This document shows, one piece after another, positions 1 to 64,000 of a stretch of DNA of 64,000 bases; within the stretch, counting starts at the first letter, position 1; every line of letters starts with the position of its first letter. Source of the stretch: Trogon surrucura (lineage: Eukaryota > Chordata > Aves > Trogoniformes > Trogonidae); contig CM036621.1 in assembly GCA_020746105.1 (NCBI GenBank), positions 45,852,264-45,916,263 on the forward strand, written 5' to 3'. The translations under genes were made by a program, and so were the position numbers. The notes beneath the pieces were generated by a model that was given only the letters and a program-made list of their open reading frames with translations, made no database searches and had not been told where the DNA came from.

Positions 1-2224
1 ATCACAAATGAGTGTGATAACTGGAGAGAAGCCACAGGCAAGTTTATAAAATGCCACCCGGGGTTGTGCACTACAGGTGGGATCGTGTCCCTGCCCTCAG
101 AGATGCACGCAGTGCATGATGACGGTGCTTTACAGAGATCCAGCGAGAGTGGTGATTTCGTATGACAAGCTCTAATTTTCTGGCCATCCTTGCACAGAGT
201 GAGGCCATCCTTTAAAGCCTCTAGAGAGTTAGTTGGATTGTTCCAGACCAGTTTCTTCTTAGTAACTTTACCCTAGGGTGAAAACAAATCTGAAAGGCTA
301 TCAATTCCTGTCATCCCAAACTACTTAGTTGTCTTTTCACAGACAATTCCAAGTAACTTAAGAGTTTGAGCAATGCTTGGATGACCTGAATTGTAATGTT
401 AGGAAGAATCCTTAGCTGGCAGAAGGGCTAGTTATAGGTAGGTACTGGGGTAGATGTTGCTGTGGGTCGTGTACCAAGAGATCACTGCCTTCTGGCTCTG
501 AAAGAGTAAAGCCTGACAGGACTGCATCCTTTTCTCATCCTGTGCTATTTTTATTATGAGGCAGTTTGGGGCTGGAGTGGAAAATGGATTTCTGTGTGCA
601 AAACCAGCTCCGAGCACTTTGGAGCCCCAAAAAGCATCACTGAGGTGAGGGGCTCTATGATTTCTGTAGCTCTTCCAGGGTGGCACACTGTCTGTGTGGG
701 GCTGTCCCCATGTCTGGCTTGCATGTGGATGTGCCAGCGCCCTTAGGTAGCCAGCTGCGGGGATTATGGCCGGAGCTGATCACTGGAAATTGAGACACCC
801 ACAGCACAGTCATCTGGCACTTTGCCCCTCCTCAGCCTGCTTGCTTGGTCCCATCTTTTCCCTTCAAACCACTGGGAGCCAACTGAGCTGAAGCCTCATT
901 ATCTGGGAGGGGAAGGGGTGACCCCACTCAGTGCTGCCTGGCAGCTGTGCCCGTGCTGGTGGCCCTTCATCTCCCTGCACAGCATCACCGGCCACCACAC
1001 TCACACCTTTTCTTTACCTTGGATGGGCCAACGCCGTCACTTGACTGTGTGTCTAGCTCTTAGCCCGCTGTTTGAAAATGTTGGTCTCCTGAGTATTTAG
1101 CAGCAGTTAAACATGTGACTGTTTGAAACTACAGTTCACAGCCTGCTGCTGCAGGCATCTCCTGCCCCCGCCATCCTAACAGTTGAGCAAAGGACTTAAA
1201 ATCTGCCAGGAAACAGGCGTCTGAGACACAGAGTTGCCTTCGCAGTTGGCATGTTTTCAGGATGATAAAAGCTTTCACGCCAGTTTTTTGGGTTTGGTTT
1301 TTTGTTTGGTTTTTTTTAGATAGCGGCGTGGGAAAAAATAGCTTCCAAAACTGTAAGGAGTAGTTGTGCCGGAGGAGAGGGTGGGGGCCCGACCCGGGAG
1401 CTCTAGACTTAGCAAGAAGTGAGTAAGCAGCGAATGCACTGTAAGCTCAGGACTGGAAAATTTTGGGGCTACTTTTCCCAACTGTTTTCTTTCTTGTTGG
1501 TGATTTTGCCTTTGAAGGCTGTTCACAGAACTGTGTCTGAAAGCAGAAGCCTGGGTATCCTGTCCATCTGGTTGTACCAGCAGATATTTTCTGCTACACA
1601 CAAAGCACCCGAAGTGGTGGGTGGAAGGGGATTCTCCTTTACCAGCAGCTCATTGGTAGTGCCTTTGGTTTGCAGGTTGTAAAGGGATATTTTTTTATAG
1701 CAGATCTTGCAACTCCTGTGTTTCTCCCCAGCATTGGTGGTGGCCCATTATGCTTGGAGCAGGGGTTACATCAGGCCAGTGGCATGTCTCCGAAAAGTGT
1801 ATGTAGGCTCCCTCCTCCTTCCTTCTGCTTTCTGGCTTGTCTGCCCTGCAAAGTTTTCTTTACAGACCTTGTGCAAGCAAGTCCCCCTGTCCCTTTTGTG
1901 TATCGAAAATGACTTACGCCAGCTAATGAGTACTTTTGCTTACACTGGTTGAAGCTATGAGCCATGCTGGGCCTATGGCTTTCTTTTTTTTCCTAGAGCT
2001 AAGCATCTCTGATGGCTTTTGCCAGCTTAACCCCTGCCAGCTCCTGCACATGCTGATGCTGTGAGTACCAACGGGGTGGAGCTGGCTGCCTCTGAGGCTG
2101 CCAGGGAAAGCTTGTGGCAGCTGGGGGCAGGCAGGTGAGCCCAGCAAAGCTCCCGGATCTGTGGGAGTTCTGCACCCAGGAAGTTTTGCACCTGGGAGTT
2201 GTTACCCTTTCCACGCATAGAGTT
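1..2224. other. Upstream intergenic flank, no gene seen
   Basis: I see no convincing exon, RNA gene or repeat in this stretch. Short open frames are present on both strands, but none has a recognisable domain or paired splice sites. By conserved vertebrate synteny the next gene upstream of ADARB1 would be expected to lie further left (SLX9/FAM207A in human), but nothing of it is identifiable here. Confidence 0.6.
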
Positions 2225-2603
2225 GTTCAATCTGGAGAAGGGAAGACTCCAAGAAGACCTTTAGCAGCCTTCCAGTGTTTAAATGGGACCTACAGGAACA
2301 CTAGAGATGGACTTTTTACAAGGGCATGTAGTCCTATGGGACAAAGTGTAATGGCTTTAAACTGAAAGAGGATAAATTTAGATGAGATACACGGAAGAAG
2401 TTCTTCCCTGTGAGGGTGGTGAGACACTGAGACAGGTTGCCCAGAGATGTTGTGGAAGCCCCCTCCGTGGAGGTATTCAAGGCCAGGTCAGATGGGGCTT
2501 TGAACAACATGCTCCATTGGGAAGTGTCCCTGCCTATGGCAGGGGGGTTGGAACTAGGTGATCTTCAAGGTCCCTTCCAACCCAAACCATTCTATGATTC
2601 TAT
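2225..2603 (+). mobile_element. CR1 LINE, 5'-truncated 3' end
   Basis: This is a degraded CR1 3' region. It carries the characteristic run from 'ggttgcccagagatgttgtg' through 'gaggtattcaaggccaggt' to 'ggtcccttccaaccc', and it ends in the CR1 tail ATTCTATGATTCTATA. Only the C-terminal and 3'UTR part is present, as is usual for 5'-truncated avian CR1 insertions. No open reverse-transcriptase frame survives. Confidence 0.93.
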
Positions 2604-5600
2604 ACCTTCACCTGCTGGTCAGTCTGTTCCAAGCCTTGAACCTCTGCAGAGTCATTTGGGGGTGCCTCTGTAGGTTTGCTATCTGGGGATGAAGAGGTGT
2701 CTATCAGCTCACAAAACCAACCTGAACTCCTCACCCTCCCTAACCTCATGTGTCACCAGAACAGGCTGTGAGCAGGGGCAGCTGCTCCGTACACTGAGTC
2801 CCACCCCAGCCCACAGGAGCATCAATCTGGGACCCAGCTGGCCATGAGCTCGGTTCTCACGTGTTGCCTGACCTAGTCGAGAGGTGGCGTCCCTGCCCAT
2901 AACAGGGAGGTTGGATTAAATGATCTCTGAGGTCCCTTCCAGCCTAGGCCATTCGATGATGTTTCTATGACTAAGCCTGACTGTCGCTGTCCTTGCTGCA
3001 GCCCCAGTCCCAGTCACCTCTCTGTGACCTGGAGCTCCCGTCCGTCTGGCTCCACCATGTACAGGTCAGCTTCCTGGGGAGCACAATGACTCATGGAAAT
3101 GGAGATCCTGTGGCATGAGGAAGCCAGATTTTCCCTATGAATAGCAAGTAGTGCTGAGCTTCCTTTCTCCATCTCTGCCCCTGTGTGCTCTGCCTGAGGC
3201 AGCTTACCAGGGTGCTCAGCTTGGGGCCTGGTCTGGACAACAGGCTCCCTCCAGCTGTGAAGACAGTCCTAAACCATCCCACTGCAGGGAGCATGGCTGG
3301 CCCAGCACTCAGGAAACTCCAGAGGGTTCAAGAGACTCTTGCTCCTTCCAGCCCAAAAGGACAGAGGCAGAGCTGAACATGGCTGGCTGAGCAGAGACAC
3401 AGCACTTGTGACTTTCTGTCACTTCTCCCTCTTGCATTTTCCAACAAATGCAATGAGCCCTTTCCCTGTTTGGGGTTGTTTCTCCCCTCAGGATGTCCTC
3501 TCCCCTGGCTGGTCCTTACATTTCCCGCAATTTACAGAGCTGCTTGCACACTTGTATCTGTTTCTTTTGCCCTTTATCTCCAGCACGGGTACATCTAAAA
3601 CCAACCCGAGACTGTTTCCTGCAGATGCAGCAGGAGTAGACGCAGGGAATCAGGAAATGAAACTGCACACAAATTTGAGCTGCTTGATGGTTTTGGAAGC
3701 AGATGAGATTGGCACCAGCCACTCTCCTTTCATCCATGTATTGCACAAGAGAGGGGTGAGGTGATTCACCTTTGTGCCTGAGCACTAGGCCATATATGTC
3801 CCTGCCCTGAAGCATGGATTTCACCACAGACGTTTTTTGGCAGCCTTTGTCTGTTGTTTTCACTGCCCTTGGTGGCAGTCCTGCCAGGACACAGGCAGGA
3901 CATAGGTTACATTGCTGTGTCCTGGTCTTTTTCAGAGTGCTCAGGGAGGTGTAGGGTGGAGCAGACCCTCAGGGGCTCTACCAGTACCCTCCCTTGAATG
4001 ATGCAGTCCTGCTCTTGTTCTTCACTTCCTGACCTTTCACCAGTTACTAATCCCAGGAAGTTTCTTATCCCATAGCAGCTCAGTCTCTTTAAAAGCTTTT
4101 GGGCATTCTTTAAGCGCTTAAGAGCATTGCCACATGCCATTTGTAAATCTACATAAAGCCTGGTTAATTGGATAACCCTCATCTCCATACTTACCATTTC
4201 CTTGCAAGGGAAAAATCGTGCCCTGCAATGCTAACTCTTCCCAACGTGATAATTATCTGGGCATCTGCTGATTCTGCTCTAAACCATGGCTTGCTCCAGT
4301 GTGAGGCTCCTTTTGATGAGCAATATAATCCCATTCAACCATTTTCTCTGCAAAAGCGTTGCCCCCAGGGTGCTGCAGAGCTGTGATACAGGTTGGAAGC
4401 AGCAAGGAGAGGGATGGCACCTGGAGACCTGGCCTGGCACACTTGTGTCTTGGCCATAGGGCAGAAGCAGGTGCCTGACCTGCAAATCCGAACTCCTCAG
4501 GTTTCTTGAACCTGCTGGGATGTCTTCCCTGCCTCACGTGTGGCAGTGAAGAGAGGGCATGTGAACAACGCTGGGCAGCCACTGGTTTTGCCATATATCA
4601 GTTGTCAGGACTGGGCTTCTCAGAGTTTATGAAAAAGCACTGCCTTCATCCACAAAAAAAAACCCCAACCAACAAAAAAGCCCCACATGTTGAAATAGGT
4701 TACAGTTCCTAAGCATAAATGTACATAACAAAGTTAGACTTGTGGTAAAAAAACTAAATATTTGAGGGCAATAAGATACACAAATGGGAGAAAAATGCAT
4801 TATATGCTAAAGGAAGTGTTTCCAAACCCATGCAAAAATGAATGGTTACCTTCAGTTCCTTGAGGCCGGACGCTTCCTGGTGCCCGAGCAGCCAAAGTTG
4901 CAGCGTGCAGCTCTGTGGCTTCTCTCTGCCTGGTCCAGACCCCTTACCGTGTGCAGGAGCCCCAGCAACCCAACTGGGACCAGTGTCAAGAGCGATGTCA
5001 CTGATGGAACTCTTATCAGCTGAACACCAAGGTGAGGATTTTTGTAGTGGCTGTTTTCTTTAACCAAGGCAATTGTTTCTTTATGAAGACGCTGTTAAAT
5101 AGTGCAAACAAAACACAGACCCTTGCCAGGAGCATTGTTGAGATTTAGACCTTTGCATCTGAATTCCCTGGGATTTTCCAGATGACTTGGTTTTGAGTAA
5201 GATACATAAAATATAATCTAAGGGTTTCTCTCTGCTTTAACGATCAGTGTTTCGTGCCAGACGGCATGTGTTGGTGACCCTGTTTGAACTTGGTTTGATT
5301 TCTACATGAGCTGCTTCCATTGCCACACAGGTCTGCCTGTATCTGCTTGGTGTGGCTCATCATCCCTGCGCATGCGGGGAGCTGCAGTTATCCCCAGTGG
5401 TACCAAGGGGGTGGCAACCACAGCCACGTGGTGGGATCTCTGGTGGCACTGAGGCTGCCGTAGTGGGTTTGCTGCCTGGTGTGGCAAGCTGGCAGGGCGG
5501 CTCGATGAGCAGGTGGGATGTGGTTTGCTGTGGAAGATGTGGAAGGCATAAAAAGTGGCGTGCAACACCTTGCTTGCTTGTTGCTTCTGCGACGGTCGCC

Positions 5601-8600
5601 TTGATTTCAGTGGCACAAGTAGGAGAGGAAGCTGAGACAAGGAAATATTCCAAACAGGAAGGGAAGGGAACAAATGTCAGGGCCCGAGTAGGTGAAGGCA
5701 AATGATGTCAGGATATCCTCTCAGGGGAAGGAGATAGAGGAAAAGATAACCGCCGCAGCGCACGCACCCCTTTGTCCCACACTTGTCCAGTCAGGGAGGA
5801 TGGACGGACAGACAGCAGAAGGGGCCATGAGGACAGGCTGTTCTCATGGCTGAAAACTTGATCCGTATTTAAACATACGGTTTGTCCAGCTTCAGCAGGC
5901 ACCTGCAGGGGGGCAGGCAAGAAGAAGAGCTTTCTCCTTGGGGATTGCTGCTGTTCCCGTCCCTCCAGTCTCCACAGGCCCTGTTGGCTCGGCAGGGAGG
6001 GGACCGCTGCTCAGAGCCCTGTGCCGGGATGGGGCCGTGGGGGGATCAGCGCTTCCCACACCTTGCGAAGGCTCCGAGCCCAGATGCTGTTTGATGGGTT
6101 TATGAGTGCATCAGCGGCACCACGGCCCAGAGACGCGACTGGCAGCTCCACACTGGAAGCTGTGTTGGTTCTCCAGGCCAAGGGAACGCGACTGTGTTTA
6201 CAGCTATTTTGGATACGTTTAATCTGAATGCAGTTCCAGCCGTCCTGGATACATTTAGTAACTGCTCACCAATGTGGAGGTTAATGTAAACACCTTCCGC
6301 TGGGTACAACAACTGCCGCCTGCCTCATGAACCCATTTACTGGTGATTTGGGAATGGGGAGGTGTTACTATGGGAAGAGCCCTTAGTCTTGCTCCTCCTG
6401 CCTTTTGGTCCTCTGTAAAGGTGGAGCTGGTGCTGCTTTAAGGAGTCCCCTGCCCACGATGCCTGATGGTGGTGGTGGACGCCAAGTGAACACTTGGGAT
6501 GCTCTGCGTTGCTCAGTGTGCGATGCAGGCTGTTTCAGCCACGTGGGGGATACCAGAGGTACCTGGGAAGAGCCCTGATGCTGTGACTGATGATGACCAG
6601 CCCAGCAGAATTGGAAAAATCAGTTCAAGCAATGCTTTTTCAAGCATTTTGCCAACTTCCCACAGTCTGTGTCTTGGGATTTCTGAGCAAGAAATGTTCT
6701 TGCACCTAATAACCTTTGCTGGATCTTGCTTCCTACTTTTTCTCCTCCTAATTCCTGACACTAACTTTGATTATTATTTTTTTTTGACCTCTCCTTGGCA
6801 TAGCTCCGCAAAAGGTTAGCTCAGACTGTCACAGTGCCAAGGCCTCGTGGCTGGCTGAGTGGTAACAGCCAACCCAGGGCTGCAGGACTGGGTTCTCCTG
6901 GTCCATCACTCTGATTGCCCATGCTGCATTTTATCTGCCTCGAAAACCTTTTTGGGACCCCTCAGTCAGCCTCAGGAAAACCTTTCTACAATTCTTTACG
7001 TTCAGCCTCGTCTTTGCTTCCTTGATGTGACTATCGGGTACAAACTGTGCCAACCTGTTGCACTTTCCTTCTCCAGGCCATGTATGACTGGATTGAAGAC
7101 TGCAGTTGCCATCACAGATTCTTGTGGGCTTCCCTGATGAAAACTGCCTGTTGCTCATTCCCTCTATTTGCTACCTTTGTAACCACCTCTTTAGTAGGAA
7201 AAGACCTTCCCCCTTATCCGGCTGCACCTTGGCATCCTTTAGACCTGCCGGTGCGTAACCCTGTTGAAACAAAGAAAAAAACAGATCAAGATTTGGATGA
7301 AAATTAGGGAAAAAAAGAGCAAATAATTTGGGGAAATGGGATGTTTCAAAAGCACCAGCAATTGTGTTACAGTGACGCAGCTCAGCAAGGCCAGCAGCAC
7401 TCACAGAAGGAGCCCCTTTCATCCTGCAGTACCAGGGGACTAAGCTGATCTGTGGTTTGGGCCATCGAGCAGGATGAGGAGCCTAGAGATGTGCTGTGCC
7501 TCCCACCTCACCCTGCCCCTGCATTTCTGGCTGTCCTGGGGGTTATATCCACATGTCCTGGACATAACAGCCATCCCAGGGGCCAGCACCTCCCCAGCCT
7601 CTTCCAGCCCACTGGTGGGAGCCCTCACTCTGCTGAGTGCTGTGATCTTCATCATTGTCAGCCGTATCAGTCAAGATAATTAATTTTCAGTCTCATTCCC
7701 CCAGTCCTGTCCTGGTAGTGGTTTCCCCAACATCCTGGTGGGATGTAACCACTTTGGCCTGTCACACAGAGGTGAAATTAAAAAATGCGGTTTCGTTCTT
7801 GCTGGCTTCACTGTTGATCCTAAGGGGAAAAATAGTATTTTCACCCATGGGTCTGTGGGCAGCTGCAAGAGGATGGGCACCAGGAGTGGTCTTCCAGGAC
7901 AGGGTGCTGCAGGCAAAGCCAAACCTCACTTCATGGCACCTAGGTTTCAGCATTGGCTGCTGGAGTTCTGAATATTCCTCTCCTCCATAAAAAGGTTGGT
8001 GGTTCCTGGGTTCTACTTGTGTCTTGGTGTCATCAGCAGCTGGGGGCTTTGAGCTCCACCTGCGGTCAAACCTTGTGTTGGGTGGGGAAATCTGGCTCTG
8101 CTTTGGCAGGGAGGCAGGCTGGGCGAAGCGCTCCCGCTTCCCTCGGTACCTCTGGTACCCTCTCTATCTTTGCTCTGCTTTGACCTATTGCAGTGTCCTG
8201 GGGCTGGTGCATCCTGTGGTCACATGTCCCCATTGCTCCCCTGGAGCAGGAAGCTTTTTCTGAAGATGTTTCCAACATACATTCTGCATTTCATGCTCAG
8301 GACCTTTCTCTTCCCACCAGAAATACCCAAGTGCAGAACAGCCATTACTTTTTTTAGCATGAGGGGGACAGCTTTGCTCTCTGGACATCCTAGAACTGCC
8401 CCAGGACATGAGTTGCAGGGCTGACATGGGTATTCATGGTGCTGCAGCTGAATCTGCCAGCTTGTCCTTTGCTTCTCGGCAGCTTTTGGGCATGGAGCTG
8501 ATGCTTTTGTAGACAGGTCCACCTCTGTCCTGAGATCTCCCACCATGTGCAGCTGGGACTAGGGATGTGCACTGTCACCCCTCTACGTGTGATGGATGAT

Positions 8601-9555
8601 TACTCCATCACTTGGCTCTGGAAGCTGCAGTCCAGGCAAAAGGCTGCGGTACCTAATGGCTTCTTAGGTGGAAAAATAATACCCGACAGCAAATTAAATA
8701 AGCTGATGGCTTATTTAATAACTTTTTTTTGTGTTCATTTGGCAACCTCAGAGGGACAGAAAGCTGGGAAAGTAAGATTTCTGCTTGGCCAGTCAACGTC
8801 TGTGGTCAGCTGTGGCTAGAAATGAGATTTTAGGACATGATGAAGTGCTCGGAAGAACAGAGGAGAGGAATGATAGCAGGCTGCAGGCCTGAAAAAACAC
8901 GAAAGCAGGAAAAAAACAAGGCCAGCACTACATCCCGCTGTGTCCTGTTGCATCCCGTGGGCTGAGCTTGGTTTGAGACCTGCATATGTCAAGAGCAAAA
9001 CACAAGTTACTGCTCAGAATCCTGCTCCCCAAGCGACTGCGTGCTTTCACTCTGAGCCTGCTCTCAGAGGCAGAGCACCCGAGAGCCAGGTTTTAAAGGA
9101 AGTATTTAAATCTGTCAGGATCCTCTGTTCTGCAGTAGGCTGAAGACATAATTTACATGAGAAGCCACGAGATGCACATGGCAGAAGCACTGACGAACTT
9201 TGCTGCTGCTGTTTGGGTGGGATTCACTGACTGTTTGCATCTCGGCAGGATGCGCTTGGTCACGAACATCGCACCCGGGACGATTTTAGACCTGCAGAGG
9301 CTCGGTCTTTGGGCCCTGCTGGCCCCAGGGCCAGTTGCAAGTCCCCCGGGTTAAGCACGGAAGACGCGGTGACTCGGTTTTTACACTGTTTTGGTCTTTT
9401 TATCTTTCCTCTTTTGAGCCAGGACTGGCGTTTCTGGAGCCAGTACTGGCGTTGCCGCATCTCTCGGCAAAAAGTGACTGTGTTGAAAAACCAAACGAAG
9501 ACGTTTGGGTCTAAAAGGCAGACGGAGCCCAAGGGAAGGAAGCTCCTCGTGTTCC
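2604..9555. other. Upstream flank of ADARB1, mostly unique sequence
   Basis: Apart from a second small CR1 remnant near 2.9 kb, I see no gene or structured element here. There is an A/C-rich low-complexity patch near 4657-4685. Local GC-rich stretches (for example around 5.3-5.7 kb) leave several frames open at once, which reads as composition and not coding. Distal promoter or enhancer elements may be present but cannot be recognised by eye. Confidence 0.5.
2884..2971 (+). mobile_element. CR1 3'-end fragment
   Basis: This short piece reads 'gtccctgcccataacaggg', then 'ttggattaaatgatctctga', 'ggtcccttccagcc', and a decayed tail 'cattcgatgatgtttctatga'. It is the terminal part of a CR1 3'UTR, older than the copy about 300 bp upstream and in the same orientation. 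Confidence 0.85.
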
Positions 9556-9949
9556 TGCCAACAACGAACACTAGCGGCTCTCTGACCGGCACCGGGGTGT
9601 CCGCGGGGCTGCGGTGGCAGCACCCAACCCCTCCCCGGGCCCGACCCCGCCGCGCCGCAGCGCCCTCGCGCCGCCGCCCGCCCCGCCGCGCCGCGCTCGC
9701 CCAATCGGGCTCCAGCTCCCCGCGCGGCCCGGCCCCCGCCTCGCTCCCGTCGGCGTCGCCGGTGCGGTCGCGCGCGCGCGCCGCCTCACCGCCCGCGCCC
9801 CCGCCCTCGCCCGGGCGCCGCCAATGGGAGCGACGGCGCGGCCCCGCCCCGCGCGCGGAGCTCGCGCCGCTGGCGGCCAAGGCGGCGGCTCGCACGTCGG
9901 CGGGGGCGCGCGCGGCCGGTCGCCCCGGTCGCGCGCAGGCGCGCACGGG

Positions 9950-10072
9950 AGCCGGTGTCGGCGGCGGCGCAGCGGGGGCCGCCGCTCGGCTCGGCCGGGG
10001 CTGCTGATGGCGGAGCGGCGGCGGCGGCCGGCGGCGAGGCCCGGGCAGCGGCGAGGCGCGGCGCCGGCCGAG
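9950..10072 (+). other. ADARB1: Probable ADARB1 non-coding first exon (5' end uncertain)
   Basis: A consensus 5' splice site (GCCGAG|gtgaggct) at 10072/10073 sits just downstream of the promoter motifs, so the first exon probably ends at 10072. The left boundary is a guess, set after the NRF1-like site. A second strong donor (GGGAAG|gtgagcgc) at 10461/10462 could terminate a longer or alternative first exon. Splicing to the acceptor at 45165 would remove an intron of 35,092 bp. An ATG at 10007 lies inside this exon and would be a uORF if transcription starts upstream of it (see findings). Confidence 0.5.
10007..10072 (+). other. Possible upstream ORF, first part
   Basis: ATG at 10007, in a CTGATGGCGG context, opens 22 codons that run exactly to the putative donor at 10072. 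Spliced to the exon at 45165 the frame continues for 18 more codons and stops at TAG 45219-45221, which overlaps the main ADARB1 start codon at 45212. The arginine/alanine-rich peptide has no recognised function. The feature depends on the inferred exon 1 boundaries and splice partner. Confidence 0.35.
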
Positions 10073-10700
10073 GTGAGGCTCGGGTGCGGCGGCGGGAGCG
10101 CCCCACGGGACCTGTCCAGGTCCTGACGCGGCGGCAGGTGCCGGTGGCGGCGGGCCCGGCCGCCCCCCGCACCTGTTGATCCCGGCGGGGCGGGGGGGGT
10201 GCCGGCCGCAGGCGCGGCGGGGCGCAGTGCGGCGCGGGGCCCGGCCGTGCCCGGCGGCGGGGCGGGGGCAGGGGCAGGCTGCCGGGCGGCCTCGCCCGGC
10301 CAGGGGCCGCAGCGGCGAAGCCATTTTGTGGGGGTGGTGGCTCGGCGGGAAGTTTGGCCCCGGGGGAGCCGTCTCCTCTGGCCTCCCGGAGCCCCGGGCG
10401 GCGCGGGCTACCTGCTCTGCCCCGTTCTCCGCCGCCCGGGAGCCCGCTGCCGGCGGGGAAGGTGAGCGCGGCGGTCGCGGTGGCCTGACCGCCCTCCCCT
10501 CGCCTTTCCCCCGCTCCCGCTTGGCCACCCGGGGCCGCCGTGCTCCCTCCGGGGGAGCCGGGACCGGCCGCCCCCCCCTCCCCGGCACCCGCTGCCCGCC
10601 CTCTGCGGCGGGGAAGGCGGGCACGTCCTTGCGAGAGGAGCTCGGGCGTGAAATGCGGGTTCGCCTCGCAGCCTCTCGTTCTGGCTGGTTTAAATACACT

Positions 10701-13700
10701 GGAAGTCCCTTTTTTTTTTTTTTTGAGACTGCCGGCTCTTGATTTGCCCCCGCCCCGGCCGGTTGGTTTGGGTTTCGTGGTTCCTCCTGCGTTTGGCTGG
10801 ATTTGGGCTGCGCCCGACCGAAAACCGGTCGCGGCGTGTGTGTTATTGTGCAGAAACTCCGGTTTGCTTAGAAAGCGTTTGTGCGTTTGTGGAAATTGCG
10901 GCGTGTTGGGCTCCCCCGATGGGTGCCCGGCTGGCCTGTGCCTGAGGGGCGGCCGCTGCCCTGGTCCAGCCCTGCTGCCCGCCCGCGTCTTTGTCTTGTG
11001 TCTCCCAAAACTCGGGGCGAGGGAGCGCTGGTGGCGTTGGCTGGAGAGGAGGCAGCGAAGCGGCCGGAGCTCCCTGCTCAGGCTAGTGAAACCACAACGA
11101 ACATGGACAAGCAGCCTCGCCAACAGCAGCCAGGCTGGTCCTTAGGAACACGCTTGGCCTGGGCTTTTATTTAATTCTTTGGGCAGATATATCTACGGGC
11201 AAGAACCTCACCTCTTCTATTTATTATTTTTTTTTCCCATCTCCAGTAGGTCCTCCCAAGCAGCAGCAGACCGCAGTTGTTGTTTCTACGTTGTGCCGTT
11301 TCAGATTTGAGTCCTAGGCTCTGAACGTGGTGCTGCTGCTCGAGGGCTTTTGAAGCTGTTTGTGGCACGTTGGTTCCTCGGGGCATCTTTTTTTTTGGAG
11401 GTGCATTGAAGCTTCCTGGATTTTGTAGCATTTTAAATTTTTTTTTAATGTGCAGAAGCAGTGAAGAGCTCACCCTGGCCGTTGGATTCATACGGACACG
11501 CCGCTTGCTCTGTGAGTTTTCCGTCGGTGCTGTTGGGCCATTGTGCAAGTGAAGTCGTAGCGTCGTTCTCTGAGCCGTTAGGCTGGAGAGCGGCACCAGG
11601 CCAGCCTACAGAGCGCAGAAGATGTTTAGAATAATTAGTGATGGAATACCCTTTTAAAATAATTGTTTGGGTTTATCTAGCACTCAATTGTAGTGATATC
11701 TACCTCTAAAAATAGGCAGGCCTCTTGTGTAATGAATCCCATAGTATAAACAGTCACGTCTTGAATGACTGTTGTTACTTGTAGGATGTCCTCCAAGATA
11801 GATGCTTTTGGGGGTTTTGCCAAAATCCTCTGTCTAACTTTTTTTTTTTTTTTTTTTTTGCGACTAATAATGTGGTTCTTGGCCTGCACGGTGTGTAGCT
11901 GTGTGATGACCAGAGGAAAAGCTCAGTAACCCTTGCTGTTTGGGGCTGGCACAGCAGGGCAGAAAGCTTCCTGCCACTCCTCTGGCAGCCCAAGGTCGAG
12001 CAGGCCTGTCTTTTCCACAGAATTTGTGCTCTGCCTGATGCCGCGTTAACAGAAATGTGACCAGCGGTTAGCTTTGACTGGTGACTGTGCATCACTGCTG
12101 CTTTGAGGTGCTGTCCTCAGTTGATTCCGTGCAGAACTCTGTCAACTGGCTCTTGTCTGTGCTGGCGAGTCCACATGGGACAAGGAGAGACCCGCTCAGG
12201 CGTGATTGTGGTTGCTTCAGTAATAAAGGAAAAGCGTTGCGTGGGAAATTCTCTTCTGATTCGCTGTATGGTTTATGGGAGTGGAACAGCCGAGCTGTGG
12301 CCCTAGCCCCTCGTGTGCACATGCTGTGTGAAGTTTCTTTTCAGCAGTCGGTGTGCAGGCCAAAGCGTTTCTGGCGTTCTGGTGCAAAAGCACTGACTCC
12401 TCAGCGCAGCAGGAGGAGAATTTGCTATACGAAGGCTTGTTTTGTGAGAAGGTGTCATAGCGGACGTTGTGCTTCGTGTTTGAAGCGGGAGGTGTCTCAT
12501 AGCTTTGCTCAAGACTTCATAAAGCAGATTTATCTGCTCTGATGGAAGTTTAGTGCCCTTTTGTGGACTGTATGTGGTTCAGGAATGGAAGTGCGTAAGC
12601 CTTTGGCAGCGGGCCTCTTGCTCGCTAGGAGCACGTAAGTCTTCTAGAGTACTTTCCTATTGTTAATTATAAGCAAATGGAACTTTATTTTCTCTTTTAA
12701 AAGTCATCTGTGTGTTGACTAAAGTGAGGAAAGTCTTCTAAATGGGTGGGCTCAGACAGGACGTCATTGCAGTTTGGGTCTGCAACCAGGTCAGGCTCTG
12801 CTGCTCTCCAGCAAACCCGTCTGTGTGCCCTCAGCACGGCCCGCACCGGTGCGTTCGGTTGTTCTCGGTCACTGGGTCGGAGATCTTGCGTGGGAGCAAG
12901 GGGCCCCTGTTAAACAGGGCGATGGCAAACGGTTTTGCGGGAGAGCCGTGGGACAGACCAGAAGAGAACGTGCCCCCTGAGCAACACAGCGTCGGTGGGG
13001 TTGGGGTGTCATCTGTGACTTGAGGATGTTTTGTGGTGCCCCCAGCGAAGAGCATTTTCCTGGCTGCAGGGGCTGGGCGAGTGTGTTAATGCTTCTCTGT
13101 GCTGGGATGATTTTAGGAAAGGCTGAAATAATCTGTCTTCAGACGCTGGCAGCGAGCGTGGCTTGTCAGGTTGATGCCTCTGGCATTTGTAGTCAGTTCA
13201 GCGAACGCAGGACCCTGACACTTTGGGAGAGGATATTTGCTTGAACCTTTTAAGGACGTGGTCTGATGAAGACAGACACGTAGCACTTGCTGTTTCTGCA
13301 ACTTCTGAAGCCAATAAGTGCTTGGCACCTTTGAAACTCAGGCCATCCAGCTGCTGTACTATGGATTTCAGTTTAAGTACAATAGATTAAAAATGTGGTT
13401 TTGGAGTGTATTTATCAGTAGAAGCTGTTATTTATGTACTTTGGTTTTAAAGGAAGTACTTTCATAGGATAAATGTTGCGTGACCAAAAAAAAAAAAGTC
13501 TTGGCAAATTGATTATATAAGCAAACGAAATGACATTTTAAAGCAAGTTCCTTTCCTGTTTGCACACAACGTGGCTGTTTTTTGCTCTTTCCTACCATTT
13601 AACAACAGGGTGCATTTTTTCAATCCTTTCGGTGAATGTTTTTTGTGTGGTAGGTATGAGAAATACTTGTTTTCGCAATCTGAATCCTTAGAGAGGCCAT

Positions 13701-16700
13701 CAGCAGACTCTGGGAGCTGGCAGGAGCCAGCAGTGAGTGTTGGGGTCTGTGGCCGACCAAATCGGTGCATTTAAAAAATATTAAAAACAAGAACCAAAAC
13801 TAAACCAAAAAACCCCAAGAACAGCAAAAGGTAAGAAACCAGCGTAACCGATGTTACTCTGGGAACCGAGCTTGTCTCTGAGTGATGCTCCAGGCAGCCG
13901 TCCTCTCAAGGATATCTGGTTGCAAAGGGAATTGGAAACTCTCCATGTTCTCTGCCTCCGGATCAGCCGTGGCGCTTGTCCGTAGCCACGCAGAGGGACT
14001 TGGTGGCCTCTGCAGAGGCCGCCGCGCTGGTCGCCTTGAGCCTCCCGTGTCGGTGGGGAGCGTGAGGCTGAGTCAGGGCTGGCTGCCGAGGGCTGTGACT
14101 CAGTGCTGTCCCCTCAGATGCACATCCAGCCTGCCGCCAGCAGCGCCAGGGAATAACCTGATTAAGGAAGTGTCCTCTTCGAGTATCTGCTGATTCGAGG
14201 GGTTGGCAAGTGTTGGTCTGCTTTCAGTAGTTACGTGTGCGGTGGTGGAAGTTGGTCATTACTGAGCTTTTACATTTTTTCACATGCCGTACTGAGCATC
14301 CGTGGAAGCTCAGGGGAGCTCAGAGGCCAGAAGCTTCTTTCCTTTGTATTTGACAGTGTGGTGTTATGGTTTTGTATTTTTGTGGGATGTGTTGTGGTTT
14401 TCTAATTTAATTTTATTTTTACTTGCATACTTCGAGAGAATGAGTGCTGTTTTCCGTGGGGTGAAATTTCTTTCCTGGTGCTGTAAGTTGGGTCTCTGCG
14501 CTTCTGTCTCTTAATGTGCTTTTAAATTTAAGATTGCCTCTTAAACAAAATTGTCAGGAACTCCTGGTACCTCTCTGAGCTCCACTTCCCATTGTAGGAG
14601 TGTCACAGTGAATAAAATTGGTTGAGGCATTGAAAAGTCCATCAAATTTGACAAGAGGGTGAAGATGTCACAGGTAAGTGCTGAGAATTTGTACGAGGAC
14701 AGGAATCTGCAGAGGGAAAATTTTTGAGTTAGTGCTCTGCTAGAAGGAAAGCTGATGGCTGAGTGCAAATATGTTATTAGACATCAGAGGATCTTCATGG
14801 TAGGAGGCAAACAGGAAATCAAGTTTCCCAAGTAATTCAAGCAGAAGCTGAGTAGCCTTATTTTCCTTTGTGAGGAGCGATCTGATGAGCAATCTTGCAT
14901 TGTCATAGGTGATAGAAGAAAATAAAAGGTTTTGAGTACCGCCCTTCACCCTGCCCCTTGGGGCTGAAGAGGGAGGAAGATGAGTGAAGTTGTTAAATTT
15001 CACTGTAAAGGCTTTTGCAGATGTAAGAGGAAAATGTCCTTTTATAGGTGCCACGTAACAACTCCAGCCAGACTGCTTTTGGCAGAGATGCAAAAGGGGA
15101 TTGAAGAGTGTTGTCTTTTTTCCCCTTTTGCACCAATATGAATTTAAGATATTTATACCGATGTTCTTTGCCGTTCTAGTTTCTGAGGCCTTTCCTTTGG
15201 GAGGTGTAATGAAACAGGATTTATTTATTTTTTTTTTAATGTATTTTGTTAAAAAGATTCTAGCAGAATGGAGCTCTTGGACCTGTATCTTGCATCTTGT
15301 GGGTAAGATGCCAAGTATCCTGAGTATTCTCATTCAGAGAAAACATGGGAGGAATATACTGTATTTTGAATTTAAAGAAAAGTAGAAATCTTCCTCATTT
15401 GGTGATGAGTTTAGGGCTGTGTGTCAGGGTGCATTTTCGGATTACCTTGCTGTCTGTTCCTTTGTTATTATAATACTTAAAGTTGTATAAATAATTTTGT
15501 GATGGGCCTTTGGTAATGTTAGGCTTGAGGACTATACTGATACCAGTTTATTCTTGTTCCAAACTCTGCGTATTTTAGCACTCTTAATTTCTCAGTGGCT
15601 CCCCCTCCTCCATTCTGCTATTAGTTTTGTCATATCAGGTCTGGGAAGAGATGAACTGTTTAAAATTTGATCAAAAAGAGAACAAGCAAGTATGGAAAAC
15701 ATTAGTTTCTTTCATTTGTCAGATGTAGCGTGTGAAAATGAAGTTTTTACATAGGGATTGTGAGACATCCTCAACAAGAAGTACTTTTCCTGTTTAATCT
15801 GCTTAAGTTTTGAGGTTTGCAGAGATAATTAGTACCTGCCTTTTGCATTCGGAAGGGCTTCTGCTGAAAGCATTCAGTGCATCTAAAATGAGGTTGTTTT
15901 ACTTTGCTTTTCCTCTTTATTAGCAAATGAGTTGAGTTTAAACTTTCAGTGCATTTTTCCCTTGCTTAATTACCCTGTAATATTTGGGCATTGTCTGCTG
16001 GGAAACTATTAGAGGGGGAAAAAAAAATCTTTGACTTCTTTCTTTAGCTGCAGATTTTCTAAAACTTCATTTGCAAAGCTCGTTCTGAATCAAAATGAAT
16101 TTTTATTTTTCACCTTAATGTTGAGCACAAATACTGAATACTTAATAAGAAAAAAATAAAATGACTCCCAGTAAGAGCATAGCAGTATCTTTAATTCAAA
16201 AGCATGATCAGCCCTATGTTTTCACTAATAAAGTTTGCACATGCGTGCAGATTAGCTGGAAAATAAATGCGGATAGCCCTAGCAGAAGTCTCCAGCTAGG
16301 GATAATAAAACCACCAAGGTACAGACTGCAAATCAGAACATTTGTGCAGCAGAAATTACTGGAGACTTGGGAGAGTATTGGAGGAAAATCTCTCTGCGGG
16401 CTTGCTCTGTTCTTGCAGCAGCTGCTGGTGGAAGAGTATAGCCCTCAAGATGATGGAGCCTTGGTGTGGTCCACCCTGGATGCTATTAGGAGGATAGTAG
16501 GGAAAAAAGGAATGCTGATCAAAACTAGACCAGGGTAGCACATGTGGACGCTGCTTTTGTCCTTAGCCTTGCCATGTTTTTCGCAGCTAAAGGTAGAGGG
16601 TCAGTGCTGGTATATTTAAGTCTCCGAAAAATGAGAAGAATGAATGTAAGCCGATGGCTGAACTGTGCTGCGTTTGTGAGAAACTTGCAATAAAGCTGGC

Positions 16701-18589
16701 TGCACGGGGCAGCTGAGTTTATAGCCTTCCCCTAGTGCCCAAGTTTTAAAGCTTGCTCTTGACACACACAGGTAGCTCACATTGGGAGACCAAAGGAGGA
16801 GAACATCACTTCTCTTTTCTGCGCCTTGTGCGAATGGAGTTTGCACAAGGTCTGGGTGCTGTTTCAAGGGTGTGGAGCCACAGGCAACTGAATTACGGTC
16901 ATATTCCACATTAAACTGGACATATCTTTCTCAGCTAGGCTAAAACATGTTGCCTTTTTTTTTTTTTTTTTCTCTTAAGCATTTGAGAGCAGCTGCGTGG
17001 CACACCACTTCCATTTTCTCAGCAGCATTGGCCTTGACATCTTCTCTGGAGCTGCAGCCCCTCTCTTGGTTAGAGAAGTACTCTTACAGCTGGTGAAGTC
17101 ATCATTCAAGTGCTGAGAGCAGATGTGCTTGCCTGGGATTTAATGTGTTGTTATATAGACGTTCTTATTAGCTGTATTTTTACAGATGCTTTTTATCTCT
17201 TGCTGCTTTACCAGCGCCAAGCAGTATTCTGCAGTTTGATGTCATGTGATGCTGTGTTTTGATAACAAAGTGGAGCTGGAAATTAATGCTTGGCTGGAAC
17301 CAGTGATCCTGGCAGTCCTGTGTTGGGTGTGTACGCTAGGATTTTAATTTGCGTGGGGAACATGTTTTTGATGGTTTCCCGCTCGTCTCCACCTCTGTGC
17401 TCCAGCTCGTGTATAGGAGCGAGGTGGGAGCCTGGGCCCTGGCTCCCTTCGGAGGACGGCAGGCACCAAGATTGGATTGTGCCTCAGTTGTTAATGAGTG
17501 TTCAGCCTTTGATTAATCAGAAGCTCAACTGGGACCCCTTGGCTGAGTTAGCAGCCCTTAAGAATGGGAAACGGAAAAGTACGGCTGACTCGAACGGACG
17601 CGTGGAGGTCTGGTTAGGAGCACTCGTGCTTTTGACAAAGCGCAGACAAAGGGGCAAAGTCTCCCAGACTAAAGAGCTTTCAAGAAAGTGTAGAAAATCC
17701 TCTCTTAACTCTGTAACCTGTTTCCATGCTCAGACCCATGGGGAGGCTTGAGTTTGGTGGCCTCTCCTCTGTGTCGTGAGGTCTGTCGGGTCCTTATATC
17801 ATAGTAAAGTCTACCAAGTCCGATTTCTTTTCCTGCATCTTTGAACCTCTTTGCAAAAATCTGGGAAGCTACGTTAAACCCGGTTCTCCAGTTTTCCATG
17901 ATGACGATAATGAGTTGGAAGTGCTTCACATCCGCATTAGTCTGAAAGCCTTTGGGTAGTTTATCCACGTTGATGCTTTTATATCAAAGTTGATTTCTGT
18001 GGACCTCAGTGCTGATGAATGCGGATAATGAGGGATAGCAAGTACTACTGTGTCTGGTGGGTTTGGTTTTTTCTTGGTTTTTTTTTTCTGGTGCAGCATA
18101 GTTTCTCTTCTCCTATCCCCTGAAAGCTATTCTTAGTAAGTGGTTGGGTTTTTTTTTTTGAATTGAGTGAGTGAATAATCAGTATTTCATTCACTGTCCT
18201 TACATATGCTTAAATATAGTATTAACATAATCTTCTTATATGCTTTTCCTCCTGCTGCTCCCTGAGTTCATAAAGGAGCCAGGTTCACTATTAATAAGAT
18301 CTATGAATGAACTTGCCTGGAAATATACCAGTTCTTTCGGGCTTTGGCTCGTATTTGTTGCCAAGATGGTAATTTATTTATATTTTTGGGAGAATAGCAT
18401 TGTTCACGTGTATAGCTCCTTGCTCTTTGTTTTCTTTGACGCTGTCAAGAGTAAATTTTTGTTGTGTGCGGGTTCCTTAGGCACAGCTTTGAAAGTGAAA
18501 CAACTATCTGGTGGCAAAACTCGGATGTTTTTCCCCGTTTTTGGGAGGTTTGATCGACATAAGGCCGAGGTGGTGATTGACATCTGTCA
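10701..18589. other. ADARB1: First part of the long 5' intron
   Basis: This is intronic sequence, GC-rich until about 11.1 kb and AT-rich afterwards. It contains poly-T tracts (10711-10724, 11839-11859, 16954-16971) and an A/C-rich patch near 13780-13830. No exon is recognisable. A long open antisense frame at 14740-15333 has no recognisable domain and is discussed as a weak observation. I see no recognisable transposon in this stretch. Confidence 0.55.
11839..11859. repeat. Poly-T homopolymer (21 nt)
   Basis: An uninterrupted run of T. It could be the poly-A end of an old reverse-strand insertion, but no LINE or processed-gene sequence is recognisable next to it. It may vary in length between individuals. 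Confidence 0.8.
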
Positions 18590-18978
18590 GTCACCTGCGG
18601 GAGCTTCTCATCCCTCCCTTCGGAGCTGGAGCCCCGCCGAGACGGGGAGGGGGGATCCCCGGGAGGAAGGGGTGGTCCCCGAGAGGGAAGGAGGGAGGGG
18701 GTCCCCGGGAGAGAAGCGAGGAGGGAGGGAGGGAGGGAGCTCTCCGTGGTGCCGAGCGGAGTCCAGCGCAGCCGAGCTGCACCGGAGCTGCCTCGATCCC
18801 CGGCCGAGGTGCGAAGGGCGGTCCCTGAGGAGCCCTCTCGCCGGTTTCGGCGTGTTCCGCGGCCGGACCTGTCGCACAGGAGCGGGTCTGGTGTCTTGTT
18901 CCTCAGCCCCGGTTTGCCGAAGGTACCGGGTGCCTCCAGCGGATCTGCTCCTCGCTCTGCCGGGAGCTTCAGCATGCG
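18590..18978 (+). promoter_or_regulatory. ADARB1: Second, intronic CpG island; possible alternative promoter
   Basis: About 390 bp of CpG-rich, GC-rich sequence stands isolated in an AT-rich intron. A purine-rich GGGA-type imperfect repeat occupies 18640-18742. A donor-like CGGCCGAG|gtgcg at 18808/18809 shares the string CGGCCGAGGTG with the end of the probable first exon at 10072. That suggests an alternative first exon for ADARB1, but no transcript evidence is available from sequence alone. An isolated island could equally be an enhancer or the promoter of a non-coding RNA. Confidence 0.5.
18640..18742. repeat. Purine-rich GGGA/GGGAGA imperfect repeat
   Basis: The + strand is almost all G and A, with repeated gggagg, gggaagg and ggagggagggaggg units interrupted by 'tccccg'. 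Such tracts can form triplex or G-quadruplex structures. It sits inside the intronic CpG island. Confidence 0.75.
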
Positions 18979-19934
18979 AGAGAGAGAAACTTTGAATGTT
19001 ACGCCATGGTCACGTTTCCTGGAAACAGAGTAAATATAGCTTTAATAAATATAGCTCGTGTTCGTACAACTGCATACATTTCTCTCGGCCACCCTGCTTC
19101 TCCCATTGCTGCGTTCTGGATGCTGATGGCTAGTTTTTTCTTTCTGTGATGCAGAATACTGAGCGATATTAGACGGTATTCCCCACTCTGCTGTCCATTT
19201 TCCTTTTCCTTTGGCCTCCTAGTATATTTTTTCCTGAGTGAAAACTGTATGCTTTTTGGTCGGTTTTCAGTGTGGTTTAATGGCCAGCAGACGAGATCTC
19301 AGCCGAAGCTGAACCATGGTACCTCCGAGGTCAGTTTTGCCAGCCCTGTTAGAAACGTATGCGGCTTCTCTCAGCATCAGTGGTGTCGTCGCTGGCTCCT
19401 TCAGCATAAGCTAAATTCAAGTCCAGAGTTGTCCTTTGTTCTGCTTTCAATCTCTTCTTTCCGTGGTAACTCATTTAAGAGATATACTTTAAAAGAATGT
19501 TGACTTTCTGGTCTTTGTTAACAGACTTCCCTGATAGCTCTGAGAACATTTTCTAAACAGCTGCTCTTGATTGCTCTAAATGAATGTGGAAGAAACTAGA
19601 AATACAATGTTGGATTCTTGCAGTAAAAGCTCTGTTGAGGCATATGGCTGTTGACTGTTATTCTCTTGCCAGAGTATCACCTGATCTATAGGACTGCTTG
19701 GATGAAACAGGCTGCTTTGAATCCTAAAGAAAAAAAAAGGCCGTTATTTTGAAGGTCATATCTTTTATAGTGCAGTGATAGAAAGCAGGGAAAGTCCTGA
19801 CAAAATGCAAGTGAATTTTTTAAAATGGAATACTGCACTGCCACTGTAAAGCTTTTGCTGCTCTTGCTGTTGAGCTGTAGCTGTCATCTTGTTTAGGTCT
19901 TAACTCTACCCATAACTCACTCTTTGCCTGCCAG

Positions 19935-20088
19935 ACATTGGGACAGGATGATGATGATGGTTCTGAGACCTCTGTAGGTTCCTCGGATATGGAGGTATGG
20001 TGGTTGTCCCGTGAAATGTGGCAACAGCACAGCCCTCTGAACGGTCTGCTTACAGCAGGAACGCCCAGATATCCAGAACTCTGGGAAA
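19935..20088 (+). other. Candidate unassigned exon (154 nt)
   Basis: The segment is bounded by a good 3' splice site (pyrimidine-rich tract ending tttgcctgccag) and a good 5' splice site (GGGAAA|gtgagt). One frame is open throughout (beginning ACA TTG GGA CAG) and encodes an acidic run of four Asp followed by a Ser/Trp-rich segment. I do not recognise the peptide. It could be a 5'UTR cassette exon of ADARB1, an exon of an unannotated transcript, or chance. The combination of open frame and both splice sites is the only support. Confidence 0.25.
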
Positions 20089-23000
20089 GTGAGTATAAAT
20101 GTGTATCTTTGCATCCCCTGGGACTTAAAATGCATAGAAACTCCTCTTGCTCCAACAGTTTGCTGTACTTCAGGTGTACATCACTCTGCCAACACTGGCA
20201 GGGAGTACTACTTTAATGCGTGTTCGGTGGGATAGTTTTGAATAAATGACTTTGGGATTTGTGTTAGGAGGCTGCTGGCATTCTTGTTGAAGGCTTTCAT
20301 CTCACAGTGCTGAAGTTTTGGTTTCTTGTTTGGTGCATTGTTTAGAAAACAGCTAACTTCCTATATTTCTGAAAGAATAACTTCCTCTTCTCAGAAGATG
20401 TGTAGTGTATATGCATGTATATGAAATACACGCGTATGTATAATTTTTTATGTTCACTACTTTGTCCAGAGTAAAAGTTTCCATCTAAAATCAGTTTAGA
20501 TGAATGTTACTAAAGTAGGTGCATAATCTAAATTCCACTCATTAACATGGTTTCTTTACATACGAGCTGATATACTCCTCGCTTTGGTGGCTAAGATCAC
20601 TTAGGTAGTCTCGATTGCATTAAATGACTCTGCTGTAGTAAACCTGAAGAAAATTTCACGTTCTGACTTATTTGCTCCCCTGTGTTGGTATGCCAGGGGA
20701 ATGGGAAATTCCACCCCGTTCCAGGACCAGGTGCAGCACTGTCTATACAGAAGCAATGCTTGTCCTTCTGTTAATCTCTTGCTGTTTTAAGATTCTTGGA
20801 GACCTATGATGTGACGATCTTTAGACCTCTTGTGTGTTTTGGCATATGTGTGGGAACTGGCAGAGATGGAGGAGGGATGTGGTGGCATTATGGGTGCCCC
20901 GCAAGGTGGGGAGGGTGGCAGCAGCATCCCCTACCGCAGCAGGCAGCCGGGCTGGCACTGCAGTGCTGTGGCTTTGGCAGCCAAGCCAGGAGAAGAAGAG
21001 ATCTGTCTCTCTGGATTCCAGAAAAATCACGGCAAGGTGCCCCTTATCCCTGGGTGGAGGTTGCCTTCCCTCAGCTTTTCCATCCTTCCTCTCATAAGGG
21101 CTCGGGGCTGGCTGGCGGCTGGCTGCCGCTCAGCTGCTGCCCTCCCGCAGCACGCGTTGGAGGCTGGCAGCTCTCTTCTCCTCCTCCTGGGGCCACTTGA
21201 AAATGCTTTCGGAAAGACTAGAAAAATAAAGGCACTCCTGGCTAATCCGGTGGAGTCCTTGCTCTGCCATCGTCAGCAGCGTGTATCGGTTCTGCCTAAA
21301 AAGCATTGATTGTTTCTTGCCGTCATACAAAAAGCCTTGTTTGGTTCTGTACAGTGCTCTTTCCCAGGAGAGAGAATTGCTTCTCTTGTTTCCTCTCCCC
21401 TCTGTGTTTGGCACCGTCATACCCCGATTTGTTCTGTTCGACTGAGCAGCTCTTGGGAGGCTTCCCTCAAACTCCCTGAGCCACGGATCACCCTGTAGTC
21501 CTTCCTGTTTGCCTTCTGCTTTGCAATGATACCGATTTGCGAGGGATGGTGAAGATGGGCGGGATCCTGCAATTTTGCCGTGCCTCATGCGGTGACAAAT
21601 TCCTGGTGTAAATAATTCTGCGGTGCCAGTAAATTTTCCTCAACAAAATGTCCCCTCTGGTAGGACTCTGTCCTCACTCTTTTTCAGGTCTCTCGTTCTG
21701 GAAGCCTCCACGATCTCTGCAGAAGAAGTTAATTGTTATGATGTTCTATCAGATACCTTATTGATTTATTTTTATTGGTGCATGTGATATTAACTCCAAC
21801 CCTACCTTCCCGGTCAGGCAGACGATGGTGACTATTAGGAAAGATGTGCAGTTTCTGTAGAGGGAGACACTAGCGAAAGCCTTTTGAAAGTCTAGGTGAG
21901 GTCAGTACACCTGCTTTTTAACCACTACTTCACTGATGCATTCTAAGAAGTGATAATGCACAGTTTGGCTGCTGGGGTTGCACAGGATTTGTGGTCATCT
22001 CTGAAGCTTCTCCTGCTGCTGCTCAGCAAGACTTTCTTTTTGGCCAGTCTTAATAGTTAGCTTAACTAATATATAGAGGAATTAATTCCCATTCAAAGTG
22101 GGTTTTCTTGCTTCTAAAAATAATTTTCGTATCTTCCACCGTAGGTATTTCTCCAGCTTTCCCAGTTACCACAGTTGTAAGGCTCTGTTGCTTATGAATC
22201 AGCAAAACACTTTTGTGGGCTCAAAAATTAAGTCTGATCCCAGCAAACGGCGGTAGCAGCAGTGTAGACTTTATGTAGGGAGTACAGGCATTGAAGGTAA
22301 GCATGGAAGTACTGAACTTGAGGAACCGATGTATGAACAACAAAAAATCCCCACCAAGATGTTGTAATGACACTAAATTATATTAAAAACAGTATTTGAA
22401 GCTCAGTATGTGTAGCTGAAATACTGTTTCTGTCACCCATTCTTAAGACTTAGTTTTGATTAACTCGTGTGACTAAAAAACTGTGTGGCTTATGTTTTTG
22501 TCCCTTTTTTTAAGACTTGAAATTTCTTCAACTCTCTTTTCTAGCGTGACTGCTAGTAGCTGTTCCTACCGTAGCATAGTTTTGCAGCCACCGTTTTAGT
22601 AATTCTAATCACCTGCTTTCAAGGAAAATTAAGAATTTGGAAAGGGCTCTTATCTATAAATGTCCAAAGGGTGGAGAAACCACTTCTCAAAAAATAAAGG
22701 GAAGGGGCCAGCTTTTGGCATATGAACCGAGAGATTAACTAACTAGGAACAGATTTACAGTGGAAAATGGCATTTGCTGTGACCTGTGGTAGTTAAGTCA
22801 GAGAAGGGCTGTTTTTTCTGTTACTTAAATGGAGGGTCAGCCCCAAAGTTCCCATGAGGTTCTAAGAGACTGGGACTTTAGAGAAGCAAATCAGTGAGCT
22901 TTTGTGGAGAAATACTTAATTTCATGCCCTGCTGTTTCATTTGTTTGGTTTTTGGGATCATCTGGATCCTGTCTTCGGGGTTTTTACCGAGTGCTGTAGA

Positions 23001-26000
23001 CACAAAATCTTCAAGCCATGAATCGTAACCTCAACTTCAGCATGTGCTAAGCTCAGCGTTCAGTCTAAAATGCCATATTTTATGTTCCCCTCTGTTTTTG
23101 TTGGATTGACCTCAATACTGGGAGTTTGAAACGTAAGCCGACCTTTGCTCTCACCCCACCGGGAAGGGAGAAGCCCAACCTGATGGTTAAGGGCACTGCA
23201 TTGCCACATCTGCCAGCTCAGGGAGCATCAGCCCCACCGTGGCTGTGCCGAGAGCTCCAGCAGCTCAAGATATGAGGAGGCTGCTGGTGTGTGGCTACAG
23301 CAGATGTTGCAACTGGGTAAAGCTGAGTCTGTTGGGATGCTTCTGGAAAAAAATCGCAAGCAGTCTGGGAACCCTCACACTGCGGGAAGCCACGTGGCAC
23401 ACCATACGTTGCTCCCAGACACAGGGCAGGGTGGGGTTTTGGGTGTACGTTGGGAAAAGCATTTTTGTATTTCATTTCATTTGACCAGTGAAGTGAATTA
23501 TTTCAACTGGCTGCATTTTGAACATCTGTGTTTCTATTCAAGGTTACAGTCATGTAACCAAGTATTTTCAGCCCTAGTATTTAATTATTTTTCTAAAAAA
23601 TGGAATTTTTCAAACACACAGAAACAAATTAAAGATTTGCTCCCTATCTGGAACTTTCATCACTTTCATCATCTCCTCCTCTTAAATATACGTAGTTTCA
23701 GATTTGTCTTGCGAAATGATTCTTTGGGACCACTTCGAATAATTTAGTTAGTAGATAAGGTAGACAAAAGTGTTCCTGCTCTCATTAGCCTCATTTGGTT
23801 TGGCTATCAGGAGCAACTTTGAAGACTCAGGAAGAGATACTATATTACTGAAAAAGGTATTTATCAAATTTTATCTGAACTCAAAAAGACTAATGAAAAT
23901 GAATGTATGAGTTACCTACTGACAACTCAGCCTATGGGGCTAATCCATCAAAATTGTCTTCTCTAGTGTCAAGTCACTGTCTTGATACGCTCACAAGTTT
24001 TGGGCCAGTTGCCATCAGCTGTGGTTTTTTGCTCAAGAATCACAAAATACAAGACTTCTTCAAAACTTTTTTTCTGTATGCAAGTTATGCAAGCCAAGGG
24101 TCTGTTCATGCCATCCTGACCTGTGCCTGGGTCATGCCAGCATCCTCGCTTTCTCTCGCTCTCCTGCCCTATCAAAACTCTGCAGGCATTTCCCTTGCCA
24201 GTGTTGTCAAACTCAGGGATGTATTACAATTTCTTGAGTAAGAAGGTGGCAAGTCCCATTTCTGCACAACGTGGCTGTAAAATGTCTAATGTTCTGTGAT
24301 GGCAAACACTCTACCCACGCACCAGAGTGGTGATGAAAGTCAAATTTTACACCATAAGTGTGGTTGGTGTTGTTTTTTTTTTTCTTTTTTAACATACAGA
24401 TACTTCATGTTGAATAACTCAAGGAAATACTGTGGAAGGGACTGTTTGAGTCAGTCTTGTGGTAGAGAGATCCCTAATAGCCAGCTGCAACTGCCAGGTC
24501 CCAAGGAAGGCTTCCAGAAACTCAGAAGACTGACTGGGAGTTGAGCCCTCTTGAAAGTTAGCTTGAAGTTCTTCAAATCTGCACATATTTGTACCGGAGG
24601 AAAAGCAGAAACACGGTTTTAGAAGTCAAAGGTAACACTTTCATATTTTTAGAAGTGCAGCAGCTGGTTCTTCCAGAAACATTGCAACAATGAGACACAC
24701 ACACAGGCAAAAATTCTGGAAGCCACCACCATGGAAATGCCGACTGTTGGCGAAACTCGAGTTACAAACATGGGGTGCTTCGAGTTCAACTTGCCCAGGC
24801 TGCTGCCGTGCTCTGTCCTTGTGGACCGTGGCAACCTGAGGGCAGACCTCTGTGGGGAAGAAAACCCAATTTAAGGTGCAGATGCTGTTTCTTTGGCTCC
24901 CCGCTGCATCGACGCAATTCACGTGATCCCCCTGTCCTCACCTTTTGCAACAGGGCAAAGGCTACCCCACGCCCACAGGCAGGTCAGAGTCCTTGCTCGT
25001 GGTCCAGCCCTGAAGCTGGTGAAAATAGCTGCAGCTGCACGGGGACAGGGAGGGAGGGAGGTGTGCACGGGTATGTAAGCGATCCCTTGTGCCAGAGAAG
25101 GGCAAAAGGTACAACTCTGTGCAGCCTTTGGCAACTTGCTTTGGTAACTCTTCCCAGCTCCCTTGGAGCTTAGCCCCTCTCCGGTCCCTGCATCCATCGC
25201 TCTTCTACAGGTCTCAGCTGCAGGCAGAGCACAAAATGGATGTATGTGCATAAACAGGGAGACAGTGAGAAAGAACTGACCCGGAAACATGATTTCCAGC
25301 TAATTGCACCCTGGTCCTTTGTTCAGGAAAACGGCATGATTCGGGTTTCTTCCGTGGTCTTTTAACTTCCCTGTGCGTGGAGTTCCTGTAATGTGCAAAT
25401 TAAAGCCAAAAGACTAAACAGGTCTCAAATCCTCCCGAGTTAAATTCATAACATTTATTTTAAAAAATAAATAAAAATAAGGCGTGCACCTGCAGTGACC
25501 GCTACCTCTCTGCTGGAGTAGGGCAGTTGCTGGGATGGCAGAGTACTCACTGCAGTTGTTGGGTGCCCTGGCTTTTGGTACATGTGTGTGATCTGTGTTT
25601 TTTTGTTTCTCCGATGTTATTTGTGCTTCCTGGCTTTTTGTGCACAGTGGATGCAGTTTCATGCTGTTTCTCCCGGTGAGGGAAGCTGTTGGCACGCTGC
25701 AGAGCTGATGGAGGACTCTTGGCATTGTGATTCGAATCAAAGGCTAAACCCGAAACGCGCACGAGCAGTATCTGTGTTCAGCCCTGTTTCCAGCCTGTAC
25801 ATTTTACCTTGATAAAATCTTTTTACTGAAGTTGCAGCACCTTCTTTTTGTGTTTTATCTTCTTAGAGGTACTATAAACTGCAATCAAGTTGCCTCTTAA
25901 TCTTCTTACTGATAAAATTAATGGAATTACTTGGCTGGGCTGCATAATATGTTTTTACCTGCAGTCATCTCTGCTTGTATTCCCTGCCCCTTGGATCATG

Positions 26001-29000
26001 TTGACAGGAGGAGGGTTTTAACCTCTTTCACGTCACTTGTGCTCTGTCAGGTACAGATAAAGATCACCCTGGTCTCACTCAGTGCTCTACTTTTAAATCC
26101 GGCAATAAATCGTTCTTCAGGCTGCAGAAGGCATCTGGGAGCTCCTGGTGAGGTGTAACTCAGTACCAGGCGCTGTTTGGCATGGGCACACTTCATCCCA
26201 ACTTTGCTAATCGCTGCTCTGTCTCCTAGTTTTGTCAGCAGCCTCTCGTTACACGGAGGGGCTGAAGGCAGCTGATGGCAGGGGTTTGCTTTTCTGCCTG
26301 GCAGTAGCTCGGCCATCGCATCCTGTGTTTAAAAGCAGAAGACTGTGATTAAGGTGCGTTGTTTTGGCAGTCGTGAAGCAGTAAACTTTATTTAAATGCC
26401 GTGGGGGTTGACTTCCCATGGTAAAAGTTAGAAAAAATATTCCTGTGTCCTTCATGCAGGACATAATCTCATGGTTTTAAACATTGTTAAACTGAGTGAT
26501 AAGGGTTTTGCATCTTTTTATTAGATGCTGTGGCAGTTTTCTGAAGTCTAATGTTAAGGTACAAAATGCTCACGTGCATTTTGTCTTTGCCCTAGAGAGG
26601 AATTAAGAATGGAAATCAGAACAAGGCAGGTTGCTTAAGCCTTAAAAATACTAGTGTTGTTCAAATGAAAAAAAAATAAATAGAAAATTTACTTTTCTCC
26701 AGTATATGCTGACCATATGTAGAACAGGCATGCAGGAGGTGTCACGGGCATTTTTTTCAGGATGTGCTAAGCTGAAATCCCGGCCGCTCACTGTAGCAGA
26801 GGCAGCAGCTTTCAGCAGCTTTCTCTCCTGGTGCAGGAATGTCCTCAACTTAATAGATCATCTCCCAGTGCCAGAATTGATTCATGTGGCTGGGATGGGT
26901 GGGTTGTCCCATTCCCCCCAGTTCTCTACTCTGGATTCTTGTCCACAGTCAGTCTCTAGTCCAGACTTACCTTTTTCTTGTAGATTTTCTCTAAAAAGTA
27001 CTAATACAGAACAGAGAAACTACTTGCAATTCATTTCTTAAATTCCTCTTTCTTTCAGAAGGTTGCTGCCTAGTCTTGAGATCGCACTGTTTTGCTCTTT
27101 CAGTTTGACTGATGTTTAAAACGGCTGAATGAATAATGTCCATGTTTAAACACTGGGCATAGTGAAATTGTGAACAACAAGATTCAAGCCTAGATTCCCT
27201 TGAAGACATTCGTGGTAATTTTGCTCATGTGATCCCTTTGTCTTCAGTTGCATTCTCTTCGAAGGTCACTGCTCTTATACATGGGATGTTGTTATGCTGT
27301 AGAAAGGAGGAGTGACATTAAGATCTTCAATTTAGAAATAATGTTGTTTCATTATTGAAATTTTATATTGAGGTTTCAGGCTGTCATAAATAGCTAGTGC
27401 ATCAACACATTGTTAATATAGTTTTTCAAAAGTGAAGGGATCACAAAATTAAAAATCAGAAATGAAAAGTTCTTTGCTGATATGATGTGAATATGTGAAA
27501 CCATTTCTGGTGAGAGAATGTTTGAAAAATAAATTTATATCTGTATTTGTTCCTAAACAGGTTTGAATCTGAGTGTTCCAAATAAACATAATCTTATTTG
27601 GTATCTACAGGAAAAGCAGTAATAGCTTGGATATTACCTCATAAAGTAACAAACCTTTTTTTTCCCCATGAATGCTAAGCTGATTCCTGTTGCTTAATAG
27701 CTGCTGAATTTTCATAGCTTTTGAAGTGTCAGTGAACTTGGTTTCAGTGTCTTGGAGATACTTTCTGTACGTAAGTTCCAAAAAGAGTTTGTTTTATGCC
27801 AAGTGAAGGAGACAAATTTGATGGCTTTGCATTGTGTATATAGACACACTTACTGGTTTTTCCAATTGCAGTATGTTCTTTTATCCTAAATTATTATTTT
27901 CTATTATGTTGATCATTTGCTAGTCTTCCCTAATTTATTTTAGAATTTGAAATGAGCAATTCAAAGGGGTTAATAGGGATTGTGGTTTGGATTCGGGCAG
28001 TTATTTTATTAAATTGGTCTGTAAATTAAGGCAGGTACTGTAATCATAGACGTCAAATTGTTTCTTCCTATTTAGATGGAAAACTATTTCCAGAGGAAAA
28101 CCCAGTTCTGTAGTTGGTGCTGTTGAACTGAGCTTTTAGTTGACTGCAGAGACTCATCACCTTTGTGTAGGAGAAGGTGTCATATCTTCCTTTGCAGGCT
28201 GAAGCTGTAGTTTTCTATGATTAGGAGCAAAATCTGCTCTGAAGGCATCTCTTCCCCACGTTCTTGGGACAGGACGAAAAGTGGGACCAAGGCCCTGCGA
28301 GCTGATGGCGGTTGGTCTCAAACTGGAGGCCCCCTTCTCTTTGGAAACTGGTGGTGGTGGTTGAAAGCAGAAGAGATTCCAAGTTGGAGAAGATGACAAA
28401 GTGGAAAAATTCTTGAAGGGACAAATTTTGGAAATTAAATACAACCAACCAAAAAACTCCAACCAGCTGCATTGGCTTTGCAACTGGAATGTGTTGCTAC
28501 TTCTGTGTCCCAGCAGAGGAATGTGGGGATAGTTCAGGCTGGAGTAAATGTTTCTTCCAGCTCCTCCTGTTAATCTGGGGTTGAGAGGCTGGAGCAAGTC
28601 TATTTTTAATTAGTCAAAAATTCTACCTCCTCTGGTGCCAAGGGAGAGAGTAAATCAGTTAGCAAAAACTGTGGCTGCGTCTGCATGAAAAATTCACCGG
28701 CTTTTGAGTTTCTTGTTTGACCTCTCTGTAAAATGTCTTGATGCAGCCTGTGTGAGGATGTGAACTGGGCAAAGATGAGGTGGGGAACGCGCTTGGCTTT
28801 CCACATTTAAGCAGCTCTATTTCCTGAGCCGGTGGTAAAACTGGGAGGGCAGAGGATTCTGGATTTAACATACCTGTGGTTTTTGTCATGTGGATACGTG
28901 CAGTTGAGATGCCTCAGCAGCTTCCTTGTGTTCTTCAGCACTGGAAAAGTAAAGTAAATAGGAAAGTAAATACGTAGAGACTGGAAGCAGTGTTTTTTTG

Positions 29001-31983
29001 TTCTGTCCACACGGCTGGTGGTTAAGCGCGGAATTGCCTTGCGTTCGGGTGGTTCTTCCACATTTGTCCTTTGAGGTGGGACCCCCTGTCCCCTGTGGTG
29101 GGTGTTTGGGATTGGCCATCCTTTTTCCTTCAACATATTACAGAACTGAAAAAATCACAGTAAGTTGCTGGAGGGGAACATTTCAGAGGTGTGAGATGCA
29201 GGCTATGTAATGAAGTTAGTTACCAGTTTCCAGTATCTTTACTGCCCAGGGAAAAATCAGACTGGGTGCCTTTCCAAACTTTTTTTGGGTAAATAAACTC
29301 ACTAGTCATTTTTAGAGATGAAACTGTTCTGAAGGCGCTTGATATCCGTTTGTTTTGCTTTTTAGTTGTAATTTCAGCCATGTGGCAAAAAAGAAGAACG
29401 CTTCTTAGACTTGCTTTTGAAGTGTTTGTTTTACTCCTGTCTGTGGTGGGAGGAAAAACCTGTATTAAAATGACAATTGTAGTTTCACAAGGGGAGCAAA
29501 TGCCAATGGAGCAACACACGCGCCTGACTTTGAGCCCTGTTTCCCAATATTCGTAAGGAACTAAAAACTGGTTTACTAGTTTTTTGGCAAGTAGGTGTCT
29601 GGAGATGCTGTGGGGAGGTGATGAGCTCCTAGAGGAGCCCCTTCTGGCAGGCAGACACCTGACTCCCTGCAAAAGGTGGTGGGAAAGCACGTTATGACTT
29701 GAGCAAGCCCTAAAGGATCCATCTGCCACCAGGCAGAGCCAGGTAGGACACGTAAAAGATGGAGGTTTGTTGCTGGTTTTCCTAATATAGTGGCATTTCC
29801 CTTTCTTTCCCATTTCATATCTTTACTGGTTTAAGGTGTTACAAGTATGATTTTTTTCCTCCACCCATCTTTACTGCTCACAGCCCTCCACCAGTGAAGC
29901 TGTCCCTGCTTGCTGGTGGAAGGTACTGGTGCTGGGCCACAAGCTGGGGGATGGCTTGCAGGGGCCCTTACTTCTTCTTTTGTGTTTTCTGTAGGTGTGG
30001 GAGCCACAAAACCTCAGGGCAGAGCAATCCTCTGCTGAGCAAACACCTTCAGAGCCCCGAGCAGGTGTTCTGTGCGTGTGGCTCTGCCCACTGCAAAAAC
30101 CCAAATGGGCACGGTGTGCCTAGTTTGATTGAGATTAAAATATAAATTGTTTTTAAAGAAAAAAAACCCCAAACCACCAACTTAAATCAGCATATTTTCC
30201 TGGTGCTGAGTAGACGAATATAGTGTCTTGGGGCGTGCAAAAGCACCCAGCCCTGTCTGGGCAAGCTGGCAGTGCCCGTTCTGCCTGCCTGCCCTGCCAG
30301 CTGCTGCTCGCCTCCATCAGCACAGGCTTGGACTTAGCTGGAAAACTAAGAATTATAAAAATAAACGCTCGGATTTTCACTCTAGATATGTTTTTAAGTA
30401 GTACTGCAGAACTGTTCCTTGCATGTCGTGCCTGTGCGCTGGTTCCTACCACGTAAAACTGTCTGCAGCTGATAACGTATACGGGTTTTTTTTGCACTTT
30501 GCTGGTAAACTTATGTGAAGTTCCAAGTCTTACGGATTGTCTTTGTTTAGTTTGTTTGAAACTCATGAAGTGACAGACTGGGGTAATATCGTATATTAAA
30601 GAGTACAATTTCTAAAGCAAATTCAAGTTATGCTAGTGGAAAAAACTACTAGCATTATGCTGTCTCAGGATTAACTATGACTTTATTTAAAGCAATGCTC
30701 AGGTAGAAAGAGAATTATCAAAGACTTGAGATCTAAAAAAAAAATCCTCTTTTTGGTGGATATTGACACAAATACTGGAATTTCATGTGACACATAGTTT
30801 ATAGCTCATATTCCAAGGAATTGGAAGAATTTTTCTTGTGGATATGGTGCTACTAGGTTGGGAAAATATTGAAATAGAAAAACATGCTGTAAATGCTGTA
30901 TCCCCATTTGGTGGGCTTGAGTATAGTCCATTGCAGCGTGGGAAGCTGACTTGAGGTGAAACTGTGTTCAGCTTTCTAGGTATTAGGAACCCAATGTATT
31001 ATTCGCGTATTTTTTCTGTGTTATTGGAAAATGCCGCCATGAAGTGTTGAGAAATCGAAATGTCTTTGGGAAAAAAAACACCGAGGTTGAATTAGTGCAA
31101 TCTTCTAGTGTGTGGACTTTAAATATTATGTTAAATCCTTTCTTGTCTAACTTGACCAAAACAGTTTAAGATCCATCGGTTTGTATTGTCCATACAACTT
31201 GAATTTAATGGAAGCTTTTGTAGGGTGCCAGCACCCTCTTGTGGGCAGTTAACAACAGAGAATTTCTGTCTTTGGAAGGTGCAAATCTTCAAATCCTTTA
31301 CAGGTGCAGGTGGTGTCTGCTCTCCTGTCAGCTGCTGGACTGTGCGGGTGCGTGTTTGCAGCCTGGAAATGCTCTTGCTTTGATAATAGCTTCTGCGATT
31401 TGCTGAACTGTTGTAGAATAGTGCATCTTCACACTGATGAAGTCACATAAATATTTTGTTACAGCCAAGAGATTATCTGTGAAAATAAAGCCATCTGTTC
31501 CTGACTGAACAGCTGTGCAGTTTATGGGTATTGATGGCAATAAAAGAAAATTTCTTGTGGCGTTCTTCCCTTTATTCCGTATTTTTCTTACCCTACATCT
31601 GCCATTTCTTTCCCACCTCACTGCTGGTAGTTGAGGGATTTTTCCAGTTTTGCAGGCACTTCAGGAGGATGCCAGCTGATGCCAGGAGTATTAAGAAACT
31701 GGTGTTTGAAAATGGGATGGTGGTGTGATGTGTTGTTCATATGGATTAAAGTCAACGACTAAAAATAAGATCTAAATTTTAAAAAAAATTCTAACAAGTC
31801 AGCTTTAAATTTGCTTGCGGGATATGTTGGCTCTGATAACACAGAAGTTGATTTTTAGTTTTAAACTATTATTGGCCAGATTTTTTGCTGACCCTTTCTG
31901 CTGCAGATGGGGTTCTGCTGAAGAGGTGCTTGTGGCCCTGGGATGTTTCTCCCAGCCCCAGTACTGAGCGTCTTCAGTCTTGA

Positions 31984-31984
<1 letters not shown>

Positions 31985-32015
<31 letters not shown>
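31985..32015. repeat. T-rich low-complexity tract
   Basis: About 30 nt of nearly pure T with a single interrupting C, followed by a CT-rich stretch. It gives rise to meaningless poly-lysine open frames on the opposite strand. Confidence 0.8.
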
Positions 32016-32215
32016 CTTCTCCCAGCCAGGAATGTCCAGAAGTGTTTCTTCCCATCCCTTTGCTGGGATTGGCTCTGTGACACTCTATATGCAGTATGTA
32101 CTATTTATTCTTATGGAATTGAAAATTTGTCCCTTTTAAGGTCAGGAATTGCCATCTGTAATGCACTTAAATTTCTAAAAAATAAAAATACTAACTGTGT
32201 GTCCTCTTCTTGCAG

Positions 32216-32252
32216 GTTGCAGAATCAGCATGTGTCTCTAATAGTTAAAAAG
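32216..32252 (+). other. Candidate micro-exon (37 nt)
   Basis: A strong acceptor (tgtcctcttcttgcag) is followed 37 nt later by a consensus donor (AAAAAG|gtaagga). No coding role is evident, and it would fall in the 5'UTR part of the gene. Such pairs also arise by chance in a long intron. Confidence 0.15.
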
Positions 32253-34335
32253 GTAAGGACACCATGTTTACAAAGATATAGCAAGAATCGCTGTTTTCTG
32301 ATCGATAGATTCAGATCATAACTTGGAGGATTCATCTTAATGTATTTAAAGTGTTATTTAAAACATTATTGGTTTATACATCACATTTATCTTCGTACAC
32401 TAAATCCCTTCAAATATATTGTATCTGCACAGTTTGAAAACAGAAAATATTGGTAATATCTAACTGTATCAAGTTGTTGTACTGCAAATTTGTATCCAGC
32501 CCATATTAGTAAAATAAATATGCTAAACTGGCATATAGGCCTTGAGAATTTGCTGAGTGAGCTGAGCTTGATAAGTGATTGTGGTCAGAAGGTCAGAAAT
32601 ATGTTCAATTTATGTCTGTGTCCTATCACTAAACATTGTTCTGCCTGCATGACTTTTCTTAATTTTATTTTTTTATATATAAAATAACTTCAAGATCTTT
32701 GAGACCTTTTAAATCTCCTTTAAAACAATTTTAGAGTTTTCTTCCAATTAGCTGTTATTTTCCTAAGCACCACTGGGGGTACCTGTATCTATTGTCTTTT
32801 AAATTATGGTACTTACCAGGAGATTTAGGCTGCTGAGTTTTCTTTTCTGGATGATTACCACTTTTTCCTTGAAAGCACATCTTCAGTACATTTCTGGCAG
32901 TCGTGAGTATTTAAAGACTCCTTCAGAAATAACATAAGTTAAAAGTGAGATGTGCAGTCCTCAAAGTAAGCCAGGATACAGACAAAGGATACAAAGCTTC
33001 ATAATAAATATACGTTCCAAACTAGTTTACCATAGAATAACTCTGCAGACACTTCCTTGATTGAGGGAGCAATAGATGTAAACTCAATTATTTATGCAGT
33101 GTAACGGTAGATGGTGCTGTTGGAGTGGATTTAATCACCTGAGGAGCTGAACTGGAAGCTGAGGCAAGTGGTCTTGGAACTCTTGAGGTTCGTGGTGTGC
33201 AGCCAGCAGCTTGGTGATTTGAGATTTGCTGTGCTGAGCAAATGCTCAGGCTGTAATTAGCCTATACAAATTCTAGCAGGCGCTGCTCATTTATATTCAT
33301 TCTTGCTGCAGTACACAAAACTTGAAGGAAAACTGCTGTTGGCTTGTAATGCCATCCTTGTGCTTGAAAAAGCCATGAAATGCATGTGGGAGAAAAGTGC
33401 TTGCAAAGTACAGTGTGCAAGTATTTCTTCAAAGAGTGTATAAAGCTAGTAATAGTGGCCAAATCTGTGAGTAAATGAGATTTGCAAGGATATTTTTGGT
33501 ACATAGGAATTTTAATTAATATATATACTTTTTTTTTTTAAAAAAAAGGTGGTAAATTTCTTTTGTGTTCTGTGATCAAACTCTTTGTGTCCCCCAGCAG
33601 TTTTCCAACTTACCTGATTTGAAGTGGGTCTAGTGGGTACTTAAATGTATGAGAAATTATTCTTATGAGTTCTATGAGGAGTGCCAGGTAAAGTGGACGC
33701 TTGACAAGTGCTGTGTCTGGCTCCTCAGAAGTGGGGAAGTTTGCAGCCCTTAGCAGTTAGGCTTTCTGCAGAAATCATTTCAGCCAGTGAGTTAACTCAA
33801 TCTCAGAAGCTTTCGGTCACACTGGAGATGAAAAAGCTGGTACCTGGGATCGGAAGAACAGGTGAAGGTAGAGGGAGCAGGAGATGGAGAGTTGGAGCCC
33901 CTTGTTAGCAGATTAACCCGATTCCAGGGGTGAACTTGAGAGCGTTGGTTTTGGTTGGTGAAGTACTGCTCAGTGAAGATGCCAGTGGCAGTGTTTATCC
34001 AAAAGTGCCAGCCTGCCTACTTGTCAAAATATGATGGTCCCTGTAAGTCACCTGCCAGAGTTTATCCAGATTTCGTCGTCTGCCGAGGGCTGATACACTG
34101 AGAAACAAAGGTCTGAGAGCAGGTAGAGGTGACTTGTCAGATAAGTCTCCTAACTCTTAACAACAAAAGGGGAAAACCTGAGGAGCTTGCACCTGTAAAC
34201 ATCCCCTCTTGGAAGATGGTTTTTGTCCCATGATCTGTGAGCAGAATTCAAGGGTAGGTGCAGCCTTCAGGCTCTGCTGCTGATCCACAGGACCCTTAAA
34301 TTGGGAAAAGAGGGTGGTAATATCATTTTATCCCA

Positions 34336-34550
34336 TAATCATAGAATCATAGAACAGTTTCAACTGGAAGAAACCTTCAAGATCGAGTCCAACTTTTGTC
34401 CCAGCCCTATCAACATCACTAAACCATGTCCTTCCACGCAACTTCTACCCTTCTGTTAAACATCTCCAGGGATGGCGGCTCAACCGCCTCCCTGGGCAGC
34501 CTGTTCCAGTGCCTGACAACCCTCTCGGTAAAGAAATTATTCCTAATATC
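34336..34550 (-). mobile_element. CR1 LINE 3' end, reverse orientation
   Basis: The tail appears as its reverse complement at the left (taatcatagaatcatagaac). It is followed by reverse-complement CR1 motifs: 'ccagccctatcaacatcac', 'catctccagggatggcg' and 'cctgggcagcctgttccagt'. It is 5'-truncated, as the only CR1 motifs run from the 3' tail inward. A short duplicated and palindromic segment adjoins the right edge (34541-34587). Confidence 0.93.
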
Positions 34551-34587
34551 ACATGTTGCAACATGTTCCTAATGTCACATGTTGCTT
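34541..34587. repeat. Short direct duplication with palindrome at CR1 edge
   Basis: Two copies of 'cctaatRtcacatgttgc' start at 34542 and 34568. Between them lies the perfect 16-nt palindrome ACATGTTGCAACATGT at 34551-34566. It probably reflects local slippage next to the CR1 copy. Confidence 0.6.
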
Positions 34588-35046
34588 TTTTGTTTATAAG
34601 AAGGCTGATAAATGCTACAGTTCATGTTGATGCTGGGAAGTCTTTCAGACCTGGCATGCAAACCCCCGTGTGGAAAATGTGTGACTAGAACGTTGCTCTC
34701 TGAGATTTGAATATCTGTGTTTTCCTGCTCTTCACAAATGTATTTAGTGCATTTCCAGGCAGTGTGTGAAATACACAGCTGAGAACTTGAGAAACAGTTA
34801 TAAAGGATGCTGACGGCATCTTGGTTTCATGCACTAGAATGTAAAAACATCTCCTTGCTTTAGTTTCTCCTTGTTTCTGAGATATGTATAAAGCTGAAGC
34901 CATACCACAGCATTGCCCTCCTTCTTTAATAACAAAATAAAAATGAATTTGCCTTTCCGCACCCGGTAGCGAGGATGTCTTTGATACTGCCCTTCCCAGC
35001 CCCTTTCACTTACGGAAGGGTTAATTGTCACATGTGCCTCCTGCAG

Positions 35047-35262
35047 CGGGTAGGGATGAGCTGCAGCGTTTGTTCAGTTTGTTCATCTTGGTTCATCGGA
35101 CTGTGCAGGGCTTTGAGGAAGGGACTCGCCCGGGTGGAAGGGAGCACACGGCAACGCTGGGGTAACCCTCTTTCGGGACTGCGTCGCCACCTTGTGAGGA
35201 GGGGGCACGGGAGTGCAGCTGGCTGGCCGGCGGGCTGGTGGTGGGGGGCTCTAGGATCCTGC
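35047..35262 (+). other. ADARB1: Probable 5' part of the R-domain exon (untranslated or in-frame extension)
   Basis: If the acceptor gcctcctgcag at 35046 is used, this is the upstream part of the alternative exon. The segment is more GC- and CpG-rich than its surroundings. It has no stop in frame with the ATG at 35263, and an upstream in-frame ATG lies at 35056 (G at -3). Translation could therefore start earlier and add up to 69 residues. The upstream sequence has no recognisable domain, so I favour the 35263 start by analogy with ADAR3. Confidence 0.4.
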
Positions 35263-35362
35263 ATGGCATCTCCTCAAGCCGCAGCTCTGGGCGTGGGGAC
35301 CCTCTTCTGCACGGTCCGGCAGCGCTGTAAACGGAGGAGGAAGAAGCGATCGGAGCGGAAAG
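35263..35362 (+). CDS. ADARB1: ADARB1 alternative coding exon: R-domain N-terminus (ADAR2R-type)
   Basis: ATG at 35263 opens 33 codons plus one base up to a donor GGAAAG|gtagtg at 35362/35363. The peptide begins MASPQAAALG and ends in a basic cluster RQRCKRRRKKRSERK at residues 19-33. This resembles the R domain of ADAR3 (ADARB2), which also starts MAS and places the basic run just before an exon junction. Spliced to the acceptor at 45165, the leftover G completes a Gly codon and the frame runs through 16 codons into the canonical ATG at 45212. The result is a 49-residue N-terminal extension. In mammals an alternative ADAR2 exon adding 49 residues with an R-domain-like motif has been described. 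R domains bind single-stranded RNA and act as nuclear-import signals. The donor is weaker than consensus, which fits optional use. An acceptor-like site (gcctcctgcag) at 35046 suggests a cassette exon, but an internal start is also possible. Kozak context is modest (T at -3, G at +4). Confidence 0.85.
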
Positions 35363-37078
35363 GTAGTGTTTTAATTGCCGCGCGGTCCGAACGGACTGCT
35401 GGGGGATTGCAGATGTACAAGTTTTTGGGTGAGCTTTTCATTGCTGAGTGCAGCTTCAGTGTTTTCAGTTTGGGTTTATCAGAAATCAAATTTATTAAAA
35501 GAATTATTTGAACAGGATCCTCCAACATCTCCCAACATTTCACTTAGCTGTCACAGTTCTGAGGAAGGGTACGTCTTAACAAATACTGAACTTTTTTAAA
35601 GCTGCAGCTTTCTGACTTTTACTCTTCTAACACTGTTACTTTTTTTGAATTTATGCCATTCTCTGTTAATATAAAACATTGATTAGCCTCTAATTTGTCG
35701 TTTCAATGTATATTTCAATATATATCTAGTTTGTCCTCGATTATGAGGATAAACCAAGATAGCTGTCAAGAGTCTTCCACAGCTTTGTTTTGTGGGCAGT
35801 GAAGGCACAGAATATTCAAACAAAAGAAACACCAGTTATGTCTGTACTTACATAGTGCTTACTGCTATAACCAACATTTAGTTAAAAATCTTTCAACTAG
35901 TCTCTTGAAATAAAAGCAAATACTATTGTGCTGGCTAGTACATTTTTAAGTACATCTGGTGTTCCTCCTATCTTTAGAAATGCTCTGTAGGAAATAGAGA
36001 CTTCAAAAAGAGGAGAGGGTCAGCAAATGTGAAGATATTGTACTGTTTCGTGACTCCACCTAAATTAGTGTACGTTTAGATGTCGTTTTCCTGTTTGAGG
36101 AGGCTGGTAGTGCAGGTAATGCATTTAGAAAAGGAAAACGTTTTGCAATGCTGCTTGTAATCTAAATATTGCAGGGTGTGCTGCCTTTGTGAGTGTATTT
36201 AGCCAACAGCTGGACTCTGGTTTGTCAATCCGTGTTCAAAGCACAAATCCTGTCTGCTAACACCAGCATAGTACAGTTGAAACCTGAATTTATTTTATCA
36301 GGATACCTGAGAGAAAACAGTTCATGCAGCCAAGGAGCAGGCTTTCTCCACGGTCGTATTTCCACATATAACATGCTGTATATGCACCGACCCGAATCAG
36401 TTAACTAATATTTATGTCAATTATTCTTTGTTGCTGTTTTTGAAAGCTCTGTAAATCTCTGAGCAGCACTTCCCTTCTTCCTTTATTCTTACATTTTTGT
36501 TTAATTTCCAAAATAAAAGCCTTTCCAATATTCTCAAAGATTGTTACTCTAGTTGTGTCAGTTAGCCCGGAACAGGTTTTTAGGAACAAAACTTGAGAGT
36601 TTCCTCTTACCTGCTGTTGGAGGCAAATGCCCAGCTTCAGTGGAGTCCTTTTGGAATCTGTCCTTGCTCAGATGCCACCGACAATTACCCAGCCTCGACG
36701 CTGGAGCAACGCGGAGACTTCGGTTGTTTGTTGCTAAATGGATTATTTACAGGCAGTGAATGAGTTTATTATTGCGGTTTTGCTGAATTACGAAAGCCGC
36801 TTGAATGAAAGATTGGGAGGTCAAAGAAGTCAAAAATGCTGTTCGTTCTTCAAAGTGAACTGACAACTGAATTATTAATGATTTCAAAGGCAGCCAAGCA
36901 TGCCTTGGCAGGAGAGGAAGCTCTTTTCTGTAGTGAGCAGTCTGGCTTCAGAGCCCTTTCTCTGAAAAGCACCTACACCTGATTTTTGAAAGCATAGGTG
37001 GGTTCTATTTTATATGGAAGAGCTTTTAAAAATCTTTTTATTACCTAGTCCTGTACCACTGGAAGCCAAGTGAAAAAT

Positions 37079-37099
37079 AAAATACAATAAATAAATAAA
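37079..37099. repeat. Short (AATA)n-like simple repeat
   Basis: AT-rich imperfect tetranucleotide repeat, aaataaaatacaataaataa followed by one or two more units. No further significance is apparent. Confidence 0.6.
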
Positions 37100-40000
37100 T
37101 CTGTGAAGTATGAGTGGGAGCGAGTTTGGAAGATTAGTCTCTTAACATGTGTACAAAAAGTGCTGAGAAGTTAATTCTCTCTGCTTCAGCTAAGTTCTGT
37201 CTTCTGTATATTATAGGTACTGTTTGAATGTTGTTTGCTAGGAAAAGTAGGTGTTATTTGGACTTCATTAATATCTAATTAATTCTCTTCAAAGTAGTTT
37301 TGACTCTCAGCTTGTGGTTGTTAGAAGTTACTCGCAGTGGAAATCGGTGATGTGTTACTTGGTAAAACACACAGTCCTCTTTCCTTGGCGATGTGCTTGG
37401 GAGAGGGGAGTTATAGTGGGAAATGCAGACCTGTTCAAGTGCTCTAAGAGATACTTCACGTGTACTTTGCTTCTTGCTTGAGGCATCAAGGCTTGCAAGA
37501 TCGTAGCCTTGGTAGGGCAGTTTTAGGGTAAGCTCAAGTAGGATCAGTCTAGATGAGCTGAGCAGTTGTTTGCCAAGCAAGTGGAGTCTGTGGATGCTTG
37601 TGGAATCTGTGAACCAAGAAGCTGTATCTGCTCGTCTGCTAAAATATGACATATATATATGTTAGTAGTTCTTTTATAACTGTGCCCTGCCTGGGCAGAT
37701 GGTGTGCACATAGCTTTGTGCGGAGGGGGAAAACACGTTGTTGAGTTGAAATGTAGCAGTGGGATCGCAGAGGTGGCACAATCCAGCCTGAGATGCTCTT
37801 CTGAGCCCTTTTTGCTCCATGCAGGATGAATTTCAGCACCTGCAGCACAACATCTCGGGAAGCAAGGCGTGGGAAGGCAGGGGCTGACTAGCCTGGGGTC
37901 TGTGCTACGTGACTTCTGCAAAAATACGGTGAGGAGAGCAACACAGGAATTCATCTGCTCTTGTAGTCCTGGGTGCTGGAGGAAAGTGCTGAATGCTGCT
38001 AACTTTTCTGAAGTGTATTATTTTTGTAAGGAAAGGATTGGGAAAATATATGGTAATTCGTTATATGCCAAGAATATATTTAGTCTAACTCTTAAACACA
38101 TATGGTCAAACTGTAAAAGGACAAAAAAGCTTCATTAGAAAACGTGTACAGACGGCTTAGTGTCGTTTGGCTGCATTCTTTTTTACTCTAGCATCGCATC
38201 TCTTAGTGCCTTACAGTTCTTCTTTCAACTGTCAGTCCTTCTAGCTGGTTTTCTTTATTGATACTTCCAAAATCTGTTTAGCACACTTTTGTAAATTACC
38301 AAAAAGAAAAAAAGTAAAATAAATATTTATGTAAATCCTGTCTCATAGAAACTTCAGTGATGCCATCAACAGTTTACATTGTATAAATATTTGTGCAACT
38401 GGATTTCCTGTTTACCTATGCTTTGGCAGATGGGAGCTTGCTTGTCCTTCAGGCTGGAGGAGCAGGATGTTCAGCTCCGGGGCCGTGGTGCCGAGCCCAG
38501 ACTGACAACCCGGCTCCTCGGGAGGGTTCGTCGCTGGTCTGGCAGCGTGAGGCACCTGTGCAGCACTTCTTTCTTCTGGCTCAGCTTAGGCTTGCTCATC
38601 ACCTCCTCGTACTTCAGATGGGAGTTGTCCGAGTCTTTTGTTCTTGAGCACGCTGTGGTGCTGCAGGAGTAACCAGAGTCAGTTTGATGTGCTAAAATAA
38701 GGTGACAATTATTTACAAGTCCTGTTGATTACAGTCAGCTAATTTTCTCTTGTAACACTGGAGTTGTGCTGATGCTATAGAATGCAAATCTAGGTAGCAG
38801 TACGGTAAAACGTTTCATTAGGTGCTGTAATACTTTGGTAAGAATGTTGGTTATCTGTTGGGTTGGGCAGGGTTTTTTTGTGGGTTGTTTTTTGTTTGTT
38901 TTTATTTTTTTCTGGGAGGGAGGAAAAAAAAAGTCCACACTGTGCTTCAAAAATAGTCACCAAGGCTAAAACTAATGGAAAAATTAAACCAAGTCTGAAC
39001 CTACCTAGCAAAGCACCAAGACTTGTGTTTAGAGTCAACAGCCATATAAAAGCTTATCTTAACAAATACTTAAGCTTTAAGCAACATCTGAGTAACGGCA
39101 CAGACCAAGGCTGCTGCTGTGCCAGCTGCCTGACTTGTGCCCCAGGTCTGGCTCGTTTTCCTACCCTCTCTCCAAATTTGGGCAGCAGCAAGTGTGAATT
39201 TTGAAAACCATATTCGTTAGGGCAGCGGTGACATTCTGTCTGGGCTGTGAGGGATGGACGTTGCTGGACATCACGCTTCTGAGGGCCATAAATCAAAAGG
39301 ACAGCCTAACCTCTGCTTATTTTTTTCCAATTCTGGCCTGGACCTGATACTCATATCGGCTCCCACTCCCAAAATCTCTCTTGCCTGGCACAGTGATAAT
39401 TACACTTGACTCTGGGCACAGATAAGAATTTCCCAGCTACCTGCTCATGCTTTTAATTTTTATTCAGTTATGTGATGGTGAGTCTGGGCTTCTTAAAATT
39501 GATGTGGAGCTGCTTGTGGTCTTTAGGAATACCTCAGCTGCCTAAAGCCTTTAAAACGTTTTACTGTCTTGGGAGTATTTTGTTTTACTGTTTCATGTTT
39601 CACAATGAAATACGTAATTCTGAAAAGAATCTTTACTCAAAAGGAAAATTAAATTTTCAACAACCTTCCAGGTCCTTTTTCTAGTAGCTTATTTATTTAC
39701 AAGGAAAACTTATCCTGGACTGACGCTCACAAGTGTGTTGACCATGGTGTCTGAGCTGTATATCTACGCAGAATGAGTGTTGCTGCTTCACTTACTGTAG
39801 AGAAATGTTTCCTCTTAACTGCTATACATAACTCTGCATAATATACATACCAGATAACCTGGTTGATGGTAACATTAGTATGCCAAGTGTTATAGCCTTG
39901 TTGATAGTGCAAAGTTAATTAGGATTGGAATCTGGGTTTCTCTATGGTAACAGGAAAGCAAATTTAAGCAGCTTTTGGAGAGCAAATAGAAGTAGCCTGT

Positions 40001-41453
40001 TTAGCAAAAGTTCTGCTTGAATTTCTAATCTCTTTAAGGGAAAAAGGCTTATGTGATTTGCATGATCCTCTCCCCTCCCTCCGTCCATCTGCTTTAGCCA
40101 TGACGGTGACCAGGAGCAAGAGAGATGCCCACGCTGGCGCTGCCGCAGTGGAAGCATGACACGCTTCTTTGTTAGAAATTGGTAAGCCGGGTGTTTCCAG
40201 GTCTTACAGAGACCTGAATCAGACAGGTGTGATCTTGCCCATCTCACGGTAGCCCGCCTTGACCTGTTACATTGCATGGAGCCTGGCTGCTGGCAGGAGT
40301 CCTCCAGAACGTGTTGTGTTCTGGTCGGAGTACACACTAGGATAGTGTCTCAGGTTTTCTGAAGGGCTGTTGTCTTTCCCAAGCATGGTGATTCCCAGCT
40401 GGGATTGGGGAAATCTCAAGAGCTTGGTGTCTCTGGCTCTTCACTTATGTAGCAATCCAACAAAAAAGCAAAGAAAGGTGGGGCATCTTGTCCTTCTTTC
40501 CTCCCCCTGCACCCTCAGGCATGCGCATCCTCCAAATTCTAGGCATTTCTGTGACTTTCTCTGGAAGACTGTTTTCCCTTCCTAGTTCTCTCACTCGTGC
40601 CTTCTTCCTTCAGTAGAGATTTCTGTCATTCGTTGGTTATTCCTGGCACTTGTGTACTTGGCATTGTGCTGCTCCAGCCTCCAGTGACAGTGCGCCTAGG
40701 GACGGGTGGTACTGCAAGAAAGGCACTAAATCACTTACTTGCCAACATTAAATAACACACATTTGTAATTTCTTTTTCAGCATAAAACGCTAGCATAGCA
40801 ATATAGTCACCTGCAGTGAAAAGGCTGGTAATTTTTTCAGTATTAAGTGGTAGAGGTGGCTCTGCTGCCCCGTTCAGTACAGTGGCGTGTATTTTGGTGT
40901 GTGGATGAAATCCGGAAGCCGTTGAAGTCATAAAGAAATGAAACTCTGATTAGCTCCCACTTGTATGTTTAAAAGGCTTTTTCTGACTTCTAAACTCTAC
41001 CCGAGTGACAAGTGATTGAGGTGACTTGTTTGTTTTACTCTGCTTAGTAAAACACACTGCTAACTTCAGTTCCTGGTCTGCTTGTTCTCTCATTATTGTA
41101 CTGGGACAGAGGCTGTCATGAGATGGGGACCCTGCTAGCCGGCCTGAAGGGGCCAGGATTGTGGCTGCTGTAGCCTGCAGCTGAGGTAAAACGTGATGGG
41201 AAGCTCTGCATCCCTCCTGGGTCATAGTGAGTATTTTTTCTCTGAGTCTACCCAACGTGTGTCAGCGGTCTTCTGATGCTGTGGTTGGAGCTGTCTCCTG
41301 CTGCGTCAAACAAGGCAGGAACATCTTGGGAGATGAAGCCTATTTGTTTTAGTGGTGTGGTGGGAAACATAAATGGTGTGTTAGGTGGTCTTGCAATGAA
41401 GTGTAGGCTCACAGACCTGCTCCTGGGTAGCAGTTCCTAGGACTGTTGGATAT

Positions 41454-41625
41454 TACAGAATCATTGAGGCTGGAAAAGACCTCTGAGAGCATCAAGTCCA
41501 GCCTATGACTCAACACCATCACATCGGCCAGACCACGGCACTAAGTGTCACATCCAGCCTCTCCTTAAACACCGCCAGGGATGGTGACTCCACCACTTCC
41601 CTGGGCAGTGCATCCCAGTGTCTGA
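41454..41625 (-). mobile_element. CR1 LINE 3' end, reverse orientation
   Basis: It starts with a decayed reverse tail (acagaatcattgaggctgg). It continues through reverse-complement CR1 motifs such as 'gacctctgagagcatcaag', 'ccgccagggatggtgactcc' and 'cttccctgggcagtgcatcc'. It looks older than most of the other copies and is 5'-truncated. Confidence 0.88.
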
Positions 41626-44600
41626 TCATTGCAGCAGCAGAGAGCTTTTGGGGTAGGATTTGAGAGGATGATATTATAGCTTTCTGGGTGCTTACAGGGA
41701 CCTTATTCCTGGTGTGGTGGAGCTCACTTGAAAGCCTGGTAGGAGCGTCATGGCCGACGTCTTTGTGACATGAAGTTCAAATCGGCCTCACAGCCATGAG
41801 GGAGGGGTGATGGAGCTGGGCTGGGTGTGAAGAGCTGCCCAAGTTTTCCGTAAAGCGATAGGGATGGAGGAAGGAGAGCGACTCACTACACAGAGGGTGA
41901 GTGCATTGTACCCAGGCTGGAAGCAAGGGGCCAGGAAGCTCTTTGAATATGTACATTACATGGAAAACAGGATTTGTTACGGACCAGCGAAGAGGTTGTA
42001 GTATACAAGGTGAATGATGACAAGAGTGTGGAAAAGACATTGCCAATCTGAAACCCACAGTTTACCTAAAGCTATGATGCATGTAAAAAGGAGTTTGCAT
42101 AGTCATTTTCTGCATAGTCTTTGGATTAAAAAGTAAAATAAAATTCTGTGATTTGGTTTAAGTGCTTCTGGGAGTCTCGGGAAAAGTGGTGTGTTTCTAA
42201 GTCGAGTATTTTAGCTCTGTGTGCCTTGAAATTCTGCAGTGCAGGTGACAGTCAGCGAGGGGTTTTACTGCTTATTTGTCATATTTTTACAATCTGCCTG
42301 AGTTTATGCTCTCTGGCAAGTGGGTAATCTGAACGGCTTCGTGGTGTCCAGAAGTGTGTTTTTGCATCACTGCCTCCTGGTCTGTGCAGAATCCTCTTGG
42401 CTACTTAAATCAGTGTCTTCTGCAGATGGGGCTGGAGAGTGAAAAGGAATCATCTCGCCTGAGCAAAGACACTTGTTCAGGCCACAAACTGGGATGATTA
42501 TAAACGTGTTGTGGTGGTGGTGGAAGATTCAGAACGCAAACATCTGGGCTTTGTTTTTGAAACCATGTGTAGTGGTGACAAACATAGACGTACATTGCTT
42601 TCTCTGTCTATTGTTAGCGGCATAGCATTAATTAGTGTAATGATTGCTAAAGGCACATTTTACATTTTCAGTAAGGACTACTTAGCTCTTGCTGTAAAAG
42701 GTAAGCTGTAAAGGTTGCAAATAGTAGTGTGCTGAGGATTTGTTTAGTTGAGGATAAACAGATTTAATTGTTTTAAATTACTTAATAGCAATTATTTAGC
42801 ACAGGTGTTAAAGTTGCAGACTTACACATCTACACGTATATCCTGACATCCTTCTTCGTTATTCAGTATCCGATACTTATTTTTGGACTGCAGGTTTCTT
42901 GATGTTTCTGATACTTACGTTTAACATTTACATTTTAATCACCTGTGTGCTAGCAGCTGCAGTTTTACAAAAATCTGGTTTTGAAGTGTTTGACTGAGCA
43001 AGTTATGTCGAGCCATTCGACGTTTTTGTATCTGTACCTGTCTTTCATTCTTGGATGGAAGTTTTTTGTGGGATTTTTTTTTTTCTTTTATGTTAGCAAA
43101 TATAAAACCAAATTTGCTTAATGAACGGCATTCTTCTGTTTTCTTCTTTTTTATGCGTGGTGTTTAAGCCTAGATCCTGGATTTGCACAGTGCTTTTGCA
43201 TGCGTAGGACAAAGTGTCTACTAAAATAGTCAATAAGTGTGGAATGGCTAATTTCTGTTTTGCAAAACTTGGTAACTGCGTATTACGCCTTGGGATTGCT
43301 ATAATATGCAATCTGGGCATTAAGAACATCAGTGGAATGTTCGGCTTTTTGTTTACTTGTTAAAGCTGACTACAGTTTTAACCTAGAGTGATTTAAAGCT
43401 AAATTCTTCCACAGAGGTGGGAAGAGAGATGGAACATACTCATCGTTCTGGAACAGGCATGTGGCTGTGTTAAAATGAGCATTAATTTTCTTGTGTCAAC
43501 CTTATCAAATGACCATGTTGGTTTATATGGTTGCTCTTCTTGGTAGCTGTGGACTCTGTTGTCTGATTTCCATCAGTGCTGACTTGACACTTAAAGAAGT
43601 CTCCGAGCATTGAAGTTCCTCGTTATTTTCTGTTGGCAGCTGGATGAGAGGCACAATGGTGTGTCCTCACTGGAGGAAGGGCAAAACGTAGTAGAGCAGA
43701 TACTTGAGCGCCGTAAGTTGTGCCAGCCCGTGGAGCAGCAGCATGAAACCAAGCAGCAGCACTTTTGTCACCTGCCTTCCAGGGTTCCCGTGCTTTTGAA
43801 ATCACAAAAGGTTGAAGTTTTGCCATGTGATTTCTGTGGGCTATTCAGAATAGTTTTGGGGTACGATCAAAGATGCACTTGAAAGTAGAACCTCATTCTT
43901 AATTTAATCTCATTGTCAGCACAAGGAGGCAAAGTTTACAGATGTTACACAAGACTAGATTTTCACAGAATGATTTTGCATTTGTACTGGACTTTACTCT
44001 CTTCTTCCAAACATGTAATTGTGGAAAAAATCAACAGACAATAAATTATATTTAAAAAGAAAATTGCAATGCAGAATGTAGAAAGAGCAATGCTTAGTTG
44101 TTAGTGCTTCAGAAAAGCTAAGAGACAGAGGCACAGAATTCAACAAGAAAATTTCCATGGGTTGATCCTTTCCAGTGTAAGAACATGAAGCCCATTAATA
44201 CTCCAATATTTTTTCCTCACTGTAATAACGGATCTTTTGTTAGAAGTCCCAATGTGGTTTGGGGGTTCAGTGGTAAGTATTGGAACGCGTGTGGCATTAT
44301 GAGGTTGGAGAAATTACCTAGAAAGCAACAGATACTATGTACTTGATTAGTTTTCAAGAAAAAAAACCTTGAAATGGGAATTAAAAAAAATTAAACTCAA
44401 ACCAAAGCACAAACCCCATCACCTTTAAATGAGTGCTTTTGATTTGAGTGAGAGCGTTGTGTTCTTGCAAACCAAGTGCTAGGTGTTTTATGTGTTTTTC
44501 ATGCCAGATGCTTACATTCACCTTTAGATCAGTCTTTCTTGATGAAATGAAAGTCCTGTGGTTAACAGAATCTGTTTCTGCTCAGTCGGGTAACCTACAT

Positions 44601-45164
44601 GTCATATTTGGACATTTTGGTTAATAGAATCCACATGCAGGAGAGAGAGTTGCCTTACCCACTCTGCCCTTTGATATGGGGCTACATCTTTTGATTGTCA
44701 GTGATCATCCCTTAGGAGGGATCTTCGTTGAGGATTTAACCAAACAGGCATTGGTCAGTTTGATGTTGGGTAAAAAACCCAGCATCTTCAGTATTAGGAC
44801 TGCTCAAACTGTCTGTGTGGCAGCCTGCAGAGTGGATTTGACATTATTATGGAGTTTAAAAAAAAAAAAAGAAACTGAATAGTGGTGAGATTAAGTAGTT
44901 TACATGCTTTCAGATAAAAAAATATTGTAGTTTGTCATACAAAACCCCAAATTCTTGCAAACCTTGTCAAATTTGCAGTTCTGCAGAGTGCACCTCAGCT
45001 ACAGAAATACGCGCTTTGGGGAAAAAATATGTGAAAATTGAGCAAAAACTGTGGACAGCCCTAAGCAAAGCCAGTGCCCAGGCTGCTGCTCTTAGAGGAG
45101 GTTTAATGCTTTACCTTGTATGTTGGTACCTTAAATCTTAAATATCCCACTCTCTCTTTTCCAG

Positions 45165-45239
45165 GCAGAAGCAGTCTCCGCCAACCAAGAAACCAGAAAA
45201 AATATTTCACAATGGATGTAGATGATGAAGAAAACATGA
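45165..45239 (+). CDS. ADARB1: ADARB1 exon with the canonical start codon (CDS from 45212)
   Basis: The 75-nt exon is bounded by a strong acceptor (tctctcttttccag, ending at 45164) and donor ATGA|gtaagatgag at 45239/45240. ATG at 45212 has an excellent Kozak context (A at -3, G at +4) and encodes MDVDDEENM plus the first base of a Ser codon. Mammalian ADAR2 begins MDIEDEENM at the same place. The 47 nt before the ATG are 5'UTR in the canonical transcript. They become coding (16 codons, no stop) when the R-domain exon at 35362 is spliced on, so the exon does double duty. The acidic N-terminus precedes the nuclear-localising and dsRNA-binding regions in the next exon. The junction is phase 1. 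The 7,278-bp intron that follows carries the self-editing switch. Confidence 0.95.
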
Positions 45240-48200
45240 GTAAGATGAGTTTATTTACACAGTAATAATGGTGTAATCATTTCTGAAGATTGCTTTTTCT
45301 CACCAGCACAGGGATGACTGTGAAGAAACTTCAGAAGCACAAATTAAAATAATTTCTTTGTCTGTTTTAAAATATGGTAGTGAAGAGTGAATGGGAGCTT
45401 TTGCATTGAAAGTGTTTTAAACGCACGTGGTTATATGCTGGTCTAGTTATACCTTGTGTCCCACATTTTGCTTCCAACAACTGACTAATCAAACAAAATA
45501 TTTTCCCGTTTTAAACCAGCAATGATGAACAGAGAGAATACCAGCAGTGTCAGTGCCAGTGGTTAGGGACCAGTCAGAAGGAAGGGAGAGACAAAGCAGA
45601 TGGGGTTGAAATGTATAAAATAAATGGGGGGAAGCAGAAATGGAGGAAGAAAAAGCAAGAGGAGGAGCTAGAAGAGCTCACACAAGTCTTGGATGGCTGA
45701 TTACTCTCGCTAGATTGTTCCAGCCCTGAGCTACTGAATTATTGAAGTGTGTTTAAGCACAAAAATAGTAAAATATAGTGATCATCTTGATGAATACGCT
45801 GGTGAAGTGCTGCGAGGTTGATAACTCCATGATACGATTAAGATCTGATAACCTGTGGAGAAAAGCATTCTCATTAGAACATTATAAGATATTTTTCTAT
45901 TACTGGTCTTTCAACTATCTTCTTTTGTGAATGAGAGAAATGTTCTCTTGCTGCTATGATGATGTGCAGTGCCTGATTATAAATAATCATATATATGTGA
46001 GATAATTGTTTTTCCCTTAAGTGACAATGGCTAAATGGTGCATCTCTGGCAAAGCTGACAAAGCCCAGCAGTGGAGGAGGCTTAGGAGCAGAAGACTTGT
46101 AGTTCAATCTGAATGAGTTGCAGAGCGTTTTAATTGAGAGATAAAAAAGTTAAATCATTGTGTTTAAAAAAAAGACAACAAAAAATCGACAACAAACTCA
46201 ACCAAATGACACCCCTTTCTCCTCCAAAAAAAAATCTATAAGTGTTATCTGGACTAGAATGCATCTTCTTCTTCAACTGAAACAGTGAACTCAACTCAAA
46301 TATGCTTGCTAACTCTTTTTTTTACTTGGCATAAAAGAAATTACTTCAGACGGATGCTTAAGCTCTTTCTAAAAGTGGCCTTCCTAAGGAGGACTTCAAA
46401 AAAGTAAGAGCTGTAATTGGATAATTCATTTAGGATAATTTTTTGGATAAAACATGCCCTTATCTCAGTAAGGAGGATATCTGAGCATGAGTAAAAAATG
46501 TCTTCCCAAGCTGGAGAAAACATCATTTTATGGATCCTTAAGTGAAATCCTTATTTTTCTGCCTGCTTTTTGGTTTTTTTTGTGTGTGTTAGTGCATCAA
46601 AATGGGAAACTATTCCCTGAACTTTGGACTCGTCAGGAGACTGGCTCCATGGAGTTGCTATAAGTTTGAGGCCTGCATTTGTATAACCACAGTTGGCTCC
46701 CAGAAGTATGTTTTGAGATGTCATCTGCACTGTATTTTTGGAAAAAAAACCTACAAATAGCCATGTCTACTTGGATGAACATAGTTAATACAAGGTGCAA
46801 GAAAACCTTGCTGCATCTGTATGCTCACACAAACATCACGAATTTGTAAGGTTGAATCATCAGATTTTGGGGGGAGAAATGAAAATTCTTCAGTTCTTCA
46901 CCTTGACCGTGCAAAGACTTTCTTTAAAAAATATGATCTTTCTGTACTTTTATGTCTCTTAAAATTATGAAGTGCAATATCGGAAGTATTATTTTATCTG
47001 ACTCCTTTTTGGGGAGGTACTGACAGAGAAGGAAGGTGAGCGTATACAATATTTGCAGCTTGCAGGTGCACTGGAATTTCTCTAGTGCAGAAACCGAAAT
47101 TAAAATTGTAGTGCCGAGGTTCCGTTAATATCTCTGCAAAAATACAGCATTTCAGTCTACATGCTTTAAGGTCTCCTTCCTTTATCCATTGAACATAGAG
47201 AAGATGTTGCAAGAGGTTTGGGGAGAGATCTGTTGGGGTTGTTTTTTGTTTAGGTTTTTTTTTTTTTTTGAACGTGTTTATTTCATTTTCTGTTGCTTTC
47301 TGGGGAGGTTACGCCTGCAGCACTCTGAATGCCCCAGGAATTTGTTCCAAAGCCCATCTGCACATTACCTCAGTGTCAAGGCAGAGGACCCTGCAGAAGT
47401 CTCAGTGCAACACAACTAAATAATTTGCTAGGTGTAAATACGCCCTGTTGCCTATCCTTATTGTTTTATGGGCAAGGGAGGAGTGGGGGCGTTTTGCAGA
47501 ACACTTCGGAAACTACCATGTGACTGTCCTGACCTTCCTCTATGATTTTTTTTTCCTCCCTTTTAAAAAAAAAATGCTCAGAAGAGATCACACTTCTTTT
47601 TTTTTCTGCCTGTTTTTTTTTTATAAAAAAATTTACTTATTTAGGCTTTCCCTAGGCCAGTAAATGAGAACAATAGTATAAAGGGTAGCTTGAAACACCT
47701 TTTGGTTCAGTTGAGAATCATCTAAATTTAATGAAGAGTGCTCCAGATCAGACGGGGCAGGAGGAGTGTTGTCTCTCAGCAAGCAGGTACTGGAAGTTAC
47801 CCAATGGATAAAGCACCTTAATTACAGGGAATAAAACAAAAAAAAAACCAACGCACTTAAATGGAAGAAGTCTTTCTTTACTGGCATAAACATTCCCTGT
47901 GCCTCGCTCCTTCTTTGAGTGCTCTTCAGTTTGTAAGCCTCTCAAATACAATTTCAGGGGCAGGAGTTTTCTTGCCCTGAGGTTTTTGGCATGTGATGCT
48001 GTCAGCTCTGATATGTACCAAGCCAGGTTCTACAGACATCAGGGAAATCTCTAGTCAAAAGCTGCCAACTAGTTTTAGTGACGAGAAAATAAACTAGTCA
48101 TACGAAATAATATCTTATTCTTAAATCATGAGTAGTATTAATGTTTAAGAAAAGAGGATCCTATTATCAAGGGTTTATATCTGTATTAATGCTGCTCTAT

Positions 48201-48752
48201 AGTGTTGAATACAAAGCAGCTGTCAGGGACCTCAAAGGGCTTTCTAAAGCATTCATTCCTTGAGAACTTACTTTAAAGTCTATGCGTTTTCCAGTCTTTA
48301 AATGTGTTTAAAATCCAGGATTAGGCTGTTTTTAAACCTCTTGATTTTTGAGTATGTTTAGGAGATCTACCAAGACGGTGTAACCTTTCTGAAGCAAGAC
48401 TTGCAACATGAACATACAGCCACTTGTCAGCTCCAATAACAGTTTAATAGAAAAGAAAAAAGGATAATGAAGAGCATCCGTTACTGAACACAGATTTTTT
48501 TTTTAAAAAAATTTTTTTTATAGTTCAGATAGAATTTCTTTTCTCCTGCCTGCTCTCCTCTATGTTTTGTACTTTGTTAGAGTGTTCTAACATTCACAGT
48601 TATTGTTTTCCTGTCTTATTGTGGCCGTGATGCTGGCAGCACAGAGCTTACTACCAGTCTCCGAATCACACTGATAGGCTTTGGGATGGTCTAAACTGGT
48701 TTTCACAACATGCATGGAGTGGCGTGTGGCACATCTGCCGCAACCACTGCTT

Positions 48753-49038
48753 TAAAGCGACATTTACAAGGGTGTGTAGCGACCAGGATGAGGGGCAGTG
48801 GTTTTAAACTAGAGCATAGCAGATTTAGACTAGATGTTAGAAAAAAGTTCTCTACAATGAGGCACAAGTTGCCCAGAGAGGTGGTGGAGGCTCCATCCCT
48901 GGAGACGTTCAAGGTCAGGCTTGATGGCGCTCTGAGCAACCTGATCTAGTTCAAGCTGTCCCTGCTCACTGCAGGGGGATTGGACTGGATGACCTTTAAA
49001 GGTCCTTTCCAACCCAATGCATTCTATGATTCTATGAA
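48753..49038 (+). mobile_element. CR1 LINE 3' end, forward orientation
   Basis: This is a clear CR1 3' region: 'ttgcccagagaggtggtgg', 'gagacgttcaaggtcaggct', 'gggattggactggatgacc', 'ggtcctttccaaccc' and the tail ATTCTATGATTCTATGA at the right end. It is 5'-truncated and relatively well preserved. Confidence 0.95.
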
Positions 49039-50053
49039 AATTTTGCTCTTCTTGTGTACTGATGCTCCCAGCTTGCACTGCAACGACATCCTGAATCAAC
49101 CAGAGCTTTCCTTTGGAGTGAGAGACTCCCCAAAGTCTTACAATCTCTAAACTAGCATATTATCAGAATGAAAACGTTTGAAAAATAGAGCAAGAAGATC
49201 AAATACCCAATGCACCCAGCTGTGGGTTTGCTCCTCCTATGTCAGAAAGCATGCAGGGGCTGCTCTGAGAAGAGGATGACCTCAGGACATGCTAGAGCCC
49301 TGCGGTATAGAGAGACCTGTTGTATTAGAGATCTTGGTAAAATCATGCGTAGCACAGGGTGTTCGCTGTTAGAATCATCAAATTTAAAAATAGCAAATAA
49401 AAAACAATAGATGCATTAAGCGACGCTTGCGGATGGATGTTCAAACCAAGCAATAAGAGATGTTTTCGTGCAGAGCGTAATGAAACCGTGAAAGACATTT
49501 GCCCAGGACATTGTGGATGCCAAGGATTTATGGGGTCTTGAACAGCAATTTGAAAAGTTTCTGGGGGCAAAAGCCCCATCGGTGTCTCCCTGCCAGGCCC
49601 CTTGGGACAACCCAGAGCTGTGGCTCCCTGCAGGCTGAGAGGCTGCCCTGGGAAGGGCTGCTGTATCCTTGCTCTGGTTTGATACCCCTTCCTGGGGTCT
49701 GCTGGTGGCCCTGTCACAGATGGGGAGCTGAGTGAGGTGAGGATGAGCTTGTCAGGCTGTTGTTAACTTACAAGGTGAGGTGCCTGGGAAAGGGAGAGCT
49801 GTTTCTGAACAGCACGGAGAGGCTGGGCTGGAGGGGTTGCCCCCGATATCAATATGGAAAAGATTAAACGAGATGACTTCTCTGACTTTTAACAGGTGGT
49901 GGTAGCTAACCTCACTTTTTGACTAATCTGTGAGCTCTTCTCCAGTCCTAAGGTAATTACAGGACCTCATTGCTGCGGGCAGGACAGGCTAAAGAAAAGC
50001 ACCAAAAGCATGTCTTCACCCTCAGCCTGAGCAGCTGTTGCTCTTTCTTGCAG

Positions 50054-50325
50054 TCTAGTGACTCTGTGGGTTGAAACAAACCCAGGTCCTTCTGGTTTGC
50101 ACGAAAAGTCGTTTTCTTTCCATCACGTGCCAGGCTTGGATTTGGATCACCTCCACGATTTAGAAACTTGTCTGCCTTCGTCGTCTCCGGGTTTGACTCC
50201 GACTGGTAGCTCCCTGCTCGCTTTCTCTCCTAGTTTCTTCCGCCCTGCAGGTCCTCCAAATCTAACAAGCCTAGTAGTTATCAGGCAAGGCATGTTTTTC
50301 TGCCCTTCTTTGTTATTGAGACAAG
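50054..50325 (+). other. Candidate exon-like segment (272 nt), likely poison exon if real
   Basis: An acceptor (gctctttcttgcag, ending 50053) and a donor (ACAAG|gtaagc at 50325/50326) enclose a frame open throughout. The peptide is proline/serine-rich with no recognised domain. Joined to the preceding ADARB1 exon in phase 1, it would give ATC followed by a TAG stop at once, so inclusion would terminate translation. It may be chance. Confidence 0.2.
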
Positions 50326-50783
50326 GTAAGCACGCAAGTTTCTTTCCTGCTTCCTACAAGTCCCCTGCTCTCTGTCAGGACATCCTTTCCCCTCCCTGTG
50401 TCGTGAGATGGATTAAGGACTTCCCCTGGCTGCCAGACTTACATGCAAAAGTTCTTTTTTTATTTTCAGCTGGAGTCTGTGCGACTCATATTTTCTTTCT
50501 GTGATTTATACAGACACTGGTAGTAGTCTTCATATAAAGACGTAAGATAAAAACAGAGGCCGTAATTAGTGTTAACTAAATTATTTCTGTTTAGCCTAAA
50601 AGTCATGTTGGTTAATAGCAAATTCGTGGTGCCACTAGCAGGAGCAGTGTTCCAGAAATGGTGTTTTAGATGAGATGTAATTTTTGGACATTATAGCTTC
50701 AGGTAAGAAACTCGGTGTAAGGAAAGATTTAAAAATTCACACTGTTGTACTGAGATTCCTTCTCTGTATATGTATGAGTGTGT

Positions 50784-50838
50784 ATATATATATTCTTTTA
50801 TATATATGTATATACATATATATAAGAATATATGTGCA
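50784..50838. repeat. AT-rich near-perfect palindrome / TA microsatellite
   Basis: Left and right arms around the centre GTATATAC (50808-50815) are inverted copies: ATATATTCTT(tt)ATATATATGTA against TACATATATATAAGAATATAT. The arms are about 24-27 nt with a two-base difference. It would form a hairpin as DNA or RNA and is likely to vary in length. Confidence 0.8.
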
Positions 50839-51116
50839 TGAACACTCTGTACTGACAGTTGGGGTCCTATAACACAGGTTCTGCAGACAATATGGTTTGT
50901 GACTGAATGTTACAAGACAAATGTTAAATTCATATTTCTAGCAATGAAGTGCTTCAGAATATTTAGTGTTTCATTCTTTAGTGTATTTCATTGACTGGAA
51001 TTTAATGTTCAGTACTATACAATTCTTTGTTGTGCTACTGTGCTTTAACAAAATGTGTTCATACTTTGGCTTTTTCTTTTGATCTTTTCTTTTTCTTCTT
51101 TGTTTCTCTTTGAGCA

Positions 51117-51215
51117 CCGAAAGGAGTAACCTATCGAGCTTTTGCTGGAGGATGTTATAAATGAAAATTTAGTAACCATTCCGTCAGCTTTGCAACCTGG
51201 GCGAAGTGATGTGTG
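51117..51215 (+). promoter_or_regulatory. ADARB1: Editing-complementary arm of the ADAR2 self-editing duplex
   Basis: Read as RNA, this segment is the reverse complement, with gaps, of the region just upstream of the dsRBD exon. Pairs in register include 51124-51130 with 52495-52501 (7 bp), 51149-51153 with 52472-52476 (5 bp), 51158-51163 with 52462-52467 (6 bp), 51164-51171 with 52453-52460 (8 bp), 51188-51196 with 52427-52435 (9 bp) and 51204-51215 with 52410-52421 (12 bp). The rest is wobble or small mismatches. In rodents ADAR2 edits its own pre-mRNA at an intronic duplex whose complementary strand lies over a kilobase upstream in the same intron. This arm has that position and orientation. 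Confidence 0.88.
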
Positions 51216-52409
51216 CGTGGTAGGGGATTCTTAGGGAAGACTGAAAGCGTGACTGAAATTTGTCACTGTAAAGAGAGCTTCCACTCGGTTTGCTCTCATT
51301 TCCATTAATATTGATCACCTAGTATTGGTGTAGGTGTAATGTAGAAATTTTAAAATTTTGCAAGAGTTAGAAACACTTGACCTACTAAATTTGCCTTTTC
51401 TTTCACAACTGCCAATATAAAGCTCAAATAATTCATTTCCTTAGTTTCTTTTTGGGGGTAAAAATCAGCAGTTATTTTTTCAAGTTGCAGCAGATGTAAT
51501 TCCTTAAATATGCCTCTGACATATCACTACCTCAACTTTCTAGTTCAGAAAATAAATCGTTAAATTAATATTACAGTGCCTTTCGTCCCCATGACAGTAT
51601 CATTTTTGGGATTGCACAGATTTGTCACACTTGTATCCTACATAGTCTTCAGGGAGAACCTTTTTCATGCTTTTTCTGTTTGTGATGCTGTGACAGCAGT
51701 TTTCTTGCTTTGCAAAGAGTTACAGAATAGCTTGTGAACAACAAATATAAAGTTTCTTAGTAGAAGGCTTTGTGGAAATGCTTAAAATAGTTTTGTGGTC
51801 ATGCTGACACAGTGGGCAGCTGTATTTCCTGAGCAAACTGAGGTGAAATGAGATAAAAGTCTAGGAAAAGCGTAAAAAAAGGTTTGAATTCAGAAAATAC
51901 AAAATAGGTAAAGAGAAACAAAAGCATTCAAGCACTCTTCATTCAAGGTGTCTACTAAAAAGCTACCGAATTTTTTGTGGCTGAGATTTTATTTATGGAA
52001 TTTCTCAATTTCAGCAACTAAAATCACTGATAAAAAAAAATCAGCATGAATAAAATAAGTATAAGATAGAATTAAATACCCATCTCCTAGTACTGGTCTT
52101 ATTTTACTAACAAATAATTTTTGCTAATACTGATTCTTTCTTTTGTAGGCATATGCTACTATGTCTCACATTTCTTGTTTAAAGCATTTTTCAGGCCAAA
52201 TGTAACTTACAAGTAGAAATTTTGTTCCAGCATGATTTAAATGCAAAAAAATTATAAAATAAGCTGCAGTGTTTTTTTACTCTATATGACTGTATCAAAT
52301 GCATAGTTTGAAAACTGTTCTTGAATGTGTTACTTCTGGAACTACTGAGAGGTTGTACTGCATTATTATCATCATCCCTGATGGTATTGCAAAACGTTTA
52401 ACCTGTGAG

Positions 52410-52507
52410 CACACATCACTTAACCAGTTGCAAAGAGAGATAAAGGAATCTATAAATTTTGCATTTACAAGATCCTGCAACGAAGGCATTGTAAGTTACT
52501 CTTTCTG
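52410..52507 (+). promoter_or_regulatory. ADARB1: Self-editing arm with the edit-dependent 3' splice site
   Basis: This arm pairs with 51117-51215. It contains the dinucleotide AA at 52469-52470, and the bases from 52471 to the normal exon start at 52518 number exactly 47. In rat ADAR2, editing AA to AI makes an AG-like acceptor 47 nt upstream of the normal site. Here A52470 pairs with U51155 and A52469 with U51156, flanked by an A·C and a G·G mismatch. The 3' neighbour of A52470 is G, which suits ADAR2. Use of this acceptor shifts the reading frame and is expected to lower functional protein as negative feedback. Confidence 0.88.
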
Positions 52508-52517
52508 GGCACCGCAG

Positions 52518-53449
52518 GTTCGAGCAGCACCGATGTTAAAGAAAACCGCAACGTTGACAACGTTCCCCCCAAGGACGGTGGCGGGCAAGGCGCCGGGGAG
52601 GGGACGCAGCTCTCCAACGGCGGTGGCAGCAGCAGCCGAAAGCGTCCTTTGGAGGAGGGCAACAATGGCCACTCCAAATTTCGCCCCAAGAAGAGGAAGA
52701 AAACACCCGGCCCTGTTCTGCCAAAGAACGCCCTGATGCAACTCAATGAGATTAAACCCGGTTTACAGTACAAACTCCTCTCCCAGACAGGGCCGGTCCA
52801 CGCCCCCATGTTTGTGATGGCAGTTGAAGTCAACGGGCAGGTATTCGAGGGGTCTGGCCCGACGAAAAAGAAAGCCAAGCTTCATGCTGCCGAGAAGGCT
52901 CTGCGCTCTTTCGTCCAGTTCCCAAACGCCTCGGAAGCCCACCTGGCGATGGGGAGGACTCTGTCAGTCAACACGGACTTCACCTCCGACCAAGCGGACT
53001 TCCCCGACACCCTTTTCAATGGGTTTGAAACGCCGGTCCCTTCCGATGCTTCCTTTTACCTTGGGTCCAATGGGGACGGGTCCTTTAGCTCTAGCGGGGA
53101 CTATGGTTTGCCGTCGTCAGCCGTAGCCACCGGCCTTTCCCAGTCGCCTCTCCCCGCACCGTCGCCCTACCCTTCCGCCAGCGGGAAGAACCCCGTCATG
53201 ATCCTCAATGAGCTGCGGCCAGGGCTGAAGTACGAGTTTCTCTCGGAGAGCGGGGAGAGCCACGCCAAAAACTTTGTCATGGCCGTGGCAGTGGACGGTC
53301 AGACTTTTGAAGGCTCGGGAAGGAATAAGAAGCTGGCAAAAGCTCGGGCCGCTCAGTCGGCCTTGGCGTCCTTGTTTAACATGCAGCTGGACCAGACCCC
53401 ATCTCGACAGCCCATTCCCAGCGAGGGGCTCCAGTTACACTTACCACAG
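52518..53449 (+). CDS. ADARB1: ADARB1 exon encoding both dsRNA-binding domains
   Basis: This 932-nt exon starts after acceptor gggcaccgcag and ends at CAG|gtgaga. Its first two bases complete Ser10. It encodes residues 10-320 of the canonical product. A Ser-rich and glycine-rich lead is followed by a basic stretch KKRKK at about 67-71 (likely nuclear targeting). dsRBD1 covers about 78-141, beginning [11 protein letters not shown] and containing the RNA-contacting KKKAK at 126-130. A linker of about 90 residues includes [16 protein letters not shown]. dsRBD2 covers about 232-296, beginning [14 protein letters not shown] with [10 protein letters not shown] at 279-288. The two domains position long or imperfect RNA hairpins for deamination in the nucleus. 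Similarity to mammalian ADAR2 is very high in both domains and lower in the linker. The exon is much richer in GC than its introns. It ends in phase 0, and the next residues VLADAV follow at 60712. Confidence 0.98.
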
Positions 53450-56400
53450 GTGAGAAGCCCTTGGGGTTTTGTTGGTGTCTTTGGGTAGTGACCAAGTCAA
53501 TTCGTGTGCATCAAGTCATCTTGAACAGCGCTTTTGCTCTTTGTTTCGCTTCTGCGAGTGTGTACGCATTTATATATAGATGCATTATGTGATTTATCCA
53601 CTTATTCTGACAATTGCACGAACTCTTTGTGTTCTGTTGGACTGAGAGAAAGCTTTGGTGCTGATGCTTTCAGGCTTGATCATATCACGTAAGAGAGCAC
53701 CAAGCCCAGTGCAGTGCCAGCTTGGATTATGGTTTGTGCTGAGGAAAGGTTGAACTGCTGCCTCTCATAGGCAGCAAGACTTCGATGGAGTTCAGGTCAG
53801 AATTACTGCTATAAGATTATTATTTGATACAACAGTTTTTAGTGGAGAAGATAATAGTTCTCTTCTGCAAACTGAAATTGTTGACATTAATGGAGCTGAG
53901 TAGTGGAAGTCAAGGACAGATTAAGTGAGGCTGATGCAGTCGCTGTGTATTTCCAGGGTCTAAATAATTGACGCACTTGCAGTACACGCATCCAAGATAC
54001 GTGCTGTCACCTAGAGGATTGTGTTCTGATCAAATGAGTTAATAAGTATGTGTTAGTTACTTAGGCAAGTACATCTGGATAAGAAATAGTTTAAATTAAA
54101 TAACTAATGAACTAGGGAAAGTGGCAAACATACCAGCAAAGAAACTTAAAGTAGCTAGAAGGGAGTAGGTTTTTTTTAATGAAGAAAAATTCTCCCTTGT
54201 TTGCTTGCTTATGTTCCTCTCTAATCAGAGTACAGTAATGATTGTTTGACTGTCCCCTTATTCCTGCCTCTCTTGAGTCTTTTTTAATGCTATTATATGG
54301 CTGTCTAAATTCAAATACCTGCTTGTGACTTTTTTGCAACTTTCTATCTGAGAATTTCAAGGGTTTGACCTTTTTTATCTCAAAAACATTGTTTCAGATT
54401 TCATTAAAAATGCAAGAGACTGGTCCGATTTGATAAAACAGGGTTAAAGAGTGTAAGGAGATGTGACTTTTAAGTGTGTTGTTTTCTCAAAATAGATGGA
54501 CAATGTTCATCATTTAGAAATTCCTATATACTTTCTCTTTTAATGTTGCACAATTATTGCATTACTAATGATTATTTCCTTAACTTTCAAATCTAGTTTC
54601 ATGCTGTTTCAGGTAGTTGTATTTTCTTCCATAGATTCAGTAATTTCAGACTTCATTCTTGGCTGTGATTTTGGCCTCAGACACCAAAAAAAATTCCCTG
54701 TTGGTAATTTATGTGTTATTAATTCCTGAGTCAGTAAAATGGTGAAAATTTGAACTGAAATAGGCAAGTGGGAAACAGCAGGAGGTGAGACATGAAAGAG
54801 GTGTCGTTCTAAGAAGGTTAAGTCGTTTCTCCGCTCAGCAGCCCAACATGAAAGAGCTTGCACAGCCTCTTTTTTTTTAAGGGACTTTGATGGATCTCTG
54901 GGCAGTGATGAGTTTTTCTGAGCTCCTTGCCTTTGTCAGGTGTTGACCAAGTCCTGTCCCACAGCTTATGGGGTGACCAAGGCATTTGGACCTACAGTAC
55001 AGTATTAAATAACAAAAAAGGAGCCCATGCAAACACTATTTTTAGTTTTTTCCAGTGCTCCTACCATACCTGTATTGTGTACAACAAAGCATGCCCCAGG
55101 GCTAGCATGCGTTTCACCTGTCTTACAGGTGTGCACCAAAAAAGGCTACTCTGGTGTGGGGAAGAGCCCAGTGGGCTTTGGGACGTGCTGGGTGGGAAGG
55201 AGGAGGTTGCTGGTGCTGCCTCGTGTAGACCCAGTCCGAAGTTACTTACTTATTCAGAGGCTTTTGAACAACTTGTCATCAGGATGTCGTCATCCTTTCT
55301 GCACTTTGCTGTATTGTATTACTCTTAATTATAATTAGGTGGCAGGTTAATGGAATTATATCAGGTCTGTCACATATTAGTGATTTCATCTGGTAGGTAT
55401 TAATGATTAATAACGAATTTAAGCATTTGTGATGTTTTCAGGCCCTGCTTTATTTATCTTCCTTTTTTTTTTTTAACTCTGTGAGTTGTTTTATTTTTTC
55501 ATAGAGTGTTTACACAGAACGTGTAAAGATGTTAAGTTTGGAGATAATCCTAAAGTGGGTGAAGTCACAAACATTGTAGAGTACAGGAATGATATAAATG
55601 AGGGTGGGATTTGTTATAACCCATACATCATATAAAATGCTGATTGCGTTAGAAGCTGGAAGCACAGAAGGGGAGGAAATATCCAAACACCAAACGCTTA
55701 GTGAAAATTGCAAAAGTACGGGGTAGTTGTGCCAATGAAGACGTCAGAATTGTGTTCCTGGGCGACAGGTTCAAAACCTGCCTGTAGCTGGTGTGTTGAT
55801 TCATGGTGCCTCATGAAAAAAAAAAAAGGTAGAGCAGAAAGAGTTGAGAGGTAGAGATGATCCCCGCTCCAGTGGTGGTTGTGAGTATTGGCTGAAATGG
55901 GTATCTCTGATCCAACGACTCCCGATAGCTGCAGACACTTCGAGGAAAATTAAATGTGGAAATACACGTGCAAGCTTTCAGATGGCACAGAAGGGCAGGT
56001 GAGCTTACAAAATGGGCATGGGTATAATCTTATGGTCTGCAGAGTGGGTTATCAAGGCGCTGATCCCGTGGTTTAATACATGTAAAACCAGTGGCAAAGC
56101 AAGCTTGTCTGCTTGCTTACAGCGTGACCTTTTCTGAGGGATGAAGCAACGTTGCCTGCGGTGAGGAAAGTCTTTCTTTGCTGGGCAAGTGAGTTAAAGC
56201 CAGTAAGTGACTCAACATGTGCTTTGGAGCGGAGGAAAATGTTCTGCTGAGAAAAATCAACCCTTGTACTGTTATCACCTTGGCAGCAAGCATGTTAAAA
56301 TGAAAGAGGTTGTCAGTCTTGCATTGTAGAGATGTGCCTCTCCAGAACAAACATTTTTATGGTTAGTAAATTAGTAGCCATCCTCTGACCACTTGATGCA

Positions 56401-59400
56401 AGGACGTGTCTTGTGTTCTGCACTAAGCCACAGGACATATCAAGGGCCCAAAAAATGGGTGTCCTTAAAGTTTTACTATTTTCCACAGACAGAAAATGCG
56501 TGTTTCAGCATACTTACATTAATATAATTAAAAAATTTAAATGTGTGGCTTGTCATAAGTCTGCAGAGTTGGTAGGTGATGAGAACTGGAGAAAATGCTG
56601 AGGTGTGAACAGTCTTATAAAATCACTTCTGAAAACAAAGGGGTCTCATGTTCATAGATGAAGCATGGAAGTTGATGCGGGCAGGTTTTTGAGAAGAGTT
56701 AGTGCCAAGTACCAGTCTGATTTCTGGGACAAAGAGTAGTGTTGAGCACTCAGCCACAGCAAGAGCCGCACCAGGCCAGGCAAAAGCTCCTTCGCACACG
56801 TTGGCCCGTGCCTGGTGCCATGTCCCTGGCAGCAGCCTCAGCGCTGGGAAGGGGGATGTTTACGGGGGATGCTGGTGCTGGCTGAGGCCATCTCCACCCG
56901 CAGAGCTGGTCCCACTGCTGAGCATCACCTTGGACATCTCAGGAGATGGGACGAAGGCATCCCTGGACGTCTCAGGACCGGCAGGTGCTCTGTTGGACTT
57001 CCCTATTTCTTCATTATTTTTCATGTCTTTATAAAAAAAAAATGTAGAAGAATTATTCAAATATAGAAAAGATGTACAAATTAATGATGAAAATGGTTGG
57101 AGATCTGGGAAAGCTGCTTCCGCAGAGGCACTGTAGAGCTTAAGGCAGTTTATAGCAGCAGACTGCTTAGTATGTGCAGAGCAAGAATGTAGCAGATTTG
57201 AAGCTAGCAAAAGTATATTGCTGAATATATTTGTTGGAATAAATGAATTATATGTTGGAGTAATTGGTGTGGAATTGGAAGAAATGTAAAAGATACATCT
57301 GCATAAGCAGCGAGCGACTCTCCTGCCAGGCAGGACTTTCTTTAAATAAATACAGGAAACTTTGGAGCAATAGAAACTAATTTTATTAATGTAGATACGT
57401 TTCTGCCCTCTCTGAGTTGTATGTGCTGATTACTGTCAGAGGAGAGGTATTGGACCTGGCTGAATTTGTTTTTACTTACTGTGAGCACTGCCACTGCTCA
57501 TCAGCTTGTGCAGGTTCACGTAAGATTTGAACTATGAAGGTAAGAAGAAATAAAGCCGAGGGAGAACGTTTGTGCTTGAGAAGGATCGCTGGAGATCCAA
57601 CATCGCTACAAGGCGCATGTTAACCAAAATCAGTCCGTATGTGTGGAAAAGAAGTGGGTTCTCTGTAACTTCATCAGAGAAAGGAACAATGCACCCAAAA
57701 ATAGCTTTGAGCTCACACGCCTTAATGAGCAAACTGTCAGCTATTTTAGGTCTTTCCTTTTTTGAATTACCCAGCTCTGAATAGTGATTAACTGCAGGAG
57801 CGGGCGTAGAGGAACAGTGTGTCAGATGTTAGGGCAGTCAGTGGGAAGGTGAGACTGGAGTTCAATTTCTGTTCCAATTAATATTTATATGTATGAAAGC
57901 GTGTAGAGTCAGAATGAGAAGTGAAAGATCCTTACTTAGGCGGATCACTGGCCTGGGCTTCATGTGGAGACAGTTTCAAGTCCTTGGTTTTGAGAGGAGG
58001 ACAGCAAGGCCAGTAAGTCCCCTACAGTGATCTGTTCCTAGCCTGCCTTATTCCCATTTCTTCCATGTTCTTCGTAACTCTTAACTATGTTAATGTAGTA
58101 GACCACCTGGAAGAAAAGGATAATTCTTCTGATGTATCATGTGAGTATTGTTATAAAAGACCAAAACCTTAGTAATAGTGTTAATAGTGTTTATTCCTCA
58201 CCACCCACCTGTTATCATGCAACTTGAGTTTCAAGTATATATAAATCGTTAATAAATCTGCCTGTTTTCTGGTGGATATTTCCCCCCCCACCCTAGCATT
58301 CCTCCCATATTGTTTGCATCTCCAGCAGTCATTTTCTCTCTTGAGTTCTGCTTAGTCCTTCTTATCAACCCTGCCCAGTGCCTGGCTTCATATTCATTCA
58401 AGCGTTTTCAGGTTTTCTTCCCAGCAGCTTAGTTCCACACTGTTGGAGATGCAGCCCCATCCCATCCTTCTGTGCCAGCTTACATCTTCCCAGAGGGACT
58501 CACTGTGCTTTCAGTTGTATACCTACACCACAGTCTCCTCCACTTTGCTTATTATGTGAAAAAAGTAGGATTTTTTTTTGAAAAAGCTCATCATTGGAGA
58601 ATACTCCTCCAGTTATCAGCCTTAATGCTCTTTTTTTTTTCTTTCTTCTTTTTTTTTGGAGAAGAGGTGTTTTATTACATGTTTATTACATCTATGTCAA
58701 GCCTTTCTGGCAGGCTTTGAAGCCTCTCTGAAGCATATATTCTCTTTGTGGATCAGGTCCATCCCTGTTTGGAAATGTGTGTTTCACTAGTATATTATTC
58801 TGTCATAATGTCATTCAGCACAATTTTACATTGCCTGGTAGTTTGTCAGCTGTCAGACATGTTCTTCTGTGCAGCACATCATGATGTAAGGTAGAGCAGA
58901 AAAATACATATATTCCAGAAATGAGAGCATAAAACTTGGAGCTGGGAGGCAGTATCCATGATCATGCAGTGGGACTATGGATAAAACACTGGAATGGGGA
59001 CTCTTCCTTCTTGGCCCTGCCTGTGTGGCTGTGGGAGAGTAAATAATTTAAGCCTTTTGCCTATTGGTTTTCCATTTCCAAACCCAGGGTGGTAATAAAA
59101 CTGTTGCTCGTTGTTTTTCTTTTGTATATTTACAAAAGCTTTCTGTGTTAGGTAAGTACTAGCAGAGTTAAACGCAGATTTTTGCGCTGCGTGGTCATGG
59201 TGCTGTCAGAGCACGGACTGTAACACAATTTTGGGTCCAGCAACAAAAAGACCTTTTTTGAAAATCAGTGCCTGACCAGACACCTTCATAGCCTTTGAGC
59301 AAAATTGCGTTCCTGAAAAATTTCTCCATCTGTTGGTAAGAATTTTCTGAGTTGCAGTCCCTTCAAATGCATCAAGAAAATTTCTATTTGCAATGTCAAG

Positions 59401-60711
59401 AATCTTTGGACTCTACAAGTTGTGTAATTGCAGAACGTTGACCAACACCTGGTGCAGATGTGACCTCAGTTACCACTGGCTGCTGGTGGCTGTTTCCAGA
59501 CAGATTCTTGGAAAACGATGTCAAGCTCCAAAATCACAACATGTGAGCTTTAATTACTGCTTCCTTGGCTGCTAAAGCTTTTCCAGAAGGAAGTTAACAC
59601 TGAGAGCACCTCCACGTTATATCTAGGCTTTTGATTCTTGTGAGTGTCATGAAGAAAACGATACTCCAGGGTAGGCAAGGGCTGTCCGCTCCTCTCCAGC
59701 TGCTGGTCCCGGTGCTGGTGGCAGAAGGGTGGGGAAGGGCTGCCCTGTCTCTCCTGCCAGCCTTAGGACTGCTGGTCACACCATCTGTGTTTGTGTAGAT
59801 TGCCCCAGATGTCAGGTTTTTTCCAGGTGAAAATCCAAGGATTTAATCTTTACTCATCTCTCCTAGTTGTTAGAATTCCAACTGCCTTAAAAACGGCAGG
59901 TGAGATTACCTGCAGCATCGATCAACAAGAGCAGGGCTGGTATTTTGAAGTTCTTCTTAACATTAGAAGTTAGCCCTCCGGACCGATGTTGCTCCTTAAC
60001 CCTGCTGGCAAGATACAAGGCTATGACTGTTATTGTTCAAGTTTTCCTGAAGGTGAAAGAGCTAAGTCCTTCCTGATTTTGAGAGAGAGCTTATTCTGGG
60101 TTATACGTTGACATTTCTATTCCGAAATTTGAATATGTCTTGTAAAAATAAGATACAGACAGTGTTTAACCAGGGTTGAAAACAGATTCGTTCTTACTTA
60201 TGTAATAGCTAAATAATGAATTTGTTTGTTATAAAAAGTTTACATGTTGGTTTGAGGAGTCTGTTTTTTTGCGCTTCAATCTTCTTGTCAGGTCCAATGT
60301 TGAGGATACTGAAATGATGTGTTTTGAGTTTTGAGCACGAACGTACAGACTTATCTGTCTATCCAGTTGTTCTCCTAAGCCTCAAATGTTCATAACGATC
60401 ATGAGCATTGGGTGCTTTGATACTTGGCTTAGGGCTGACTGACCCTGTTTTAATAGACGTGGAGCATACAGCAGAGCTCTGCTTCCACTTGTAAAGAGCT
60501 GCGAATGCTCAGTATACCTGAAAATCGGACCCAGCCGCCTCCTCGACATCCTGCTGATGCCTCAATGTCCATTTTTAATGGGAACAACAAAAACTCGTTC
60601 CATTTATTATGTCAGATCATTTAAAAGTGCAAATCTTTATAACCTAATGCTGCTGTAATTTTGAAATTACCTGTTTATTTTTCTAATGTGCGCTTCTGTG
60701 TGATCCTACAG
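53450..60711 (+). other. ADARB1: Intron after the dsRBD exon (7,262 bp)
   Basis: AT-rich unique intronic sequence. I see no exon, no clear CR1 and no RNA gene. Several poly-T tracts (for example 55465-55475 and around 58631-58657) and a C-rich patch near 58283 occur. Short open frames here have no recognisable domains. Confidence 0.7.
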
Positions 60712-60826
60712 GTTTTAGCTGATGCTGTTGCACGCTTGGTTGTAGATAAATTCAGTGATTTGACAGAAAATTTCACATCTCCACATGCACGTAGAAAAGT
60801 CCTTGCTGGAATTGTCATGACAACAG
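60712..60826 (+). CDS. ADARB1: ADARB1 exon: start of the deaminase region
   Basis: This 115-nt exon lies between acceptor tgatcctacag and donor ACAACAG|gtaaat. It encodes 38 residues plus one base (residues 321-358), starting VLADAVARLV and including the SPHARRKVLAG motif with MTT before the junction. This is the N-terminal edge of the adenosine deaminase domain of ADAR2-type enzymes; mammalian ADAR2 has nearly the same sequence here. The phase-1 junction (ACA ACA G|) should continue with a Gly-Thr sequence in the next exon. The catalytic His-Ala-Glu and the zinc-binding cysteines are in later exons, which are not in this window, so the gene is cut by the right edge. ADAR2 proteins are about 700 residues, so roughly half the protein is visible. 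Confidence 0.97.
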
Positions 60827-61503
60827 GTAAATAAAAAACAAAATATATTATTTTAACTCCTTAAATACAGAAGTTCTGTTTGCATTCTAGGAAACTATCT
60901 TTTTTCAGTCAACCAGTGTTGAAATATATTTTTACTGGTTAATCTCTTAAGGCGCACAATTAAATCTTGACTAAAGGTAATTACAGGAAAATTAGACCTA
61001 CAATACTTGTGTTTTCACAGAGTTCCTGTCTTCTGACTGACTGAGACATCTGAGATAACTCATGGTCTACAAAATACATGTACCTTTTAAAATTAACCCT
61101 GCAACTTTTTGAAAGTAAATCTAAATTTTACCGCATTGGTCACACAGATGGCTTTTCTTGGGTTTTTAGCATATTATGTAAGAAATTACACTTGCTTTCC
61201 AAGTTTTCGAGGTTTTGTACTTTGTTGTTCTTACTGTGTTTTATTCTTAGTCTTTTGCGTTTCAGTCATTCTAGTAAAAATACCTGAAGAACGCAACTGG
61301 TGTTTTGGCAGCTGACACTGGCGTGCAAGTACAAGCAGCAGCGACGTCGTGGCTCTCTGCTGGCACGAGATCCGTGCTCTGCCATGTCACCATCCATGGA
61401 CAGGGGAGCGTGACAGGGGGGCAGTGTGGCACAAACTCTGTTGCAAGACATCCGTGGTGGGCTGACCCTGGCCAGCAGTCAAACACCCAGCCAGCCTGTC
61501 GCT
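60827..61503 (+). other. ADARB1: Start of the next ADARB1 intron
   Basis: Intronic AT-rich sequence with no recognised feature. The next ADARB1 exon (expected to start with codons for Thr-Asp-Val-Lys) is not found before the window ends. Confidence 0.7.
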
Positions 61504-61550
61504 TAGAATCATAGAACATTTTCAACAATTTCCAGCCTTTGTCCCAGCCC
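61504..61550 (-). mobile_element. CR1 tail fragment, reverse orientation
   Basis: Short reverse-complement CR1 3' tail (agaatcatagaacattttc followed by 'caatttccagcc'). It lies head-to-head with the much larger forward CR1 copy that begins about 70 bp further on. Confidence 0.65.
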
Positions 61551-61616
61551 GAAAAGCCATGCTCTTTTTTCCTCCTTAGCTTCCCATGCCATCTCCTCAC
61601 TGAAACATTTCATCTG

Positions 61617-62410
61617 ATGAAGTTCAACAAGAGCAAGTGTAGAGTCTTGCACTTGGGAAAGAATAACCCCATGTGCCAGTACAGGTTGGAGACTGCCCTG
61701 CTGGAGAGCAGTGCAGGGGAAAGGGACCTGGGGGTGCTGGTGGCCAGCAGGATGGCCATGAGCCAGCAATGTGCCCTTGTGGCCAAGAAGGCCAATGGCA
61801 TCCTGGGGTGTATTAGAAGGGGAGTAGCAAGGCCGAGAGAGGTCCTTCTGCCCCTCTGCTCTGCCCTGGTGAGGCCACATGTGGAATATTGTGTCCAGTT
61901 CTGGGCCCCTCAGCTCAAGAGAGACAGGGAACTGCTGGAGAGAGTCCAGCACAGAGCCCCAAAGATGATTAAGGGAGTGGGACATCTCCCTTATGAGGAA
62001 AGGCTGAAGGAGCTGGGTCTCTTTAGCTTGGAGAAGAGGAGGCTGAGGGGTGACCTCATAAATGTTTATAAACATGTCAAGGGGGAGTGTCAGGAGGATG
62101 GAGCCAGGCTCTTTTCAGGGATGTCCAATGAGAGGACAAGGGGCAATGGGTACAAGCTGTAACATAGGAGGTTCCACAAAAATATCAGGAAAAACTTTTT
62201 CACAGTGAGGGTGACAGAGCCCTGGCACAGGCTGCCCAGGGAAGGTGTGGAGTCTCCTTCTCTGGAGACATTCGAAACCCGCCTGGACGTGTTCCTGTGT
62301 GACCTACTGTAGGTGATCCTGCTCTGGCAGGGGGGCCGGACTGGGTGATCTTTTGAGGTTCCTTCCAACCCCTGACATTCTGTGATTTATTCTGTGATTC
62401 TGTGATTCTG
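61617..62410 (+). mobile_element. CR1 LINE, about 0.8 kb with open RT C-terminal frame
   Basis: This is the longest CR1 copy in the window. It contains the end of ORF2 in one uninterrupted frame to a stop at 62160-62162, with the typical CR1 strings [50 protein letters not shown] and [17 protein letters not shown]. The 3'UTR follows ('ctgcccagggaaggtgtgga', 'ttccttccaacccctgacat') and ends with the tail TTCTGTGATTCTGTGATTCTG. The frame reads as the region after the reverse transcriptase palm. The 5' part with endonuclease and RT core is absent, so it cannot move by itself. The lack of stops suggests a relatively young insertion. Confidence 0.95.
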
Positions 62411-64000
62411 CTTGGTTATCCCTCCTATTTACCACTGGGGCTTGATTTTATTCTTTTTAATCATTTGCAATACTGCAGCATCAGCTCACTAGTCTTTGAG
62501 GGCAAGAATTTCTACTTGCACTAATGAGAAAAGTGTCTGCCAGACCACAGGTCTCTTGTTAAAATTGCCTCTGTCATCCTCACTTCCTGGACAGGCAACT
62601 AGTAAAGGACAGCAAGAAGAAAAGAGCAAAAAAGCAACCAGAAACTCCCGTCTCTTAAGGCACGTTTTTGTTATCTGCAGTATTGTTACAGATCAGCTTT
62701 GCCTCTCACTCATGACTGCTTTGCAAAATTAAAGCAGAAAAAGTGGCAAATATACTGAGTCACCGCAAACATTATTAACTGTAGTTTCAGCATATGTCAA
62801 TCACAACTCCGCGTTTTTATAATTATTAGCAGGGTTTTGATCTTTAGATCTACTCCACACAAATCTTACTTGGTTGGAGCCCAGCCAATATATACTTGCT
62901 GCAATACACTAGGCATTTTCCTGCCATTTTCCTCCACCTTGTATAGTCCTTACACTCTAAGGCCATCTTTTATTCATTTTGTACTTCTATATAAATACAG
63001 TATTCAGAACAAGAAATTCAACTACTTGTAGCCAAAAAAAAAAGCTTGCTGCCCTCACTCTTGGGGCGGGGGGAGAAGACAGAAGCAGAGAGCGGCGAAG
63101 ATTTGTGGGTAGACCAGTGGTGTAATCTCAAACATCCTCTGTGCCTTTCCCTCAGCTCTTACTGCTGAGCACAGCGCTTACGGCGTGGGGCATCCCTCAG
63201 TCACTGTCATTCAGCTGGGCTGGCTGTGTCCCCTCCCAGTCTGGTGCCCATTCCCAGCACACTGGCCTTTAGTAGGTTTGGAGAGAGAGCTTTGACATTC
63301 CTCAAGTGCTACTCAGTGACAGCCAAAACATTTATGTGGTACAAACACCATTTTAGCCCCAAATGCAAAGCACTGTGAGGAGCATGCTATAGTTTTATTT
63401 AAGGTATTTATGATATTTAGCAAGATTTTATATTAATTACAGTCCTGTGTCCACAATTCCCAGAAAAGCCGCGTGACTACAGTTAAGACATAAGTAGCAT
63501 GTGAATACGTTGTGATTAACTGAAGAATTGGCTTTACATAGAATTAGAAACCCATCTTTGCATGGATATGTGTCTGAGGAACCCCTTGAATTAGATGACC
63601 CCATTGCACAGCCTTGTGTTTGTAGAGTGAAGTGGCTCCTTCCTTGTCCATGATGGTCTTCTCCAACCTTGCGGGCAGGAGGGTGCAGCCAGGCAAAGGT
63701 TCTTCTTTTTTTTTTTAGGCTGTATTTTTCATCAGGAGTGAGAGCTTGAACAACCCATGTGTCACTTACCTTTTCAGTTATTCCGTTACCAATTCCCTTG
63801 CTAATTGCTGGTTACACTCTTTGTATCAGCACTGCCATCCCGCAGCCAGGTGGTTCTATGGGAGGATCCTCAGCTCAAGTGCTTGGGGTGCAGTGAAAGA
63901 GAGTTTTCTGCTTTTCTACATTGCAGAAACTATTCTGTGGGAGGAAGGCAGCGGAAGGCATTTGGCAGGGCTTGACTGCTATTTGTCTCTTCTGGCGAGA
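62411..64000 (+). other. ADARB1: ADARB1 intron to the window edge
   Basis: Intronic sequence with no recognised exon, repeat or RNA gene. It includes short poly-A (63033-63042) and poly-T (63707-63716) tracts. The next coding exon must lie beyond 64000. Confidence 0.65.

Follow-up and report, generated by a model that had tools for sequence, protein, structure and literature searches.

The first coding intron of ADARB1 in Trogon surrucura very probably carries the orthologue of the ADAR2 self-editing splice switch

The locus was analyzed in a window of 64,000 nucleotides (nt) of Trogon surrucura DNA, whose positions are used below; all parts of the switch described lie on its plus strand. The gene was identified as ADARB1, which encodes ADAR2, from a large exon (52518-53449) that carries both dsRNA-binding domains and has 2l3j (editase 1, E 9.6e-125) as its best PDB match. 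Farther along the contig, past the end of the window (contig position 45917014 onward), come deaminase-domain matches on the same strand. The first 28 coding nt of the gene (45212-45239; MDVDDEENM plus one base) end at the donor GTAAGA at 45240. The site of interest is found in the first coding intron (7.3 kb), directly 5' of the exon for the dsRNA-binding domains. By eye, an open frame at 60643-60834 resembles the next ADARB1 exon (VLADAVARLVVDKFSDLTENF...), and the tail of a reverse transcriptase was seen at 61515-62312; from its motif, this fragment is presumably a CR1-like LINE. No Rfam family reached its gathering score across 45000-53500. A DNA search of the genome (1.166 billion bases, 164 contigs) returned two pieces of the locus itself, without most of the 47-nt segment described below, and so has no bearing on whether this segment occurs elsewhere.

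The normal (distal) acceptor of the intron reads CAG/G, with its AG at 52516-52517 and the exon boundary at 52517/52518. Exactly 47 nt upstream are A 52469 and A 52470, numbered -2 and -1, followed by G 52471. A preliminary description had proposed this AA as an editing-dependent acceptor, and its statements on the 47-nt spacing and on the G 3' of the target A were both confirmed. The bare AA is an incomplete description of the site: the AA is present, but the unedited RNA reads AAG and has a genomic AG one base downstream. Editing of 52470 would turn AA into AI, creating a proximal acceptor in the context CAI/G, and its use would retain a cassette of 47 nt (52471-52517). In this cassette, 45 of the 47 letters are those of the published +47 cassette of human ADAR2; only +18 and +44 differ. 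The human letters are those of the cDNA printed in PMC4030101, in which the G at +18 may be genomic or a product of editing; at the corresponding position here, 52488, there is an A. The insertion point, after 28 coding nt, is also the same as in human ADAR2, where the extra sequence is placed after the first 28 coding nt in the part of PMC4030101 consulted. The identity with the human sequence settles what the site is. The earlier argument that identical spacing implies strong functional constraint needs qualifying: spacing alone is weak evidence, and the constraint amounts to conservation of an element that has already been described.

The AA had also been placed inside a long-range duplex with each A opposite a U, and pairing predictions bear this out. 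The target arm (52445-52527) spans both the proximal and the normal acceptors, and the upstream complementary arm, or editing complementary sequence, lies about 1.3 kb before the acceptor (51100-51182); -2 and -1 are predicted to face U 51156 and U 51155, respectively. When two 85-nt arms (51099-51183 and 52444-52528) were folded together, 66 pairs were obtained (20 G-C, 36 A-U and 10 G-U), with an energy of -57.1 kcal/mol. Partners were scanned for along the whole 64 kb in 6,378 segments of 70 nt with a step of 10, those overlapping the target (52455-52510) being left out. The best partners were the overlapping segments 51101-51170 and 51111-51180 (-45.8 kcal/mol); the mean was -21.0 kcal/mol (s.d. 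5.0), and the next unrelated place reached -39.9 kcal/mol. In a fold of 51040-52560, covering 1.5 kb of the 7.3-kb intron, the A at -1 pairs with 51155 at p 0.97. The normal acceptor pairs in this fold with 51065-51066 (p 0.56 and 0.61), as opposed to 51108-51109 in the two-arm model.

Duplex energy was dropped as a significance test. Scanned against the 7 kb upstream, the target gave -54.5 kcal/mol, close to the average for 120 random segments of the window (-52.4 kcal/mol), and 62 of those 120 reached -50 kcal/mol or better; duplex energy probably follows G+C content. Because energy alone was not distinctive, complementarity was compared with that of shuffled sequences. The score of 82.5 exceeded the maximum from 500 shuffles of the target (67.0) and from 500 shuffles of the intron (76.0). 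Among 1,530 overlapping segments of the window, 27 reached this score: the target itself and 26 segments at 9816-13997. The region 9816-13997 is taken to be G+C-rich, judging from repeat units near its start, where short G+C-rich tandem units were seen at 9647-9819. Together, these tandem units and the complementary segments are perhaps part of a CpG-island promoter. The inverted repeat closest to the site (52221-52248 with 52457-52484), at first taken as the duplex, was rejected since it leaves -2 and -1 unpaired, since its 351-nt fold resembles that of shuffled sequence (z -0.49; 34 of 100 shuffles folded as well or better), and since it retains close to zero expected pairs in the 1.5-kb fold, once the arm 1.3 kb upstream is present.

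Self-editing of rat ADAR2 is reported at -2, -1, +10, +14, +23 and +24 in the excerpts of PMC2694175, and all six positions are adenosines here. Within the cassette these are A 52480 (+10), A 52484 (+14), which is part of an AAG, and the AA at 52493-52494 (+23/+24), whose second A is in an AAG. Of the 23 adenosines in the target arm, only +10 and +24 are opposite a C, and both are on the list of rat edit sites (Fisher p 0.059); this coincidence is only suggestive. As for the two differences from the human cassette, +18 is unpaired in the duplex here and the change at +44 would turn a G-U pair into A-U. On the predicted pairing, neither would disturb the duplex, which speaks of compatibility and is not a test of covariation.

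The unedited site reads ACAAGA. Its genomic AG (52470-52471, in AAG/A) defines an adjacent register, which would be lost if 52470 were edited: used as an acceptor, it retains 46 nt and gives a product of 16 residues. Editing at -1 swaps AAG/A for CAI/G one base upstream, and hence the +46 for the +47 register. CAG and UAG acceptors outcompete AAG, and CAI/G is nearer to the consensus acceptor than AAG/A. In principle, the AG of the +46 register could be used in unedited RNA. The change from AAG to CAI is a small, testable point on how editing selects an acceptor. We did not find it stated in the excerpts of the ADAR2 self-editing literature that were covered.

From its sequence, the site is very probably the orthologue of the ADAR2 (ADARB1) self-editing autoregulatory switch. 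As proposed, the end of the first coding intron would pair with the segment about 1.3 kb upstream, ADAR2 would deaminate 52470 in this duplex, and the resulting AI would be read as AG. Position 45239 would then be spliced to 52471, and the 47 extra nt would shift the frame. In this way, rising ADAR2 activity would lead to less functional ADAR2, as a negative feedback. By analogy with the published cases, we infer that both editing and feedback operate in this species. Translation of the +47 form stops after 97 residues and does not follow the reading frame of the dsRNA-binding and deaminase domains; one ADAR2 paper, in the part consulted, gives truncated products of 82 residues for rat and mouse and of 31 for human. 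The next AUG in the normal frame after the insertion is Met83 of the normal protein. Human Met84 is placed in the first dsRNA-binding motif (PMC2694175, in part), and Met83 is close to it, so that re-initiation at Met83 would likely lose part of this motif.

The site is therefore an already described element, a conserved orthologue and not a new system. Self-editing of the ADAR2 pre-mRNA and +47 splicing were reportedly described by Rueter, Dawson and Emeson in 1999, and the work of Slavov and Gardiner in 2002 is said to include chicken. Conversion of AA to AI, retention of 47 nt, the frameshift and negative feedback are set out, in whole or in part, in the excerpts consulted of PMC5852575, PMC2694175, PMC4761006, PMC4381283 and PMC1852406. 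The AA-to-AI acceptor of the preliminary description agrees with these accounts by position, spacing, duplex and 3' G. With the rat, mouse and human systems the locus shares the gene, the 28-nt insertion point and the frameshift; it has 45 of the 47 cassette nt in common with human and the edit offsets in common with rat, and differs in the length of the truncated product. An edited +47 transcript of adar2 is also reported in zebrafish (excerpt of PMC4018279), where, by its description, 47 nt are likewise kept through editing of an upstream A. The excerpt of PMC8096273, a zebrafish editome paper, calls an auto-regulatory mechanism possible, and the ADAR2 site is unmentioned in the part examined. 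The -1 site is likewise unmentioned in the part examined of a chicken embryo editome paper (PMC4449034). According to the part of PMC4053846 consulted, an ADARB1 intronic site (chr21:46595620) belongs to a conserved set; for chicken and zebrafish, high conservation is stated for 45 sites (76%) of the sequences that the study examined. In brain, use of the +47 acceptor is given as about 80% for mouse and 15% for human (PMC2694175, in part); +47 was found in some gliomas and was undetected in that study's normal human brain samples (PMC4030101, in part). A comparable editing-dependent exon is the Alu exon of NARF, which its authors liken to the conversion of the intronic AA of ADAR2 into a 3' splice site (PMC1852406, in part). 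It differs in being of primate-specific Alu origin and in another gene, and presumably provides no feedback on an editing enzyme. The present comparison indicates that human and a bird differ very little in the ADAR2 feedback cassette, and with the coordinates of both predicted duplex strands the site can serve to test RNA data for editing activity.

Other explanations of the site were considered. An AA at the matching spacing could be a chance occurrence in the A+T-rich end of an intron, and AA at 47 nt is in itself weak evidence because this dinucleotide is common in A+T-rich DNA; the 45 of 47 positions shared with human refute this explanation, the complementarity statistics also go against it, and its probability is practically nil. 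It is very improbable, too, that the proximal acceptor of this conserved region is used without editing, by way of the genomic AG at 52470-52471, to give a +46 transcript. The AAG does exist in the DNA, but it is weaker than CAG in competition, and the normal CAG/G is close downstream; moreover, the transcripts reported in human and zebrafish, as far as the consulted excerpts go, are +47 and not +46.

A less remote explanation, although still improbable, is that the duplex and the conservation serve mainly to restrain the normal acceptor, editing being a by-product. The target arm covers this acceptor, which is also paired, with 51065-51066, in the 1.5-kb fold. However, it is paired less firmly than -1 in that fold (p 0.56 and 0.61 versus 0.97), and in mice without ADAR2 self-editing the level of ADAR2 is raised (PMC2694175 and another review, both in part), so that the editing product matters there. 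The self-editing switch remains the preferred reading.

A further reading concerns the other edit sites of the cassette. Between the acceptors there are just two further AGs (52484-52485 and 52494-52495), both in AAG; the A's of these are +14 and +24, for which editing is reported. We can only tentatively suggest, as a rather doubtful idea, that multi-site editing would serve to clear competing AGs, making the choice between the +47 and the normal acceptor sharper, along with the switch from the +46 to the +47 register at -1. ADAR2 prefers a target A with A or U on its 5' side and G on its 3' side, and the coincidence of AAG with edit sites may reflect no more than this neighbor preference. 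A fourth AAG, whose A is 52444, is at the edge of the target arm, outside the range counted above, and is absent from the list of reported edit sites. If AG clearing were true, editing would also destroy the donor-like form of the GTAAGT at +21 to +26, within which +23 and +24 lie. This GTAAGT (52491-52496) is the sole such hexamer in 45240-52517, 13 being present in the whole window, and it is also found in the human cassette; the counts in the intron and in the window are about those expected by chance. Matches to the branch-point motif YTNAY were seen in 52400-52510 at 52423 and 52467 only, the latter being 4 bases 5' of the proximal exon start and 50 nt 5' of the point where the normal acceptor ends. 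Judging from these motifs, the proximal and normal acceptors may use different branch points.
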